From contig JAOBWH010000166.1 in assembly GCA_025463265.1 (NCBI GenBank), forward strand, positions 1-48,800: a stretch of DNA of 48,800 nt. The letters are read 5' to 3'. Below, in pieces: positions 1 through 48,800 of this stretch. The stretch is from Ilumatobacteraceae bacterium. GTDB taxonomy: Bacteria; Actinomycetota; Acidimicrobiia; Acidimicrobiales; Iamiaceae. A model generated the notes under the pieces. That model made no database searches. It was not told the DNA's origin and worked only from the letters and a program-made list of their open reading frames with translations. Made by a program: the position numbers and the translations under genes. Each line of letters opens with the position of its first letter. The first letter of the stretch is position 1.

Positions 1-636
1 GGTGGCGCGCGGCAGGGCCGTGATGAGGTTGATGTCGGCGTGCTCGCCCGCCCACACGTGCGGCGCGTCCGGCGCCGCCCCCATGTCCGGGTAGTGGATC
101 GCCCGGCTGAGGGTGGACCCGTCCACCAGCATCTTGTCGAAGAAGTCGGCGTGGCACCCGATCCCGACGGCGATGATGCGCAGGATGCGCCGCTGCAGGT
201 CGGCGATGGCGTCGTGGAACGTGTTGAGGACCTCGGCGATGCCGGGAACCGCCGCCTCGGGCAGCACCTGATCGTGGTAGCGGTGCGGGAACCGGGTGCG
301 GAGCGGGTGCCCGGCCGGCACGTCGCGGGCCCAGTTGAGCATCTCCTTCCAGTCGGCCACGTCGGCGGAGGCGGCGGTCTCGACCAGCAGGCCCGTGTAG
401 CCGGTCTGGCCGTGGGTGCCGGGCGCGGTGAACTGGGCCTTGGTCTCCGCCGGGAGGGAGAAGAACTGCTCCAGCAGGGCGTAGGCCTCGTCGATGAGGT
501 CGCCGCTGACGTCGTGGGTCACGTACACGAACCCGGTGGCGACCGAGCGCATCAGCCCATCGACGACGGCCCGCTGCTGTTCGGCGTTCCCCTGCTCGAA
601 CGCGAGGAGGTCGACTTCGAGGATCTCGTCAGCCAT
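1..636 (-). CDS. 2-oxoglutarate/Fe(II) oxygenase, isopenicillin N synthase-like (3' truncated)
   Basis: The first 212 residues of a non-haem iron oxygenase; the rest lies beyond the left edge. The N-terminal part matches the DIOX_N arrangement: a GFVYVTH strand, then 'FFSLPAETK', typical of isopenicillin N synthase-like enzymes. Near the cut is GEHADINLITAL, where H-x-D would supply two of the three iron ligands; the distal His and the 2-oxoglutarate-binding Arg are outside the window. The ATG at 636 is chosen because the family N-terminus begins there. A TAGCGT box (minus strand, 649 to 644) ends 7 bases upstream and there is no Shine-Dalgarno, so the transcript is probably leaderless. It diverges from the EamA gene across 40 bases. 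Substrate unknown. A second gene of the family lies at 14466. Confidence 0.85.
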   Translation of the reverse strand, partial: MADEILEVDLLAFEQGNAEQQRAVVDGLMRSVATGFVYVTHDVSGDLIDEAYALLEQFFSLPAETKAQFTAPGTHGQTGYTGLLVETAASADVADWKEMLNWARDVPAGHPLRTRFPHRYHDQVLPEAAVPGIAEVLNTFHDAIADLQRRILRIIAVGIGCHADFFDKMLVDGSTLSRAIHYPDMGAAPDAPHVWAGEHADINLITALPRAT

Positions 637-676
637 GGTTCAGACGCTACCCACGACGCGGTACCGTCGCCGCCCT

Positions 677-1564
677 ATGGCGATCGTGCTGGGGCTGCTC
701 GTCGCCCTCTTCTACGGGTCCGGGGACTTCCTCGGCGGGCTCGCCGCCAAGCGGACGCCGGCGGTGACCGTGGTCCTGGGCTCGTTCGCCCTGAGCGGCG
801 CCCTCGTGGCGCTCACGGTGCTGGGCTGGTCCGTGGTGGGGACCCCACCGAGCCCGTCGCACGCGGACCTGTGGCTCGGTGTCGGCGTGGGGCTCGTCGG
901 CCCGGCTGCGGTCGCCCTGCTCTACCGGGGCCTGGCGATGGGGCGCATGAGCGTCGTGGCGCCGATCACGGCGGTGGTGGCCGCCATCGTGCCGCTGGTG
1001 TGGGCGCTCCTCGACGGCGAGCGGCCGTCGGCGGTGGCCCTCGTCGGCGTGGTCATCGCGCTGGTGGCCATCGTGCTGGTGGCCGGGGCGCCGGAGCACG
1101 AGGACCACCCCGACGAGGCCGCCGCCGCCCCGCTGGCGGCGGTGGTGCCCCCGGCCATCGCCTCGGGCCTCGGGTTCGGCGCCCTCTTCGTCCTGCTCGG
1201 CGAGACCAGCGCCCACGCCGGCCTCTGGCCGCTGCTGGTGGCTCGACCGGTCGCCGTCGCCGTGACCGCCGTGGCGGCGCTGATCCTCGTGCGCCGAAGC
1301 GGACAGCGCCCCGCAGCGATCATCCCGGCCCGGGTCGCCTGGCCCATGGTGGCCGGGGCCGGCGTCCTCGATGTCACGGCCAACGGCATCTACCTGGCCG
1401 CCACCAACGCCGGCCTGCTCTCGATCGTCGCCGTCTTGTCGTCGCTCTACCCGGCCGCGACCGTGGTGCTCGCCCGCGTCGTGCTGGGCGAGCGGCTCCA
1501 CCGCGTGCAGGTCATCGGGCTGGCGCTGGCGGCCGCCGGCATCGCCGCCATGGCCACCGGCTGA
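677..1564 (+). CDS. EamA/DMT-family membrane transporter
   Basis: A 295-residue, very hydrophobic protein with about ten predicted membrane segments arranged as two repeats, as in drug/metabolite transporters of the EamA family. The first repeat opens with a glycine-rich 'ALFYGSGDFLGGLAAKR' helix; the second contains 'GVLDVTANGIYLAATNAG' and ends in 'LSSLYPAATVVLARVVLGERL', the usual E-R-L motif near the end of EamA repeats. A charged loop (EHEDHPDE) separates the halves. The ATG at 677 is preferred over in-frame upstream codons because the membrane protein begins there and a TACCGT box (662-667) lies 9 bases before it with no ribosome-binding site, suggesting leaderless translation. Substrate cannot be assigned. 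Confidence 0.88.
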   Translation: MAIVLGLLVALFYGSGDFLGGLAAKRTPAVTVVLGSFALSGALVALTVLGWSVVGTPPSPSHADLWLGVGVGLVGPAAVALLYRGLAMGRMSVVAPITAVVAAIVPLVWALLDGERPSAVALVGVVIALVAIVLVAGAPEHEDHPDEAAAAPLAAVVPPAIASGLGFGALFVLLGETSAHAGLWPLLVARPVAVAVTAVAALILVRRSGQRPAAIIPARVAWPMVAGAGVLDVTANGIYLAATNAGLLSIVAVLSSLYPAATVVLARVVLGERLHRVQVIGLALAAAGIAAMATG

Positions 1565-1576
1565 ACCCGGGGCGGA

Positions 1577-4500
1577 TCAGTCCGGGCGGGCGCCCGAGAA
1601 CCCCACCGGCGGGCCACCGGGCTCGTCATCGCCACCTGCGGGCGTGGTCGGCGGGGTGACCGACGGGGCGGCCCTGCCGGCGGCGCCGCCGAAGCCCGTC
1701 GGCCCCACCGGTTCCGCCGGTTCGGCTGGTTCGGCTGCTTCGGTCGGTTCGGTCCGGTCATCGGCGGGAGCGTCCGCTGGCGCATCGGCGCCGGCCGCAT
1801 CGCCCGCGTCCGGCGCAGACGAGGGCGCCTCGGCCGGGGCGTCCGGTGCGTCGGCCTCGGTTTCGGCTTCGGCCTGAGCCGCCGCTTCTTCGGCTTCGGC
1901 TTCGGCTTCGGCTGCGTCGGCGGCGGCCTTCCGCTTCTTCTTGGATGGGGTCTTCCGCTTGGTCTCGCGCACCAGTCCGGCCAGCGAGGCCGCGGTGTCG
2001 GGCAGGCGGTCCGAGATGTCGGGCAGCATGCGCTTGGTCTGCGTGGAGATGTCGCCCTCGGCGACGAACGCGATGAGCAGGCCCTCCACCAGGCCCGGGT
2101 CGGCCCGCCGGGTGCGGTCCGAGTCGAGGAGGAAGATCCACGAGCCGGCGAGCGCAGGGTCGAGCTCGACCCGGCTGCCCTCCCGGCCCTTGAGCTTCTC
2201 TGCTCCGCCTTCGGGGGCGGCCATGGCGATGGTGGCGCCGAACGGGTTGCGCGAGGCCCGGGCGCGGAACTCCACCCCGCCGAACGCGAACCGCCGGTCG
2301 CTGCCTGCGGCCGAGAGGCTGCCGAAGTCGTCCGCCTTCAGCGCCAGAGGGCGGGCCACCGCACCGTCGGTGCGGGTGATCTTGCGGCCGTTGACCCGCA
2401 CGGGCAGCGCGCTGCCCCGCACGGCGTCGAGCGTCTGGAAGCGGGCCGTCAAGGTGTTGAGGAGCAGCAGCAGGAGGAGGGGCAGGCCGAGCCCGCCGAT
2501 GACGAGCAGCACGCTGAGCAGCAGCCGCTTGCCCTGGTCGACGCCGCGCGCCATGTCGAACCGGAAGGGGACCTGGGTGGTGGTGCCCTCCTTCTGGCCG
2601 TCGATCTTCTCGTGGACCTCGAGCGTGCCGCTGACGGTGCCGGCGGCGCGCCCGGCGGGGGTGATGGTGACCGAGATGGTGACGTTGCCGTCGGCGGGGA
2701 CCTTGAGGCAGCTGGACTCGCCGGGGAGCGGGTTGCCGTTCACGGCCACCTCGACGGGCGAGGCGCCCTCGGGGGCGTCGGGCACGTCGGTCCGGCCGAA
2801 CCAGACGCAGCCGGCGCCCTTGCCGCCGATCAGGGACATCTGGATCTCCGACGAGCCCTCGCCCGTCAGCGACGGCATCTTCAGCGAGGCCGGGGCGAAC
2901 TGCACCGAGCCTTCGGGCCGGCGCACGAGGATCTCGGTGGTCGCCGAGCGGGCGGCGATCTTGGCCCCGCTCGTGGTCTCGATGCTGACCAGCGCGGTGG
3001 CGTTCATGGCGTTGGTGGTGGTGCCGACCGGCGTCTCGTAGCTGCCCTCGAAGGGACCGCCGGGGGGTCCCTCCAGGGGGACCTGGACGACCTCACCGGT
3101 GACCGGGTTGGTGAGGCGCACCTCGGCGTCGGCCGACTTGACGATGCCCTCGTCCTCGACCTCCTTCGGGATGTCGAGGGCGACGGAGATGGCGGTGGAG
3201 GCGCCGCGCTCCAGGGGCGGCAGCTCCTCGAACGTGACGCCGATGTCGCTGAACACGTAGATCTGCAACGTGGCCGCGTCGCCCTCCTGGTCGCCCTTGG
3301 GGTCCACGATCGAGACCGTCCACCTCCCGGACCAGGACTCCGCGCCTGCGCCTCGGGCCAGGTCGATGGCGTAGCCGCGGCCCGCGACCAGCCGGGTGGT
3401 GATGCTCGTGTCACCCAGGCTGGCGGTGCCGGCCTCGGAGATGGTGACGGGGTCCCCGTCGGGGCCCTCGAGCACGATCTCGGTGCCGGGCTTCGGGGCG
3501 AGGGCGAGGATCTGGGCCCGGCGCAGGGAGCCGTCGAGCTTGAACGTGCGCGATCCCGCTTCGCACGGCTCGGCGCCGCAGATCTCGACCTGGTCGGAGC
3601 CGGGGAGGAGGTTGCCGCCCGCGAGCCGGGTGCCCACGCCGTTGAACTGGGTGACGAGGACGTCGATGTCCTCGGCCGGGAGGTAGGCGCCCTGGACCCG
3701 GGCCGTCTTGCCCTTCTTGGGCTGGGTCCCGCAGGTGTAGTCGTCGGCTTTGCCGGTGGTGGCGGCCGCCAGCGGGTACTGGGAGCGCCGGGCCACGTCA
3801 CCGGACAGGGCGACCGTGAGCAGGGTGATGTCGTCGCTGCGCAGCCGGTCGGCCAGCTTGCCGGGGTCGCACAGCTCCCGGCGGCCCCGGGCCTCGGCCT
3901 TCTTGGTGGCCTCCGGGGTGGTGAGCTCGATGCCCGGGGCGTAGGGCTTGGTGGTGCCCAGGCGCTCCTGGTCCTCCTTCGACTCGCGGACCGCGAGGTC
4001 GTAGCCGCCGTCGGTGAAGAGCATGACCGCACGGCAGGGAGCGGCGCCCCCGTTGGCGGTGACGGCGGCGGCCTCATCGGCCAGCGACTCGCGACCCGCC
4101 GAGAGGGCGTTGACGAAATCGGTGTCGATGCCGGACTTGAAGTCGGCGAACGAGTCGAGCGAAGCGTTGAGGCTCTTGGCGGTGTCCGGACCGGCGGGGG
4201 TCCAGTCCTGCACGAGCCGGTACTCGTTCGAGAAGGCGGCGAGGGCCACGTCCACCTGGGGCGAGGCCTCGCCCTCGGACGACGACAGGGCGACGAGGCT
4301 GTCGAGCGCGCCACGGGCGGCGTCGACGCGACGGTCGTCGGGATCGGTGGCCTTGAGCGATGCCGACTCGTCGATGAGGAACAGGACCAGCAGCTGACGG
4401 GAGCCCTGGACGCAGCCGACCAGGTCATCGATCGCCGGGTCGCCCGACGGCGTGTCGGGCGGACCGGTGGTGCCCCGCTCGGCGGGCGCGGTCGTGGTGG

Positions 4501-4603
4501 TGGTCGGGTCGGACTGGGCGCCGGCCGGGGCGATGGTGGCGGCCGAGAGGGCCACGAGCGCGGCGAGCACCGCCAGCGTCGAGCGGAGGACCAGGCGCCT
4601 CAC
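1577..4603 (-). CDS. Secreted/membrane von Willebrand factor A domain protein
   Basis: A 1008-residue protein. Residues 1-30 form a Sec signal peptide ending A-G-A. The VWA domain follows, with a MIDAS DxSxS motif at about D78 (FLIDESAS) and 'AVMLFTDGG' later in the fold. A middle region rich in beta-sandwich-like sequence leads to one strong membrane helix at about residues 688-715, then a cytoplasmic FHA-like or PEGA-like region I cannot name, and a 120-residue tail of Lys, Ala, Glu and Pro. The GTG start overlaps the stop of the upstream gene by four bases (GTGA), so the two are translationally coupled. The longer frame reading up to 5293 lacks a plausible start. Probably a cell-surface metal-dependent adhesion or scaffolding protein; ligand unknown. 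Confidence 0.82.
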   Translation of the reverse strand: MRRLVLRSTLAVLAALVALSAATIAPAGAQSDPTTTTTAPAERGTTGPPDTPSGDPAIDDLVGCVQGSRQLLVLFLIDESASLKATDPDDRRVDAARGALDSLVALSSSEGEASPQVDVALAAFSNEYRLVQDWTPAGPDTAKSLNASLDSFADFKSGIDTDFVNALSAGRESLADEAAAVTANGGAAPCRAVMLFTDGGYDLAVRESKEDQERLGTTKPYAPGIELTTPEATKKAEARGRRELCDPGKLADRLRSDDITLLTVALSGDVARRSQYPLAAATTGKADDYTCGTQPKKGKTARVQGAYLPAEDIDVLVTQFNGVGTRLAGGNLLPGSDQVEICGAEPCEAGSRTFKLDGSLRRAQILALAPKPGTEIVLEGPDGDPVTISEAGTASLGDTSITTRLVAGRGYAIDLARGAGAESWSGRWTVSIVDPKGDQEGDAATLQIYVFSDIGVTFEELPPLERGASTAISVALDIPKEVEDEGIVKSADAEVRLTNPVTGEVVQVPLEGPPGGPFEGSYETPVGTTTNAMNATALVSIETTSGAKIAARSATTEILVRRPEGSVQFAPASLKMPSLTGEGSSEIQMSLIGGKGAGCVWFGRTDVPDAPEGASPVEVAVNGNPLPGESSCLKVPADGNVTISVTITPAGRAAGTVSGTLEVHEKIDGQKEGTTTQVPFRFDMARGVDQGKRLLLSVLLVIGGLGLPLLLLLLLNTLTARFQTLDAVRGSALPVRVNGRKITRTDGAVARPLALKADDFGSLSAAGSDRRFAFGGVEFRARASRNPFGATIAMAAPEGGAEKLKGREGSRVELDPALAGSWIFLLDSDRTRRADPGLVEGLLIAFVAEGDISTQTKRMLPDISDRLPDTAASLAGLVRETKRKTPSKKKRKAAADAAEAEAEAEEAAAQAEAETEADAPDAPAEAPSSAPDAGDAAGADAPADAPADDRTEPTEAAEPAEPAEPVGPTGFGGAAGRAAPSVTPPTTPAGGDDEPGGPPVGFSGARPD

Positions 4604-4986
4604 GAGGCCAGCTCCGTGGCGATGGGCCAGATGTGGAGGAGGGCGGCCACGAGCGCGACGACGGCCAGGGCCACCAGGGCCGGGCGCAGCAGGCCCTGGG
4701 GCACGTAGTACGGCGAACGACGGCGGTCGAGGTCGACCCGGCGGACGATGCCGATGATGAGGATGGGGATCAGCGCACCGGTGACGTAGCCGATGACGTG
4801 GGCGGGGACCCCGTCGACCGCGATCAGCGGCAGGCTGACCAGCACCGAGGCGAAGCCGAGGGCGACGAGGAGCAGCGGCGGGCCGACCTTCGTGCGTGCT
4901 GGCTCGGGGGCCGCCTTCTTCGCTGCGCCCGCGTCCTCGTTCTCGCCGGCCGGTGGCGCGTCCTTCTTCGCGAGCCCCTTCGCCAT
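4600..4986 (-). CDS. Small membrane protein, coupled to the VWA gene
   Basis: A 128-residue protein with a charged, Lys/Ala-rich first 35 residues and three predicted membrane helices (about 37-56, 62-84 and 104-124). No family recognised. A GGGGGAAG ribosome-binding site sits just before the ATG, and a TAGGGT box (minus strand, 5025 to 5020) about 33 bases upstream could be its -10 element. Its stop overlaps the GTG of the VWA gene, so it is probably the first gene of a two-gene operon and a partner of the VWA protein in the membrane. Confidence 0.78.
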   Translation of the reverse strand: MAKGLAKKDAPPAGENEDAGAAKKAAPEPARTKVGPPLLLVALGFASVLVSLPLIAVDGVPAHVIGYVTGALIPILIIGIVRRVDLDRRRSPYYVPQGLLRPALVALAVVALVAALLHIWPIATELAS

Positions 4987-5060
4987 TCGCTTCCCCCGGG
5001 TGGCAGTGGTTCCGGGCCGACCCTAGCGGGTCGCCCGAACCGTCCCGAGGCGACGAGGCG

Positions 5061-5333
5061 CTAGTTCTCGAGCGTCCACCTGCGGCCGCACGACTGGCAG
5101 CGCAACGTGGTGACCCCGACGATGAGATCGACGACCACGATCTCGCTCTCCCCCCGACAGGTCGGGCAGTCGGGGTTGGCCACGGCGACCTTGCGAGGCC
5201 CGGCGGACTTGGCGACCGTGCCGGTGAGCAGGCCGGTGCCGGCCGCGAGGCCTTCGGCCTGGGCCATACCCGTGTCGGGGCGGAGCGCTTCACGCCACCG
5301 GTTCGACCGCCAGAATCGTTCGCGCTCGGTCAT
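5061..5333 (-). CDS. Zinc-ribbon protein of unknown function
   Basis: A 90-residue protein whose C-terminal half carries two CxxC knuckles, C56-P-T-C59 and C79-Q-S-C82, spaced as in a rubredoxin-like zinc ribbon. The N-terminal half (about residues 23-45) is Gly/Ala-rich. It ends directly after the second knuckle (GRRWTLEN). The ATG at 5333 has no ribosome-binding site but a TAACCT box (5348 to 5343) lies 9 bases upstream, consistent with a leaderless mRNA. It precedes the membrane/VWA pair in the same direction with a 74-base gap. Role unknown. Confidence 0.75.
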   Translation of the reverse strand: MTERERFWRSNRWREALRPDTGMAQAEGLAAGTGLLTGTVAKSAGPRKVAVANPDCPTCRGESEIVVVDLIVGVTTLRCQSCGRRWTLEN

Positions 5334-5422
5334 CTCGCGGGAAGGTTACGGGACAGGCGCGACTTCGTCACCGGGCCATCCGACCCAAATCGGAGATCGG
5401 CGGGTGCCGGGGCGCCCCTTCC

Positions 5423-7390
5423 TCACCCGGCGAAGCGGCGCCGGTACTCCGGGGAGGTGAAGAACTGGGCGATCAACCGCTGCACCGAGGTCCCGGAGCC
5501 GACTTTGCCCACCCAGTACGTCCACCCACCGGCGTCGGGGCGTCGGCGCAGCAGGCCGGCGTAGGTCATCAGCACCTCGACCTGCGCCTGGTGACGGCGG
5601 ACCGACTCGGTGCGGCCGACCAGCGTGGCCACCAGCGCCGGCCGGGTGAGCGTGCCGGCGGTCAGCTGGGCCACGAGATCGGCCTGCTCGGCGGCCGTCG
5701 GCGCCTTGCCCAGCGCAGCCTGGAACACCTGGGGTACGAAGGCGGCGTGGGTCAGCGCCCCGTAGCGGCTGGTGAACTCGGGCCTGGCGCAGACCGTCGC
5801 CGCCACCGTGGCGAGCGGGGTGCCCGCCTTCACCGCCGCCGACCAGGCCAGCAGGTCGTCGAACGCCGGGGCCCCGCCGAGGCCCACGAGCGCCAGCCGG
5901 GCCACCGGGGCCACCGACCGGCCGAACTCGGTGCTGTGGAGGAAGGAGTCGATGACGGCGACGATCGACTGCGATCCGCTGGTCAGCTTGGCCGTCCAGT
6001 AGCTCACGCCGCTGGGGTCCCCGACCCGGCCGTAGAAGTCGAGGTACTGCTGGCGCACCAGATCGCTCGGGGTGGCGAAGGGGACCCACGGGCCGGTGGT
6101 GACCGGCGCGGTGACGGTGCCCCCCGGCTTGGCCGAGAACAGGCCGAGGTCGGGGTGGCTGCCGCCGAGGATCGCCCCGGCATCGCCGCCCAGCCACCCG
6201 CCGAGGACGGAGGCGTAGACGCTGCGGTAGTCGACCGACACCGTGAGGTTCCCCCGGCTGTCGAGGGCGCTCAGCTTGGGGGCCTGCCCGTAGAACCCGC
6301 CTTTGACGTTGTCGCCGATCACGAAGAGCGTCGACGAGGTGCCGTGGTCGGTTCCGTTCGAGGCGTTGGCCTCCGGGCGGCGGCCGAACTCGGAGAACGA
6401 CATCAGCGCCACCCGCTTCACCCAGGTCGCGCTCACGGTCCGGTAGAACGCGGCGATCCCCGCATCGAGGTCGGCGAGCAGCGCCTGGAGCCGGTACGGC
6501 TGGTTGTCGTGGGTGTCGAAGCTGCCGAGCGACACGTTGAACACCCGGATCCCGAGGTTGGCGTTGATCAGCCGGGCCACCAGCGTGAGCTGCGAGGTGA
6601 CCGAGCTGTTGGGCAGCTCCGGGGTGAACACCGGCTGGAGGTCATCCGCGAGGCGGATCGAGCTGGCCCCCGCAGCCGCCAGCTTGTCCGCCCAGACGCC
6701 CTTGCCGGTGGGCCCGCTGCCGTAGCCGGACACCGCCGTGTACACCGAGGTCATCCACGCCTCGCTCTGGTCGGCGCCGAACAGGTCGCCGCCCACGTCG
6801 AGGCCGGTGGCCTGGGACTTCTGGCCGATGAGGTGCAGCGGGATCGACGCACCGGTCGTGATCGCCCGCAGGCCGAGCTCGGACTCCGGCACCCCGTCGA
6901 GCCAGCGGCCCAGCCAGCCCGACGTGCGGCTCGACCCCGACGTCCCGGCCATCCAGCTGGCGGTGGAGGAGAAGTGGCTCAGGTCGGTGAGGGTCGACTG
7001 GCCGACGCCCTGGACCACGGCGACCTTGCCGGCGTCGAAGCGGGCCTTGAGCGTCGGAAGGGCCGGGTGCAGCCCGAAGGTCGTGCTGAGCGGGAGCGGG
7101 CTGGCGATCGCGAGCGAGCCGCGGAGGCTCCGGTAGGCAGCGTCGTCGATGGGCACCACGGTGTTGAGCCCGTCGACCCCGCCTCCCAGGTGCAGGACGA
7201 TGAGGATGCCCTCGGTGGCCCCCACCGGCGCGGCTGCGGCGGCCAGGTGGTCGAACCAGCCGGGCGAGGCGGCGAGCGTGCCCGCCGCCAGCGCGCCCTG
7301 GAGGAAGCGGCGGCGCGAGACGTTGCCGCCGTCGCGGTCGGCGGGCACCGACAGCAGCCGGTGGATCTGGTCGAGCTCGAGATCGGTCAT
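5423..7390 (-). CDS. DUF1501 family Tat-exported protein with C-terminal DUF4214 region
   Basis: A 655-residue protein. Residues about 25-50 hold a twin-arginine signal (SRRRFLQG) and a hydrophobic stretch, so it is exported folded. The body is a DUF1501 domain with 'LHLGGGVDGLNTVVP', 'SFDTHDNQ' and 'SEFGRRPEAN', related to alkaline phosphatase/sulfatase-type folds. From about residue 440 three stretches resemble DUF4214 modules ('YLDFYGR…GVSYW', 'FQAALGK', 'GLLRRRPDAGGWTYW'), a domain often found in surface or S-layer proteins. It starts 10 bases after the DUF1800 stop with GAGGA upstream, and the DUF1800/DUF1501 pair is a well-known operon. Biochemical role of the pair is not established. 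Confidence 0.9.
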   Translation of the reverse strand: MTDLELDQIHRLLSVPADRDGGNVSRRRFLQGALAAGTLAASPGWFDHLAAAAAPVGATEGILIVLHLGGGVDGLNTVVPIDDAAYRSLRGSLAIASPLPLSTTFGLHPALPTLKARFDAGKVAVVQGVGQSTLTDLSHFSSTASWMAGTSGSSRTSGWLGRWLDGVPESELGLRAITTGASIPLHLIGQKSQATGLDVGGDLFGADQSEAWMTSVYTAVSGYGSGPTGKGVWADKLAAAGASSIRLADDLQPVFTPELPNSSVTSQLTLVARLINANLGIRVFNVSLGSFDTHDNQPYRLQALLADLDAGIAAFYRTVSATWVKRVALMSFSEFGRRPEANASNGTDHGTSSTLFVIGDNVKGGFYGQAPKLSALDSRGNLTVSVDYRSVYASVLGGWLGGDAGAILGGSHPDLGLFSAKPGGTVTAPVTTGPWVPFATPSDLVRQQYLDFYGRVGDPSGVSYWTAKLTSGSQSIVAVIDSFLHSTEFGRSVAPVARLALVGLGGAPAFDDLLAWSAAVKAGTPLATVAATVCARPEFTSRYGALTHAAFVPQVFQAALGKAPTAAEQADLVAQLTAGTLTRPALVATLVGRTESVRRHQAQVEVLMTYAGLLRRRPDAGGWTYWVGKVGSGTSVQRLIAQFFTSPEYRRRFAG

Positions 7391-7400
7391 CGGAGGTTCC

Positions 7401-8699
7401 TCATGCGAGCTGGAAGTCCGGCGTGAGCAGGGCGAGGGCCACGAGGTTCGGCGGGATCGCCCACGTGCGGTTGGCGGCCTTCTCCCGAGCGACGTACTCC
7501 TCGATCCGCTGGCGCGACAGCGGGGAGGGATCCTCGATCCCGAACCGCTCGAACGCCGCCGTCGCCGCAGCCGCCGGGGCCAGCGAGCCCGCGCCTGCCA
7601 AGATGCCGGCGTCGTTCGCCTTCCAGCGGGCCCACCCGGCGAACGCACCCTTGCGCCACTGGGCCGATGTGGAGATCCACGCACCGTTCTGCTTCCAGCC
7701 CGACACGTTCGGGGGCTGGTAGGGCGACTGGCCCATCTCTTCGAGGAACCACTCGGGGTGCAGCGTCGCCGCGTCCATGTCGAGCGCCCGCATCGCCGCC
7801 ACCATCCACTCGATCGGGCTGCGGACCAGCGCGGTGCGCGTCGTCGCCAGGCGGAACTCCGGGCGCAGGAACACGGCGCGCAGCAGCGCCTTCACGTCCA
7901 TGCCCGAGGCGATGAACGCGGCGCTCAGGTCGTCGACGATCGCCGCCGACGGTCCAGGGTGGGCGAAGAACGACCAGATCTTGGTGGCCAGGAACCGGGC
8001 GCAGGTCTGCTGGCGAGACCCTCGGACGATCTCGGTCAGGGCCTCGGGGCCGGTCCACGCCCGGGTGATCCCGAAGATCGTCTTGGGCCCGGCGTCGTGC
8101 TTGTTGGCCCGGTAGATGTGCTGCTCGCCGTCTCGGTCGTAGTTGTAGCCCGTCCACGCCCGGGCCATGCCGACGACATCGGCCTCGGTGAAGGCCCCGT
8201 TGCCGAGCGTGAACAGCTCCATCAGCTCGCGGGCGAAGTTCTCGTTCGGCTCGGCGGCGACGTTGCTGGCGTTGTTCAGGTACTGGAGCATGGCCGGGTC
8301 GACGGCCATCGCCTGGAGCAGGGTGTGCACGTCGCCCAGCGCCAGCGCCCGGTAGGTCTTGATCTGGCGGAACAGGTGCCGGGGCAGGCAGGCGTCGGTG
8401 GACGAGGCCAGGTTGCCGTGCCAGAAGAGGGTCATCTTCTCGACGATGGGCGTAGGCGTCGTGGCCATGCGGTCGAGCCAGTACTGCACCGCCGCCACCC
8501 ACGGCGGGTAGTACCGGTCGACGTCGTCGTCCACCGCGGCCGGGATGGTGTCCGCCGGGTTGGCGGAGGTGTCGAGCACTCGGTCGACGACGGCCGCCCA
8601 GCTCGGGAGCGCGAGCAGCGCGGTGATCTCCGCCGGCCTCCCGCCGAACCCCGCCCGGCGCAGCAGGTGCACCACATCGGGTCGGGTGAAGTCGGCCAT
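7401..8699 (-). CDS. DUF1800 family protein
   Basis: A 432-residue DUF1800 protein recognised by 'HLLRRAGFGG' at the N-terminus, 'KMTLFWHGNL', 'NENFARELMELFTLG', 'FLATKIWSFF' and 'DVKALLRAVFLRPEF', all family hallmarks. No signal peptide is visible, unlike its DUF1501 partner. Length is usual for the family. ATG at 8699; no convincing ribosome-binding site or TAnnnT box immediately upstream. First gene of the DUF1800-DUF1501 operon. Function is unknown; the pair is widespread in bacteria that carry many exported proteins. Confidence 0.9.
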   Translation of the reverse strand: MADFTRPDVVHLLRRAGFGGRPAEITALLALPSWAAVVDRVLDTSANPADTIPAAVDDDVDRYYPPWVAAVQYWLDRMATTPTPIVEKMTLFWHGNLASSTDACLPRHLFRQIKTYRALALGDVHTLLQAMAVDPAMLQYLNNASNVAAEPNENFARELMELFTLGNGAFTEADVVGMARAWTGYNYDRDGEQHIYRANKHDAGPKTIFGITRAWTGPEALTEIVRGSRQQTCARFLATKIWSFFAHPGPSAAIVDDLSAAFIASGMDVKALLRAVFLRPEFRLATTRTALVRSPIEWMVAAMRALDMDAATLHPEWFLEEMGQSPYQPPNVSGWKQNGAWISTSAQWRKGAFAGWARWKANDAGILAGAGSLAPAAAATAAFERFGIEDPSPLSRQRIEEYVAREKAANRTWAIPPNLVALALLTPDFQLA

Positions 8700-8791
8700 C
8701 TGGTCGCATCGACCGGTTCACCGGCGCGCTTGAGTGCGTTCACCCGGCCGGGTGTGGGCCGGACGGCCCGTTCTCGCCGCGGCCAGCTGGG

Positions 8792-10324
8792 TCAGACGCG
8801 GGGATCGCGCCGGACGACGAGGCCGTGCTTGCCGGTGACGAGGCTGCCGGTGAGGGTGCGGTCGTCGTGGCGCATCCGCCACGACAGCAGGCGGGCCCGG
8901 GCATCGGCGACGGCGCCGATCCGATCGGGGTCGTCCGACCGGTCGACCAGCTGGTCGGGGTCGTCGGTGAGGTCGAAGTAGAAGCACTCGCCGGTGCCGA
9001 GGTGGACGTACTTGTGGTCCGCGGCCCGCACGACGTCCATGGTGCACTGCTCCATCGTCACGCCGAAGAGGTCCTCGGCGACGTGGTCGACCGGGTCGCG
9101 GAAGTCCCACTGCCAGTGGGCCTCGGCCCGCCAGTCCTCGGGTGCGGTCCCGTCGTGGAGGAAGGGCTGGAGCTCGCGGCCGTCGACCGCGACCGGCACC
9201 TCGGCACCCATCCAGGTGCAGAGCGTGGGCATCACGTCGACGGACTCGGTGAAGGATCCGACCGCCGTGCCGCGGGTGGCGTCGGCCTCCGGGCGGGGGT
9301 CCACGACGATGAGCGGCACGTGGTAGCTCTCGTCCCACCAGCCCAGCTTCTCGACGAGCCAGTGGTCGCCGAGCTGGTCGCCGTGGTCGGCGGTCACCAC
9401 GATGAGCGTGTCGCCCGCCATCCCCCGCTCATCGAGGTGGCGGAACAGCCGGCCGAGCTGGTCGTCGACCTCGGTCATGTTCCCCCAGTAGGTGGCCCGC
9501 AGCTGGCGCATCTCCCGTTCGTCGACCGGCGCCTTGGTGATGTGGGCGCCCGCCGCGTGGATGGGGTGCATCGCCAGCTCGGCGTCACGGTCCGCCAGCC
9601 GCTTGAACGGCGGGCCGTCGTCGGGGTCGTAGAGGTCGTGGTAGCCCTCGGGCGCCCGGTAGGGCGGGTGGGGGCGGATGTAGGAGACGTGGGCGAACCA
9701 GGGCTCGTCGCCGGTACGCGCGTCCAGCCACTCGATGACCCGTTCGGTCATGAAGGCGGTCTCGGTGTGCTCGGCGGGGAAGAGGCCGGGCGCCCAGGTG
9801 CTGGCGTGGTCCTCGGCGCCGGGGTAGCCCGGCCTGGCCTCGAAGAGGTCCTCCCAGGTGTCGGGGATCTCGTGGCCGTGGGCGGCGAGCCAGTCGAGCC
9901 ACGGCGCCATGTTGTGCCAGGTGAGGACGGTGCCCGGCGTGAAGCCGGGGAGGACGCCCTCGTAGTCCCACAGCCTCGGGTCCTGCGGGTCGGTCACGGT
10001 GCGGGGGTCGACGCTGGTGTCCGTGTAGCCGAACAGGGTGGGGTTGTAGCCGAGCGCTCGCGCCTCCCGGGCGATGTTGGTGAAGCGGTCGTCGAGCGGG
10101 GTGCCGTTGTTCACCGACCGGTGGTTCATGGAGTACAGCCCGGTGTGCAGCGACGCGCGGCTCGGACCGCACGGGGCCGTGACCGACCAGTGGTTGGCGA
10201 AGCGAACCCCGCGGCCGGCGAGGCGGTCGAGCGTCGGCGTCCGCACGACCGGATGGCCGGCGACGCCGAGGCAGTCGCCGCGCCACTGGTCGACGGTGAT
10301 GTAGAGCACGTTGGCGGCGGGCAC
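8792..10324 (-). CDS. Formylglycine-dependent sulfatase (type I, Cys-type)
   Basis: A 510-residue sulfatase. The signature C52-G-P-S-R56 is the canonical CxPSR in which Cys is oxidised to formylglycine, the catalytic nucleophile for sulfate-ester hydrolysis. The N-terminal 'VLYITVDQWRGD' supplies metal-binding Asp residues, and 'VVTADHGDQLGDHWLVEK' carries the second metal/His set. No signal peptide is visible, so it may act in the cytoplasm. GTG start with GGAGA just upstream; a TAGCGT box lies at 10366 to 10361. A formylglycine-generating enzyme with both catalytic Cys residues is encoded at 44574. Phosphonate-hydrolase activity is also known in this family, so the substrate stays open. Confidence 0.92.
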   Translation of the reverse strand: MPAANVLYITVDQWRGDCLGVAGHPVVRTPTLDRLAGRGVRFANHWSVTAPCGPSRASLHTGLYSMNHRSVNNGTPLDDRFTNIAREARALGYNPTLFGYTDTSVDPRTVTDPQDPRLWDYEGVLPGFTPGTVLTWHNMAPWLDWLAAHGHEIPDTWEDLFEARPGYPGAEDHASTWAPGLFPAEHTETAFMTERVIEWLDARTGDEPWFAHVSYIRPHPPYRAPEGYHDLYDPDDGPPFKRLADRDAELAMHPIHAAGAHITKAPVDEREMRQLRATYWGNMTEVDDQLGRLFRHLDERGMAGDTLIVVTADHGDQLGDHWLVEKLGWWDESYHVPLIVVDPRPEADATRGTAVGSFTESVDVMPTLCTWMGAEVPVAVDGRELQPFLHDGTAPEDWRAEAHWQWDFRDPVDHVAEDLFGVTMEQCTMDVVRAADHKYVHLGTGECFYFDLTDDPDQLVDRSDDPDRIGAVADARARLLSWRMRHDDRTLTGSLVTGKHGLVVRRDPRV

Positions 10325-10396
10325 CGGGTCTCCGTTCGGGCGCGTTGCGGAAGCGCCGTGACGCTACGCCGCCGACGGCCGTTGACCGGCGTGGAC

Positions 10397-10849
10397 CTAC
10401 CGGGCGTGCTGGTACGGGCGCGGCCGGCGGCCGCGGAGCTGGTCGGCGAGCTCCTCCCAGACCCACTCCATCAGCTGGATCACCTGGGGATCGCTGTCGA
10501 GGAGGAGCGCGCCGCGCCGGCCGAGCTGGCGGACCTGCACCAGCCGCACCTGCATGCCGGCGAGGAGCGACGCCTGGTTCGCGGTGAGCGCGCCGCTCAG
10601 GTGCAGCGTGCCGTCGTCGCGCTCGGTGATCTCGGCGGCGCGGAACGCGTCGCCGATCTCCTCGATGTCGGGGACGAGCCCCGAGGCGATGTCGGCCAGC
10701 TCGGTGCTGACGGCCCGCCCCTGGCTCTGCGAGACGAGCACCAGCTGGCACTCCCGCAGGACGTCGTCGAGGTACACCACCATGTGCCGGAACGTCGCCG
10801 GGGGGACGCGGTCCAGGTCGACCGGCAGCACCGCAGCCCGTTCGGTCAC
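10397..10849 (-). CDS. Unrecognised protein coupled to ATP-binding regulator
   Basis: A 150-residue, mostly helical protein with no family I can name. It contains 'FRHMVVYLDDVLREC' and a basic C-terminal end (RGRRPRPYQHAR). The GTG start at 10849 overlaps the stop of the ATP-binding protein gene by four bases, so production of the two proteins is coupled. Genes in this position next to RsbW-like kinases often encode a binding partner or substrate; that it is the partner here is inference. It shows no STAS fold signature and no obvious phospho-acceptor motif. The longer frame to 10879 is less likely because it would overlap the neighbour further. Confidence 0.75.
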   Translation of the reverse strand: MTERAAVLPVDLDRVPPATFRHMVVYLDDVLRECQLVLVSQSQGRAVSTELADIASGLVPDIEEIGDAFRAAEITERDDGTLHLSGALTANQASLLAGMQVRLVQVRQLGRRGALLLDSDPQVIQLMEWVWEELADQLRGRRPRPYQHAR

Positions 10850-11229
10850 GGGACCGCAGGAAGGTCGAGCTCGAACCACACCCGCTTGCCGCCCCTGGGC
10901 TCCGGGTCGACCCCGTGCGCCGCGCTGAGGCCGTCGACGAGCTGCATCCCCCGCCCCGACTGGGCGAGCGGATCGGTGCGCTCGCGCACGCCGGGCAGAC
11001 GGTCGCTCCCGTCCTGCACCTCGACCCGGATCCGACCCGTGGTCGCGACGATGCTCAGGCAGCAGGCGGTCCGGGCGTGGAGCACGACGTTGCTCACCAG
11101 CTCGCTCACCAGCAGGGCCATCGTGTCGGCCAGCTCGGAGGCGCCGACCTGATCGAGCACGTCCACGCTCCAGCGGCGAGCGAGGGCCACGCTCGCCGGT
11201 GTGGGGGCGAGCTCGATCGAATCCGACAT
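10846..11229 (-). CDS. ATP-binding anti-sigma regulatory protein (RsbW/HATPase_c type)
   Basis: A 127-residue single-domain HATPase_c protein of the RsbW/SpoIIAB class. The N box is intact (E43-x3-N47 in 'VSELVSNVVLHA'), the G1-like D73-G follows in 'VQDGSD', and a Gly-rich lid is seen at about 92-94 (SGRGMQLVDGL). Such proteins bind and restrain sigma factors or act as Ser/Thr kinases on STAS antagonists. The ATG at 11229 is chosen over the GTG/ATG at 11271 because the domain begins there. GGTT-N16-GGGTAC lies immediately upstream, predicting transcription from about 11234 by a SigB/SigF-type sigma, such as the one at 40300. It is first in a two-gene operon. Confidence 0.87.
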   Translation of the reverse strand: MSDSIELAPTPASVALARRWSVDVLDQVGASELADTMALLVSELVSNVVLHARTACCLSIVATTGRIRVEVQDGSDRLPGVRERTDPLAQSGRGMQLVDGLSAAHGVDPEPRGGKRVWFELDLPAVP

Positions 11230-11240
11230 CGGCGGCGACC

Positions 11241-11266
11241 GTACCCCGTGGGGCACGCGCTCAACC
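11241..11266 (-). promoter_or_regulatory. Predicted SigB/SigF-type promoter for the ATP-binding regulator
   Basis: On the minus strand GGTT (11266-11263) is followed after exactly 16 bases by GGGTAC (11246-11241). This fits the actinobacterial SigB/SigF form GNNT/GGTT-N14-17-GGGTA. The start codon lies about 11 bases beyond the -10 element, so the leader would be a few bases at most. Confidence 0.6.
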
Positions 11267-11383
11267 GGCATCTCGCGCGTCCCCCCGCCGGTCTCGCCAC
11301 CGCCTGCGTGCGCCCCGACGCCAACGGTGGCGGATCACCTGGACAGAACGTCCGGGTGGTCGGTCGGCGGTACCCTCCGCGGG

Positions 11384-12253
11384 GTGACCGAGACTGCCCG
11401 CGAAGGGATCGGATGGACCCGGGTGACGCTCACCGTCGGCGGCGCCACCGGACCCACCGACGCCGCCGCCGAGTTCGGGGCTGCGGTGCTGTGGGGAGCC
11501 GGGGCGGCCGGCGTCGAGGAACGCGACAGCGCCGAGGACGACGGCCTGGTGCTCCTCGGCGGCTTCGCCGATCCGGCCGACGCCGCCCGTGCGGTGGCCC
11601 GCGCCGCCGAGCTGGGCCTGGTCGCCTCGATGGAGCCCATCACCGACGACGGGCTCGACGCCTGGCGCGAGTGGGCGGTGGCCGAGCGGGCCGGGCGGTT
11701 CTGGATCACGCCACCGTGGGTCGAGGCACCCGCCATCGGCGCCGGCGAGCAGATCCTCTGGATCGACCCCGGGCGCACCTTCGGCTCCGGCTCGCACCCC
11801 ACCACCCGTCTCGTGCTCGCCCTCCTCGACGACCTGGTCTCGCCGGGCGCCACCGTGCTCGACGTCGGCTGCGGGAGCGGGGTCCTCGCCATCGGTGCGG
11901 CCCTGTGCGGCGCCGCCACGGCGGTGGCCACCGACATCGACCCGGCCTCCCCCGGCGTGGTGGCGGCCAACGCCGACCGCAACCAGGTGGCCCACCTGGT
12001 TCGGACCACCACGGATCCGGTGGCGGTGCTGGCCGCTCGCGGCGAGCGGTACGACCTCGTGCTCGCCAACCTGCTGGCCCCGGTCATCGCCGAGCTCGGA
12101 GCCGACCTGGTGAGGAGCACGGCGCCCGGCGGGGCCCTGGTGATCTCGGGCCTCCTCGCCGACCGGTGGGAGGCCGCCCTGCCTGCGGTCGCACCGCTCG
12201 CCGCCCGCCGCGTGGCCAGCGAGGACGGTTGGGTGGCGGTCCTGCTCCGGTAG
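11384..12253 (+). CDS. prmA: Ribosomal protein L11 methyltransferase family (PrmA-like)
   Basis: A 289-residue class I SAM-dependent methyltransferase. The SAM-binding motif I is 'VLDVGCGSGVLAIGA', preceded by 'DPGRTFGSGSHPTTRLVL', the hallmark PrmA segment, and followed by the NLL motif in 'YDLVLANLLAPVI', where NPPY-like substrate contacts lie. The N-terminal 90 residues match the PrmA recognition domain. PrmA methylates ribosomal protein L11 in the cytoplasm. GTG at 11384 is chosen because a TACCCT box (11371-11376) lies 7 bases upstream with no ribosome-binding site, suggesting leaderless translation. Followed closely by a hypothetical gene in the same direction. Confidence 0.9.
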   Translation: MTETAREGIGWTRVTLTVGGATGPTDAAAEFGAAVLWGAGAAGVEERDSAEDDGLVLLGGFADPADAARAVARAAELGLVASMEPITDDGLDAWREWAVAERAGRFWITPPWVEAPAIGAGEQILWIDPGRTFGSGSHPTTRLVLALLDDLVSPGATVLDVGCGSGVLAIGAALCGAATAVATDIDPASPGVVAANADRNQVAHLVRTTTDPVAVLAARGERYDLVLANLLAPVIAELGADLVRSTAPGGALVISGLLADRWEAALPAVAPLAARRVASEDGWVAVLLR

Positions 12254-12265
12254 GTTCGCTCCCCG

Positions 12266-12748
12266 ATGGCCCTCTCCCCCACCCGCGAGATCCGCTTCAC
12301 CGAGGACGACCCGTCGGAGATCACCGCGGTCCTCGCCGAGCTCGACGCCACCACCACCGGGTCGGCGTCCGCCTGGGTGAACTTCGTGCCCGAGGTCGAG
12401 GAGGGTCACGAGCCCGCGCCGCGCAGTGCGGTGGGCGCCATCTTCTCGGCCCGCGGCGACGCTGTGCCCCTCGCCACGTGGACGTCGCCGGCGAAGGCCG
12501 GGGGCCGTCCGAACCTCGGCATCGAGCACGGCTCGGGCCCCAAGGCGCTGGAGAAGCTGGCCCGTTACGGCGTGGAGCTCGAGCCGGGCTGGCTGAAGGT
12601 GGCCGACCACCCCCGCCGGGGCCTCGTGGTCGCCTGCCCCCGCGAGGTCGAGCCCGACCACGTGCTGTGGTGGCTGCTCACCGCCACCCACGTCTTGAGC
12701 GTGGTCCCGCTCACCGAGAACTGGCTCGCCAAGGTCTACGCCCCCTGA
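12266..12748 (+). CDS. Hypothetical protein
   Basis: A 160-residue soluble protein; no family recognised. It has no signal peptide, membrane helix or metal motif. Notable segments are 'WTSPAKAGGRPNLGIEHGSG' and a Trp-rich 'DHVLWWLLTATHVLSV' near the C-terminus. ATG at 12266 is preceded by a TAGGTT box (12251-12256) nine bases away and no Shine-Dalgarno, the same leaderless layout as prmA upstream. It sits 12 bases after prmA and two bases before the next gene. Confidence 0.7.
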   Translation: MALSPTREIRFTEDDPSEITAVLAELDATTTGSASAWVNFVPEVEEGHEPAPRSAVGAIFSARGDAVPLATWTSPAKAGGRPNLGIEHGSGPKALEKLARYGVELEPGWLKVADHPRRGLVVACPREVEPDHVLWWLLTATHVLSVVPLTENWLAKVYAP

Positions 12749-12750
12749 CC

Positions 12751-13128
12751 ATGGCCGTTCGAGGGATCGACCACGTGCAGCTGGCGATGCCGGCGGGCGG
12801 CGAGGACGCGGCCACCGCGTTCTACGAGGGGGTGCTGGGCATCACTCGCGTGCCGAAGCCGCCCCACCTCGCGACGCGCGGCGGCTGCTGGTTCGAGGAC
12901 GGCACGGTGAAGGTCCACCTCGGGGTCGACCCGGCGTTCACGCCGGCTCGCAAGGCGCACGCCGGCCTCCTCGTCGAGGACCTGTCGGCACTCGTCGCCG
13001 CGCTCCACGCGGCGGGGCACCCCGCTGACGGCGATGAGCCGCTGGAGGGGTACGACCGCGTCTACGTCGACGACCCGTTCGGCAACCGCCTCGAGCTCAT
13101 GGAGCCCCACCCCGACCAGACGGCGTAG
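12751..13128 (+). CDS. VOC (glyoxalase/bleomycin resistance) superfamily protein
   Basis: A 125-residue single vicinal-oxygen-chelate domain: 'GIDHVQLAMPAGGEDAATAFYEGVLG' begins the first beta-alpha-beta-beta-beta module and 'VYVDDPFGNRLELMEPH' ends the second, with H8 and E near the C-terminus as likely metal ligands. Family members include glyoxalases, dioxygenases and antibiotic-binding proteins. Start ATG lies two bases after the previous stop (TGACC-ATG), implying coupling. Substrate unknown. Confidence 0.85.
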   Translation: MAVRGIDHVQLAMPAGGEDAATAFYEGVLGITRVPKPPHLATRGGCWFEDGTVKVHLGVDPAFTPARKAHAGLLVEDLSALVAALHAAGHPADGDEPLEGYDRVYVDDPFGNRLELMEPHPDQTA

Positions 13129-13141
13129 GCGGGGGCCTCCG

Positions 13142-13843
13142 TCAGACGGAGCCTTCCTGGGCCGCCTTCACGAGGTCGTCGAACTGGTCGGTGGTCAGCT
13201 CGCCGCTGGCGCGGGTGACGACCTTGCCGTCGGCGTCGACCACCACGAAGTACGGGAACGACGACAGCCCGAACTCCTGGGCCACGGTGCTGTCCTCGTC
13301 GTCGGCGAGCACCGGGGCGGACCAGCCCTCCCCCTCGAGCCACTCCTGGGGCGGGTAGTTGGTGGCGCCGGGCTGGACCGACGTGGAGACGGTGAGCAGC
13401 TCGACGTCGTCGGGCATCGGCACCTCGTCGAGGTGCTCCTTCAGCAGGGGCACCTCCTTCTGGCAGTGGGGGCACCAGTGGGCCACGAACACGATCACCT
13501 TGGCCTTGCCGTCGTCGCCGGCGATGGTGAGGTCGTCGCCCGCGAAGTCCGAGCCGGTGACCGTGGGGATGGTCATCCCGACGGCTGGGTCCTCGGCCAG
13601 CGTGGCGTCGTACTCCGGCAGCGAGCCCTCCGGCGCTGCGTCCTGGGGCGATCCGCCGCCGGTGGTGGTGGACGACCCGCCCACCGAGACCGAGCCGGTC
13701 TGGTTCTCCACCTTCTCGTCGCCGCTTCCCCTGGCGAAGAAGATGGCAGCGATCCCGAGGACCACGATCACCACCCCGACGCCGATCCAGATCACGGCAC
13801 CGTTGCTCGACGTCTCGGCGCCCGGGTTGCTGGGGCTGGTCAT
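13142..13843 (-). CDS. Membrane-anchored TlpA/thioredoxin-like oxidoreductase
   Basis: A 233-residue protein with a short cytoplasmic N-terminus, one membrane helix (about 15-37), a Ser/Thr/Gly linker and a thioredoxin-fold domain outside the membrane. The active site is W-C124-P-H-C127, and the cis-proline loop is seen in 'LSSFPYFVVVD'. The ATG overlaps the DsbB-like stop by four bases (ATGA), so the pair is coupled. The combination suggests oxidation or isomerisation of disulfides in exported proteins, with the DsbB-like protein as its electron acceptor. Whether it acts as oxidant or reductant cannot be told from sequence. Confidence 0.87.
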   Translation of the reverse strand: MTSPSNPGAETSSNGAVIWIGVGVVIVVLGIAAIFFARGSGDEKVENQTGSVSVGGSSTTTGGGSPQDAAPEGSLPEYDATLAEDPAVGMTIPTVTGSDFAGDDLTIAGDDGKAKVIVFVAHWCPHCQKEVPLLKEHLDEVPMPDDVELLTVSTSVQPGATNYPPQEWLEGEGWSAPVLADDEDSTVAQEFGLSSFPYFVVVDADGKVVTRASGELTTDQFDDLVKAAQEGSV

Positions 13844-14397
13844 GGCTGCTCCTCCAAGGAGACGGGACGAGCTGCGGCGAGCAGCACGAGGATCAGGGCG
13901 AAGCCCGAGAGGGCCATGCCGGGGATGGTGAGGTAGCCCCACTGGTCGACCCACTTGAACGAGCACGGGTTGTCCGGGTCGCAGGAGCTGGATTCGAGGT
14001 TGGGGTACTGCTCGACGAGCAGGTGCCAGATGGAGACGCAGGCACCGATGCCGGCGAGGATGGCACCGGTCAGGCGGGCGCCGTGGTCCCGGCGCACCGC
14101 CGCCACGCCGAGCACGACGACGAGCGGATACATCGCGGTGCGCTGGAACCAGCAGAGGCGGCACGGCAGGAAGTGCGCCACCTCGGACAGGTAGAGGCTG
14201 CCGAGCGTGCACACCAGGGCGACGGCCGCAGCCATCGCCAGCGCCTGCGGGCCGACCACCGCCAGCACCGACCCCCTCGCCCGGCGGAGCGCGGGCGACA
14301 CCATCGCCCCCAGCCACAGGACCACCGCTGCCACCACCACGAGCTGGGCGAGCGTCGCCAGCAGCGCGAAGAAGAGGGTGACGACGTCGGAGTCCAC
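13840..14397 (-). CDS. DsbB-like disulfide oxidase
   Basis: A 185-residue polytopic membrane protein with about five helices. C79-x2-C82 ('CRLCWFQR') and a second pair C139/C145 in an extracytoplasmic loop match the two redox pairs of DsbB/BdbC, which passes electrons from thiol oxidases to quinone. One helix precedes the DsbB core. GTG at 14397 is preferred to GTG at 14463, because the membrane segment begins here and a TAGCGT box (14414 to 14409) lies 11 bases upstream; the longer start would abut the divergent gene. Coupled downstream to the thioredoxin-like gene. Confidence 0.86.
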   Translation of the reverse strand: MDSDVVTLFFALLATLAQLVVVAAVVLWLGAMVSPALRRARGSVLAVVGPQALAMAAAVALVCTLGSLYLSEVAHFLPCRLCWFQRTAMYPLVVVLGVAAVRRDHGARLTGAILAGIGACVSIWHLLVEQYPNLESSSCDPDNPCSFKWVDQWGYLTIPGMALSGFALILVLLAAARPVSLEEQP

Positions 14398-14465
14398 GGT
14401 GGGATGAGACGCTACCGGTCCGAAAGGGCGAAGAAACCCGAGTCCGGTCCCGGCAGACTGCACCG

Positions 14466-15476
14466 GTGGACCAGCTGCCGATCATCGACGTGGCCCCGCT
14501 GATGGCCGGTGCGGGACGGCGGACGGTGGGACCCGGCGAGCAGGCCGCCGCCGACGCCATCGACGCAGCCTGCCGGGACCTCGGCTTCTTCTCGATCCGC
14601 GGCCACGGCGTCGACCCGGGTCAGCTGGCTGCGCTCGACGGTGCGGCTCGCGCCTTCTTCGCCCTGCCCGTCGAGACGAAGGCCGCCATCGCCATGGCCC
14701 GCGGCGGCCGGGCCTGGCGCGGGTGGTTCCCCGAGGGTGGCGAGCTCACCTCCGGCCGACCGGACCGCAAGGAGGGCCTCTACTTCGGCACCGAGCTCCC
14801 CGCCGACGACCCCCGGGTGGTGGCGGGCACCCCGCTCCACGGCCCGAACCAGTTCCCCGCGGCCCCCGCCGCGCTCGGGCCCGCCGTCCTGGCGTGGATC
14901 GATGCCGTCACAGAGGTCGGCCACGCCCTGGCCCGCGGCATCGCCCTGGGCCTCGGGCTGGCACCGGGCTGGTTCGACGAGCACCTCACCGCGGACCCCA
15001 CGGTGCTGTTCCGGATCTTCCGCTACCCGCCGCAGCCCGAGCTCGACGCGGGCTGGGGCGTGGCCGAGCACACCGATTACGGCCTGCTCACGATCCTCGC
15101 CCACGACGGCACCCCCGGCCTCCAGGTGCGCTCGGGTGACGCCTGGATCGATGTCCCCGCCGTCGACGGCACGTTCGTGGTCAACCTCGGCGACATGCTC
15201 GAGCGCATGACCGGCGGCCGCTACCTGTCGACCCCGCACCGCGTCCGCCACGAGCGCGCCGGCCGGGACCGCCTGTCGTTCCCGCTGTTCTTCGACCCCG
15301 GGTGGGACGCCGAGATCCTCCCGGTCCCCGAGGCCGCCCTCGCCGGGTCCCCCGCCGAGGTCGCCCGCTGGGACGGCGCCTCGGTCCACGAGTGGACGGG
15401 CACCTACGGCGACTACCTCACCGCCAAGGTCGCCAAGGTCTTCCCCACCCTCAGCACCGAGCTCATCCCCGACTGA
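14466..15476 (+). CDS. 2-oxoglutarate/Fe(II) oxygenase, isopenicillin N synthase-like
   Basis: A 336-residue complete oxygenase. The DIOX_N part has 'GFFSIRGHGVDPGQL' and 'FFALPVETKAAI'. The catalytic jelly roll has the iron ligands H and D in 'AEHTDYGLLTIL', the distal His in 'YLSTPHRV', and an R-x-S 2-oxoglutarate site in 'RDRLSFPLFF'. GTG at 14466 starts directly with 'PIIDVAPL', typical of the family; no ribosome-binding site is visible. It is convergent with the FMN-oxidoreductase operon and divergent from the DsbB-like gene. A truncated paralogue or relative lies at the left edge of the window. Substrate not predictable. Confidence 0.9.
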   Translation: MDQLPIIDVAPLMAGAGRRTVGPGEQAAADAIDAACRDLGFFSIRGHGVDPGQLAALDGAARAFFALPVETKAAIAMARGGRAWRGWFPEGGELTSGRPDRKEGLYFGTELPADDPRVVAGTPLHGPNQFPAAPAALGPAVLAWIDAVTEVGHALARGIALGLGLAPGWFDEHLTADPTVLFRIFRYPPQPELDAGWGVAEHTDYGLLTILAHDGTPGLQVRSGDAWIDVPAVDGTFVVNLGDMLERMTGGRYLSTPHRVRHERAGRDRLSFPLFFDPGWDAEILPVPEAALAGSPAEVARWDGASVHEWTGTYGDYLTAKVAKVFPTLSTELIPD

Positions 15477-15495
15477 TCGCTCCGGTGCGAGGGCC

Positions 15496-16911
15496 TCAGC
15501 GGAGGCGGGCCTTGGCCTCCTTCTTGGCCTGGGTGAGCTCCACGCGCTGGGGGTGGTCCTTGTAGAAGGGGTCGATGGGGAAGCAGCCCGACACCAGGCC
15601 GTTGCGGGGGGCCGTGGTGCAATCGCTGAACGTCCGGCAGAGGAGGCGAGGCTGGAGCCCGCGACCGGCCAGGACGTCGGCGGCGAGGTCGGGGTACGAC
15701 AAGACCATGCGGCCCAGGCCCACCATCGCCGCGCCACCGCCCGCCACGACCGCCTGGCCGACGTTGGGCAGCCACTCCTGGAGGTACGAGTACCCGCCGC
15801 CGACCACGGCCAGGGCCGGGTGCGCCCGGGTGAGCTCGGCGGTGGCGGCGATCTGGCGGGCCACGCCGACCAGCGGGTCCTCGGGCGGCTGGTACCCGTC
15901 GGACGGCGGGAAGTAGGCCGGCCGCTGGATGTGCGGGTTGTAGTACGGACTGCCGGCCGTGGTGCTGACCAGGCCGATGCCGAGCTCCTCGAACACGTCG
16001 AGGAGCTGGTGGGTCTCGGTGAGGTCGAGGCCGAGGCCGGTGCCGTCGCCGCCGAAGCCGTAGGGGTAGGGGCCGTCGCCGTCGGGCTCGCCGACGCCGC
16101 CCTCGCCTGCACGGAACGGCATCAGGTCGAACGCCGAGAGGCGCACGGCCACCGCCAGGCCCGGCGCCCGGGTCCGGACGCCCTCGGTGACGGTGCGCAG
16201 GAACCGGGTGCGGCCGGCGAGGTCACCGCCGTAGCGGCCGGGCCGCTCGTGGGCGCTGAGCAGCTCGTGGAGCAGGTAGCCGTGGCAGTGCTTGACGTCG
16301 ACGAACTCGAAGCCGGCCTGCTGGGCCAGCACGGCGGCGGCGATGTACTGGTCGGCCAGCTCGTCGAGCTCATCGTCGGTGAGCACCTCGGCTGCGCCGG
16401 TACCGGCGCGGCCGTCGAGGTTCGGGTGCTGGTAGGCGGTGCGCGGCAGCGCCACGTCGACCGGGCGGGCGTAGCGGCCCGAGTGGGTGAGCTGCATGCC
16501 GGCCACCTGGCCGGGAGCGAGGAGGGCCCGGAGCGCGGCGATGTCGTCGACCGTGGACTCGTCGATGATCAGCTGGTGCGGGTTGGCCCGGCCGTCGGGC
16601 CGGACCGCGGTGGCCTCGCCCCACACCAGCCCGCAGCCGCTCTGCCCGAACCGGCTCCAGCGGCGCCGGACCAGGTCGGTGGGACGGCCGTCGGTGGTGC
16701 CGTCCCACCCCTCCATCGGGAGCACGGCGAAGCGGTTGGCGATGGCGAGGGCGCCTGCCGACCCGTCGGTGACGGTGAGCGGCTGGGCCAACGCCCCGGC
16801 GGGGTCGACCTCCGCGTCGAAGGGGAGCTCGACGCCGAGCTCGGCCAGGCGGTCGAGCAGCGCCCGGGGCGTGGTCAGCTTCTTGATCTGCGGGAAGCGG
16901 AGGGTGCTCAC
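15496..16911 (-). CDS. FMN-dependent oxidoreductase of the Old Yellow Enzyme family
   Basis: A 471-residue NADH:flavin oxidoreductase-type TIM barrel. The segment 'DVKHCHGYLLHELLSAHERPGRYGGDL' contains the HxxH-type substrate-binding residues and the E-R-x2-R-Y-G-G-D motif of the family. Cys residues in 'LLCRTFSDCTTAPRNGLVSGC' near the C-terminus could hold an iron-sulfur cluster as in 2,4-dienoyl-CoA reductase relatives, but there is no second flavin/NAD domain. GTG start overlaps the DapA-family stop by four bases (GTGA). Third gene of an operon with VOC and DapA-family genes; a catabolic role is likely, substrate unknown. Confidence 0.86.
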   Translation of the reverse strand: MSTLRFPQIKKLTTPRALLDRLAELGVELPFDAEVDPAGALAQPLTVTDGSAGALAIANRFAVLPMEGWDGTTDGRPTDLVRRRWSRFGQSGCGLVWGEATAVRPDGRANPHQLIIDESTVDDIAALRALLAPGQVAGMQLTHSGRYARPVDVALPRTAYQHPNLDGRAGTGAAEVLTDDELDELADQYIAAAVLAQQAGFEFVDVKHCHGYLLHELLSAHERPGRYGGDLAGRTRFLRTVTEGVRTRAPGLAVAVRLSAFDLMPFRAGEGGVGEPDGDGPYPYGFGGDGTGLGLDLTETHQLLDVFEELGIGLVSTTAGSPYYNPHIQRPAYFPPSDGYQPPEDPLVGVARQIAATAELTRAHPALAVVGGGYSYLQEWLPNVGQAVVAGGGAAMVGLGRMVLSYPDLAADVLAGRGLQPRLLCRTFSDCTTAPRNGLVSGCFPIDPFYKDHPQRVELTQAKKEAKARLR

Positions 16912-17909
16912 GTCCAGGCCTCCAGGCGCTCGGCGATGTCGGCGAGCACGGCCCGGTCCGAGTCCGGCCGGCGCGGGGCCCCTGCCGGCGTGGCATCGCT
17001 GCTGGCCCACCCGCGCAGCGTGAAGAAGATGGCGGCATCGTGGCGGTACCCGGGCACCGGGGCGCGGAACGTGAAGTGCCCGAGGTACTGGAGCAGGTCG
17101 TTCAGCTCCCAGAAGCCCGGGTCGCCCTCCGCCCACATGCGGTCGCGTGCGGCGAAGGCCTCAGGCGCGAACGTGGAGAGGCCGAGCAGGTAGTCCGACC
17201 CGTAGCGGACCATGTCGATGGCCAGGTCGTTCCCGGTGAAGACCCGGAAGTCCGGACGGACCTGGTCGCGCAGGGCGAGGCGGTCCCACTCGAGCTGGCG
17301 GCTGAGCGACGAGTGCTTGGCGCCGGTGCACGACGCGATCTCGAGGAGCCCCCGGTAGGCGTCGAGCGAGGGGATGCGCCCGTACGGGACGAACATCGCG
17401 CCCAGCTCGAAGCCGATGAACTCGTCGAGCTCGGCACCGAGCGCCTGGAGGGAGGCGACCCAGCCGTCGTCGCCGTGCTCGTTGAGCCCGTGGGACGGGA
17501 AGACGACGGGCGTGCCGCCCCGGGACGCGATGGCGTGGGCGGCAGCGGCGTGGGCCGCGAGGTCGAACGGGTCGCCGGTCTGGTCGGGCACGAAGGCCCC
17601 GGCGACGAACGACCCGCCGGCGATGGCCGCCGTCAAATCGAGCACGCGGGTCTTGTCGGCGTCGTCGAGGAGCTGGACGTAGCCGGTGTCCATGTTCACG
17701 GCTGGTGCGAGGCCGGCGGCGACGGTGCGCGCCACGTGGGCCTCGACGGCCGGCCAGTCGATCGCGCCGTCCCCCGTGTGCGGCAGCAGGACCGCCGACA
17801 TGCCGGTGATGGTGCGGCCGGGTCGCTCGGGCGGAGCGGAGGGCACGGTGCGGTCGGTGGTCACGGGGTCAGGGGTCACGGCGTCAGGGGTCACAGAGTC
17901 AGCGATCAC
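16908..17909 (-). CDS. Dihydrodipicolinate synthase/N-acetylneuraminate lyase family aldolase
   Basis: A 333-residue class I aldolase-like protein. The DapA-type barrel begins at about residue 33 (GRTITGMSAVLLPHTGDG) and the probable Schiff-base Lys is in 'SCTGAKHSSLSR'. The usual Tyr/GTE pieces of DapA are altered, so the reaction need not be lysine biosynthesis. Residues 1-20 are a VTPDA-like repeat encoded by 15-bp tandem DNA repeats. The GTG at 17909 overlaps the VOC stop by four bases, but several in-frame GTG codons exist in the repeats and the true start could be later. One inserted base would fuse this frame to the VOC protein. Upstream of the FMN oxidoreductase in the same operon. 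Confidence 0.82.
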   Translation of the reverse strand: MIADSVTPDAVTPDPVTTDRTVPSAPPERPGRTITGMSAVLLPHTGDGAIDWPAVEAHVARTVAAGLAPAVNMDTGYVQLLDDADKTRVLDLTAAIAGGSFVAGAFVPDQTGDPFDLAAHAAAAHAIASRGGTPVVFPSHGLNEHGDDGWVASLQALGAELDEFIGFELGAMFVPYGRIPSLDAYRGLLEIASCTGAKHSSLSRQLEWDRLALRDQVRPDFRVFTGNDLAIDMVRYGSDYLLGLSTFAPEAFAARDRMWAEGDPGFWELNDLLQYLGHFTFRAPVPGYRHDAAIFFTLRGWASSDATPAGAPRRPDSDRAVLADIAERLEAWT

Positions 17910-17957
17910 GGGGTCCGGGTCACGGCGTCAGGGGTCACGGCGTCAGGGGTCACGGCG
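17859..17957. repeat. 15-bp tandem repeat, about 6.6 copies, spanning a gene junction
   Basis: The unit GGTCACGGCGTCAGG is repeated head to tail. Units 1, 2, 5 and 6 differ by at most one base, unit 3 (17889-17903) is diverged, and unit 4 (17904-17917) is only 14 bases. Read on the minus strand it encodes V-T-P-D-A. The array holds the last residues of the VOC protein and the first residues of the DapA-family protein. The shortened unit is what puts the two genes in different frames. Confidence 0.85.
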
Positions 17958-18379
17958 ACGTCGCCGATGCGGGCGTCGGCAACTGCGGCGAAGGGCGCAT
18001 CGGGGCGGGTGTAGGTCTTGAACTCGAGCACGTTGCCCGAGGGGTCCCGGGACTGGACGGAGTGGTGCTCGATCGCCTCGCCGGGGAACCGGAGGGCCCG
18101 ATGGGTGCGGTCCGGTGCGACGCGGCGCAGATCGCGCTCGATGCGGTCGAGCACCTCGAGGTCCACCATGACCCCGAAGTGACGGGGGTAGATGCCCTGC
18201 TGCGGCTCCATCTCGGCCACGCGGTGGGCGACGATCTGGTGTCCGAAGAACCCGATGATCCCGGCGTGCTCGTTCACCCGCCCGGCGGTGGCGCCGAGCT
18301 CCTCGTAGAACGCCACCGCGGCGGCCACGTCCAGGCACGGGAAGGCCAGGTGGAACGGTGGTCGGTCATCGCTGGGCAT
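17906..18379 (-). CDS. VOC superfamily protein with pentapeptide-repeat C-terminus
   Basis: A 157-residue protein. Residues 8-130 are one VOC domain: 'FHLAFPCLDVAAAVAFYEELG' opens it and 'SVQSRDPSGNVLEFKTY' closes it with a likely metal-binding Glu. The tail reads VTPDA-VTPDA-VTRTP, encoded by the tandem repeat. ATG at 18379 has GGGGAGGACC upstream, a clear ribosome-binding site, and defines the start of a three-gene operon (VOC, DapA-family, FMN oxidoreductase). The stop lies in the shortened repeat unit. Either the VOC and DapA-family enzymes are separate but coupled, or they were one fusion protein. Confidence 0.82.
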   Translation of the reverse strand: MPSDDRPPFHLAFPCLDVAAAVAFYEELGATAGRVNEHAGIIGFFGHQIVAHRVAEMEPQQGIYPRHFGVMVDLEVLDRIERDLRRVAPDRTHRALRFPGEAIEHHSVQSRDPSGNVLEFKTYTRPDAPFAAVADARIGDVAVTPDAVTPDAVTRTP

Positions 18380-18446
18380 CAGTCGGTCCTCCCCGGTGGG
18401 CGCCGCCCCAGCATGGCAGCGTCGACGTCCGGCGGCGACCGCCCGG

Positions 18447-18623
18447 TCAGAGGTCCGCGGGACCGCCTTCGTCCGGCGAGGAGTCCTCCAGGGCGTCGCC
18501 GCCCTCGTCGCCCGCGAATCCGACCGTCCCGGTCTCGTCGCCGGCACCCGGTGACCCTTCGTCGCCGGCGTTCGGCGCGTCGTCCGTCTCGTCGGCGTCG
18601 TCGGCCGGCTTGAAGAACCCCAT
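18447..18623 (-). CDS. Small acidic protein
   Basis: A 58-residue protein dominated by Asp, Glu, Gly and Ala after 'MGFFKPADD', with no fold I recognise; probably disordered. A GAGAGGAAG ribosome-binding site lies just before the ATG. A GGGTAC element (18709 to 18704) with GGTT 18 bases upstream lies about 80 bases before the start and resembles a SigB/SigF promoter, though the spacer is two bases long. The much longer frame in this phase is a shadow of the regulator gene on the other strand. Confidence 0.6.
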   Translation of the reverse strand: MGFFKPADDADETDDAPNAGDEGSPGAGDETGTVGFAGDEGGDALEDSSPDEGGPADL

Positions 18624-18703
18624 CGTGCTTCCTCTCGTTCTGCGGCCGGGCGCTCCAGCCATCGTGATGGCGACTCTGCAGCAGCCTGACCCCACGGTCA
18701 TGA

Positions 18704-18731
18704 GTACCCACTGCTCAATCGCTCCAGAACC
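18704..18731 (-). promoter_or_regulatory. Possible SigB/SigF-type promoter for the small acidic protein
   Basis: Minus-strand GGTT (18731-18728), an 18-base spacer and GGGTAC (18709-18704). The -10 element is perfect but the spacer is longer than the 14-17 bases usual for this class, so support is weaker than for the other sites. Confidence 0.35.
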
Positions 18732-18783
18732 CCGCACGTCGCCGGTTCGGCCGCAAGGCCAGGTCCGGGTACCGTGCCGATTC

Positions 18784-21405
18784 GTGGCACAGCTGACGAA
18801 TCCCTGGCCGCTCACCCGGCGGGAAGGCGAGATCGAGGCGTTCGCGGCCGCGCTCGCCCAGGACGGGACCAACCTGGTGGTGCTGTACGGGCCCGCCGGC
18901 GTGGGCAAGTCCCGCCTCGCCGACGCCATGGTCGATTCGGCGGAGCGGCACGGCCGCCTCACCGCCCGCGTCACGGGCAGCGCCGCCGCCGCTCTCCTGC
19001 CGCTCGGCGCTCTGGCCCCCGTCCTCCCCCACGACCTCGATGCCACCGCCAGCGCCCGTGATCTGTTCGAGCGCACGCGGTCGGGCCTGCAGTCGTTGGG
19101 CGGCGAGGGCCGGCTGGTGCTCCTGGTGGACGACGCGCACCTGCTCGACACGTCGTCGGCCGTCCTGCTCACCCAGCTCATCGACGCCGGGGCCGTGTTC
19201 GTGGTCGCGACCATCCGCGAGGGCGAGGTGGTCCCCGACGCCGTCGCCGGGTGGTGGCGCAGCGAGCGCGCCGTGCGCGTCGACCTGAAGGACCTCGACC
19301 GGGCGACGACCGCCGACGTGCTGCGGCTCGCGCTCGGCGGCGAGGTCGGCGCCGACACGGTCCGACGGCTCCACGATGCGAGCGGCGGCAACCCGCTCCT
19401 GCTGCGGGAGCTGGTCATCCAGTCCCTCGGCGCCGACCGCCTCCGCGACGATTCGGGCACGTGGCGCCTGGTGGGCCCGATCCCGCCGAGCCAGCGGTTG
19501 AGCGAGCTGTTCGAGGTGCGCCTGGGCGGGATCCACGAGGACGCCCGCCACGTGCTCGAGCAGCTGGCCCTGTGCGCGCCGCTCGGGCCGGCCGAGCTCA
19601 CCGGGACCAGCACCGACGCGGACCTCGAGGAGCTGGAGCGGGCCGGGCTCATCCACGTGGTCCTCGACGACCACCGCCAGCAGCTCACCGTCGCCCACCC
19701 CCTCTACGGCGAGGCCCTGCGGGCGAGCCTCCCCGTGCTGCGGCGCCGGGCCATCCTGCTGGCGGCGGCGGAGCGGGTCGAGGAGCTCGGTGCCCGTCGG
19801 CGCGAGGACCCGCGCCGCATCGCCACGTGGCGCCTCGACGCCGGCGGCTCGCCCGACCCGGCCCTCCTGCTCCAGGCCGCCACGGTCGCCCGGTACGCCC
19901 ACGACTTCGCCGAGGTCCGGCGACTCGCCGAGGTCCTGCTGCGCACCACCCCGTCGGCCGAGGCCTCGCTGCTGCTGGGCGAGGCGCACTACGAGCTCGG
20001 CCACTTCGACGAGTCCGAGGCCGTGCTGGCCGCCCCGATGCCCGAGGGCACGCCGGTCGACGTCCTCACCCGGCAGGCCACGCTCCGCACCAAGAACCTC
20101 CAGTGGGGCCTGTGCGACTGGTCGGCGGCGATGCAGGTGGTCGACGACGCGTTCGAGGCCATCGGCCCCGAAGCCGGCATCGACATCGTCGCCGAGAAGG
20201 GATCGGTGCTGCTGTTCTCCGGGCAGCCACAGGCGGCGATCGACCTGTTCGCCACCATCGACCAGCGCACCGATCGCACCTCGGTCCTCATCGCGCTGGT
20301 CGAGGCCCCGGCGCTCGCCGCGGTGGGCCAGACGGCCAAGGCGATCGAGGTGGCGGTGGCCGGCTTCGCCGTGCACAGCGCGATGGAGGACCCGCAGGCC
20401 CTCGCCCACCCCGGCACCCACTTCGTGAACCAGGCGTTCGCCATGGTGGAGGCGGGCCGCCTCGACGAGGCCGACGAGCTGGCCGGCATCGGCTACGAGG
20501 TCGCCGTCGCCGACGCGGTCCCCATCGCCCAGATCTGGTTCGCCATGATGCTCGGCAAGTCCACCGGCCTCCGGGGCCGGATGGACGAGTCCCTCCGCTG
20601 GTACCAGGAGGGTGCCTCGACCGCCCGCCTGCACGGCTTCCGCGGACCGCTGTCGGGTGCGCTCGCCGGGCTGGCGATGGCCCAGGCCATGCTCGGCCGC
20701 TCGTCGGAGTCGGCGGCCTCCATCGAGGAGTACCGGACGCTGCCGCCGTTCTCGTTCTTCGGCCACGACCACGCCCTCGGCATCGCCTGGTCGCTGTGGG
20801 CAAACGGCGACCCGCAGGGCGCCCGGACCACGCTGCTGGCGGAGGCCGAGCTGGCGTTCGCGGACCACCACAACGGGTCGGCCAGCTGGCTGTGGCACGA
20901 CGCGTCGCGCCTCGGCGCACGCGGCATCGCCGACAAGCTCGCGGGGGTGGCCGCCAGCGGCGACAGCGCGGTGGTGGCGGCACGCGCCGCCCACGTGGCG
21001 GCGATCGAGGCCGGCGACGCGGACCAGCTCATCGCCGCCGCCGATGCGTTCGAAGCGCTGGGTGCCATCTTGTTGGCGGCGGAGGCGGCGTCCGACGCGT
21101 CGAGCGAGCTGCGACGGGCGGGGGACCAGCGCCGGGGCGCGGCACTGGCCAACCGGTCGAGGCAGCTGATGGAGCGCTGCCCCGGGGTGCGGACGCCTGC
21201 GCTCGCCCCCGCCGACGTCGCCGTGCCGCTGAGCAACCGGGAGCGGGAGGTGGCCTCGCTCGCCGGGAGCGGGCTCACCAGCCAGGAGATCGCCGACCGG
21301 CTGTTCCTGTCGATCCGCACCGTCGACAACCACCTCCAGAAGGCCTACGCCAAGCTCGGCGTCAACAAGCGCGACCAGCTCGCCGCCGCCCTCGGCGAAG
21401 CCTGA
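18784..21405 (+). CDS. Large ATP-binding LuxR-family transcriptional regulator (LAL/MalT-like)
   Basis: An 873-residue regulator. An AAA/STAND ATPase domain occupies the N-terminal third: Walker A 'GPAGVGKS' at about 36-43 and Walker B 'LVLLVDDAHLLD'. A long helical repeat region (TPR-like) follows. The C-terminal 60 residues are a LuxR helix-turn-helix ('LSNREREVASLAGSGLTSQ', then 'DRLFLSIRTVDNHLQKAYAKLGV'). Such proteins activate transcription on ligand and ATP binding. GTG at 18784 is chosen because the ATPase homology begins there and GGGTAC lies 12 bases upstream (18767-18772), suggesting a leaderless start; an ATG at 18700 would add 28 residues without homology. Target unknown; the adjacent acidic gene or SDR operon are candidates. 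Confidence 0.85.
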   Translation: MAQLTNPWPLTRREGEIEAFAAALAQDGTNLVVLYGPAGVGKSRLADAMVDSAERHGRLTARVTGSAAAALLPLGALAPVLPHDLDATASARDLFERTRSGLQSLGGEGRLVLLVDDAHLLDTSSAVLLTQLIDAGAVFVVATIREGEVVPDAVAGWWRSERAVRVDLKDLDRATTADVLRLALGGEVGADTVRRLHDASGGNPLLLRELVIQSLGADRLRDDSGTWRLVGPIPPSQRLSELFEVRLGGIHEDARHVLEQLALCAPLGPAELTGTSTDADLEELERAGLIHVVLDDHRQQLTVAHPLYGEALRASLPVLRRRAILLAAAERVEELGARRREDPRRIATWRLDAGGSPDPALLLQAATVARYAHDFAEVRRLAEVLLRTTPSAEASLLLGEAHYELGHFDESEAVLAAPMPEGTPVDVLTRQATLRTKNLQWGLCDWSAAMQVVDDAFEAIGPEAGIDIVAEKGSVLLFSGQPQAAIDLFATIDQRTDRTSVLIALVEAPALAAVGQTAKAIEVAVAGFAVHSAMEDPQALAHPGTHFVNQAFAMVEAGRLDEADELAGIGYEVAVADAVPIAQIWFAMMLGKSTGLRGRMDESLRWYQEGASTARLHGFRGPLSGALAGLAMAQAMLGRSSESAASIEEYRTLPPFSFFGHDHALGIAWSLWANGDPQGARTTLLAEAELAFADHHNGSASWLWHDASRLGARGIADKLAGVAASGDSAVVAARAAHVAAIEAGDADQLIAAADAFEALGAILLAAEAASDASSELRRAGDQRRGAALANRSRQLMERCPGVRTPALAPADVAVPLSNREREVASLAGSGLTSQEIADRLFLSIRTVDNHLQKAYAKLGVNKRDQLAAALGEA

Positions 21406-21415
21406 CGGGCGACGT

Positions 21416-22219
21416 TCAGGGGGTCCAGTTGACGGGGGTGTCGTCGGGGCGGAGCTGCGCGTCGGTGCCGCCGTCGACGACGAGGAACGACCCGCAGAAC
21501 CAGCGAGCGTCGGGGCCGAGGAGGAACTCGACGAGCGCGGCGAGCTCGTCGGGGGTTCCCGTGCGCCCGATCGGGATCGGCAGGGCGTCGATGAACACTC
21601 CCACGGTGCGGTCGTCGCGGCTCTCCTGGAGCAGCGGCGTCTCCACCGCCCCCGGCGCCACCACGTTGAGCGTGATGCCGGCCCCCGCCCAGTCAGCGCC
21701 GGGTGCGTGGCGACGGACCCACCGGGCCAGTGCGGTCTTGGTGGCGGGGTAGGTGTCCAGCGAGCCCACCTCGTCGGCGGCGGCCCGAGCCGCGGCCTCG
21801 TCGCCGGACAGGCACGCCTCGGTCACGGCGCTCGGCACGTTCGGCTGGATCAGCGTCGAGTTCGAGCTGATGGCGATGGCGGCGGGCTGGTCGCCGCGGG
21901 CGAGCAGCGGGCGGAGCCCCTCGAGGATGGCGGTGGTGCCGAAGTAGTTGACCGAGGCGAGCAGGGAGCCGGGCCGGTCGGTGAGACCGGCGAGGCCGGC
22001 CCACGTGACCACCCCGTCCACGGCGCCCTCGTCGCCACCAGCGAGCTCGGTCACCTGGGCGACGGCCGAGGCCCGCCCCTCGGGGGTGCCGAGATCGGCG
22101 ATCACGGTGGCGTCGCGCTGATCGATCCCGATGACGCGGTGGCCCGCGGCGACGAGACGGCGGGCCGTGGCCGCACCCATGCCGGACGCGGCCCCGGTGA
22201 CGACGGTGGTGCGGATCAC
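21416..22219 (-). CDS. Short-chain dehydrogenase/reductase
   Basis: A 267-residue classical SDR. The NAD(P)-binding motif is T8-GAASGMG, the catalytic Ser lies in 'AIAISSNSTL' and the YxxxK in 'LDTYPATKTALARWVRR'. It ends 'GSFLVVDGGTDAQL', typical of the family. An Asp after the second strand (GIDQRDA) suggests preference for NAD(H). GTG at 22219 overlaps the stop of the FMN oxidoreductase upstream by four bases. Likely a hydroxysteroid- or alcohol-type dehydrogenase acting with that enzyme; substrate unknown. Confidence 0.9.
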   Translation of the reverse strand: MIRTTVVTGAASGMGAATARRLVAAGHRVIGIDQRDATVIADLGTPEGRASAVAQVTELAGGDEGAVDGVVTWAGLAGLTDRPGSLLASVNYFGTTAILEGLRPLLARGDQPAAIAISSNSTLIQPNVPSAVTEACLSGDEAAARAAADEVGSLDTYPATKTALARWVRRHAPGADWAGAGITLNVVAPGAVETPLLQESRDDRTVGVFIDALPIPIGRTGTPDELAALVEFLLGPDARWFCGSFLVVDGGTDAQLRPDDTPVNWTP

Positions 22220-23433
22220 GGGGCACGCTCCGGGGCGGGCACCAGCACGCAGCGGGTGCCCGAGTAGATGGTGGGCAGGCACTTGTTGCAGTGGATGCAG
22301 ATGCCCGAGGTGGTGGTGCCCGCCGCCAGCCGGTTGACGAGGTCCGGCTCGCGCAGGAGGGCCCGGGCCATGGCGACGAACTCGAAGCCCTCGGCCATGG
22401 CGCCGTCGATGGTGGCCCGCTCGTTGATGCCCCCGAGCAGGACCAGCGGCATCGACAGCTCCTCGCGGAACCGACGGGCGAACGGCAGGAAGAAGCCTTC
22501 CTCGAAGGGCAGGTGCGGGAACAGCCGGCGACCCACGACCCGCAGCCCGAGGCCGACGACGGGACCCTGCGCCGCCGCGAACTCCTTCATGGGCACGTCG
22601 CCGCGGAAGAAGTACATGCCGTTGAGCAGCGAGCTCCCGCCCGTGAGCTCCATGGCATCGAGGTGGCCGTCGTCCTGGAGGAGGCGGCCGAACTGGAGGC
22701 TCTCCTCCAGCCAGAGGCCGCGCTTCACGCCGTCGGCCATGTTGAACTTGGCCAGCACGGCGACGCGGCCGTCGGCGACGCGCCGCACCGCCTCCAGGAC
22801 CCGTCGGGGGAAGGTCGAGCGGTTGGCGATGCTGCCGCCGAGCTCGTCGCGCCGCTTGTTGAGGTTCGGGCTGAGGAACGAGCTGAGCAGGTAGTTGTGG
22901 CCGACGTGGACCTCGACCGCGTCGAACCCGGCCTCGACCGCCACCCGGGTGGCCCGCTCGAACTGGGTGACCACCTCGTCGAGCTGCTCAGGGGTGGCGC
23001 CGTGCACCCGGCCCATCGCCGGCAACGAGAACCGGGTCGACGGTCCCAGGCTCGGGTTGTGCTTCGACTGGTTCTGGGCGACGTAGCCGGCGTGGCCGAG
23101 CTGGGCGGAGACGGCGGCGCCCTCGGCGTGGACCGCGGCGGTCAGGCGCTGGAGATCGGGGATGAGGTCCTCGGTGAACACCATCGTGTCCCGGCTCACC
23201 CGGCCGCCCTTCGACACCGCGCAGTAGGCGACGGTCGTCATCGCCGCCCCGCCGCGGGCGACGGCGACGTGGAAGTCGATCAGATCCTGGGTGACCGCCC
23301 CTCGGGGCATCACGCCCTCGAACGTCGCCGCCTTGATCACGCGGTTGCGCAGCCGGAGCGGACCGAGCGACGCCGGCGCGAACGCCGAGGGTCCGGGGCC
23401 GACCCCGGGGATCGGCGCTGCTGGCACGGGCAC
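22216..23433 (-). CDS. NADH:flavin oxidoreductase (Old Yellow Enzyme family)
   Basis: A 405-residue FMN barrel protein. 'EVHVGHNYLLSSFLSPNLNKRRDELGG' carries the HxxN-type ligand pair and the R-x-D-x-x-G-G motif; 'LGHAGYVA' is also typical. The C-terminus has a Cys cluster 'CIHCNKCLPTIYSGTRC' resembling the iron-sulfur site of dienoyl-CoA reductase relatives but without the pyridine-nucleotide domain. GTG at 23433 chosen as the first start before the family N-terminus ('FAPASLGPLRLRNRVIKAA'); GTG at 23427 is possible. Operon with the SDR gene. Divergent from the ABC importer; a short palindrome lies between them. Confidence 0.87.
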   Translation of the reverse strand: MPVPAAPIPGVGPGPSAFAPASLGPLRLRNRVIKAATFEGVMPRGAVTQDLIDFHVAVARGGAAMTTVAYCAVSKGGRVSRDTMVFTEDLIPDLQRLTAAVHAEGAAVSAQLGHAGYVAQNQSKHNPSLGPSTRFSLPAMGRVHGATPEQLDEVVTQFERATRVAVEAGFDAVEVHVGHNYLLSSFLSPNLNKRRDELGGSIANRSTFPRRVLEAVRRVADGRVAVLAKFNMADGVKRGLWLEESLQFGRLLQDDGHLDAMELTGGSSLLNGMYFFRGDVPMKEFAAAQGPVVGLGLRVVGRRLFPHLPFEEGFFLPFARRFREELSMPLVLLGGINERATIDGAMAEGFEFVAMARALLREPDLVNRLAAGTTTSGICIHCNKCLPTIYSGTRCVLVPAPERAP

Positions 23434-23455
23434 CGCCAGAGCATGGCCCAAGAAT

Positions 23456-23468
23456 TGACGCCCCGTCA
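23456..23468. promoter_or_regulatory. Short palindrome in divergent intergenic region
   Basis: TGACG-CCC-CGTCA, a perfect 5-base inverted repeat about 23 bases upstream of the FMN-oxidoreductase start and well upstream of the importer. Its position between divergent operons would suit a TetR-type operator, but no regulator gene is adjacent. Confidence 0.3.
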
Positions 23469-23499
23469 GAAGTGCCGGGCGCCGTGCACCCGATCGGGG

Positions 23500-23505
23500 T
23501 AGGTT
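23500..23505 (+). promoter_or_regulatory. Possible -10 box for the ABC importer operon
   Basis: TAGGTT in the gap before the substrate-binding protein gene, matching the TAnnnT boxes seen elsewhere in the window. Here it would give a leader of about 95 bases rather than a leaderless mRNA, and the gene has its own ribosome-binding site. Confidence 0.35.
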
Positions 23506-23605
23506 CCGTTCGTCGCCGTGGAGACGGCGTCGTGATGTCAGGGGTTGCGGTGGTGGTGGATCTCGGTCTGTCGGCACTGCGAAGACACGAACAGATGGGG
23601 AAAAC

Positions 23606-24976
23606 ATGAAGAAGGTCCTCGGCCTGCTGGCCGTGCTCTCGCTCACCGTCGCCGCGTCCAGCTGTGGAGACCGCGGCTCGGACTCCTCCGGAGGGACCGG
23701 TGGCGACGACAGCGCCACCACCGCACCTGCAGACAGCGGTGGAGGCAAGGGTGACTGGGGCGACCTCAAGGGCGTCTGCGGCCCCAAGGAGAAGGGCGGC
23801 GAGGTGCCCAGCGGCGACGACTCGCAGGGCGTCTCGGCCGACAGCATCACGCTCGGCACCGTGGCCGACCCCGGGTTCTCCGCCCGGCCCGGCCTCAACC
23901 AGGAGATCTTCGATGCCGGCGACGCCTTCGTCGCCTGGTGCAACGCTGCGGGCGGCATCAACGGCAAGGAGCTGAAGCTCAACAAGCACGACGCCAAGCT
24001 CACCGACTACAAGCCGGCGATCGACGAGGCGTGCGGCACCGACTTCGCCATGGTCGGCGGCGGCGCCGTGCAGGACAACCTGTGGGCCGACACCGGCGGC
24101 GCCTGCGACCTCATCGACGTCGCCGGCTTCGCCGTCACCCCGGAGAAGGCCGGCCTCGCCGGCCAGACCCCGGAGGAGACCCGGACCGTCCAGCCGATCC
24201 CGAACCCGGGCGACCGCTACATCGTCGCCGGCCTCAAGCTGGTGAACGACAAGTACCCGGACGCCCTCGCCAAGACCGGCTTCCTCACGGCCGACTTCCA
24301 GACGCTCGCAGCGCAGTACAGCAAGGAGTCGCAGGGCTTCGAGGCCGAAGACGCCGAGATCGTCTACAAGGGCACCTACGGCATCAACGGCGAGGCCAAC
24401 TGGACCCCGTTCGTCACCGCCATGGAGAAGGATGGCGTCAAGTTCCAGAAGTTCATCGGCGAGGGCGCCAATGGCGCCGCGCTCGAGAAGGCCCGGGCAC
24501 AGGCCGGCTTCGAGCCCGAGGTCCGCTACTACGAGACGAACTTCTACGACCAGGCCTTCCTCGACGCCGGCGGTTCCGCCGTCGACGGGGCGTTGATCAG
24601 CAGCCTGTTCATCCCCATGGAGGAGGCCGCCGACCACCCGGCCACCCAGCAGTACCTCGACGTCATGGACGAGCAGGGCGGCAAGAAGGCGCTCCTCGGC
24701 ATGCAGAGCACCTCGGCCTGGCTGCTGTTCGCCACCCTGGCCCGTGACTGCGACCAGGCCGGCACCCTCACCCGGAGCTGCATCCTCGAGGGCGCCGCCA
24801 AGGTGACCGAGTGGACCGGTGGCGGCCTCCACGCCGCCACCAACCCCGCCGAGAACGACCCGGCCGCGTGCCAGATGGTCATGGAGATCAAGGACGGGAA
24901 GTTCACCCGCTGGGGCCCGGACGACGAGGACTACTCCTGCCCCGACGGCGCCGTCGTCGAAGTCGAACCGGCCTGA
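23606..24976 (+). CDS. Branched-chain amino-acid-type ABC transporter substrate-binding lipoprotein
   Basis: A 456-residue lipoprotein. Signal peptide with lipobox 'TVAASSC' (C20 the acylated Cys), then a Gly/Ser/Asp linker and a Peripla_BP_6-type fold of two lobes, as in LivK/LivJ relatives, from about residue 70 (SADSITLGTVADPG). GGGGAAAAC just before the ATG serves as ribosome-binding site. It is the first of four genes that together encode a complete importer. Ligands of this family include Leu/Ile/Val, amides, urea and aromatic acids; specificity cannot be read from sequence alone. Confidence 0.93.
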   Translation: MKKVLGLLAVLSLTVAASSCGDRGSDSSGGTGGDDSATTAPADSGGGKGDWGDLKGVCGPKEKGGEVPSGDDSQGVSADSITLGTVADPGFSARPGLNQEIFDAGDAFVAWCNAAGGINGKELKLNKHDAKLTDYKPAIDEACGTDFAMVGGGAVQDNLWADTGGACDLIDVAGFAVTPEKAGLAGQTPEETRTVQPIPNPGDRYIVAGLKLVNDKYPDALAKTGFLTADFQTLAAQYSKESQGFEAEDAEIVYKGTYGINGEANWTPFVTAMEKDGVKFQKFIGEGANGAALEKARAQAGFEPEVRYYETNFYDQAFLDAGGSAVDGALISSLFIPMEEAADHPATQQYLDVMDEQGGKKALLGMQSTSAWLLFATLARDCDQAGTLTRSCILEGAAKVTEWTGGGLHAATNPAENDPAACQMVMEIKDGKFTRWGPDDEDYSCPDGAVVEVEPA

Positions 24977-24991
24977 GGCTGAGCCGTCGCC

Positions 24992-27070
24992 TTGGACGAC
25001 TTCCTCACGTTCACCATCATCGGGCTGGTCACCGGCTCGCTCTACGCCATCGCGGCGAGCGGGCTGGTGGTCACCTACACCACGTCGGGCATCTTCAACT
25101 TCGCCCACGGTGCCACCGGCATGTTCGCTGCGTTCGTGTACTGGAAGCTGCGCTACGACCTGGGGTGGCCGGCTCCGATCGCGCTCGTCGTGGTCCTGCT
25201 GGTCCTGGCCCCGCTGTTCGGCGCGGTGGTGGAGCGGGTGATCATCCGAGGCCTGTGGAACGTGTCCGAGGTGACGAAGCTGATCGTGTCGGTCAGCCTC
25301 CTGTTCGGCGTCTACTCGGCGGCCACGATCCTGTTCCCGCCGGACGTGGGCCGGGAGTTCCCGGGCTTCTTCGACACCAACCGGATCGACCTCGGCGTCT
25401 ACGACATGCCGTGGCACGAGGCGATCACGATCGTGGCGGCCATCATCACGGCGGGCGTGCTGCGGTTCGTCCTGTTCGGGACCCGCAGCGGCATCGCCAT
25501 GCGGGCCGTGGTCGATGATCGGGATCTGTCCCGCCTCAACGGCGGGCGCCCGGACCGCTCGGCGATGATCTCGTGGGCGATCGGCTCCTCGCTCGCCGCC
25601 CTCGCCGGCATCCTCTTCGCCGGCAAGCAGGGGTCGCTCGCCCACCTGCCCCTGACGCTGCTGGTGGTCAACGCCTACGGGGCGGCGATGTTCGGGCGGC
25701 TGCGGAGCCTGCCGCTCACGTTCCTCGGCGCCGGGCTGATCGGCCTGGCCGAGTCGTACGCGATCGGCTACCTGAAGCTCGACACCCCGCTGAGCTCGTT
25801 CTTCGGGCGCCAGCTGGTGACCCCGTTGTCGCTCAACGGCTTCCGAGCGGCGATCCCGGTCCTGATCCTGTTCGGGGTCCTGTTGTTCCTGCCGCCCCTC
25901 AAGGTCCGCGCCGGGGCCCAGCTGAAGTCGCGGGAGATCATCCCGGCCCCCGGGCCGGCCCGCTGGCTCATCGGCACCGTGGTCCTCGCCGTCGCCGCCT
26001 TCGCCTTCGCCACCATCTACGAGCCGATCCGGACCTTCCAGATGGGGCAGGGCCTGGCGCTCGGGATCGTGATGCTCTCGCTGGTCCCGCTCATCGGGTA
26101 CGCCGGTCAGATCTCCCTGGCCCCGATGGCCTTCGCGGGGATCGGCGCACTGGTCATGGGCGGTTGGGGCGGCGACGGTTCGATCTTCGGCCTGGTCGCG
26201 GCGGTGATCGTGACCGCGGCGGTCGGGGCACTGGTGGCCCTGCCCGCCATCCGGCTCCGGGGCCTCTACCTGGCGCTCGCCACCGCCGCGTTCGCCGTGT
26301 TGATGGACACGCTCGTGTTCAACCAGAACGCGGTGATGCCCAACGGCAGCCTCGCCGTCGGCCGCCTCGACCTGTTCGGCTTCTCGTTCGACGACGACCG
26401 GGCGCACCTCGTGTTGATCAGCGTGGTGTTCGGCCTCGTCGCCACGCTCATCGTGTGGATGCGCTGCCGTCCGTTCGGGCGCCGGCTCCTCGCCATGAAG
26501 TCCAGCGACGCGGCGTGCGTGACCCTCGGCGTGAACCTGGCCACCACCAAGCTCCAGGTGTTCACGCTGTCGGCCGGCATCGCCGGGCTCGGCGGGGCCC
26601 TCTACGGCGCCCAGCTCAACTCGGTGAGCCCGCCCACGTTCCAGTTCCTGAACGGCCTGCCCATCGTGCTGTTCGCCGTGATCGGCGGGATCGCGGCGGT
26701 CGGCGGCGCCCTGTTCGGCGGCATCGTCTACGCGCTCAGCTTCCTGATCCTCCCCGAGGTGTGGCCCGCCCTCACCAACCTGCTGGTGCTGGGCCCCGCC
26801 CTCGCCGGCATCAGCTTGGGCCGCAACCCGAACGGTGCCGTCAACGAGACCGCCCGGAGCATCCGGGAGTGGCGGGCGCAGCGGGCGGCGGCCCGGGCCA
26901 CCCCCGAGGGCACGGTGGCGCCCGACGACCTGGAGCTGCTCGGGCTGGACGGCTTCTCCGACGCTGACCGGGTGGAGCTCGACCGGGCGACCGGCCTCGA
27001 CGCCGAGCCGCTCTACGGGCCGTTGCGCCCGGTCAGCCGCCCCACCGGCGCGGTGCTCGCCAATGGCTGA
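24992..27070 (+). CDS. Fused LivH-LivM-type ABC permease
   Basis: A 692-residue protein joining two permeases usually encoded separately. Residues about 1-290 are the LivH domain ('YAIAASGLVVTYTTSGIFNFAHGA'), and about 340-610 the LivM domain ('SLVPLIGYAGQISLAPMAFAGIGA', 'RLRGLYLALATAAFAVL'). A hydrophilic C-terminal tail of about 70 residues follows. Start is TTG at 24992, 15 bases after the preceding stop; no better start is present before the first membrane helix. The gene overlaps the ATPase gene by eight bases. One copy would provide both membrane halves of the importer. Confidence 0.92.
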   Translation: MDDFLTFTIIGLVTGSLYAIAASGLVVTYTTSGIFNFAHGATGMFAAFVYWKLRYDLGWPAPIALVVVLLVLAPLFGAVVERVIIRGLWNVSEVTKLIVSVSLLFGVYSAATILFPPDVGREFPGFFDTNRIDLGVYDMPWHEAITIVAAIITAGVLRFVLFGTRSGIAMRAVVDDRDLSRLNGGRPDRSAMISWAIGSSLAALAGILFAGKQGSLAHLPLTLLVVNAYGAAMFGRLRSLPLTFLGAGLIGLAESYAIGYLKLDTPLSSFFGRQLVTPLSLNGFRAAIPVLILFGVLLFLPPLKVRAGAQLKSREIIPAPGPARWLIGTVVLAVAAFAFATIYEPIRTFQMGQGLALGIVMLSLVPLIGYAGQISLAPMAFAGIGALVMGGWGGDGSIFGLVAAVIVTAAVGALVALPAIRLRGLYLALATAAFAVLMDTLVFNQNAVMPNGSLAVGRLDLFGFSFDDDRAHLVLISVVFGLVATLIVWMRCRPFGRRLLAMKSSDAACVTLGVNLATTKLQVFTLSAGIAGLGGALYGAQLNSVSPPTFQFLNGLPIVLFAVIGGIAAVGGALFGGIVYALSFLILPEVWPALTNLLVLGPALAGISLGRNPNGAVNETARSIREWRAQRAAARATPEGTVAPDDLELLGLDGFSDADRVELDRATGLDAEPLYGPLRPVSRPTGAVLANG

Positions 27071-28616
27071 CACCCCGCTGCTCGCCGCCCAGGAGCTGAC
27101 CGTCCGCTTCGGCGGGCACGTCGCCGTCGCCGAGGTCGACCTCCAGGTCCGCGCCGGGTCGGTCACCGGGCTCATCGGGCCCAACGGCGCCGGCAAGACC
27201 ACCACGTTCAACGCCCTCTGCGGTCTCCAGTCCGTGAGCCGGGGGCGGGTGCTGCTCGACGGGCGCGACATCTCGTCGCTGTCGCCGCACAAGCGGGCCC
27301 GCCTGGGCCTGGGCCGAACCTTCCAGCGGCTGGAGACCTTCTCGCTCCTGACCGTACGGGAGAACGTGCTCGCCGGCGCCGAGTTCCGCCAGGCGAAGGG
27401 CACCGGCGATGCGTCCCCGAGCGCCGTGACGGACCGGCTGTTGGGCCAGCTCGGCCTCGACGACGTGGCCCACGAGCGCGTCGACGGCCTGCCCACCGGT
27501 CGGGCCCGCCTCGTCGAGGTGGCGCGGGCCCTGGCCAACGGCCCCCGCGTCCTGCTCCTCGATGAGCCCTCGTCGGGTCTGAACGAGGCCGAGACCAGCG
27601 AGTTCGCCACCGTCCTCCACCAGCTCACCGACGGCGGGCTGGCGGTCCTGCTCGTCGAGCACGACATGAGCCTGGTGATGAGCGCGTGCGAGGACATCTA
27701 CGTCCTCGACTTCGGCCGCATCATCGCCACCGGGGACCCCGCCGCGGTCCAGGCCGACCAGAAGGTCCGCGCCGCCTACCTGGGCGACGACGACGCCGCC
27801 GGCAGCGCCGCAACCGCGCCCAGCGCCGTCACCGGTGTCCGCGAGCTCACCGAGGACGAGCACGAGCAGCTGGTCGAGGCCCGCGTGCCGGTGCTCGAGG
27901 TGCGCGACCTTGCTGCCGGCTACGGCGACTTCGACGTGATCGACGGCATCAGCTTCGAGGTGGCCGAGGGCGAGGTGTTCGCCCTGCTCGGCCCGAACGG
28001 CGCCGGCAAGACCACCACGCTCCAGGTCGTCTCCGGGCTCCTGCCCGCCAGCAGCGGCAGCGTCGCGGTGTGCGGCCGGGGCGTGCTCGGCGCCGACGCC
28101 GACGCCCTCGCCCGCGCCGGCGTGTGCATGGTCCCCGAGGGCCGGGGGATCTTCCCGAACCTGAGCGTCGCCGAGAACCTGTGGATGGCCACCCACACCG
28201 GCACCAGCCGCAAGCAGATCGAAGAGGTGGCCTACGCCCGCTTCCCCCGGCTCGGCGAGCGGCGCGGCCAGACGGCCGGGACGATGTCGGGCGGTGAGCA
28301 GCAGATGCTCGCCATGGCGCGGGCGATGGCCACCGACCCGGCGCTGCTGATCCTCGACGAGCTGTCGATGGGCCTGGCCCCGCTCGTCGTGCACGAGCTC
28401 TACGAGCAGGTGGCCGCCATCGCCGGCACCGGCATCTCGATCCTCGTGGTCGAGCAGTTCGCCCACGAGGTCCTCGGCGTCGCCGACACCGCGGCGATCA
28501 TGCTGCACGGCCGCATCGCCACCATCGGCGCACCCACCGCGGTCGCCGCCGAGCTCGAGACCGCCTACCTGTCCGGCGCCATGGCCGAGGGCCAGGCCTC
28601 GCAGCCCGGCCCGTGA
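27063..28616 (+). CDS. Fused LivG-LivF-type ABC ATPase
   Basis: A 517-residue protein with two ABC ATPase domains. The N-terminal LivG-like half has Walker A 'GPNGAGKTT' at about 39-47, Walker B 'VLLLDEPSSGLN', and a divergent signature 'LPTGRARL' in place of LSGGQ. The C-terminal LivF-like half has Walker A near 310, signature 'TMSGGEQQ' and 'LLILDELSMGLAP'. A linker rich in Ala, Asp and Glu joins them. ATG overlaps the permease stop (ATGGCTGA). Together with the fused permease this makes an importer in which a single polypeptide supplies each pair of subunits. Confidence 0.93.
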   Translation: MADTPLLAAQELTVRFGGHVAVAEVDLQVRAGSVTGLIGPNGAGKTTTFNALCGLQSVSRGRVLLDGRDISSLSPHKRARLGLGRTFQRLETFSLLTVRENVLAGAEFRQAKGTGDASPSAVTDRLLGQLGLDDVAHERVDGLPTGRARLVEVARALANGPRVLLLDEPSSGLNEAETSEFATVLHQLTDGGLAVLLVEHDMSLVMSACEDIYVLDFGRIIATGDPAAVQADQKVRAAYLGDDDAAGSAATAPSAVTGVRELTEDEHEQLVEARVPVLEVRDLAAGYGDFDVIDGISFEVAEGEVFALLGPNGAGKTTTLQVVSGLLPASSGSVAVCGRGVLGADADALARAGVCMVPEGRGIFPNLSVAENLWMATHTGTSRKQIEEVAYARFPRLGERRGQTAGTMSGGEQQMLAMARAMATDPALLILDELSMGLAPLVVHELYEQVAAIAGTGISILVVEQFAHEVLGVADTAAIMLHGRIATIGAPTAVAAELETAYLSGAMAEGQASQPGP

Positions 28617-29020
28617 ACCCGACCGACCGACCCGATCCCCAGCCAACGCCGACCCAGGAGTCACGCATCGTGGACGACCCCAAGACCACCCGAGGGATGG
28701 CCCCCGAGCGCCGCCAGCAGTTCGAGGCCGACATCGCCCAGGTGCGCGTCAAGACCGGTGGAGCGGCAGGCGAGCCGCGCCTCATCGCGCTCGGCGCCGC
28801 CCTCATGGCCATCGGCGCCGCCGTCGCCCTCATCGCCTTCATCGCGTCCGGGTCGCAGGCCGACTCCCGCGATGTGCTGAGCAGCGTCATCATCGCCGTG
28901 TTCGGCCTCAGCCTCACGGTGGCGGGTGCGGCGGTGTTCCTCCGGTACTCGATCGGGCGCTTCCTGCGCTTCTGGCTGCTGCGCCTGATCTACGAGCAGC
29001 AGGGCTCCTCCGACCGCTGA
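28613..29020 (+). CDS. Small membrane protein in importer operon
   Basis: A 135-residue protein with two predicted helices (about 58-80 and 90-112) after a charged N-terminus; no family recognised. GTG at 28613 overlaps the ATPase stop by four bases (GTGA), the coupling style common in this window. An alternative GTG at 28670 has AGGAG nine bases upstream and would remove a Pro-rich N-terminus, so the start is uncertain. Its place at the end of the operon suggests a role with the importer, but nothing in the sequence proves it. Confidence 0.72.
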   Translation: MNPTDRPDPQPTPTQESRIVDDPKTTRGMAPERRQQFEADIAQVRVKTGGAAGEPRLIALGAALMAIGAAVALIAFIASGSQADSRDVLSSVIIAVFGLSLTVAGAAVFLRYSIGRFLRFWLLRLIYEQQGSSDR

Positions 29021-29133
29021 CCTCCACGTCACGGCTGTCTCCGGCCGGACACAGGCTCTGACCTGCTGTGGTAGGCCTTGGCTGCCCAGGTCGCCGCCGA
29101 ACCCGCTGCTGTGACCTACAAGGAGATCTCCCC

Positions 29134-30534
29134 ATGGCCCTGCACGACCGCGATTCGATCCGCCATCAGCTCGATGACACCGTCTTCGCCGGACAGGACC
29201 TGTCGTCCGCGCTCCCGAAGTACAAGTTCCCCAACGACGAGTCGAACCCCGACCACGCGTTCCAGGTGGTCGCCGATGAGATCCTCCTCGACGGCAACGC
29301 CCGCCAGAACCTGGCCACCTTCTGCCAGACGTGGGAGGAGCCCCAGGTCATGCAGCTCATGGCGCTCTCGGTCAACAAGAACATGATCGACCGCGACGAG
29401 TACCCGCAGACCGCAGAGATCGAGCGCCGGGCCACGCACATGATGGCGGACCTGTGGAACGCGCCGGACGCGGCGAACACCGTGGGCACCTCGGCCATCG
29501 GCTCCTCCGAGGCCTGCATGCTCGGCGGCATGGCGGCCAAGTGGCGGTGGCGGGCGCGCCAGGAGGCGGCCGGCAAGCCCACCGACAAGCCGAACATGGT
29601 GTGCGGCGCCGTGCAGGTGGTGTGGCACAAGTTCGCCAAGTACTGGGACATCGAGATCCGCGAGGTCCCGATGACCCATGGCGAGTTCCAGATGACCCCC
29701 CAGGACGTGCTCGACCGGGTCGACGAGAACACGATCATGGTCGTCCCCACGCTCGGGCTCACCTACACCGGCGTGTACGAGGATGTGAAGGGGATCTCCG
29801 ACGCGCTCGACGAGCTCGAGGCCGACACCGGGCTCAGCATCGACATCCACGTCGACGCGGCCAGCGGCGGCTTCCTCGCCCCGTTCTGCGCCCCGAACCT
29901 CGAGTGGGACTTCCGGCTCCCCCGCGTGAAGTCCATCAGCGCCTCCGGCCACAAGTTCGGGCTGGCGCCGCTGGGCGTCGGCTGGGTCGTGTGGCGCGAT
30001 GTGGCCGAGCTGCCCGACGACCTCATCTTCCACGTCAACTACCTCGGCGGCGACATGCCGGTGTTCCAGATCAACTTCTCGCGGCCTGCGGGCCAGATCG
30101 TCGCCCAGTACTACGACTTCCTCCGCCTCGGGCGCGACGGGTACCGCCGGGTGCACGCCGCCGCCTACGCCACCGGCCGCTGGCTCGCCCAGGAGATCGG
30201 CAACCTCGGCCTGTTCGAACTGCTCCACGACAGCGGCGAGGCCACGGGCATCCCGTGCGTGACCTGGCGCGTCCCCGAGGGTGTCGACCTCGGCTTCACG
30301 CTCTACGACCTCGCCGACCGGCTGCGCATCAAGGGCTGGCAGGTGCCGGCTTACACCCTCACCGGCGAGGCGTCGGACATCCCGGTGCAGCGGATCCTGG
30401 TCCGCCAAGACGTCAGCCGGGACCTGGCCAGCCTGCTCATGGACGACTTCCGCGACGCCCTGGCCCATCTCGAGCGGCACCCGATCACGGTCCCCATGAC
30501 CAAAGAAGAGTCCGCCGGCTTCAACCACCTCTGA
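29134..30534 (+). CDS. gadB: Glutamate decarboxylase
   Basis: A 466-residue PLP enzyme, the same length as Escherichia coli GadB. It converts glutamate to GABA and CO2 in the cytoplasm, consuming a proton. The PLP Lys is K274 in 'SISASGHKFGLAPLG', and 'HVDAASGGFLAPF' holds the cofactor-binding Asp. The C-terminus ends 'EESAGFNHL'; in the E. coli enzyme a His near the end (GFKHT) controls activity with pH, and a His is in the same place here. AAGGAG lies eight bases before the ATG. No glutamate/GABA antiporter is recognisable nearby; a membrane protein of unknown function follows after seven bases. Confidence 0.95.
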   Translation: MALHDRDSIRHQLDDTVFAGQDLSSALPKYKFPNDESNPDHAFQVVADEILLDGNARQNLATFCQTWEEPQVMQLMALSVNKNMIDRDEYPQTAEIERRATHMMADLWNAPDAANTVGTSAIGSSEACMLGGMAAKWRWRARQEAAGKPTDKPNMVCGAVQVVWHKFAKYWDIEIREVPMTHGEFQMTPQDVLDRVDENTIMVVPTLGLTYTGVYEDVKGISDALDELEADTGLSIDIHVDAASGGFLAPFCAPNLEWDFRLPRVKSISASGHKFGLAPLGVGWVVWRDVAELPDDLIFHVNYLGGDMPVFQINFSRPAGQIVAQYYDFLRLGRDGYRRVHAAAYATGRWLAQEIGNLGLFELLHDSGEATGIPCVTWRVPEGVDLGFTLYDLADRLRIKGWQVPAYTLTGEASDIPVQRILVRQDVSRDLASLLMDDFRDALAHLERHPITVPMTKEESAGFNHL

Positions 30535-30541
30535 GGCGGGC

Positions 30542-31243
30542 GTGGCCCGCATCGACCCCAAGACCGGGACCAGCATCTGGTGGGACCCGCGAGAGGCGGA
30601 CGGGTGGGTCGCGGCCGCCTTCGCCATCGGGTCCACCTGCTTCATCCTGGGCTCGACGCCCGGCTACGCCCAGCTGGTCGGCACCGGGGCCGACGACACC
30701 ACCTACTTCATCGGGTCGCTCTTCTTCACCACGGCGGCCTGGCTCCAGGTGCTGGTGTCGGCCGGCACCATCGGTCGCGGGGTCCGCACCCGGAGGGCGG
30801 CGCGGTGGCGCGCCGTCGCCCGGGCCCCCCACCGGGCGGCGTGGTGGGCCGGCATCGTGCAGTTCGCCGGCACGCTCTGCTTCAACGTGAGCACCTTCCT
30901 CGCCCTCCAGGACGGGCTCAGCGCCAAGCAGGCCGACCACCAGGTCTGGGCACCGGACTTCTTCGGGTCCATCGCGTTCCTCGTGGCCAGCGCCCTCGCC
31001 TACGCGGTCGTCACCAAGCCGTGGATCACGTGGCGGCCCCGCGACCTCGACTGGTCGGTCGCCACGCTGAACATGGTCGGCTCCATCGCCTTCATGGCAT
31101 CCGCGGTGGCCGCGTTCGTCATCGAGGACGGCTCGCTGCGCAACGCCCAGTTGGCCAACGCCGGCACCTGGGTGGGCGGCGTCTGCTTCCTCCTCGGCGC
31201 CGTCTTCCTCATCCCGGAGGAGATCCGGTCAACCGACGGGTAG
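30542..31243 (+). CDS. Multi-pass membrane protein next to glutamate decarboxylase
   Basis: A 233-residue protein with about six predicted membrane helices arranged in pairs. No transporter signature; segments such as 'WWAGIVQFAGTLCFNVSTFLAL' and 'GGVCFLLGAVFLIPEE' recall small membrane proteins of the YrhK type, which I mention only as a possibility. GTG at 30542 lies seven bases after the gadB stop, so the two are probably cotranscribed. Its 3' end overlaps the convergent DUF4239 gene by 15 bases. Confidence 0.78.
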   Translation: MARIDPKTGTSIWWDPREADGWVAAAFAIGSTCFILGSTPGYAQLVGTGADDTTYFIGSLFFTTAAWLQVLVSAGTIGRGVRTRRAARWRAVARAPHRAAWWAGIVQFAGTLCFNVSTFLALQDGLSAKQADHQVWAPDFFGSIAFLVASALAYAVVTKPWITWRPRDLDWSVATLNMVGSIAFMASAVAAFVIEDGSLRNAQLANAGTWVGGVCFLLGAVFLIPEEIRSTDG

Positions 31244-32053
31244 GCCCTCGGCATCGCAGGGGATCTCGTCCACCGGCGCCACACGCTGCTCCTGGTCCAG
31301 GACGCGCAGGGTGCGCTCCATCGCCACCGGCTTCAGGCCGCCGACACCGCGGTGGAACGGCTGGTCGAGGACGTTGATGAGCAGGAGGCTCGACACCACC
31401 ACCGCGACCACCGAGCCCATCAGCGTCGCCTGCACGAAACGGGCCTCGCCGCTGTCGGCGAACAGCAGCATGAACCACAAGATGACACCGGCGCTGAACA
31501 GCAGCACCAGCCACAGCGACGTGGGGATGACACCGACCGCGCCGTGGATCCGGTCGTTGCGGGCCGACTCGCGGTCCGACGTCTGATCCAGCCACTTGCC
31601 GTACGCCGCCTGCTCCGCGTTCGACTCGGGCTCCACCGCCTTGGTGGTCCGGAACAGCTTCACCGCCCACGGGTTCACCGAGTCGCCCAGCGTCCCGTCC
31701 TGCATCTCCGGCCACGCCTGGTGCACCACGTGGCGGGCGTAGCAGACGAGCTCGCCGCTGAGCTCGTCGCGCTGCGCCGCCGGCAGGAACTGGGCGGTCT
31801 CGTACTGCTGGGTGACGATGAGCGCCTCGGACTCGGCGCCGCTGCGGGACTCGTCGAAGCTGGTGAACGCCAGCACCACCACCAGCCCGAGCAGCACGGC
31901 GAACCCGGTGGCCAGCACGCCGAACACCCCCGACGCCCGATCGCCGTCGTGGAACCAGCTGCCGTCGGGAGCGCGGCGGCGGGCGAACAGCATCAGTGCG
32001 ATGCCGACGACCACGGCCGCCACCACGATGAGGACGCACGTCGACAGGCTCAC
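31229..32053 (-). CDS. DUF4239 (bestrophin-like domain) membrane protein
   Basis: A 274-residue membrane protein. An N-terminal helix (about 5-23), a second at about 45-65 ending 'VVVLAFTSFDESRSGAESEA', a soluble stretch, then two helices near the C-terminus ('LWLVLLFSAGVILWFMLLFAD' and 'ATLMGSVVAVVVSSLLLINVLDQPF'). This layout and the 'FDQPF'-type end match DUF4239. The GTG start overlaps the stop of the preceding paralogue by four bases. It is last in an operon headed by a type II NADH dehydrogenase. Function unknown. Confidence 0.78.
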   Translation of the reverse strand: MSLSTCVLIVVAAVVVGIALMLFARRRAPDGSWFHDGDRASGVFGVLATGFAVLLGLVVVLAFTSFDESRSGAESEALIVTQQYETAQFLPAAQRDELSGELVCYARHVVHQAWPEMQDGTLGDSVNPWAVKLFRTTKAVEPESNAEQAAYGKWLDQTSDRESARNDRIHGAVGVIPTSLWLVLLFSAGVILWFMLLFADSGEARFVQATLMGSVVAVVVSSLLLINVLDQPFHRGVGGLKPVAMERTLRVLDQEQRVAPVDEIPCDAEGLPVG

Positions 32054-32832
32054 GGTCGGAACATCCCGGCGCCGAGATCGACCAGCACGGCATCGACCGG
32101 TCCGCCGCTCACGATGAACCCCCCGGCGAACGGCGAGCTGATCGCGATCAGCAGCGCGAGCGTCACGGCGACCACGATCACGAGACCGCTGGTGAGCAGC
32201 GCGACGCGACCCCGGTGGCCGATCGCCAGCGCCGCCGAGTTCACCACGAGCGCAAGCCCCGACAGCAGCACGACGAGGAGGTACCCGTCGGGCATCTCGT
32301 TGGCCGCGTGGGCCAGGCGGTCCCGGCGCAGCGACGCCACGGCGTCGACCGCCCCCAGCAGCTCACCCGACTCGGCGCTCCCCAGCTCCTTCGAGGCCGC
32401 CTCGGCCCGGACCGTCCGCTCGAGGTCCGAGAGCGCCGCCATCGTCGCCCTCGAGCCGCCGGCACCGCCCGGACGCCACTCGGCCTTCCGGGTCGACACG
32501 AGGTAGGCGGTCAGATCGCCTTGGATGGCCTCGGTGTCCACGCCCGGGCTGGTGGCCGCCCAGGCCAGCCGCGACGAGGCCGCCGCCTCGGCGCTCACGT
32601 CATCGCTGGCGCTGCGGTACTGCGCCGCCTCGGCCCCGATCGTGGTGGCGGCCAGCAGGGCGAACACCGCACCGAGCGCCGGCATCAGGGGCGACGCGAC
32701 CGGGTGGGCGGACGCCAGGTCCTCACCCAGGTGCCGGCGCAGCACGTACCGCGACCCCACGGCGAGCGCGCCGCACAAGACGACGGTGGCCAGCAGGACG
32801 AGCCACGGGGATCCGTCGACCAGGAAGGTCAT
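32050..32832 (-). CDS. DUF4239-like membrane protein (paralogue)
   Basis: A 260-residue protein with the same layout as its neighbour: two N-terminal helices, a soluble helical region with 'AAQYRSASDDVSAEAAASSRLAW', and two C-terminal helices. The ATG overlaps the NADH dehydrogenase stop (ATGA), and its own stop overlaps the next start (GTGA). Two unequal copies side by side suggest a heteromeric membrane complex, which is inference. Confidence 0.72.
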   Translation of the reverse strand: MTFLVDGSPWLVLLATVVLCGALAVGSRYVLRRHLGEDLASAHPVASPLMPALGAVFALLAATTIGAEAAQYRSASDDVSAEAAASSRLAWAATSPGVDTEAIQGDLTAYLVSTRKAEWRPGGAGGSRATMAALSDLERTVRAEAASKELGSAESGELLGAVDAVASLRRDRLAHAANEMPDGYLLVVLLSGLALVVNSAALAIGHRGRVALLTSGLVIVVAVTLALLIAISSPFAGGFIVSGGPVDAVLVDLGAGMFRP

Positions 32833-34106
32833 CCCTCCTCGTCCCAGTCGATCCGGTAGTCCTCGGGATGGTCCACGAGCGCGGTCGGCCGCTTCTTGCT
32901 CACGTAGTCCTGACCCCATGACGCCAGCGCCCCGACCTTGCCCCGCACCCCCGAGAGCAGCGAGGCGTGCACCCCCAGCCACGCCGCGAACGCCAGCGGC
33001 CCCGTGAGCTCGTGGCGGTCGGACCCCAGCTCGGCCACCGCGGCGTTGCGCCCGACCATCGCCATGATCCCCTTGTCGTGGTACTCGAAGACCGTGGTGG
33101 GGTGACCGGACATGGTGGCGATGACGTTGCGGGCCGCCCACGTCCCGGCCTGCTGCGCCACCGACCCGAGCTGCGGGAGCGGGTTGCCGTCCCGGTCGGT
33201 GTGGTTGGCCGCGTCGCCGATCACGAAGACGTCGTCGTACCCCGGCGCGGTGAGGTCGGGCTCGACGTCGATCCGCCCGCCGCGGCCCTGCGCCAGCCCC
33301 GCCGCACCGACCACGCTCGACGCCTCCAGCCCGCCGGCCCAGATGACGAGGTGGGTGATGATCTCGCTGTCGTCGGACAGCACGACCCGGTCGGGGTGGA
33401 TCTCCTTCACGCCGGTGCCGAAGCGGAACTCGACCCCGTCCTCCTCCAGCGCCCTGGTCGCGAAGGCCTGCGACTTCTCGGAGAAGCCGTTCAGCACGTG
33501 GGGGGCGCGGTCCACCACGATCACGTTCAGCAGCAGCGTCGGCAGGTCCGGGTAGAAGTGCGGCAGCACGTCCCTCACCATCTCGGCGAGCGCCCCCGAG
33601 GTCTCAACCCCCGTGGCGCCGGCCCCGACGATCACGAAGTTGAACGCGCCCTGCTGGAGGTACTTCTGGTCGCGGTCCACCGCGTCCATGATCCCCAGGA
33701 TCCGCGACCGCAGGCGCTCGGCATCGTCCACGCAGTACAGCGGGTAGGCGTGCGCCTCGGCCCCCGGCGTCCCGAAGAAGTTGGCCTTGGCGCCGGCGGC
33801 CAGCACGAGGACGTCGCCGCTGAGCGTGCCGCCGTCGGCGAGGGTGACCGTCTTCGAGTCGGCATCGATGGCCACGACCTCGCCGGTGGTGACCCGGACC
33901 GTGCCGTGCTTGGTGAAGATGTCGCGCAGCGGTCGGGCGATGTCCGGCACGCCGAGCTGGGCGGTGGCCACCTGGTAGAGCAGCGGCTGGAACTGGTGGT
34001 AGTTGTTCCGGTCGACCAGGTGGACGTCCACCCCGTGCTTCGCGAGGCCCTTGGCGCAGGCCACGCCCGCGAACCCACCACCGACCACCACGACCGATCG
34101 CTTCAC
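32829..34106 (-). CDS. ndh: Type II NADH dehydrogenase (NAD(P)/FAD-dependent oxidoreductase)
   Basis: A 425-residue flavoprotein. FAD-binding motif 'VVVVGGGFAGVACAKGL' at the N-terminus, NAD-binding motif 'FVIVGAGATGVETSGALAEM' at about 158-177, and 'DDVFVIGDAAN' closing the FAD site. The C-terminal 'WLGVHASLLSGVRGKVGALASWGQDYVSKKR' is the membrane-contact region of NDH-2 enzymes, which pass electrons from NADH to quinone without pumping protons. GTG at 34106 begins right at the FAD motif and has GAGAGGGG upstream; a TAGGGT box lies at 34157 to 34152. It heads a coupled operon with two DUF4239 membrane proteins. Confidence 0.9.
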   Translation of the reverse strand: MKRSVVVVGGGFAGVACAKGLAKHGVDVHLVDRNNYHQFQPLLYQVATAQLGVPDIARPLRDIFTKHGTVRVTTGEVVAIDADSKTVTLADGGTLSGDVLVLAAGAKANFFGTPGAEAHAYPLYCVDDAERLRSRILGIMDAVDRDQKYLQQGAFNFVIVGAGATGVETSGALAEMVRDVLPHFYPDLPTLLLNVIVVDRAPHVLNGFSEKSQAFATRALEEDGVEFRFGTGVKEIHPDRVVLSDDSEIITHLVIWAGGLEASSVVGAAGLAQGRGGRIDVEPDLTAPGYDDVFVIGDAANHTDRDGNPLPQLGSVAQQAGTWAARNVIATMSGHPTTVFEYHDKGIMAMVGRNAAVAELGSDRHELTGPLAFAAWLGVHASLLSGVRGKVGALASWGQDYVSKKRPTALVDHPEDYRIDWDEEG

Positions 34107-34213
34107 CCCGCGCCCCTCTCGACGTCTCGGCACCCATGCCGGGACGGGCCGACCCTACTGGCGGGCCCGGTGCCACTCAGGGCCGGTGTCGGGGGCCAGG
34201 TAGCGTGCCCCAC

Positions 34214-34420
34214 ATGGGGAGCAGCACCAGCAAGCCGCGCAAGGGCCACAAGAACCCGCAGCACCTGCCGAAGGTGGGCACCCCGGAGAACCTCGAGTGG
34301 CGCCACAAGGGCGAGCGCGACGACGCCTTCAAGGTGTTCGGCGGCAGGACCGGGGCGATCATCGTGGCCGTCCTGGTGGCGTGCGCCCTGGTCGGCCTCA
34401 TCCTCATCAACCTTCCCTGA
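34214..34420 (+). CDS. Small single-helix membrane protein
   Basis: A 68-residue protein with a basic N-terminus rich in Lys, Pro and His and one C-terminal membrane helix (about 48-66). No family recognised; the form recalls small septal or regulatory membrane peptides such as CrgA-like proteins, but key residues are lacking. A TAGCGT box (34201-34206) lies seven bases before the ATG and no Shine-Dalgarno is present, pointing to a leaderless transcript. Divergent from ndh. Confidence 0.65.
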   Translation: MGSSTSKPRKGHKNPQHLPKVGTPENLEWRHKGERDDAFKVFGGRTGAIIVAVLVACALVGLILINLP

Positions 34421-34430
34421 CGGGGTCTCC

Positions 34431-35213
34431 TCACCCGGGGAGGGTGGCGACCCACAGGTCCTCGGCGGGCCAGTTCCTGGCCCAGTCGGCGGTGACGATG
34501 TCGTACCACTCGTGGGTGGCGGCGTGGTGGGGCGGGTAGAGCTCGTGGAGGGCGTCGACCACGAAGCCGGCGTCGACGAGCAGGCGGATCCAGTCGCCGT
34601 GGCCGGGGTGGTGCTCGGTGCCGCCCTCGGGCCAGGTGATGGGGTACAGGTCGCGCTGCGGGCGCAGCAGCTGCTCGCCGGCGAAGCCCTCGTCCGCCGG
34701 GACGCACAGCCCGGCCAGGACGCTGTTGGTGAGGAACACGAGGCGGCCGCCCGGCCGCAGGATCCGTGCTGCCTCGGGCAGCCACCGGGCGGGGTCGCAC
34801 CACGGCGCGGCGCCGTACTCGCTGACCACCAGGTCGAACGCACCGGTGGCGAGCGGGAGGACGGCGCCGTCGGCCTCCACGAGCGGGAAGTGGATGCCGG
34901 TCTGCTCCTGGCAGCGTCGGGCGGAGCCGAGCTGGGCGGCGCTCAGGTCCAGGGCGACGGGTCGGGCGCCGGCCCGGGCGAGCCACGCCGAGAAGTAGGC
35001 CGTGCCGGCGCCCAGCTCCGCGACCCGGAGGCCGTCGAGGTCGCCGAGCAGGCCGAGGTCGGCGTCGGGGATGCGGAACAGCCCCCAGCTGATGTCGAGC
35101 TCGCTCCAGCGGGCGGCGGCGTCGGCGTCGGTGAACCGCTCGTTGACCAGGCTCCAGAGCTGGCGGTTGTGCGCCCGGTCGTGGGCCTGCCCCGTGCCGT
35201 CCATCGACGTCAT
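34431..35213 (-). CDS. SAM-dependent methyltransferase (class I)
   Basis: A 260-residue methyltransferase. Motif I 'VAELGAGTAYFSAWLARAG' and 'VALDLSAAQL' bind SAM; 'FDLVVSEYGAAPWCDP' and 'ARILRPGGRLVFLTNS' are the usual motifs II and III of the Methyltransf_11 group. ATG at 35213 begins before 'HDRAHNRQLW', which resembles the N-terminus of related methyltransferases. Convergent with the small membrane gene. Substrate unknown. Confidence 0.87.
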   Translation of the reverse strand: MTSMDGTGQAHDRAHNRQLWSLVNERFTDADAAARWSELDISWGLFRIPDADLGLLGDLDGLRVAELGAGTAYFSAWLARAGARPVALDLSAAQLGSARRCQEQTGIHFPLVEADGAVLPLATGAFDLVVSEYGAAPWCDPARWLPEAARILRPGGRLVFLTNSVLAGLCVPADEGFAGEQLLRPQRDLYPITWPEGGTEHHPGHGDWIRLLVDAGFVVDALHELYPPHHAATHEWYDIVTADWARNWPAEDLWVATLPG

Positions 35214-35241
35214 CCAACCACAGTGACCTACCCTCGCGGCC

Positions 35242-35820
35242 ATGACGAGCCCCACCACGCCCCCGCCGCCCGGGTCGCCGGGGCCACCCGTGCCCCCTGG
35301 TGGCGACGCTCCCTTCGACTACCGGCCGTGGCTTCCCGCCATCGGCCTCGGCGTGGTGCTGATCCTGCTCGTCGCGTTCCTGGTGCTCCGGTCCGACGGC
35401 GACGACGACACCGCGCAGACCACCACCTCGACCACGTCGTCCACCACCTCGACGTCCACCTCGACCACCACCAGCAGCACCACCACCACGAGCAGCACCA
35501 CGACGCCGCCCACCACCGCACCGCCCACCACCGCCCCGCCCACGACGGCACCGGCCACCACCGCGCCGCCCACCACCGCCCCGCCCACCACGGCGCCCTC
35601 GAACCCGGAACAGGCCGCGCTCATCTCGCGCTGCGCCGACGGCGACCAGTTCGCCTGCTACGAGGTGGGGCGCCTGGGCCTGACCCCTCCGGCGTCGGTC
35701 AAGAACCCGCAGCGCTGGCGCGGCCGGTCCGATGACGAGGTGGCCACGGCGTGCCAGACCGACCTCGACCTGACCGCCTGCTACGTCGCGGGTACCCGCG
35801 GCCTCACCCTCGGCGATTGA
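35242..35820 (+). CDS. Membrane-anchored Thr/Pro-rich protein with Cys-rich C-terminal domain
   Basis: A 192-residue protein: a Pro-rich N-terminus, one membrane helix at about 33-49, a Thr/Ser-rich stretch (57-89), six PTTAP repeats (90-119) and a C-terminal domain with C131, C139, C171 and C180. The pattern 'CADGDQFACYEVG' and 'CQTDLDLTACYVAG' resembles Sel1/Hcp-type half-repeats with paired Cys. The Thr/Pro linker would span the cell wall and place the Cys domain outside. A TACCCT box (35229-35234) lies seven bases before the ATG, suggesting a leaderless mRNA. Confidence 0.75.
   Translation: MTSPTTPPPPGSPGPPVPPGGDAPFDYRPWLPAIGLGVVLILLVAFLVLRSDGDDDTAQTTTSTTSSTTSTSTSTTTSSTTTTSSTTTPPTTAPPTTAPPTTAPATTAPPTTAPPTTAPSNPEQAALISRCADGDQFACYEVGRLGLTPPASVKNPQRWRGRSDDEVATACQTDLDLTACYVAGTRGLTLGD
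35509..35598 (+). repeat. Six 15-bp repeats encoding PTTAP
   Basis: Six tandem 15-base units in frame encode Pro-Thr-Thr-Ala-Pro, one with an Ala replacing the first Pro. They form the wall-spanning linker of the surrounding protein. Units differ mainly at third codon positions. Confidence 0.8.
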
Positions 35821-35848
35821 GCCGTGGCCGCCGGGCTACGCTCCGGGC

Positions 35849-36163
35849 ATGACCATCGGGGCTCCCCACTTCAGCGTCCAGATCGACCCGGGGTCCGAGC
35901 CGCTTCGGGTGATCGCCGATGGCGAGCTCGATGCGGCCTCGGCTGCCACGCTCGCGGAGGCGCTCGCCGAAGCGCCGGTTCCCGCTTCGGGCGTCGCGCT
36001 CGACCTGTCGGGCGTGTCGTTCATCGACTCGTCCGGCCTGCGGGTGATCGCGGCCGAGGTGCAGCGGGCCGAGACCGCCGATCGGCCCTTCACCGTGTCG
36101 GCGGCCAGTGACGCCGTCCGTCGCATCTTCGAGATGACGGGGCTCACCAGCCTCCTCTCCTAG
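35849..36163 (+). CDS. STAS-domain anti-sigma factor antagonist (RsbV type)
   Basis: A 104-residue single STAS domain. 'GELDAASAATL' and 'LDLSGVSFIDSSGLRVI' are the family motifs, with S61 the likely phosphorylated residue. In partner switching, the dephosphorylated STAS protein binds the anti-sigma factor and frees sigma. TACGCT (35837-35842) lies six bases before the ATG, suggesting a leaderless transcript independent of GGGTA promoters. It stands 86 bases before a PP2C phosphatase gene that could dephosphorylate it. Confidence 0.92.
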   Translation: MTIGAPHFSVQIDPGSEPLRVIADGELDAASAATLAEALAEAPVPASGVALDLSGVSFIDSSGLRVIAAEVQRAETADRPFTVSAASDAVRRIFEMTGLTSLLS

Positions 36164-36249
36164 GCTGGCGGAGCGGGCATGGGTGAAGCTGAATCCACCC
36201 GCTCGGGGGGTGTGCTCGTGGCCTCGCTCAGCCAGCATGCACGATCGAC

Positions 36250-37458
36250 ATGACCGAGCCGCTCTCGTCCCCCTGGGCACCGCCTGTGCACGTGTCGCCG
36301 CGCGACGCGCCCCACCTCGTGGTGCTGGTCGAGGACGACCCCGGTGACACCATCCTCTTCGAGGAGGCCATCGCCGACGCGGACCCGGAGCTGCAGGTCC
36401 GCTGCGTCGCCCGGACCGCCGACCTGCTCGGGATGACCGGGCCCGAGGAGGTCTCCTGCGTCGTGCTCGACCTCGGCCTCCCCGGCGTCACCGGCTTCGA
36501 GGCGCTCGATGAGATCGTCGCCGCCGTCCCCACCGTCGCCATCGTCGTGCTCACAGGGTGGGGCGATGCGCAGGCGGGCACCGAGGCGCTCGCCCGCGGC
36601 GCGCAGGACTACCTCGTCAAGGGCGACGCCGACGGTCGCACGATCGCCCGCTCGATCCGCTTCGCGGTGGAGCGCAAGCGCTCCCAGCTGGCGGCCACCG
36701 CCCTCGCCGAGGCCCACATGCGCCAGGCCGAGCAGCACCGGCTGGAGCGGGCCCTGCTCGTCGACCCGGCGGTGGTCCGCCCGGACGTCACGTGGGAGGC
36801 CCGTTACATCGCCGCCCGGTCGGGCGTGGTCAGCGGCGACTTCTTCGACGGTCTCGAGCTGGCCGACGGCACCTTGCGCCTCGTGATCGGCGACGTGGCC
36901 GGCCACGGCACCGACGAGGCGGCGCTGGGGGTGAGCCTGCGGGCGGGGTGGCGCTCCTTGGTCCTGGCCGGCCTCGATGCGGGCGAGGTGCTCGTCGCGC
37001 TCGAGGACCTGCTGGTGAGCGAGCGCCCGAGCGGCGACGAGTTCGCCACGGTGTGCGATCTCACGATCTCGGCCGACCTGCGGACCGTCTGCGTGCGCAA
37101 CGCCGGCCACCCGGCGCCGATCATCACCGGCCGGGGACCGCTGGCCGACACCGCCGGCCGGTCGCCGCTCGGGATCCGCCTCGACGACGCGGACCTGCCG
37201 GGGACCGAACACCACCTCGACGGGGCGTGGAGCCTGGTGACCTACACCGACGGCTTGTTCGAGGTGCGCGCCGAGGACGGGTCGATCCTCGCAGTGGAGG
37301 AGGTGCCCGCTGCGGTCGACGCCGCCACGACCGACGGCGTGATCGACGCCGACGCCCTGATCGACGTGTTCGCCCGCCGAGCCGTCGACGGGTGGCGCGA
37401 CGACGTCGCGCTCCTCGTGGTGAGCTGCCGTCCCCCGCACGCGGCCGGCCCAGCGTGA
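36250..37458 (+). CDS. Receiver-PP2C phosphatase (RsbU/SpoIIE-type response regulator)
   Basis: A 402-residue protein. Residues 20-145 are a receiver domain with acidic pair in 'LVEDDPGD', phosphoacceptor D74 in 'VVLDLGLPG' and conserved Lys in 'DYLVKGDADG'. A coiled linker leads to a PP2C/SpoIIE phosphatase from about 180: 'SGDFFDGLEL', 'LVIGDVAGHG', 'YTDGLFEVR' and 'WRDDVALLVV' supply metal-binding Asp residues. Phosphorylation of the receiver is expected to control dephosphorylation of STAS antagonists. The stop overlaps the histidine-kinase start (GTGA). Confidence 0.93.
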   Translation: MTEPLSSPWAPPVHVSPRDAPHLVVLVEDDPGDTILFEEAIADADPELQVRCVARTADLLGMTGPEEVSCVVLDLGLPGVTGFEALDEIVAAVPTVAIVVLTGWGDAQAGTEALARGAQDYLVKGDADGRTIARSIRFAVERKRSQLAATALAEAHMRQAEQHRLERALLVDPAVVRPDVTWEARYIAARSGVVSGDFFDGLELADGTLRLVIGDVAGHGTDEAALGVSLRAGWRSLVLAGLDAGEVLVALEDLLVSERPSGDEFATVCDLTISADLRTVCVRNAGHPAPIITGRGPLADTAGRSPLGIRLDDADLPGTEHHLDGAWSLVTYTDGLFEVRAEDGSILAVEEVPAAVDAATTDGVIDADALIDVFARRAVDGWRDDVALLVVSCRPPHAAGPA

Positions 37459-39008
37459 GCCTGGGCCGCACCAGCAGCCGTTCGCTCCGCCAGCTGTCGA
37501 CGGCCGCGTGGATCACGGCCATCGTGGCGCTCACCGTCGGCTCGGTCATCGTGTGGTTCGGGTTCGCCAGCCTCCTCGATGCCCGGGCCCGCGTGTTCGA
37601 GACGGTGGGGCCCGCCCGGATCTCGGTCCAGCAGCTGCGGGCGAGCGTGCTCGACCAGGAGACCGGCATCCGCGGCTACGTGATCACGCGCGACGACCGC
37701 CTGCTCCAGCCCTACACCGCCGGCCGGGCGTCGCAGAAGAAGATCGACCGAGAGATCCGCAGGGTGATCGACGGCGACCCCTCGGAGGCCACCGTCGTCG
37801 CCGCCCTCGACCAGGTCCAACAGGCGATGGACGACTGGCGGGACAGCGTCGCGGACCCCCTGCTCGACAGCGCGGACCAGCCCGACCTCGACGGCACGCT
37901 CATCCGCAGCACCGCGGTCTTCGACGACGTCCGGGCCGAGCTCGACGACCTCGAGGCCATCCTCCAGCGGGAGCGGGTGGTCGCCCGCACCAACCTGGAG
38001 GACACCACCTCGCGCCTGGTGGTGTCGGTGGGCGCCACGATCGCCCTCTTCGGTGCCCTCGCCTCCGGGGGCAGCTGGCTCCTCCGGCGGCGGGTCGTCG
38101 CTCCCATGGACCGGGTGATGCTGGCCGCCGACGCCGTCGCCGGCGGCAACCTCGACGTCCCCATCGAGGTCCAGGGACCGGCCGAGATCGAGCGGCTCGC
38201 CCAGCGCGTCTCGGACATGCGCGACCGCATCGTGGAGGAGCTCGCCGCCGTCGAGGCGCAGCGCATCGAGCTGGCCCGACGGGCGGACGACCTGGCCCGC
38301 TCCAACGCCGATCTGGAGCAGTTCGCCTACGTGGCGTCGCACGACCTCCAGGAGCCGCTCCGCAAGGTCGCCTCGTTCTGCCAGCTCCTCGAGCAGCGCT
38401 ACGGCGACCAGCTCGACGAGCGGGGCCGGTCCTACATCGACTTCGCCGTCGACGGCGCCAAGCGGATGCAGGCGCTCATCGCCGACCTGCTCGAGTTCTC
38501 CCGCATGGGCCGCTCCACCCGCGCCTTCGTCGAGTGCGACCTCGGCGCGATGGCCGAGGAGGTGCTCGACTCCTTCGCCGATGACCTCACCGACGCCTCC
38601 GTCTCCGTCGGCGAGCTCCCCACCGTGCCCGGCGACCCGACCCTCTACCGGGCGCTGCTCCAGAACCTCGTCGGCAACGCGATCAAGTACCGCGTGCACG
38701 GCGCGCCGCCCACGATCTCGCTGAGCGCCGCCCGCGACGGTGACGTGTGGTCGTTCGCCTGCTCGGACCGGGGCATCGGCATCGAGCCCCAGTACCGTGA
38801 GCAGGTCTTCGCCGTGTTCCAGCGCCTCCACGGCCGCGGCGAGTTCGAGGGCACCGGCATCGGCCTGGCCCTCTGCAAGCGGATCGTCGAGTTCAGCGGC
38901 GGTCGGATCTGGATCGACGAGCCTGAACACGGCGCCGGCACCACCGTGCGCTGGACCCTGCCGGTCACCCCCACCCCTGCACCCACCACCCCGACGGGAC
39001 TCCGATGA
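37455..39008 (+). CDS. CHASE3-HAMP sensor histidine kinase
   Basis: A 517-residue kinase. One helix at about 14-37, an extracytoplasmic CHASE3 domain (about 40-185, with 'LDQETGIRGYVITRDDRLLQPY'), a second helix at about 190-212, HAMP, a coiled linker, and a HisKA domain with H296 in 'VASHDLQEPLRKVASF'. The ATPase has N box 'LLQNLVGNAIKY', G1 'CSDRGIGIEPQYREQVF' and G2 'EGTGIGLALCKRIV'. The 'FQRLHGRGEFEGTG' segment is typical of phytochrome-type kinases paired with Rcp1-like receivers. Coupled on both sides: its start overlaps the PP2C gene and its stop overlaps the receiver gene. Confidence 0.93.
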   Translation: MSLGRTSSRSLRQLSTAAWITAIVALTVGSVIVWFGFASLLDARARVFETVGPARISVQQLRASVLDQETGIRGYVITRDDRLLQPYTAGRASQKKIDREIRRVIDGDPSEATVVAALDQVQQAMDDWRDSVADPLLDSADQPDLDGTLIRSTAVFDDVRAELDDLEAILQRERVVARTNLEDTTSRLVVSVGATIALFGALASGGSWLLRRRVVAPMDRVMLAADAVAGGNLDVPIEVQGPAEIERLAQRVSDMRDRIVEELAAVEAQRIELARRADDLARSNADLEQFAYVASHDLQEPLRKVASFCQLLEQRYGDQLDERGRSYIDFAVDGAKRMQALIADLLEFSRMGRSTRAFVECDLGAMAEEVLDSFADDLTDASVSVGELPTVPGDPTLYRALLQNLVGNAIKYRVHGAPPTISLSAARDGDVWSFACSDRGIGIEPQYREQVFAVFQRLHGRGEFEGTGIGLALCKRIVEFSGGRIWIDEPEHGAGTTVRWTLPVTPTPAPTTPTGLR

Positions 39009-39460
39009 ACCAGAACGCCATCCGCCAGCCGCTGGCGCAGGCTCGCATCCTGCTCGTCGACGACGACCCCGGTGATGTGTTGATGACCCGGGAGTCGCTG
39101 GCCGGCTCCTCCAGCCGCTGCGATGTCGCCGTGGTCGAGGACGGCGCGATGGCGCTCGACTACCTGCACAAGCGGGGGGCGTACACCGAGGCCCCGACGC
39201 CGCACCTGGTGCTGCTCGATCTCAACCTGCCCAAGGTCAGCGGCCACCAGGTCCTCGCCGAGGTGAAGGGCGACCCCGGGCTGGCGACGATCCCGGTGGT
39301 GGTGCTCAGCACGAGCGCGGCCGCGCACGACGTCGTGGCCACCTATGCGCTGCACGGCAACGCGCACGTCGCCAAGCCGGTGGACTTCCTCGAGTTCCAG
39401 GCGGTCATCCGCGGGATCGACGAGTTCTTCCTCTCCGTCGCCCAGGTCCCCGACCTCTGA
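39005..39460 (+). CDS. Single-domain response regulator (Rcp1/CheY-like)
   Basis: A 151-residue receiver with no output domain. Acidic residues D19-D21 in 'LLVDDDPGD', phosphoacceptor D72 in 'LVLLDLNLPKVSG', conserved Ser/Thr in 'VVLSTSAAAHD' and Lys in 'HVAKPVDFLEF'. The 'DLNLPKVSGHQVL' motif is typical of Rcp1-type partners of CHASE3 or phytochrome kinases. ATG overlaps the kinase stop (ATGA). It may act as a phosphate sink or as an allosteric partner of the phosphatase. Confidence 0.92.
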   Translation: MNQNAIRQPLAQARILLVDDDPGDVLMTRESLAGSSSRCDVAVVEDGAMALDYLHKRGAYTEAPTPHLVLLDLNLPKVSGHQVLAEVKGDPGLATIPVVVLSTSAAAHDVVATYALHGNAHVAKPVDFLEFQAVIRGIDEFFLSVAQVPDL

Positions 39461-39480
39461 CCTCGGAACCGCACCCCGAC

Positions 39481-39526
39481 GCGACGAGGCCCCCGTGACC
39501 GTCGAACGGTCCGGGGGCCTCGTCGC
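39481..39526. terminator. Strong bidirectional hairpin
   Basis: A perfect 15-base stem (39481-39495 with 39512-39526) encloses a second 6-base stem (39497-39502 with 39506-39511) and a three-base loop; one T is bulged. It lies between the receiver gene and the convergent csbD-like gene. No T-run follows on the plus strand. It probably ends both transcripts. Confidence 0.7.
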
Positions 39527-39542
39527 CTGGTGCGGAAGGTGA

Positions 39543-39731
39543 TCAGTCGGTGAGCTTGTCCTTGACCGAGTCGACGGCGCCGGACACCTTGTCCTTGGCG
39601 TTCTCGGCGGCCTCCTTCACGCTGGCACCGGCCTGATCGGCCTTGCCCTCGTTCTTGAGATCCCGGTCGTTGGTCAGATCGCCGGCGGCCTCTTTGATCC
39701 GGCCCTTGGCGTCATCGGCGTTGCTGCCCAT
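39543..39731 (-). CDS. CsbD family stress-response protein
   Basis: A 62-residue hydrophilic CsbD-like protein: 'DDAKGRIKEAAGDLTND' followed by Lys/Ala/Glu-rich helical repeats. In Bacillus subtilis, CsbD is a SigB-dependent general stress protein of unknown action. GAGGAG lies just before the ATG. GTAT-N16-GGGTAC lies about 70 bases upstream, matching the sigma class encoded nearby at 40300, so its control by that sigma is likely. A longer frame to 39809 lacks CsbD homology. Confidence 0.88.
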   Translation of the reverse strand: MGSNADDAKGRIKEAAGDLTNDRDLKNEGKADQAGASVKEAAENAKDKVSGAVDSVKDKLTD

Positions 39732-39799
39732 GGTGTGCTCCTCTGTTGCGGACGACGTGTTCGTCAGATGGTCGAGCAGAACTCGCTCGTGGATGATCG

Positions 39800-39825
39800 G
39801 TACCCCCACCGCTGCGGTCTGATAC
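39800..39825 (-). promoter_or_regulatory. Predicted SigB/SigF-type promoter for csbD-like gene
   Basis: Minus-strand GTAT (39825-39822), 16-base spacer, GGGTAC (39805-39800). It overlaps the divergent promoter for the anti-sigma/sigma operon. Confidence 0.6.
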
Positions 39826-39842
39826 CTGGGCAGCCCGGGTAG
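39817..39842 (+). promoter_or_regulatory. Possible SigB/SigF-type promoter for anti-sigma/sigma operon
   Basis: Plus-strand GTCT (39817-39820), 16-base spacer, GGGTAG (39837-39842). The -35 fits only GNNT and the -10 ends in G, so this is weaker than the divergent csbD site, but an autoregulated sigma operon is usual for this class. Confidence 0.45.
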
Positions 39843-39910
39843 GTGACTGTCATGTACCCCTCTCGTCCCGGCAACCCCAGGTGAGCGCGCTGCGGCGCGA
39901 GGATGGTGTC

Positions 39911-40303
39911 ATGGACGCCACCGACGCCCCTCTGATGACCCTGACCGTGCCCGCCGACGTGCGCTACTTCCGGTCGGTCCGCCTGGCCATCGGCGGCTTG
40001 GCCACCATGGTCGGCTTCGACATCGAATCGATCGACGATCTCCGGATCGGCGTCGACGAGGTGTGCGCCGCGCTGGCCGAGGCCGGCAACGGCGACGACC
40101 TCCGCATCGAGGTGCTGGCCGTGCCGGGCGAGCGCGTCCGGGTGGAGGGGACGGTCCCGCACGGCGACGATCAGCCCGACGCGGACCGGTTCGCGTTCTC
40201 GCGCCAGATCCTCTCCGTGGTGGCCGATGATCACGGCTACGCGGTCGAGGGGGGCCAGGTGTCGTGCTGGCTGGAACGCCGCCTCGCCGTCGGTGTCGCG
40301 TGA
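39911..40303 (+). CDS. Anti-sigma factor, RsbW-like ATP-binding protein with degenerate ATP site
   Basis: A 130-residue HATPase_c-type protein directly upstream of the sigma gene. The alpha helix carrying the N box reads 'DLRIGVDEVCAALAEAG': E50 is kept but the metal-coordinating Asn four residues on is Ala54, and I see no DxGxG box. Its place and GTGA overlap with sigma mark it as the likely anti-sigma factor. ATG at 39911 has GAGGAT eight bases upstream; a GTG at 39881 is also in frame but adds residues with no homology. Kinase activity on STAS proteins may be weak or lost. Confidence 0.85.
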   Translation: MDATDAPLMTLTVPADVRYFRSVRLAIGGLATMVGFDIESIDDLRIGVDEVCAALAEAGNGDDLRIEVLAVPGERVRVEGTVPHGDDQPDADRFAFSRQILSVVADDHGYAVEGGQVSCWLERRLAVGVA

Positions 40304-41082
40304 GCTCGGCCGACCGCACGCACGGCGACGCTGCTGACCTCACCGCCCGCTTCGAGGAGTACCGGCGGACCGGCAACCGGCGTCTGCGCAACGACCTGGT
40401 CACCGAGACGCTGTCCATCGCTCAGGCCTGCGCCCGGCGCTTCGCGAACCGGGGCGAGCCGCTCGCCGACCTCGAGCAGGTGGCGATGCTGGGCCTGGTG
40501 AAGGCCGTCGAGCGCTTCGACCCCAAGTTCGGCGTGCCGTTCGCCGGGTTCGCGGTGCCCACCATCACCGGCGAGCTGCGCCGGCACTTCCGAGATGCGA
40601 CGTGGGCGGTGAAGGTCCCACGCCGGGCCAAGGACCTGCACGTCCGCATCCCCGCCGTGGTGGCCGAGCTCAACGCCCAGACCGGCCGCACCCCGACCCC
40701 CGCCGAGATCGCGGAGCAGCTCGGGATCAGCATCGACGACCTGCTCGATGCGCTCGATGCGGGCGCGGCCTATCGCACCACCTCCACCGACACGACCGAA
40801 GGCGCCCTCGCCGCGAGCCACTCCACGGGCCGCAGCGAGATCAGCGACGGGCTCCCACCCGACGAGCGGGTCCTCTTGACCCAGCTGCTCGAGACGCTCG
40901 ACGAGCGCGAGCGGACCATCGTGTACCTCCGCTTCTTCGAGGACCTCAGCCAGTCCGAGATCGCCGAGCGGGTCGGGATGAGCCAGGTCCACGTGTCGCG
41001 CCTGCTGCGCCGGGCGCTGCGCGACCTGAAGGAGCTCGCCCTCCCCGACGGCGGGCTCGACGACGACGTCGACGACATCTGA
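40300..41082 (+). CDS. SigB/SigF-type RNA polymerase sigma factor
   Basis: A 260-residue sigma-70 group 3 factor. Region 2 ('NDLVTETLSIAQACARRF', 'LADLEQVAMLGLVKAVERFDP', 'FAGFAVPTITGELRRHFRD') recognises the -10 element, region 3 follows ('WAVKVPRRAKDL', 'TPAEIAEQLGIS'), and region 4 ('DERERTIVYLRFFEDLSQSE', 'EIAERVGMSQVHVSRLLRRAL') recognises the -35. These features match the SigB/SigF stress or sporulation sigma group, which uses GGTT/GNNT-N16-GGGTA promoters. GTG overlaps the anti-sigma stop. Probably the hub of the regulon described in this window. Confidence 0.94.
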   Translation: MSSADRTHGDAADLTARFEEYRRTGNRRLRNDLVTETLSIAQACARRFANRGEPLADLEQVAMLGLVKAVERFDPKFGVPFAGFAVPTITGELRRHFRDATWAVKVPRRAKDLHVRIPAVVAELNAQTGRTPTPAEIAEQLGISIDDLLDALDAGAAYRTTSTDTTEGALAASHSTGRSEISDGLPPDERVLLTQLLETLDERERTIVYLRFFEDLSQSEIAERVGMSQVHVSRLLRRALRDLKELALPDGGLDDDVDDI

Positions 41083-41100
41083 CCACCGGGCAGACGCGCA

Positions 41101-41141
41101 CCGGGGACGGTTCCGGGGGCGCAGTCCGGAACCGTCCCCGG
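41101..41141. terminator. Perfect 16-base hairpin after the sigma gene
   Basis: CCGGGGACGGTTCCGG (41101-41116) pairs perfectly with its complement at 41126-41141 around a nine-base loop. It lies between the sigma gene and the convergent NarL-type gene and probably ends both. No T-run. Confidence 0.7.
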
Positions 41142-41184
41142 CGATCGGGGGGAAGGGTCGTCAGGGCCCCATCGGGGGCCCGGC

Positions 41185-41844
41185 CTACTCGGTGAGGCCC
41201 TCGCGCCAGGCCTTGGCCACGGCCCCGGCCCGGTCGTTCACGCCCAGCTTCCGGTAGATCTGCTGGAGGTGGGTGCGGATCGTCTCCCGCCCGACGCCCA
41301 GCTCGGCGGCGGCCTCATCGACCGAACGGCCGTGGGCGACGCAGCGCAGCACCTCGGCCTCGCGGCGAGACAGGCCCAGATGGGCGCCGACCCAGCGCTG
41401 GCGCGACGTGGTGCGGGCGGCCATCACCGCCGCCTCGGTGGCCAGGCCCGGGTCGATGACGACCTCGCCGCTGGCGATGCGCTCGAGCGTGGTGACCAGC
41501 TCCGAGGTCGGGATCGACTTCAGGAGGTAGCCGCGAACGCCGGCGCGGAGGGCGGAGAAGAGGTGGCGCAGGTCGTCGGCCTCGGTGAACACGACGACGG
41601 CGAACTGCGGCTCCTGCGAGAGGACCCGGGTGACGGCATCGATGCCGGCGCCGGTGCGGCCGAAGGCGTCGATCAACATGATGTCGGCGTCGGCGCTGAT
41701 CGCCGCCTCTCGCTCGACCTCGGGATCACCGGTCGCAGAGGCCACGATCTCGATGCGGTCCGCGTACGGCGCGAGCAGCCCCTTGAGGCCTTCGATGATC
41801 AGTTCCGCATCGTTGGCGATGATCACCCGGATGGGGTCGGTCAT
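41185..41844 (-). CDS. NarL/LuxR-type response regulator
   Basis: A 219-residue regulator. Receiver domain with phosphoacceptor D59 ('DADIMLIDAFGR'), conserved Thr in 'VVVFTEADD' and Lys in 'GYLLKSIPTSEL'; only one acidic residue (D12) is present where two are usual. C-terminal LuxR helix-turn-helix: 'LSRREAEVLRCVAHGRS', then 'ELGVGRETIRTHLQQIYRKLGV'. The ATG overlaps the STAS gene stop (ATGA), so a partner-switch protein and a response regulator are made together. Its kinase may be the one at 37455, but this is inference. Confidence 0.9.
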   Translation of the reverse strand: MTDPIRVIIANDAELIIEGLKGLLAPYADRIEIVASATGDPEVEREAAISADADIMLIDAFGRTGAGIDAVTRVLSQEPQFAVVVFTEADDLRHLFSALRAGVRGYLLKSIPTSELVTTLERIASGEVVIDPGLATEAAVMAARTTSRQRWVGAHLGLSRREAEVLRCVAHGRSVDEAAAELGVGRETIRTHLQQIYRKLGVNDRAGAVAKAWREGLTE

Positions 41845-42218
41845 GGTGCTGGTTCCTTCAAGACGTCGAGTATTCCGGTGATGCCGAGGATGTTCTCCGC
41901 CATGGCCGAGGCCGTGGTGAGGCGAAGGCTCCCGCCGGCTTCGCGGAGGTCCCACATGGACTGGACCAGGACCCGGATGCCGGCCGAATCGATGAACGTC
42001 GTCCCGTCCAGGTCGAGGAGCACGTCGCGGTGCTCGACCGCATCGTCCGCCAGCGCCGTCGCCAGGCGGGGCGCGCTGGCGGCGTCGAGCTCGCCACACA
42101 CCTGCACGACCGCCTGGCGGTCCGTGGCCGTGCGGTCGATCGCGAACGGCGCCCGGAAGGATCCCGAGGACCCCGCGGTGTCGAAGGAAGATCTCGGATG
42201 GTGCTGCGTCGAGCGCAT
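41841..42218 (-). CDS. STAS-domain anti-sigma factor antagonist, second copy
   Basis: A 125-residue STAS protein with a 25-residue N-terminal extension. 'VVQVCGELDAASAPRL' and 'LLDLDGTTFIDSAGIRVL' are the motifs, S78 the likely phosphoacceptor. It differs clearly from the copy at 35849 and could connect a different input to the same anti-sigma factor. GTAT-N16-GGGTAC lies upstream, predicting positive feedback from the sigma factor. First in a two-gene operon with the NarL-type regulator. Confidence 0.9.
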   Translation of the reverse strand: MRSTQHHPRSSFDTAGSSGSFRAPFAIDRTATDRQAVVQVCGELDAASAPRLATALADDAVEHRDVLLDLDGTTFIDSAGIRVLVQSMWDLREAGGSLRLTTASAMAENILGITGILDVLKEPAP

Positions 42219-42256
42219 CGCAAATCCATCGGGGGAGCGGACAGAGGCAACGTCTC

Positions 42257-42282
42257 GTACCCCTCGCCGTTGGCGCCCATAC
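42257..42282 (-). promoter_or_regulatory. Predicted SigB/SigF-type promoter for second STAS operon
   Basis: Minus-strand GTAT (42282-42279), 16-base spacer, GGGTAC (42262-42257); the start codon is 38 bases further on. Same -35, spacer and -10 as the csbD-like promoter. Confidence 0.6.
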
Positions 42283-42315
42283 CCTGGGAGGCGGCGGGTG
42301 GCGCGTGCTCAGCGG

Positions 42316-42960
42316 TCAGACGGGGATGGCGTTCGGTGCCAGGCCGGAGGGTCCGACCGCTGGCTGATCCAGGTAGGCGAAGAACGCCGGCGCGTCGCGG
42401 CGGACGCCATCTTCGAGCAGGTGCAGATCGCCGCCGATGGCGAGCAGCTCGCGGCCCAGCAGCACCAGCGGCGGGCCGAGGACGTGGAACGGCACGCCGT
42501 ACTGCTCGGTCAGCACGTCGAAGACCCAAGGGTCGACGCCGACCACGGCGCTCTGCGCGCCCGACCGCTTGGCCTGCCGGTAGAAGGACCGGTAGAGCGC
42601 CTCGGTCACGCCGGTCGTGTCGCGCTCGACGTCGCTGTCGACCGACAGCGAGACCAGCTCGCACGCGTTGTCGGGCAGATCGACCTCGGCGGCCAGATCG
42701 ACGCCGGCGGCCTGGAGCGCGAGGCCCAGCGGCAGGTCGGCGAGGGGCCCGACGGTGGACGCAGCCATCCCGAGCGGACCATCCAGGCCGAGCGCCAGGT
42801 GGAAGGTGGTGGGTGACACCCGCCCGCTCGAGGGCGGCTCGGTGACGTCGAGGTCTGCCTCGGCCAGGATCTCCGCCTCCAAGCGCTCCGTGGCGGCGAA
42901 AGACGGGAACCCGCTGAGGGTGTACAGGGTGAACTGGGGTTCGACAGACTCGAGGAACAT
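42316..42960 (-). CDS. Unrecognised protein, possibly GNAT-like/N-acyl amino acid synthase-like
   Basis: A 214-residue soluble protein. The region 'CELVSLSVDSDVERDTTGVTEALYRSFYRQAKRSGAQSAV' (split here: a beta strand, an 'LYRSFYRQA' helix, then 'VVGVDPWVFDVLTEQYG') recalls the GNAT-like fold of N-acyl amino acid synthases and LuxI-type enzymes, with 'GVPFHVLGPP' as the later strand-turn. The resemblance is weak and from memory of the fold only. GGAAGG lies before the ATG. GGTT-N16-GGGTAA upstream is the cleanest SigB/SigF-type promoter in the block. Not assigned a function; candidate for a small-molecule output of the stress response. Confidence 0.65.
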   Translation of the reverse strand: MFLESVEPQFTLYTLSGFPSFAATERLEAEILAEADLDVTEPPSSGRVSPTTFHLALGLDGPLGMAASTVGPLADLPLGLALQAAGVDLAAEVDLPDNACELVSLSVDSDVERDTTGVTEALYRSFYRQAKRSGAQSAVVGVDPWVFDVLTEQYGVPFHVLGPPLVLLGRELLAIGGDLHLLEDGVRRDAPAFFAYLDQPAVGPSGLAPNAIPV

Positions 42961-42993
42961 CGACCGCGCCTTCCGGATTGGGTTTCCTGCCCG

Positions 42994-43019
42994 TTACCCG
43001 GCCGGGTGCTCGGCGAACC
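42994..43019 (-). promoter_or_regulatory. Predicted SigB/SigF-type promoter for the 214-residue protein
   Basis: Minus-strand GGTT (43019-43016), 16-base spacer, GGGTAA (42999-42994), with the start codon 33 bases on. It lies inside the 3' end of the upstream esterase gene. Confidence 0.55.
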
Positions 43020-44004
43020 ACGACAGGGCCAGGTTCGTGGCGTCGATGGTCTGGGTGGTGCCGCCGTGGCCCGAGATGTCGATGTCCGCGCCGGGCCAGG
43101 TGTGGTCGCCACCTTCGATCGTGTAGAGCTCGACGTCGATGCCCGGGTCGCAGCCGGAGAAGCGGCGGAGCACGACGTCGTCGCCGATCTCGGAGATCTC
43201 GGGCTCAGGGCCGCAGCCGCCGTTCTCGGCCCAGGCCTCGACGTTGTCGACCGCGCCGGGGAGGCCCGCGTTGAAACCGGTGACGGTGACGCCGCGATCG
43301 GCCCCGTCGCCGTAGGGCACGACGTGATCACCCGTTCCGTGGAAGGCCATCACCGCCAGCGGCTCGCAGTCGCCGGGGAAGACCTCGACGGTGACGAGCA
43401 CGGCGGACGCGAAGCGGCCCGGGTGCGCGCACGCGGTGGACGCCGCCTTCCACGCACCGAGGGACATGCCCATGATGTGCGTCAGAGCCTGGTCCACGCA
43501 GTAGCGGGCCTCGACGTCGTCGAGGAGGCCGATCAGGAAGTCCCCGTCCGCCCCCGTCCCGCCCAGCTCCCACGTGCCGTCGATGGCCTCCGGGGTCACC
43601 ACGATGATCCCGTCCTCGGCCGCCCGCTGGGGGACGCCGCCGTACACGCTGGCCTGCACGGCGTTGGACCCGCTGCCGTGCAGGTTGAAGATGAGGGGCG
43701 CAGCCACGTCGGGGTCGTACGAGGCCGGGACCGACAGCCGGTAGACCCGCTCCACGCCGCCGCTCTGGAAGGTGGCCGCCACATCGCCGGGGACCTCGTC
43801 GGCGAGGCGGGCCACATCGGGCTCCCTCCCGCAACCGGCGGTGCCGACGGCCTCGGCCCCCGTGGACGTCGTCGTGGATCTCACGGTCGCCGGGGTGGTG
43901 GACGCGGCGGCGGGCGGACCCGCGTCGCTGCTGCCCGAGCATGCGGCGAGGCCGAGTGCCAGCAGGGCCGTCGACGCCAGCCGCGCCCGCCACCGGGCGT
44001 TCAC
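42994..44004 (-). CDS. Lipoprotein esterase of the PHB depolymerase/LpqC family
   Basis: A 336-residue exported alpha/beta hydrolase. Lipobox 'LGLAAC' with C22, a Ser/Thr linker, then the fold: oxyanion region 'LIFNLHGSGSNA', nucleophile S181 in 'GMSLGAW', catalytic Asp probably in 'FHGTGDHVVPYGDG' and His in 'EGGDHTWPG'. The family includes polyhydroxybutyrate depolymerases and feruloyl esterases. GTG overlaps the DUF1269 stop by four bases. Substrate uncertain. Its 3' end contains the promoter of the next gene. Confidence 0.88.
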   Translation of the reverse strand: MNARWRARLASTALLALGLAACSGSSDAGPPAAASTTPATVRSTTTSTGAEAVGTAGCGREPDVARLADEVPGDVAATFQSGGVERVYRLSVPASYDPDVAAPLIFNLHGSGSNAVQASVYGGVPQRAAEDGIIVVTPEAIDGTWELGGTGADGDFLIGLLDDVEARYCVDQALTHIMGMSLGAWKAASTACAHPGRFASAVLVTVEVFPGDCEPLAVMAFHGTGDHVVPYGDGADRGVTVTGFNAGLPGAVDNVEAWAENGGCGPEPEISEIGDDVVLRRFSGCDPGIDVELYTIEGGDHTWPGADIDISGHGGTTQTIDATNLALSWFAEHPAG

Positions 44005-44525
44005 TCCGCGGCTGCGTCCTTCTCGATCGCGGCGGCGTCGGCCGTGAGCTGCTTGGACTCGATCTTCTCGGCCTTCGCCATGGCCGCCTCGATCTTGGCC
44101 TCCATGTCGGACACCCCCACGACGATGAGCCCGGCGGTGCCGGCGTCGAGCGCCTCGCCCACCTCCTTCAGGTCGCTGCGGCTCATGCCCGCCGCGGCGT
44201 GACCGGCGAGCGCGCCGACCAGCGCGCCCCCGGCCGTGGTGCCGGCGAGCAGTCCGGTGCCGATGGCCGCCGCAGGGAACAGGGCGATGACGAGGCCCGT
44301 GGCGAGGCCGACACCGCCACCCAGCACCCCGCCCACGCGGGTGGGCGTCTCGTGCTTCTTCACGATCTTGACCTTGCCGTCCTCTCGGCGCTCGACGATG
44401 GCGGCGTCGTAGGCGTCGATCAGTCCCAGCTCCGTGTGGAGGTCCTTCACCGTCTCGTAGTCGGACGTCGCGTCCTCGATGTCCGCGTACACGCCGATGT
44501 AGGCGAAGAAGGTGTCGATGGCCAT
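44001..44525 (-). CDS. DUF1269-type membrane-associated protein with Gly-zipper
   Basis: A 174-residue protein: N-terminal ferredoxin-like part ('FFAYIGVYADIEDATSDYETVKDL'), a Gly/Ala-rich hydrophobic middle (about 65-112, 'VGGVLGGGVGLATGL'), and a second soluble part ending in a Lys/Glu/Ala helix. This matches the DUF1269 group, often seen among stress genes. GAGGAG lies before the ATG. It is followed by the coupled esterase gene. No GGGTA element was found directly upstream. Confidence 0.8.
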   Translation of the reverse strand: MAIDTFFAYIGVYADIEDATSDYETVKDLHTELGLIDAYDAAIVERREDGKVKIVKKHETPTRVGGVLGGGVGLATGLVIALFPAAAIGTGLLAGTTAGGALVGALAGHAAAGMSRSDLKEVGEALDAGTAGLIVVGVSDMEAKIEAAMAKAEKIESKQLTADAAAIEKDAAAE

Positions 44526-44573
44526 GGTGCTGCTCCTCGGATGGTGTGAACGCGGGAGCCTAGGCTCGCCCCC

Positions 44574-45479
44574 GTGACGCCTGCCGCTGCGATGGTCCCC
44601 ATCCCGGGCGGGGAGCTGCAGATGGGTTCGGCGGCCTTCTACCCCGAGGAGCGGCCGGTCCACTCGGTGGCGGTGGCGCCGTTCTCGATCGACCGCCACC
44701 AGGTCAGCCACGACCGGTTCGCCGAGTTCGTCGACGCCACCGGATACGTCACGGTGGCGGAGCGGCCGCTCGATCCCGCCGACTTCCCCGGCGCGCCACC
44801 CGAGGCCCTCGTGCCCGGCGGGCTGGTCTTCGTCCCACCGTCCCGGCCGGTGCGACTCGACGACTGGACGCAGTGGTGGGCCTACGTGCCGGGCGCGTCC
44901 TGGCGCGCCCCGTACGGGCCCGACGCCGAGCTCGGGCCCATCGGCGACCACCCCGTCACCCAGGTCGCGTTCGAGGACGCCGAGGCCTACGCCGCGTGGC
45001 GGGGCGTTCGGCTGCCCACCGAAGCCGAGTGGGAGCTGGCCGCCCGCGGCGGGCTGGTCGGCGCCGAGTTCACCTGGGGCGACGAGCCGTACCCCGACGG
45101 GCAGCAGCTGGCCAACACCTGGCAGGGGTCGTTCCCGTGGGAGAACACCGCCCTCGACGGGTTCGTGGCCACCGCGCCGGTCGGGTCGTTCCCGCCCAAC
45201 GGGCACGGTCTCCACGACATGGCCGGCAACGTGTGGGAGTGGACCACGGACTGGTGGGCCGCGCAGCACGAAGCGCCGGAGCCGAGCCCCTGCTGCGCCC
45301 CCACCGTGGACCGCCGAGCGGCGTCGGTCGCCCCCGGCGAGGTGCACCCCCGGCGGGTCATCAAGGGCGGCTCGCACCTGTGCGCACCCAGCTACTGCCT
45401 GCGCTTCCGCCCGGCAGCCCGGTCCCCCGAGGCCGTCGACACCGCCACCTGCCACCTCGGCTTCCGCTGCGCGGCCTGA
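44574..45479 (+). CDS. Formylglycine-generating enzyme (sulfatase-modifying factor)
   Basis: A 301-residue FGE. N-terminal 'VPIPGGELQMGS' and 'HQVSHDRFAEFV', middle 'RLPTEAEWELAARGG', then 'DMAGNVWEWTTDWW' are the fold's hallmarks. The copper-binding catalytic pair is present, C270 and C275 in 'GGSHLCAPSYCLRFR', the spacing found in human SUMF1, and the end 'LGFRCAA' matches. This separates it from EgtB-type relatives that lack the pair. FGE oxidises Cys in CxPxR to formylglycine with O2. A TAGGCT box (44561-44566) seven bases before the GTG suggests leaderless translation. The sulfatase at 8792 is a likely substrate. Confidence 0.95.
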   Translation: MTPAAAMVPIPGGELQMGSAAFYPEERPVHSVAVAPFSIDRHQVSHDRFAEFVDATGYVTVAERPLDPADFPGAPPEALVPGGLVFVPPSRPVRLDDWTQWWAYVPGASWRAPYGPDAELGPIGDHPVTQVAFEDAEAYAAWRGVRLPTEAEWELAARGGLVGAEFTWGDEPYPDGQQLANTWQGSFPWENTALDGFVATAPVGSFPPNGHGLHDMAGNVWEWTTDWWAAQHEAPEPSPCCAPTVDRRAASVAPGEVHPRRVIKGGSHLCAPSYCLRFRPAARSPEAVDTATCHLGFRCAA

Positions 45480-45518
45480 GCGCGTCCCACCCGGTTTGAG
45501 CGGTCGGGACCGGGGGCA

Positions 45519-46535
45519 ATGGGCGCCATGGTCGCCACCTCCCACCCGGCCGAGGCCGCACGCGCCGCCGGACTCACCTACGTCAGCGACGTGGAGCCAG
45601 GGATCCGGCGGCTCCGGGCGGGCAAGGGCTTCCGCTACGTCGGCCCCAACGGCACCCCGACCTCGGTCCGGAACAAGGCTCGCATCGCCGCGCTGGTCAT
45701 CCCGCCCGCTTGGCAGGACGTGTGGATCTGCCCGTCGCCGAAGGGGCACATCCAGGCCGTCGGGCGCGACGACGCCGGCCGCAAGCAGTACCTGTACCAC
45801 CCGGGCTGGACCGAGGCCCGGGACGCGGAGAAGTTCGAGAACCTCGCCGCCTTCGGGCGCCGGCTCCCCCGGGTGCGCGACCAGGTGGCGAAGGACCTGG
45901 CGCTGCGGGGGCTCCCCCGGGAGCGGGTGCTGGCCCTCGTCGCCCGGCTCCTCGACGAGACGCTCATCCGCGTCGGCAACGACGCGTCCACCGCCCGCGA
46001 CTCGTTCGGGCTGACGACCATCGAGTCCCGCCACGTCGAGGTCCGCGGCAGCGCCGTCGCCTTCGAGTTCACCGGCAAGTCCTCGGTCGAGCACCAGATC
46101 GAGCTCCGAGACCAGCAGCTCGCCAAGCTCATCTCGGCCTGCGACGAGGCCGACGGGCCCCAGCTGTTCTGCTACCTCGACGGCGACGATGTCGTGGATG
46201 TGACGGCGGACGACGTGAACGCCTACCTCCGCGCGGCGGGAGGCAGGGACGTCAGCGCCCGTGACTTCCGCACCTGGGGCGGGACGGTCACGGCGGTGCA
46301 GGACCTCGGCCCGCTGCTCCCGGAGGACCGGACCCCGTCGGCGTTCCTCGCTGCGGTCGACGTGGCGGCCGAACGGCTCGGCAACACCCGCACCGTGTGC
46401 CGGGCGAGCTACATCCACCCGGCGATCGAGCCCGCGTTCCATTCCGGCGAGCTCTCCGCGGCGTGGTCGGTCTCGCGACGGTCGAACCGCTACACCCGGG
46501 CCGAGCGGACGACCATGCGCCTCCTCGACCGCTGA
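45519..46535 (+). CDS. DNA topoisomerase IB
   Basis: A 338-residue poxvirus-like type IB topoisomerase, which nicks one strand through a 3'-phosphotyrosine and relaxes supercoils. The N-terminal DNA-binding part is recognised by 'GFRYVGPNGTPTS' and 'IPPAWQDVWICPSPKGHIQAVGRD'; the catalytic core by 'RVGNDASTARDSFGLTTI', 'GKSSVEHQ' and nucleophile Y298 in 'CRASYIHPAI'. ATG at 45519 is used; a second ATG at 45528 is equally possible. GGTTT-N15-GGGGCA lies just upstream and resembles a SigB/SigF promoter with one mismatch. Confidence 0.93.
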   Translation: MGAMVATSHPAEAARAAGLTYVSDVEPGIRRLRAGKGFRYVGPNGTPTSVRNKARIAALVIPPAWQDVWICPSPKGHIQAVGRDDAGRKQYLYHPGWTEARDAEKFENLAAFGRRLPRVRDQVAKDLALRGLPRERVLALVARLLDETLIRVGNDASTARDSFGLTTIESRHVEVRGSAVAFEFTGKSSVEHQIELRDQQLAKLISACDEADGPQLFCYLDGDDVVDVTADDVNAYLRAAGGRDVSARDFRTWGGTVTAVQDLGPLLPEDRTPSAFLAAVDVAAERLGNTRTVCRASYIHPAIEPAFHSGELSAAWSVSRRSNRYTRAERTTMRLLDR

Positions 46536-46601
46536 TCCGCTCGGGTGTGCTGGCCAAGGTGGCAGCCCGCCGCTGAACCCGGTCGTCGTGTCGCCTCGTG
46601 G

Positions 46602-46627
46602 GGTTGGCCGCTGGGCCCTGGGGGCAC
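46602..46627 (+). promoter_or_regulatory. Possible SigB/SigF-type promoter for Pro-rich peptide
   Basis: GGTT (46602-46605), 16-base spacer, GGGCAC (46622-46627), with ATG eight bases on. The -10 has C for T, so this is tentative. Confidence 0.3.
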
Positions 46628-46635
46628 CAGGTCGC

Positions 46636-46755
46636 ATGAGCGATCCCCAGCCCGTCCAGCCCGAGGTTCCCCCGACCCCGCCGGCGCCGCCCGCACCAGC
46701 ACCCACGCCCGGCGAGCCCCCGACACCCGACCCGATCGCCACCACCCTGACCTGA
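46636..46755 (+). CDS. Small Pro-rich peptide (tentative)
   Basis: A 39-residue frame with about 40% proline ('PPAPPAPAPTPGEPPTPDP'). No ribosome-binding site; a promoter-like GGTT-N16-GGGCAC lies just before it. It fills the gap between topoisomerase IB and a convergent gene. Coding status is uncertain because high-GC intergenic DNA often yields Pro-rich frames. Confidence 0.4.
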   Translation: MSDPQPVQPEVPPTPPAPPAPAPTPGEPPTPDPIATTLT

Positions 46756-46827
46756 GGCCGCGTCCGTTCCCGTCGTCGGACGGCACCCGTAGGAGCCGCC
46801 CGGCGACGAGAATCGGGTCAGCCGACG

Positions 46828-47115
46828 TCAGCCAGAGGTCTTGGGGTTGGCCTTGACCGGCTGCTCGTCGTCGCTCGGCTCGACCTCGGGCGCGAGGTCA
46901 CCGTGATCGGCGCGCACGTGGAGGCTGGCCTCGTCGAGGACGTGATCGACCTCGGCGTCGGTGGCGTCCGGGTCGGGCTCCTCCAACTGGTCGAGCTTTC
47001 CCTTGGCCTCCACCCGGCGATCGGCCGTCGCCCAGCCGAGCGCTTCCTCGGCCTTGGCCACCGCCTGCTTGAAGGCGCCAGGCTTGGAGTCGTCGGGTTC
47101 GTTCTCGGCGGTCAT
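46828..47115 (-). CDS. Acidic hydrophilic protein with CsbD-like segment
   Basis: A 95-residue protein rich in Glu, Asp and Lys. The part 'ATADRRVEAKGKLDQLE' resembles the CsbD motif, while the rest is disordered-looking. GGAG precedes the ATG by about nine bases. GGCT-N16-GGGTAC lies upstream, predicting membership of the SigB/SigF regulon. I treat it as a stress-type protein by promoter and composition only. Confidence 0.72.
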   Translation of the reverse strand: MTAENEPDDSKPGAFKQAVAKAEEALGWATADRRVEAKGKLDQLEEPDPDATDAEVDHVLDEASLHVRADHGDLAPEVEPSDDEQPVKANPKTSG

Positions 47116-47151
47116 CGGAGCTGCTCCTGGGTGGTGGTGGGGTGTTCTCGG

Positions 47152-47177
47152 GTACCCGGCACCGCCGGAGCTCAGCC
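47152..47177 (-). promoter_or_regulatory. Predicted SigB/SigF-type promoter for 95-residue protein
   Basis: Minus-strand GGCT (47177-47174), 16-base spacer, GGGTAC (47157-47152). The start codon is 36 bases on. The -35 overlaps the stop of the preceding gene. Confidence 0.55.
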
Positions 47178-47579
47178 GTCGAGGGGAGCGCCAGAGGCGG
47201 GCTCGCCCGGGTCATGGAGTGCGACGACGAGGTCGGAGTCCTCGGGGCTGGCCTCGGGTCCGTAGCCGAGGGCGATCGTGCCGCGGGCCCCGCACGCCGG
47301 GCAGGAGGCCGCCACCACGAGCACCATGTCGTCGGGATCCGAGGCGCCCTCGAGCCGACGCTCCTCCAGGACCTGCAGGTCCGCCGCCGGCGCAGCGCGA
47401 CCGCAGGCCCCGCACACCACCGCGGCCTGTCCCTCGACCGGTTCACGCGTGGGTCGGAAGCTGGCGTCGAACCCGTCGGCGGCCAACCTCCGCAGCACGC
47501 CGGTGAGCGACTCGTCCGCGCTCACCTGCTCGTCGTGGGGGAGGCGGGTCGGATCGTCGGCGTCGGTCTCGGTCTGCAC
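47172..47579 (-). CDS. Protein with two zinc-knuckle CxxC pairs
   Basis: A 135-residue protein with 'VVCGACGRAAPA' and 'ASCPACGARGTIALG', two CxxC knuckles separated by about 37 residues that could share one zinc ion. The N-terminal half is acidic ('DESLTGVLRRLAADGFDASF'). The GTG start at 47579 is fixed by a perfect AAGGAGGT ribosome-binding site. It diverges from the glutamate-cysteine ligase-like gene. Function unknown. Confidence 0.75.
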   Translation of the reverse strand: MQTETDADDPTRLPHDEQVSADESLTGVLRRLAADGFDASFRPTREPVEGQAAVVCGACGRAAPAADLQVLEERRLEGASDPDDMVLVVAASCPACGARGTIALGYGPEASPEDSDLVVALHDPGEPASGAPLDG

Positions 47580-47640
47580 GGCAGACCTCCTTGTCGTGGG
47601 GCGGGTCCTGCTTCCCGCTGCGCCCCGTCGGCAGACGCGG

Positions 47641-47667
47641 GGCTGGATCACCCGCCACCGGGGGTAT
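47641..47667 (+). promoter_or_regulatory. Possible SigB/SigF-type promoter for ligase-family gene
   Basis: GGCT (47641-47644), 17-base spacer, GGGTAT (47662-47667). A transcript would begin at about 47674, next to the first codons of the ligase-like frame. Confidence 0.4.
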
Positions 47668-47675
47668 CGGGGCGC

Positions 47676-48800
47676 ATCGCCGCTCCCGACCGCTCCCCCT
47701 TCGCCATCTTCGACGACCCAGCCGGAGAAGACTTCTCCATCGGCGTCGAGGAGGAGTTCTTCCTCGTCGACGCCGACACCTCCGCGCTGCGCGGCGATGC
47801 CGATGTGGTGCTGGCCGACGCTCGCGTCCCGGACGGGTGCGACCTGGCCGCCGAGCTGAAGCGCTCGCAGATCGAATCCGGGTCGGCGGTCTGCCGCGAC
47901 CTCCCGGAGCTGCGCGCCTCGCTCGTCTCGCTGCGCCGCACCCTGCACGAGGCGTCGGAGGCGCACGGGGCGCGCATCGTCGCCGTCGGCACCCACCCGT
48001 TCGCCCGGCTGGGGGACGACGCCGGGACCACGCCGGAGCCCGAGTACCTGGAGCTCGACGAGACCTACGGGCACCTCGCCGCGGAGCAGGCGGTGTGCGG
48101 TGGCCACGTGCACGTGGGGGTGCGCGACCCGGAGCTGGCGATCGAGGTCATGAACCGGTGCCGGGCCTGGATCCCCACGCTCGTGGCGCTCACCGCCAAC
48201 TCCCCGTACTGGATGGGCCACGACACCAGCTACGCCAGCTACCGCACGCAGGTCTTCCACCGCTGGCCGACCGCCGGCATCCCCGAGCACCTCGACGGGC
48301 GCGCCGGGTACGACCGGGTGATCGAGCAGCTCACATCCACGGAGTCGATCGACAGTCCGGCCCGGCTGTACTGGGATGTCCGTCCGTCGGCGCGCTACCC
48401 GACCCTGGAGTTCCGCGCCGACGACGTGCCCACCACCGTGGACGAGAGCGTCGCGGTGGCCGCCCTCGTGCGGGCCCTCGTGCAGACGGCCCACGCCGAC
48501 GCCGAAGCGGAGCGGCCCTACGAGCCGCCCCGATCCGAGCTCCTCCGCTCGGCCCTGTGGCGCGCGTCGCGCTTCGGGCTGACCGAGCAGCTCGTCGACG
48601 TGCCCGCAGTGAAGCTCGGCCCGGGCCCCGTCGTCCTCGGCACCCTGCTCGAACACGTGCGCCCGGTCCTCGAGGAGCGCGACGAGTGGCAGGACGTGTT
48701 GACCACGGCCGGGTTCGTCGTGCGCGAGGGCACGGGCGCCGAGCGCCAGCGCCGGTCGCGCGCCGGCTTCGGCGCCGACGGGCTGGCGGCCGTCGTCGAC
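47676..48800 (+). CDS. Glutamate-cysteine ligase family 2 protein (YbdK-like), 3' truncated, start unresolved
   Basis: At least 375 residues of a GCS2-type carboxylate-amine ligase run to the window edge. 'FSIGVEEEFFLVDADT' is the N-terminal nucleotide/glutamate site, 'QAVCGGHVHVGVRD' the metal-binding His region, and 'YWDVRPSARYPTLEFRADD' the later motif. Family members join glutamate to cysteine or other amines using ATP. No ATG, GTG or TTG lies in frame near the expected N-terminus; the nearest GTG is at 47535, inside the divergent gene. The coordinate given is the first codon (ATC) after a GGGTAT element and is only a placeholder. A non-standard start or sequence error is possible. Confidence 0.75.
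   Translation, partial: MAAPDRSPFAIFDDPAGEDFSIGVEEEFFLVDADTSALRGDADVVLADARVPDGCDLAAELKRSQIESGSAVCRDLPELRASLVSLRRTLHEASEAHGARIVAVGTHPFARLGDDAGTTPEPEYLELDETYGHLAAEQAVCGGHVHVGVRDPELAIEVMNRCRAWIPTLVALTANSPYWMGHDTSYASYRTQVFHRWPTAGIPEHLDGRAGYDRVIEQLTSTESIDSPARLYWDVRPSARYPTLEFRADDVPTTVDESVAVAALVRALVQTAHADAEAERPYEPPRSELLRSALWRASRFGLTEQLVDVPAVKLGPGPVVLGTLLEHVRPVLEERDEWQDVLTTAGFVVREGTGAERQRRSRAGFGADGLAAVVD

Follow-up and report, generated by a model that had tools for sequence, protein, structure and literature searches.

A probable partner-switching module of the mycobacterial SigF type, with a recurrent promoter-like motif, in an Acidimicrobiales genome

Results

A block of switch genes in an Ilumatobacteraceae genome

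The window analysed here is a stretch of 48,800 nt from an Ilumatobacteraceae bacterium (GCA_025463265.1, contig JAOBWH010000166.1, positions 1-48,800, forward strand), whose genome belongs to the Acidimicrobiales, near Aquihabitans. The original prediction placed a partner-switching stress module in one block of this window, made up of two STAS antagonists, a receiver-PP2C phosphatase, a CHASE3 kinase, a receiver, an anti-sigma factor and a SigB/SigF-type sigma. All of these are present in the block and profile searches found every named domain, which confirms the module; we consider it likely that the locus encodes a partner switch of the SigF type known from mycobacteria.

The left part of the block is a run of four genes on the + strand. 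STAS-1 (35849-36163) is an anti-sigma antagonist of the RsfB/RsbV type (PF13466, 63 bits) with the phosphoserine motif DSSG. It is followed by a receiver plus SpoIIE/PP2C phosphatase with RsfR-like domain order (36250-37458; PF00072, PF07228), and this phosphatase adjoins a CHASE3-HAMP-HisKA-HATPase histidine kinase with RsfS-like domain order (37455-39008; PF05227, PF00672, PF00512, PF02518); a stand-alone receiver (39005-39460; PF00072) completes the run. The receiver Asp of the phosphatase and its motifs GDFFDG, GDVAGHG and TDG can be read from the sequence, and we take these motifs to supply metal ligands.

To the right, a small csbD-like gene lies on the - strand (39543-39731; PF05532, 55.6 bits against a cut-off of 40), and the anti-sigma gene (about 39911-40303) and the sigma gene (40300-41082) lie on the + strand. 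The anti-sigma start codon was read by eye, with GTG 39881 as an alternative. The sigma start overlaps the stop of the anti-sigma gene directly upstream by 4 bases, and the sigma is a full-length match to the SigB/SigF/SigG family (TIGR02980 SigBFG, 242.7 bits, cut-off 234.35) with PDB matches to 8x6g, 1l0o and 8jzt_A. On the - strand, STAS-2 (41841-42218; PF01740, 58.8 bits; phosphoserine motif DSAG) has behind it a LuxR/NarL-type response regulator (41185-41841; PF00072, PF00196), a gene absent from the list in the original prediction. Both STAS proteins belong to the antagonist family TIGR00377, with scores of 63.1 bits for STAS-1 and 65 bits for STAS-2 (cut-off 53.45).

An anti-sigma factor without the kinase box, and canonical kinases elsewhere

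The anti-sigma protein differs substantially from RsbW of the Bacillus type. Its HATPase_c_2 score (20.9 bits) is below the cut-off of 27.4, it scores 29.7 bits with the RsbW model NF003144 (cut-off 145), the N-box Asn is replaced by Ala (EVCAA instead of EACTN), and no DxGxG-like motif is in place. The same Asn is found in none of 32 related anti-sigmas of the order, whereas canonical kinases have it, and it is also missing in Nocardiopsis-group sequences (among 26 of 67 loci). The AlphaFold model of the protein (pLDDT 92) has as its best PDB folds 8jzt (UsfX-SigF) and 8ih8 (UsfX-RsfB); the N-box Asn is absent from the UsfX/RsbW of these structures too (EVCTR in the alignment), and identity to them is 26-28%. 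By predicted fold, absent N-box Asn and position beside the sigma gene, the protein best fits a kinase-less, UsfX/RsbW1-like factor and putative sigma binder. In M. smegmatis, the available text of PMC7693655 describes RsbW1 as an anti-SigF factor without kinase activity and RsbW2 as the kinase.

A classical Bacillus-type switch, in which the anti-sigma factor would itself phosphorylate STAS-1 and STAS-2, would agree with the resemblance of its fold to RsbW and SpoIIAB. However, the loss of the N-box Asn, here and in all 32 relatives, and of a DxGxG-like motif, together with the reported absence of RsfB phosphorylation by M. smegmatis RsbW1 in vitro, makes such a switch very improbable. Thus, since the anti-sigma factor is without a kinase box, the Bacillus form probably does not apply.

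Candidate kinases lie outside the block. A small HATPase_c_2 protein in the same window (10846-11229, - strand; PF13581, 35.9 bits) has an intact N-box (SELVSN) and is a candidate separate switch kinase; a promoter-like GGTT-N16-GGGTA (11242-11266, - strand) lies 13 bp before its gene. A further match, GTCT-N15-GGGTA at 11371-11394, is also upstream of this gene, within DNA called coding. A STAS gene paired with a canonical RsbW is found on another contig (C36), and a separate canonical kinase was found in 51 of 61 genomes. The antagonists are probably phosphorylated by separate kinases, some of which have the same motif upstream of their genes.

A GNNT-N16-GGGTA motif recurs upstream of genes in the block

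Four GNNT-N16-GGGTA sites, each with a spacer of 16 bases, had been claimed upstream of genes in and beside the block, and all four were read from the sequence and re-found by script. Promoter-like GTAT-N16-GGGTAC sites precede csbD (39825-39800, - strand) and STAS-2/LuxR (42282-42257, - strand, 40 bp before the ATG), and GTCT-N16-GGGTAG precedes the anti-sigma/sigma operon (39817-39842, + strand). The site of this operon has a weak -35 of its own (GTCT) and shares 9 bp (39817-39825) with the csbD site. No SigF-type motif was found by script upstream of the STAS-1/phosphatase/kinase operon.

The fourth site, GGTT-N16-GGGTAA (43019-42994, - strand), is a doubtful candidate. It was proposed as the promoter of a 214-residue protein (42316-42960, - strand), and the motif is indeed present, but it spans the stop codon of the preceding gene, in DNA called coding, and it is not conserved. 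In 16 homologues the motif never falls within 300 bp of the gene start, as extrapolated from the alignment; one (L222) has a single match at -304, and in the closest (L208) a GGGTAC is suitably placed but GGTC is the only possible -35. The protein itself has no Pfam, NCBIfam or PDB match and a single-sequence AlphaFold pLDDT of 34; one homologue gives signals short of the cut-off for GNAT (E 0.004) and FeeM (0.098), and the protein may resemble LuxI/FeeM acyl synthases. Its membership in the regulon is doubtful.

The motif is unusual by placement and spacing rather than by raw count

The statistics of motif placement come from sampled stretches of the same genome, 580 kb in all, with the window excluded. 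GNNT-N16-GGGTA has 20 matches in this sample, which gives 0.25 expected in the 7.1 kb block compared to 4 seen (Poisson 1.2e-4); this value alone is soft, since the pattern was picked after looking. A loose GNNT-N14-18-GGGTA has no raw excess genome-wide, with 525 matches against 1005 for the pattern read backward. Placement, by contrast, depends on spacing: of the 51 correctly spaced sites 23 fall between genes, compared to 68 of 465 with wrong spacing (Fisher 1.2e-6), and 12 of the 51, compared to 32 of the 465, lie within 250 bp of a start (4.5e-4). The enrichment near start codons that had been put forward as a check is thus found beyond the window. Similarly, GKTT-N15-17-GGGTA has 52 matches genome-wide over its three spacings against 15 for the backward-read control, while GKTT-N2-14-GGGTA has 70 over 13 spacings against 112. 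Although about 91% of the sampled DNA is called coding, 38 of 48 distinct sites are intergenic.

The sites are enriched before switch genes. The motif precedes 8 of 23 STAS/small kinase genes but only 14 of 481 sampled genes (p 1.7e-7), and 7 of 21 remain once the two STAS genes of the window are left out.

Motif and spacing fit published SigF and SigB-type promoters. The M. smegmatis SigF consensus is given as GTTT-N(14-19)-GGGTA in the text available from PMC4694148, and in some SigB-type promoters of S. coelicolor the -35 is no tighter than GNNT, according to the accessible part of PMC8346170. Sites of the form GTTT/GNNT-N14-19-GGGTA sit upstream of genes here, and the proposal of a recurrent SigB/SigF-type promoter is therefore supported.

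We considered chance matches in GC-rich DNA as the source of the four motifs. The pattern is degenerate, over half of its 51 matches are in coding DNA, raw counts are lower than in the backward control, and the site of the 214-residue protein does resemble a random match. For the motif class, however, the spacing-specific intergenic placement counts against chance, as do the enrichment at switch genes and, in relatives, the csbD footprint and the conservation in the syntenic genome G008 (below). We regard chance as an extremely improbable explanation.

Conservation of motif and gene order in relatives

Across 30 loci, its own included, csbD has the upstream motif in 17, compared to a shuffle mean of 0.55. 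In G008, GTTT-N16-GGGTAG occurs before the anti-sigma gene and before the STAS gene, so that two promoters of the window recur; the LuxR-type regulator there is 64% identical and order is kept. A second relative, G005, has GACT-N16-GGGTAC 326 bp before its anti-sigma match, with a short frame in between, and a third, G010, has no motif before its anti-sigma orthologue. The anti-sigma and sigma genes are also adjacent in G008 and G010; the G005 contig stops before a sigma gene.

Autoregulation is not a general feature of anti-sigma/sigma operons and was rejected as such, since the motif precedes anti-sigma genes in just 3 of 30 loci (shuffle mean 0.35); at the sigma operon of the window, autoregulation may nevertheless occur. 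A motif before paired STAS and canonical kinase genes was also considered as a conserved trait and is weak, with 5 of 30 loci against a shuffle mean of 0.91 and a shuffle maximum of 5.

Several sigma factors could read these promoters

Since the genome encodes four SigB/F/G-like sigmas at about 200 bits or more, two of them above cut-off, more than one sigma may read the promoters. We infer that the window sigma, rather than a paralogue, reads them. It is possible, if somewhat short of probable, that the GGGTA promoters are real and are served mainly by the paralogues on C102 (267 bits, above cut-off), C7 (202 bits) and C177 (198 bits), with narrower targets for the window sigma. The scores of these paralogues are in keeping with that division, the C177 sigma has its own GTTT-N16-GGGTA site 251 bp upstream, the csbD motif is present in genomes that show only distant anti-sigma paralogues, and nine homologues in S. 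coelicolor cross-recognise promoters, as reported in the portion of PMC8346170 at hand. G008, however, keeps the sigma with the motif both at its own operon and at STAS-2, and service by paralogues would alter the ownership of the motif but not its nature.

The signalling operon is linked to the sigma by position

The phosphatase-kinase-receiver triplet occurs in five of six stretches examined from relatives, and in those five the stand-alone receiver, its third gene, is 53-57% identical. In four of the five, the fetched stretch has no SigF-type match, and the link of the triplet to the window sigma is thus one of position only. In a rival reading, the operon from STAS-1 to the receiver would serve a separate output, such as some other sigma, and adjoin this sigma by rearrangement alone; these stretches, the absence of a SigF-type motif before STAS-1 and the position of csbD, which parts the two halves of the block, would agree with it. 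However, in G008 the anti-sigma/sigma pair is immediately preceded by a receiver, the anti-sigma gene of G005 comes after a PP2C-like match and STAS-1, and G003 carries a paralogous pair some 4 kb away from the triplet. The same combination also controls SigF in M. smegmatis (PMC10950880, partial text). We therefore consider a separate output unlikely and favour a role of this operon in the switch of the window sigma.

Discussion

The stress switch with its own promoter pattern is a well-supported fresh example of the already known mycobacterial SigF type. As in the M. smegmatis SigF system, to the extent that the accessible accounts describe it, a kinase-less anti-sigma factor lies beside the sigma, and a STAS antagonist, a CHASE3 kinase, a receiver-PP2C phosphatase, a nearby DNA-binding response regulator and GTTT/GGTT-N14-19-GGGTA promoters are found. 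The likeness to RsfS/RsfR (MSMEG_6130/6131) is one of domain order; in M. smegmatis CHASE3 RsfS and receiver-PP2C RsfR are described as acting on RsfB (PMC10950880, in part). Unlike in M. smegmatis, most parts lie in one 6.4 kb block with no canonical kinase within it, two STAS genes flank the block, a stand-alone receiver and csbD are extra, and the DNA-binding regulator is the neighbour of STAS-2 instead of the histidine kinase. According to the text available from PMC10950880, SigF control in M. smegmatis does not involve the DNA-binding regulator of the rsfR-rsfS operon, and thus the LuxR gene here may have no part in it either.

STAS proteins, a Bergerat-fold anti-sigma factor and a PP2C phosphatase are shared with Bacillus SigB (RsbV/RsbW/RsbU), which differs in that the anti-sigma factor here has no kinase box. 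In RsbKY of B. cereus, RsbK has CHASE3 and RsbY has a receiver (PMC10950880, partial text), but this locus has a non-hybrid histidine kinase. The promoters share a GNNT-type -35, a GGGTA-type -10 and, in S. coelicolor, cross-recognition by paralogues; those were tested by experiment with nine SigB-like sigmas, which share promoters (PMC8346170, in the part available), whereas ours are known from sequence alone.

In the mechanism that we propose, the anti-sigma factor would hold the sigma at rest, and Bergerat-fold kinases encoded elsewhere in the genome would keep STAS-1 and STAS-2 phosphorylated on the serine of DSSG and DSAG. Stress sensed by the CHASE3 kinase would set the phosphorylation of the phosphatase's receiver, with the stand-alone receiver perhaps a further phosphate acceptor. 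The phosphatase would then remove phosphate from the STAS proteins, which in this form would bind the anti-sigma factor and free the sigma. The effect of receiver phosphorylation on the phosphatase differs in sign between M. smegmatis and B. cereus, according to the accessible part of PMC10950880, and for the CHASE3 kinase-to-phosphatase signal here the sign is one that we infer.

The freed sigma would drive GNNT-N15-17-GGGTA promoters, and the regulon suggested by these motifs may include csbD, STAS-2/LuxR, its own operon, stress genes and some of the switch antagonists and kinases. If it drives its own operon together with some antagonists and kinases, the switch would both reinforce and limit itself. 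More tentatively, and in our judgement doubtful, the locus may be part of a distributed, self-wired network, in which the kinase function of the anti-sigma factor is gone and several paralogous SigF-type sigmas read a single promoter class that governs some antagonists, several separate kinases, a further sigma and effectors. The back-to-back sigma-operon/csbD promoter would belong to such a network: because the two -35 regions overlap within 9 bp, polymerase would have to choose between the sigma with its inhibitor and an effector.

None of the literature titles matched and listed concerns SigF-type stress regulons in Acidimicrobiia. With this locus, the mycobacterial arrangement of separate anti-sigma factor and kinase, and of a CHASE3 kinase and receiver-phosphatase, reaches another actinobacterial class. 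It also suggests that the sigma-bound anti-sigma factor lost its kinase box early in the history of the phylum, and the promoter pattern may be used for predicting regulons in Acidimicrobiia.

Placement of the motif in the genome

The GNNT-N15-17-GGGTA motif exceeds chance by spacing and placement, though not by raw count, as the genome (4.05 Mb in 204 contigs, the window being contig C71) contains 525 matches of GNNT-N14-18-GGGTA versus 1005 of the backward control. We applied four chance tests, a spacing control, a whole-genome count of the stricter GKTT form, a csbD footprint and a comparison of switch genes, of which the first, second and fourth have some sites in common. The spacing control used 29 consecutive 20 kb blocks (580 kb, window excluded), picked from contigs known as long from earlier pattern listings and not around hits, a choice that is not fully random. 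Spacings of 15-17 gave 51 matches, 23 of them intergenic, while wrong spacings, 32 values from the range 4-40 without 14 and 18, gave 465, with 68 intergenic (Fisher, 1.2e-6). The enrichment near gene starts expected from the original prediction is indeed observed: 12 of the 51 right-spacing sites are intergenic and ≤250 bp from a same-strand start, compared to 32 of the 465 wrong-spacing sites (4.5e-4). The corresponding counts in an earlier overlapping sample, window included, were 39, 19 and 15 for the right spacing versus 128, 22 and 16 for five wrong-spacing sets.

Genome-wide, the three spacings of GKTT-N15-17-GGGTA give 52 matches (15 backwards), and the thirteen of GKTT-N2-14-GGGTA give 70 (112 backwards). 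Intergenic DNA holds 38 of the 48 distinct GKTT sites, while ∼91% of sampled DNA is called coding; 28 of the 38 are also ≤250 bp from a same-strand start, and for seven none lies within 1 kb, according to a home-made gene caller that can miss small genes. The motif occurs ≤300 bp upstream of 8 of 23 switch genes (the best 10 of 24 HATPase_c_2 matches plus all 13 STAS matches in this genome), but of only 14 of 481 sample genes (binomial, 1.7e-7). Leaving out the two STAS genes of the window but counting its kinase gives 7 of 21 (1.4e-6).

The gene block and its candidate promoters

Domain searches place STAS-1, receiver-PP2C, CHASE3 kinase and receiver genes in this order on the plus strand from 35849, followed by csbD (minus), the anti-sigma and sigma genes (plus, overlapping by 4 bases) and, up to 42218, a LuxR-type regulator and STAS-2 (both minus). 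The frame directly before STAS-1 (35242-35820) encodes a hydrophobic stretch, then a long Thr/Ser/Pro-rich repeat. Of 61 genomes, 13 have a match to the 214-residue protein (42316-42960), its own genome included, and no family was found for it; its C-terminal half may resemble LuxI/FeeM acyl synthases, and one homologue gives a weak GNAT/FeeM signal.

The coordinates and 16-base spacers predicted for four motif sites were borne out by reading the DNA, and a script found the same four. Three are promoter-like, while that of the 214-residue protein is doubtful, as it spans the stop codon of the preceding gene. The STAS-2 site ends 40 bp upstream of the ATG. The csbD and anti-sigma sites diverge and share 9 bp (39817-39825), and thus two polymerases could hardly occupy both at once. 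Elsewhere in the window, GNNT-N16/17-GGGTA matches at 47129-47177 lie face to face with overlapping -10 elements, flanked by a short frame (46828-47115, minus) and a gene starting at 47214 (plus).

The anti-sigma factor and separate kinases

In profile searches, the window sigma passes the SigBFG cut-off, while the anti-sigma falls below that of HATPase_c_2 and below the RsbW models, because its kinase box deviates, with EVCAA at the place of the EACTN of RsbW-type kinases. In an alignment read by eye, none of 32 anti-sigmas (this one, 29 loci of relatives and two paralogues from the same genome) has the N-box Asn; a wider alignment of 19 retains it in two Firmicutes sequences. Its predicted fold (pLDDT 92) best matches UsfX in complex with SigF or RsfB, along with RsbW; SpoIIAB comes next. 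The window anti-sigma is probably not a kinase. In Mycobacterium smegmatis, RsfB is phosphorylated by the separate RsbW2, not by RsbW1 (PMC7693655).

Small HATPase_c_2 proteins at 10846-11229 of the window and on contig C187 keep the N-box Asn. The former lies ∼25 kb from the block, and two SigF-type matches are found upstream of its gene (11242-11394), one within DNA called coding. Contig C36 has a GGTT-N16-GGGTAG site with a STAS gene behind it and then a canonical kinase (SEACTN, DHGGGFD, GGLGI). This kinase has a match in 51 of 61 genomes, its own included; the N-box is present at 29 of 30 loci, and a text-pattern match, as opposed to a domain hit, puts a STAS-like serine motif in the gene directly upstream at 27 of 30. 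The promoter motif precedes the pair at only 5 of 30 loci (shuffle mean 0.91, maximum 5).

Conservation in relatives

The csbD gene has 62 matches in 35 of 61 genomes. Among the 30 matches covered by the scan, its own included, 17 have a sense motif ≤250 bp upstream of the matched CsbD domain, compared to a shuffle mean of 0.55 (maximum 4 in 500); the antisense count is 4 versus 0.65. A motif upstream of anti-sigma genes is generally rare (3 of 30 loci).

Three close anti-sigma orthologues (58-65%) were found in 41 genomes, in G008, G005 and G010, all assigned to the same genus as the window genome; remaining matches are ≤46%. A 3.4 kb contig of G008 retains receiver, anti-sigma, sigma, LuxR regulator and STAS in unchanged order, with no csbD match between receiver and STAS genes, and GTTT-N16-GGGTAG is found upstream of both the anti-sigma and STAS genes. 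In G005, a PP2C-like match is followed by STAS-1, a GACT-N16-GGGTAC site, a short hydrophilic frame of ∼70 residues (fetched stretch L063:2552-2767) and, at the end of the contig, the anti-sigma gene. G010 has sigma and anti-sigma; the sole PP2C-like match nearby is weak (28%), and the gene strand upstream lacks the motif. The triplet of receiver-PP2C, CHASE3 kinase and stand-alone receiver occurs in five of six stretches of relatives (L232-L236); four of the five have no SigF-type match within the fetched stretch, and in G003 a paralogous pair lies ∼4 kb from the triplet.

Other genes behind the motif

A Pfam run on 30 genes downstream of GKTT sites identified five switch genes: a SigBFG-like sigma on contig C177, two STAS and two HATPase_c_2 proteins. 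Others encode Ku, a UvrA-like protein, carbonic anhydrase, a Na/H exchanger, a mechanosensitive-channel helix protein, an FAD oxidoreductase with a Rieske domain, a subtilase, DUF2383 and DUF2188. Luciferase-like, FMN reductase, alcohol dehydrogenase, DUF2391, OmpA, BadF-type ATPase and BrkB genes have no evident stress link, and five of the 30 have no Pfam match. C177 carries seven GKTT-N15-17-GGGTA sites in 11.2 kb (0.13 expected), in a cluster (L110:6500-19400) with STAS, GAF-GGDEF, Na/H exchanger, GCS2 ligase, transglycosylase-associated, CsbD-like and sigma genes; the sigma gene (L110:18555-19355) has a site 251 bp upstream. We take the GCS2 ligase to correspond to the carboxylate-amine ligase of the M. 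smegmatis SigF list. That list also includes an FAD-dependent oxidoreductase, a transglycosylase-associated protein, an RsbW and a STAS gene (PMC4694148).

Proposed mechanism

In a mechanism whose combination of parts is borrowed from M. smegmatis, the CHASE3 kinase would sense stress and control the receiver-phosphatase, which would dephosphorylate STAS; the sigma would thereby be freed from a kinase-less anti-sigma holder and transcribe from GGGTA promoters, those of switch genes among them. Receiver phosphorylation decreases phosphatase activity in M. smegmatis (PMC10950880) but increases it in B. cereus, and thus the kinase-to-phosphatase signal here could have either sign. The window sigma probably reads the GGGTA promoters. 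The genome encodes additional SigBFG-like sigmas on C102, C7 and C177, and SigB-type sigmas of S. coelicolor use promoters in common (PMC8346170).

The original prediction of a partner-switching stress module with a SigB/SigF-type promoter was right in its main points, and the system is a further example of an already known kind of partner switch. The data also fit a more unusual wiring, in which some kinases and antagonists of the switch, and a further sigma, may themselves lie behind its promoter class, and two overlapping sites may form one shared promoter at its centre.
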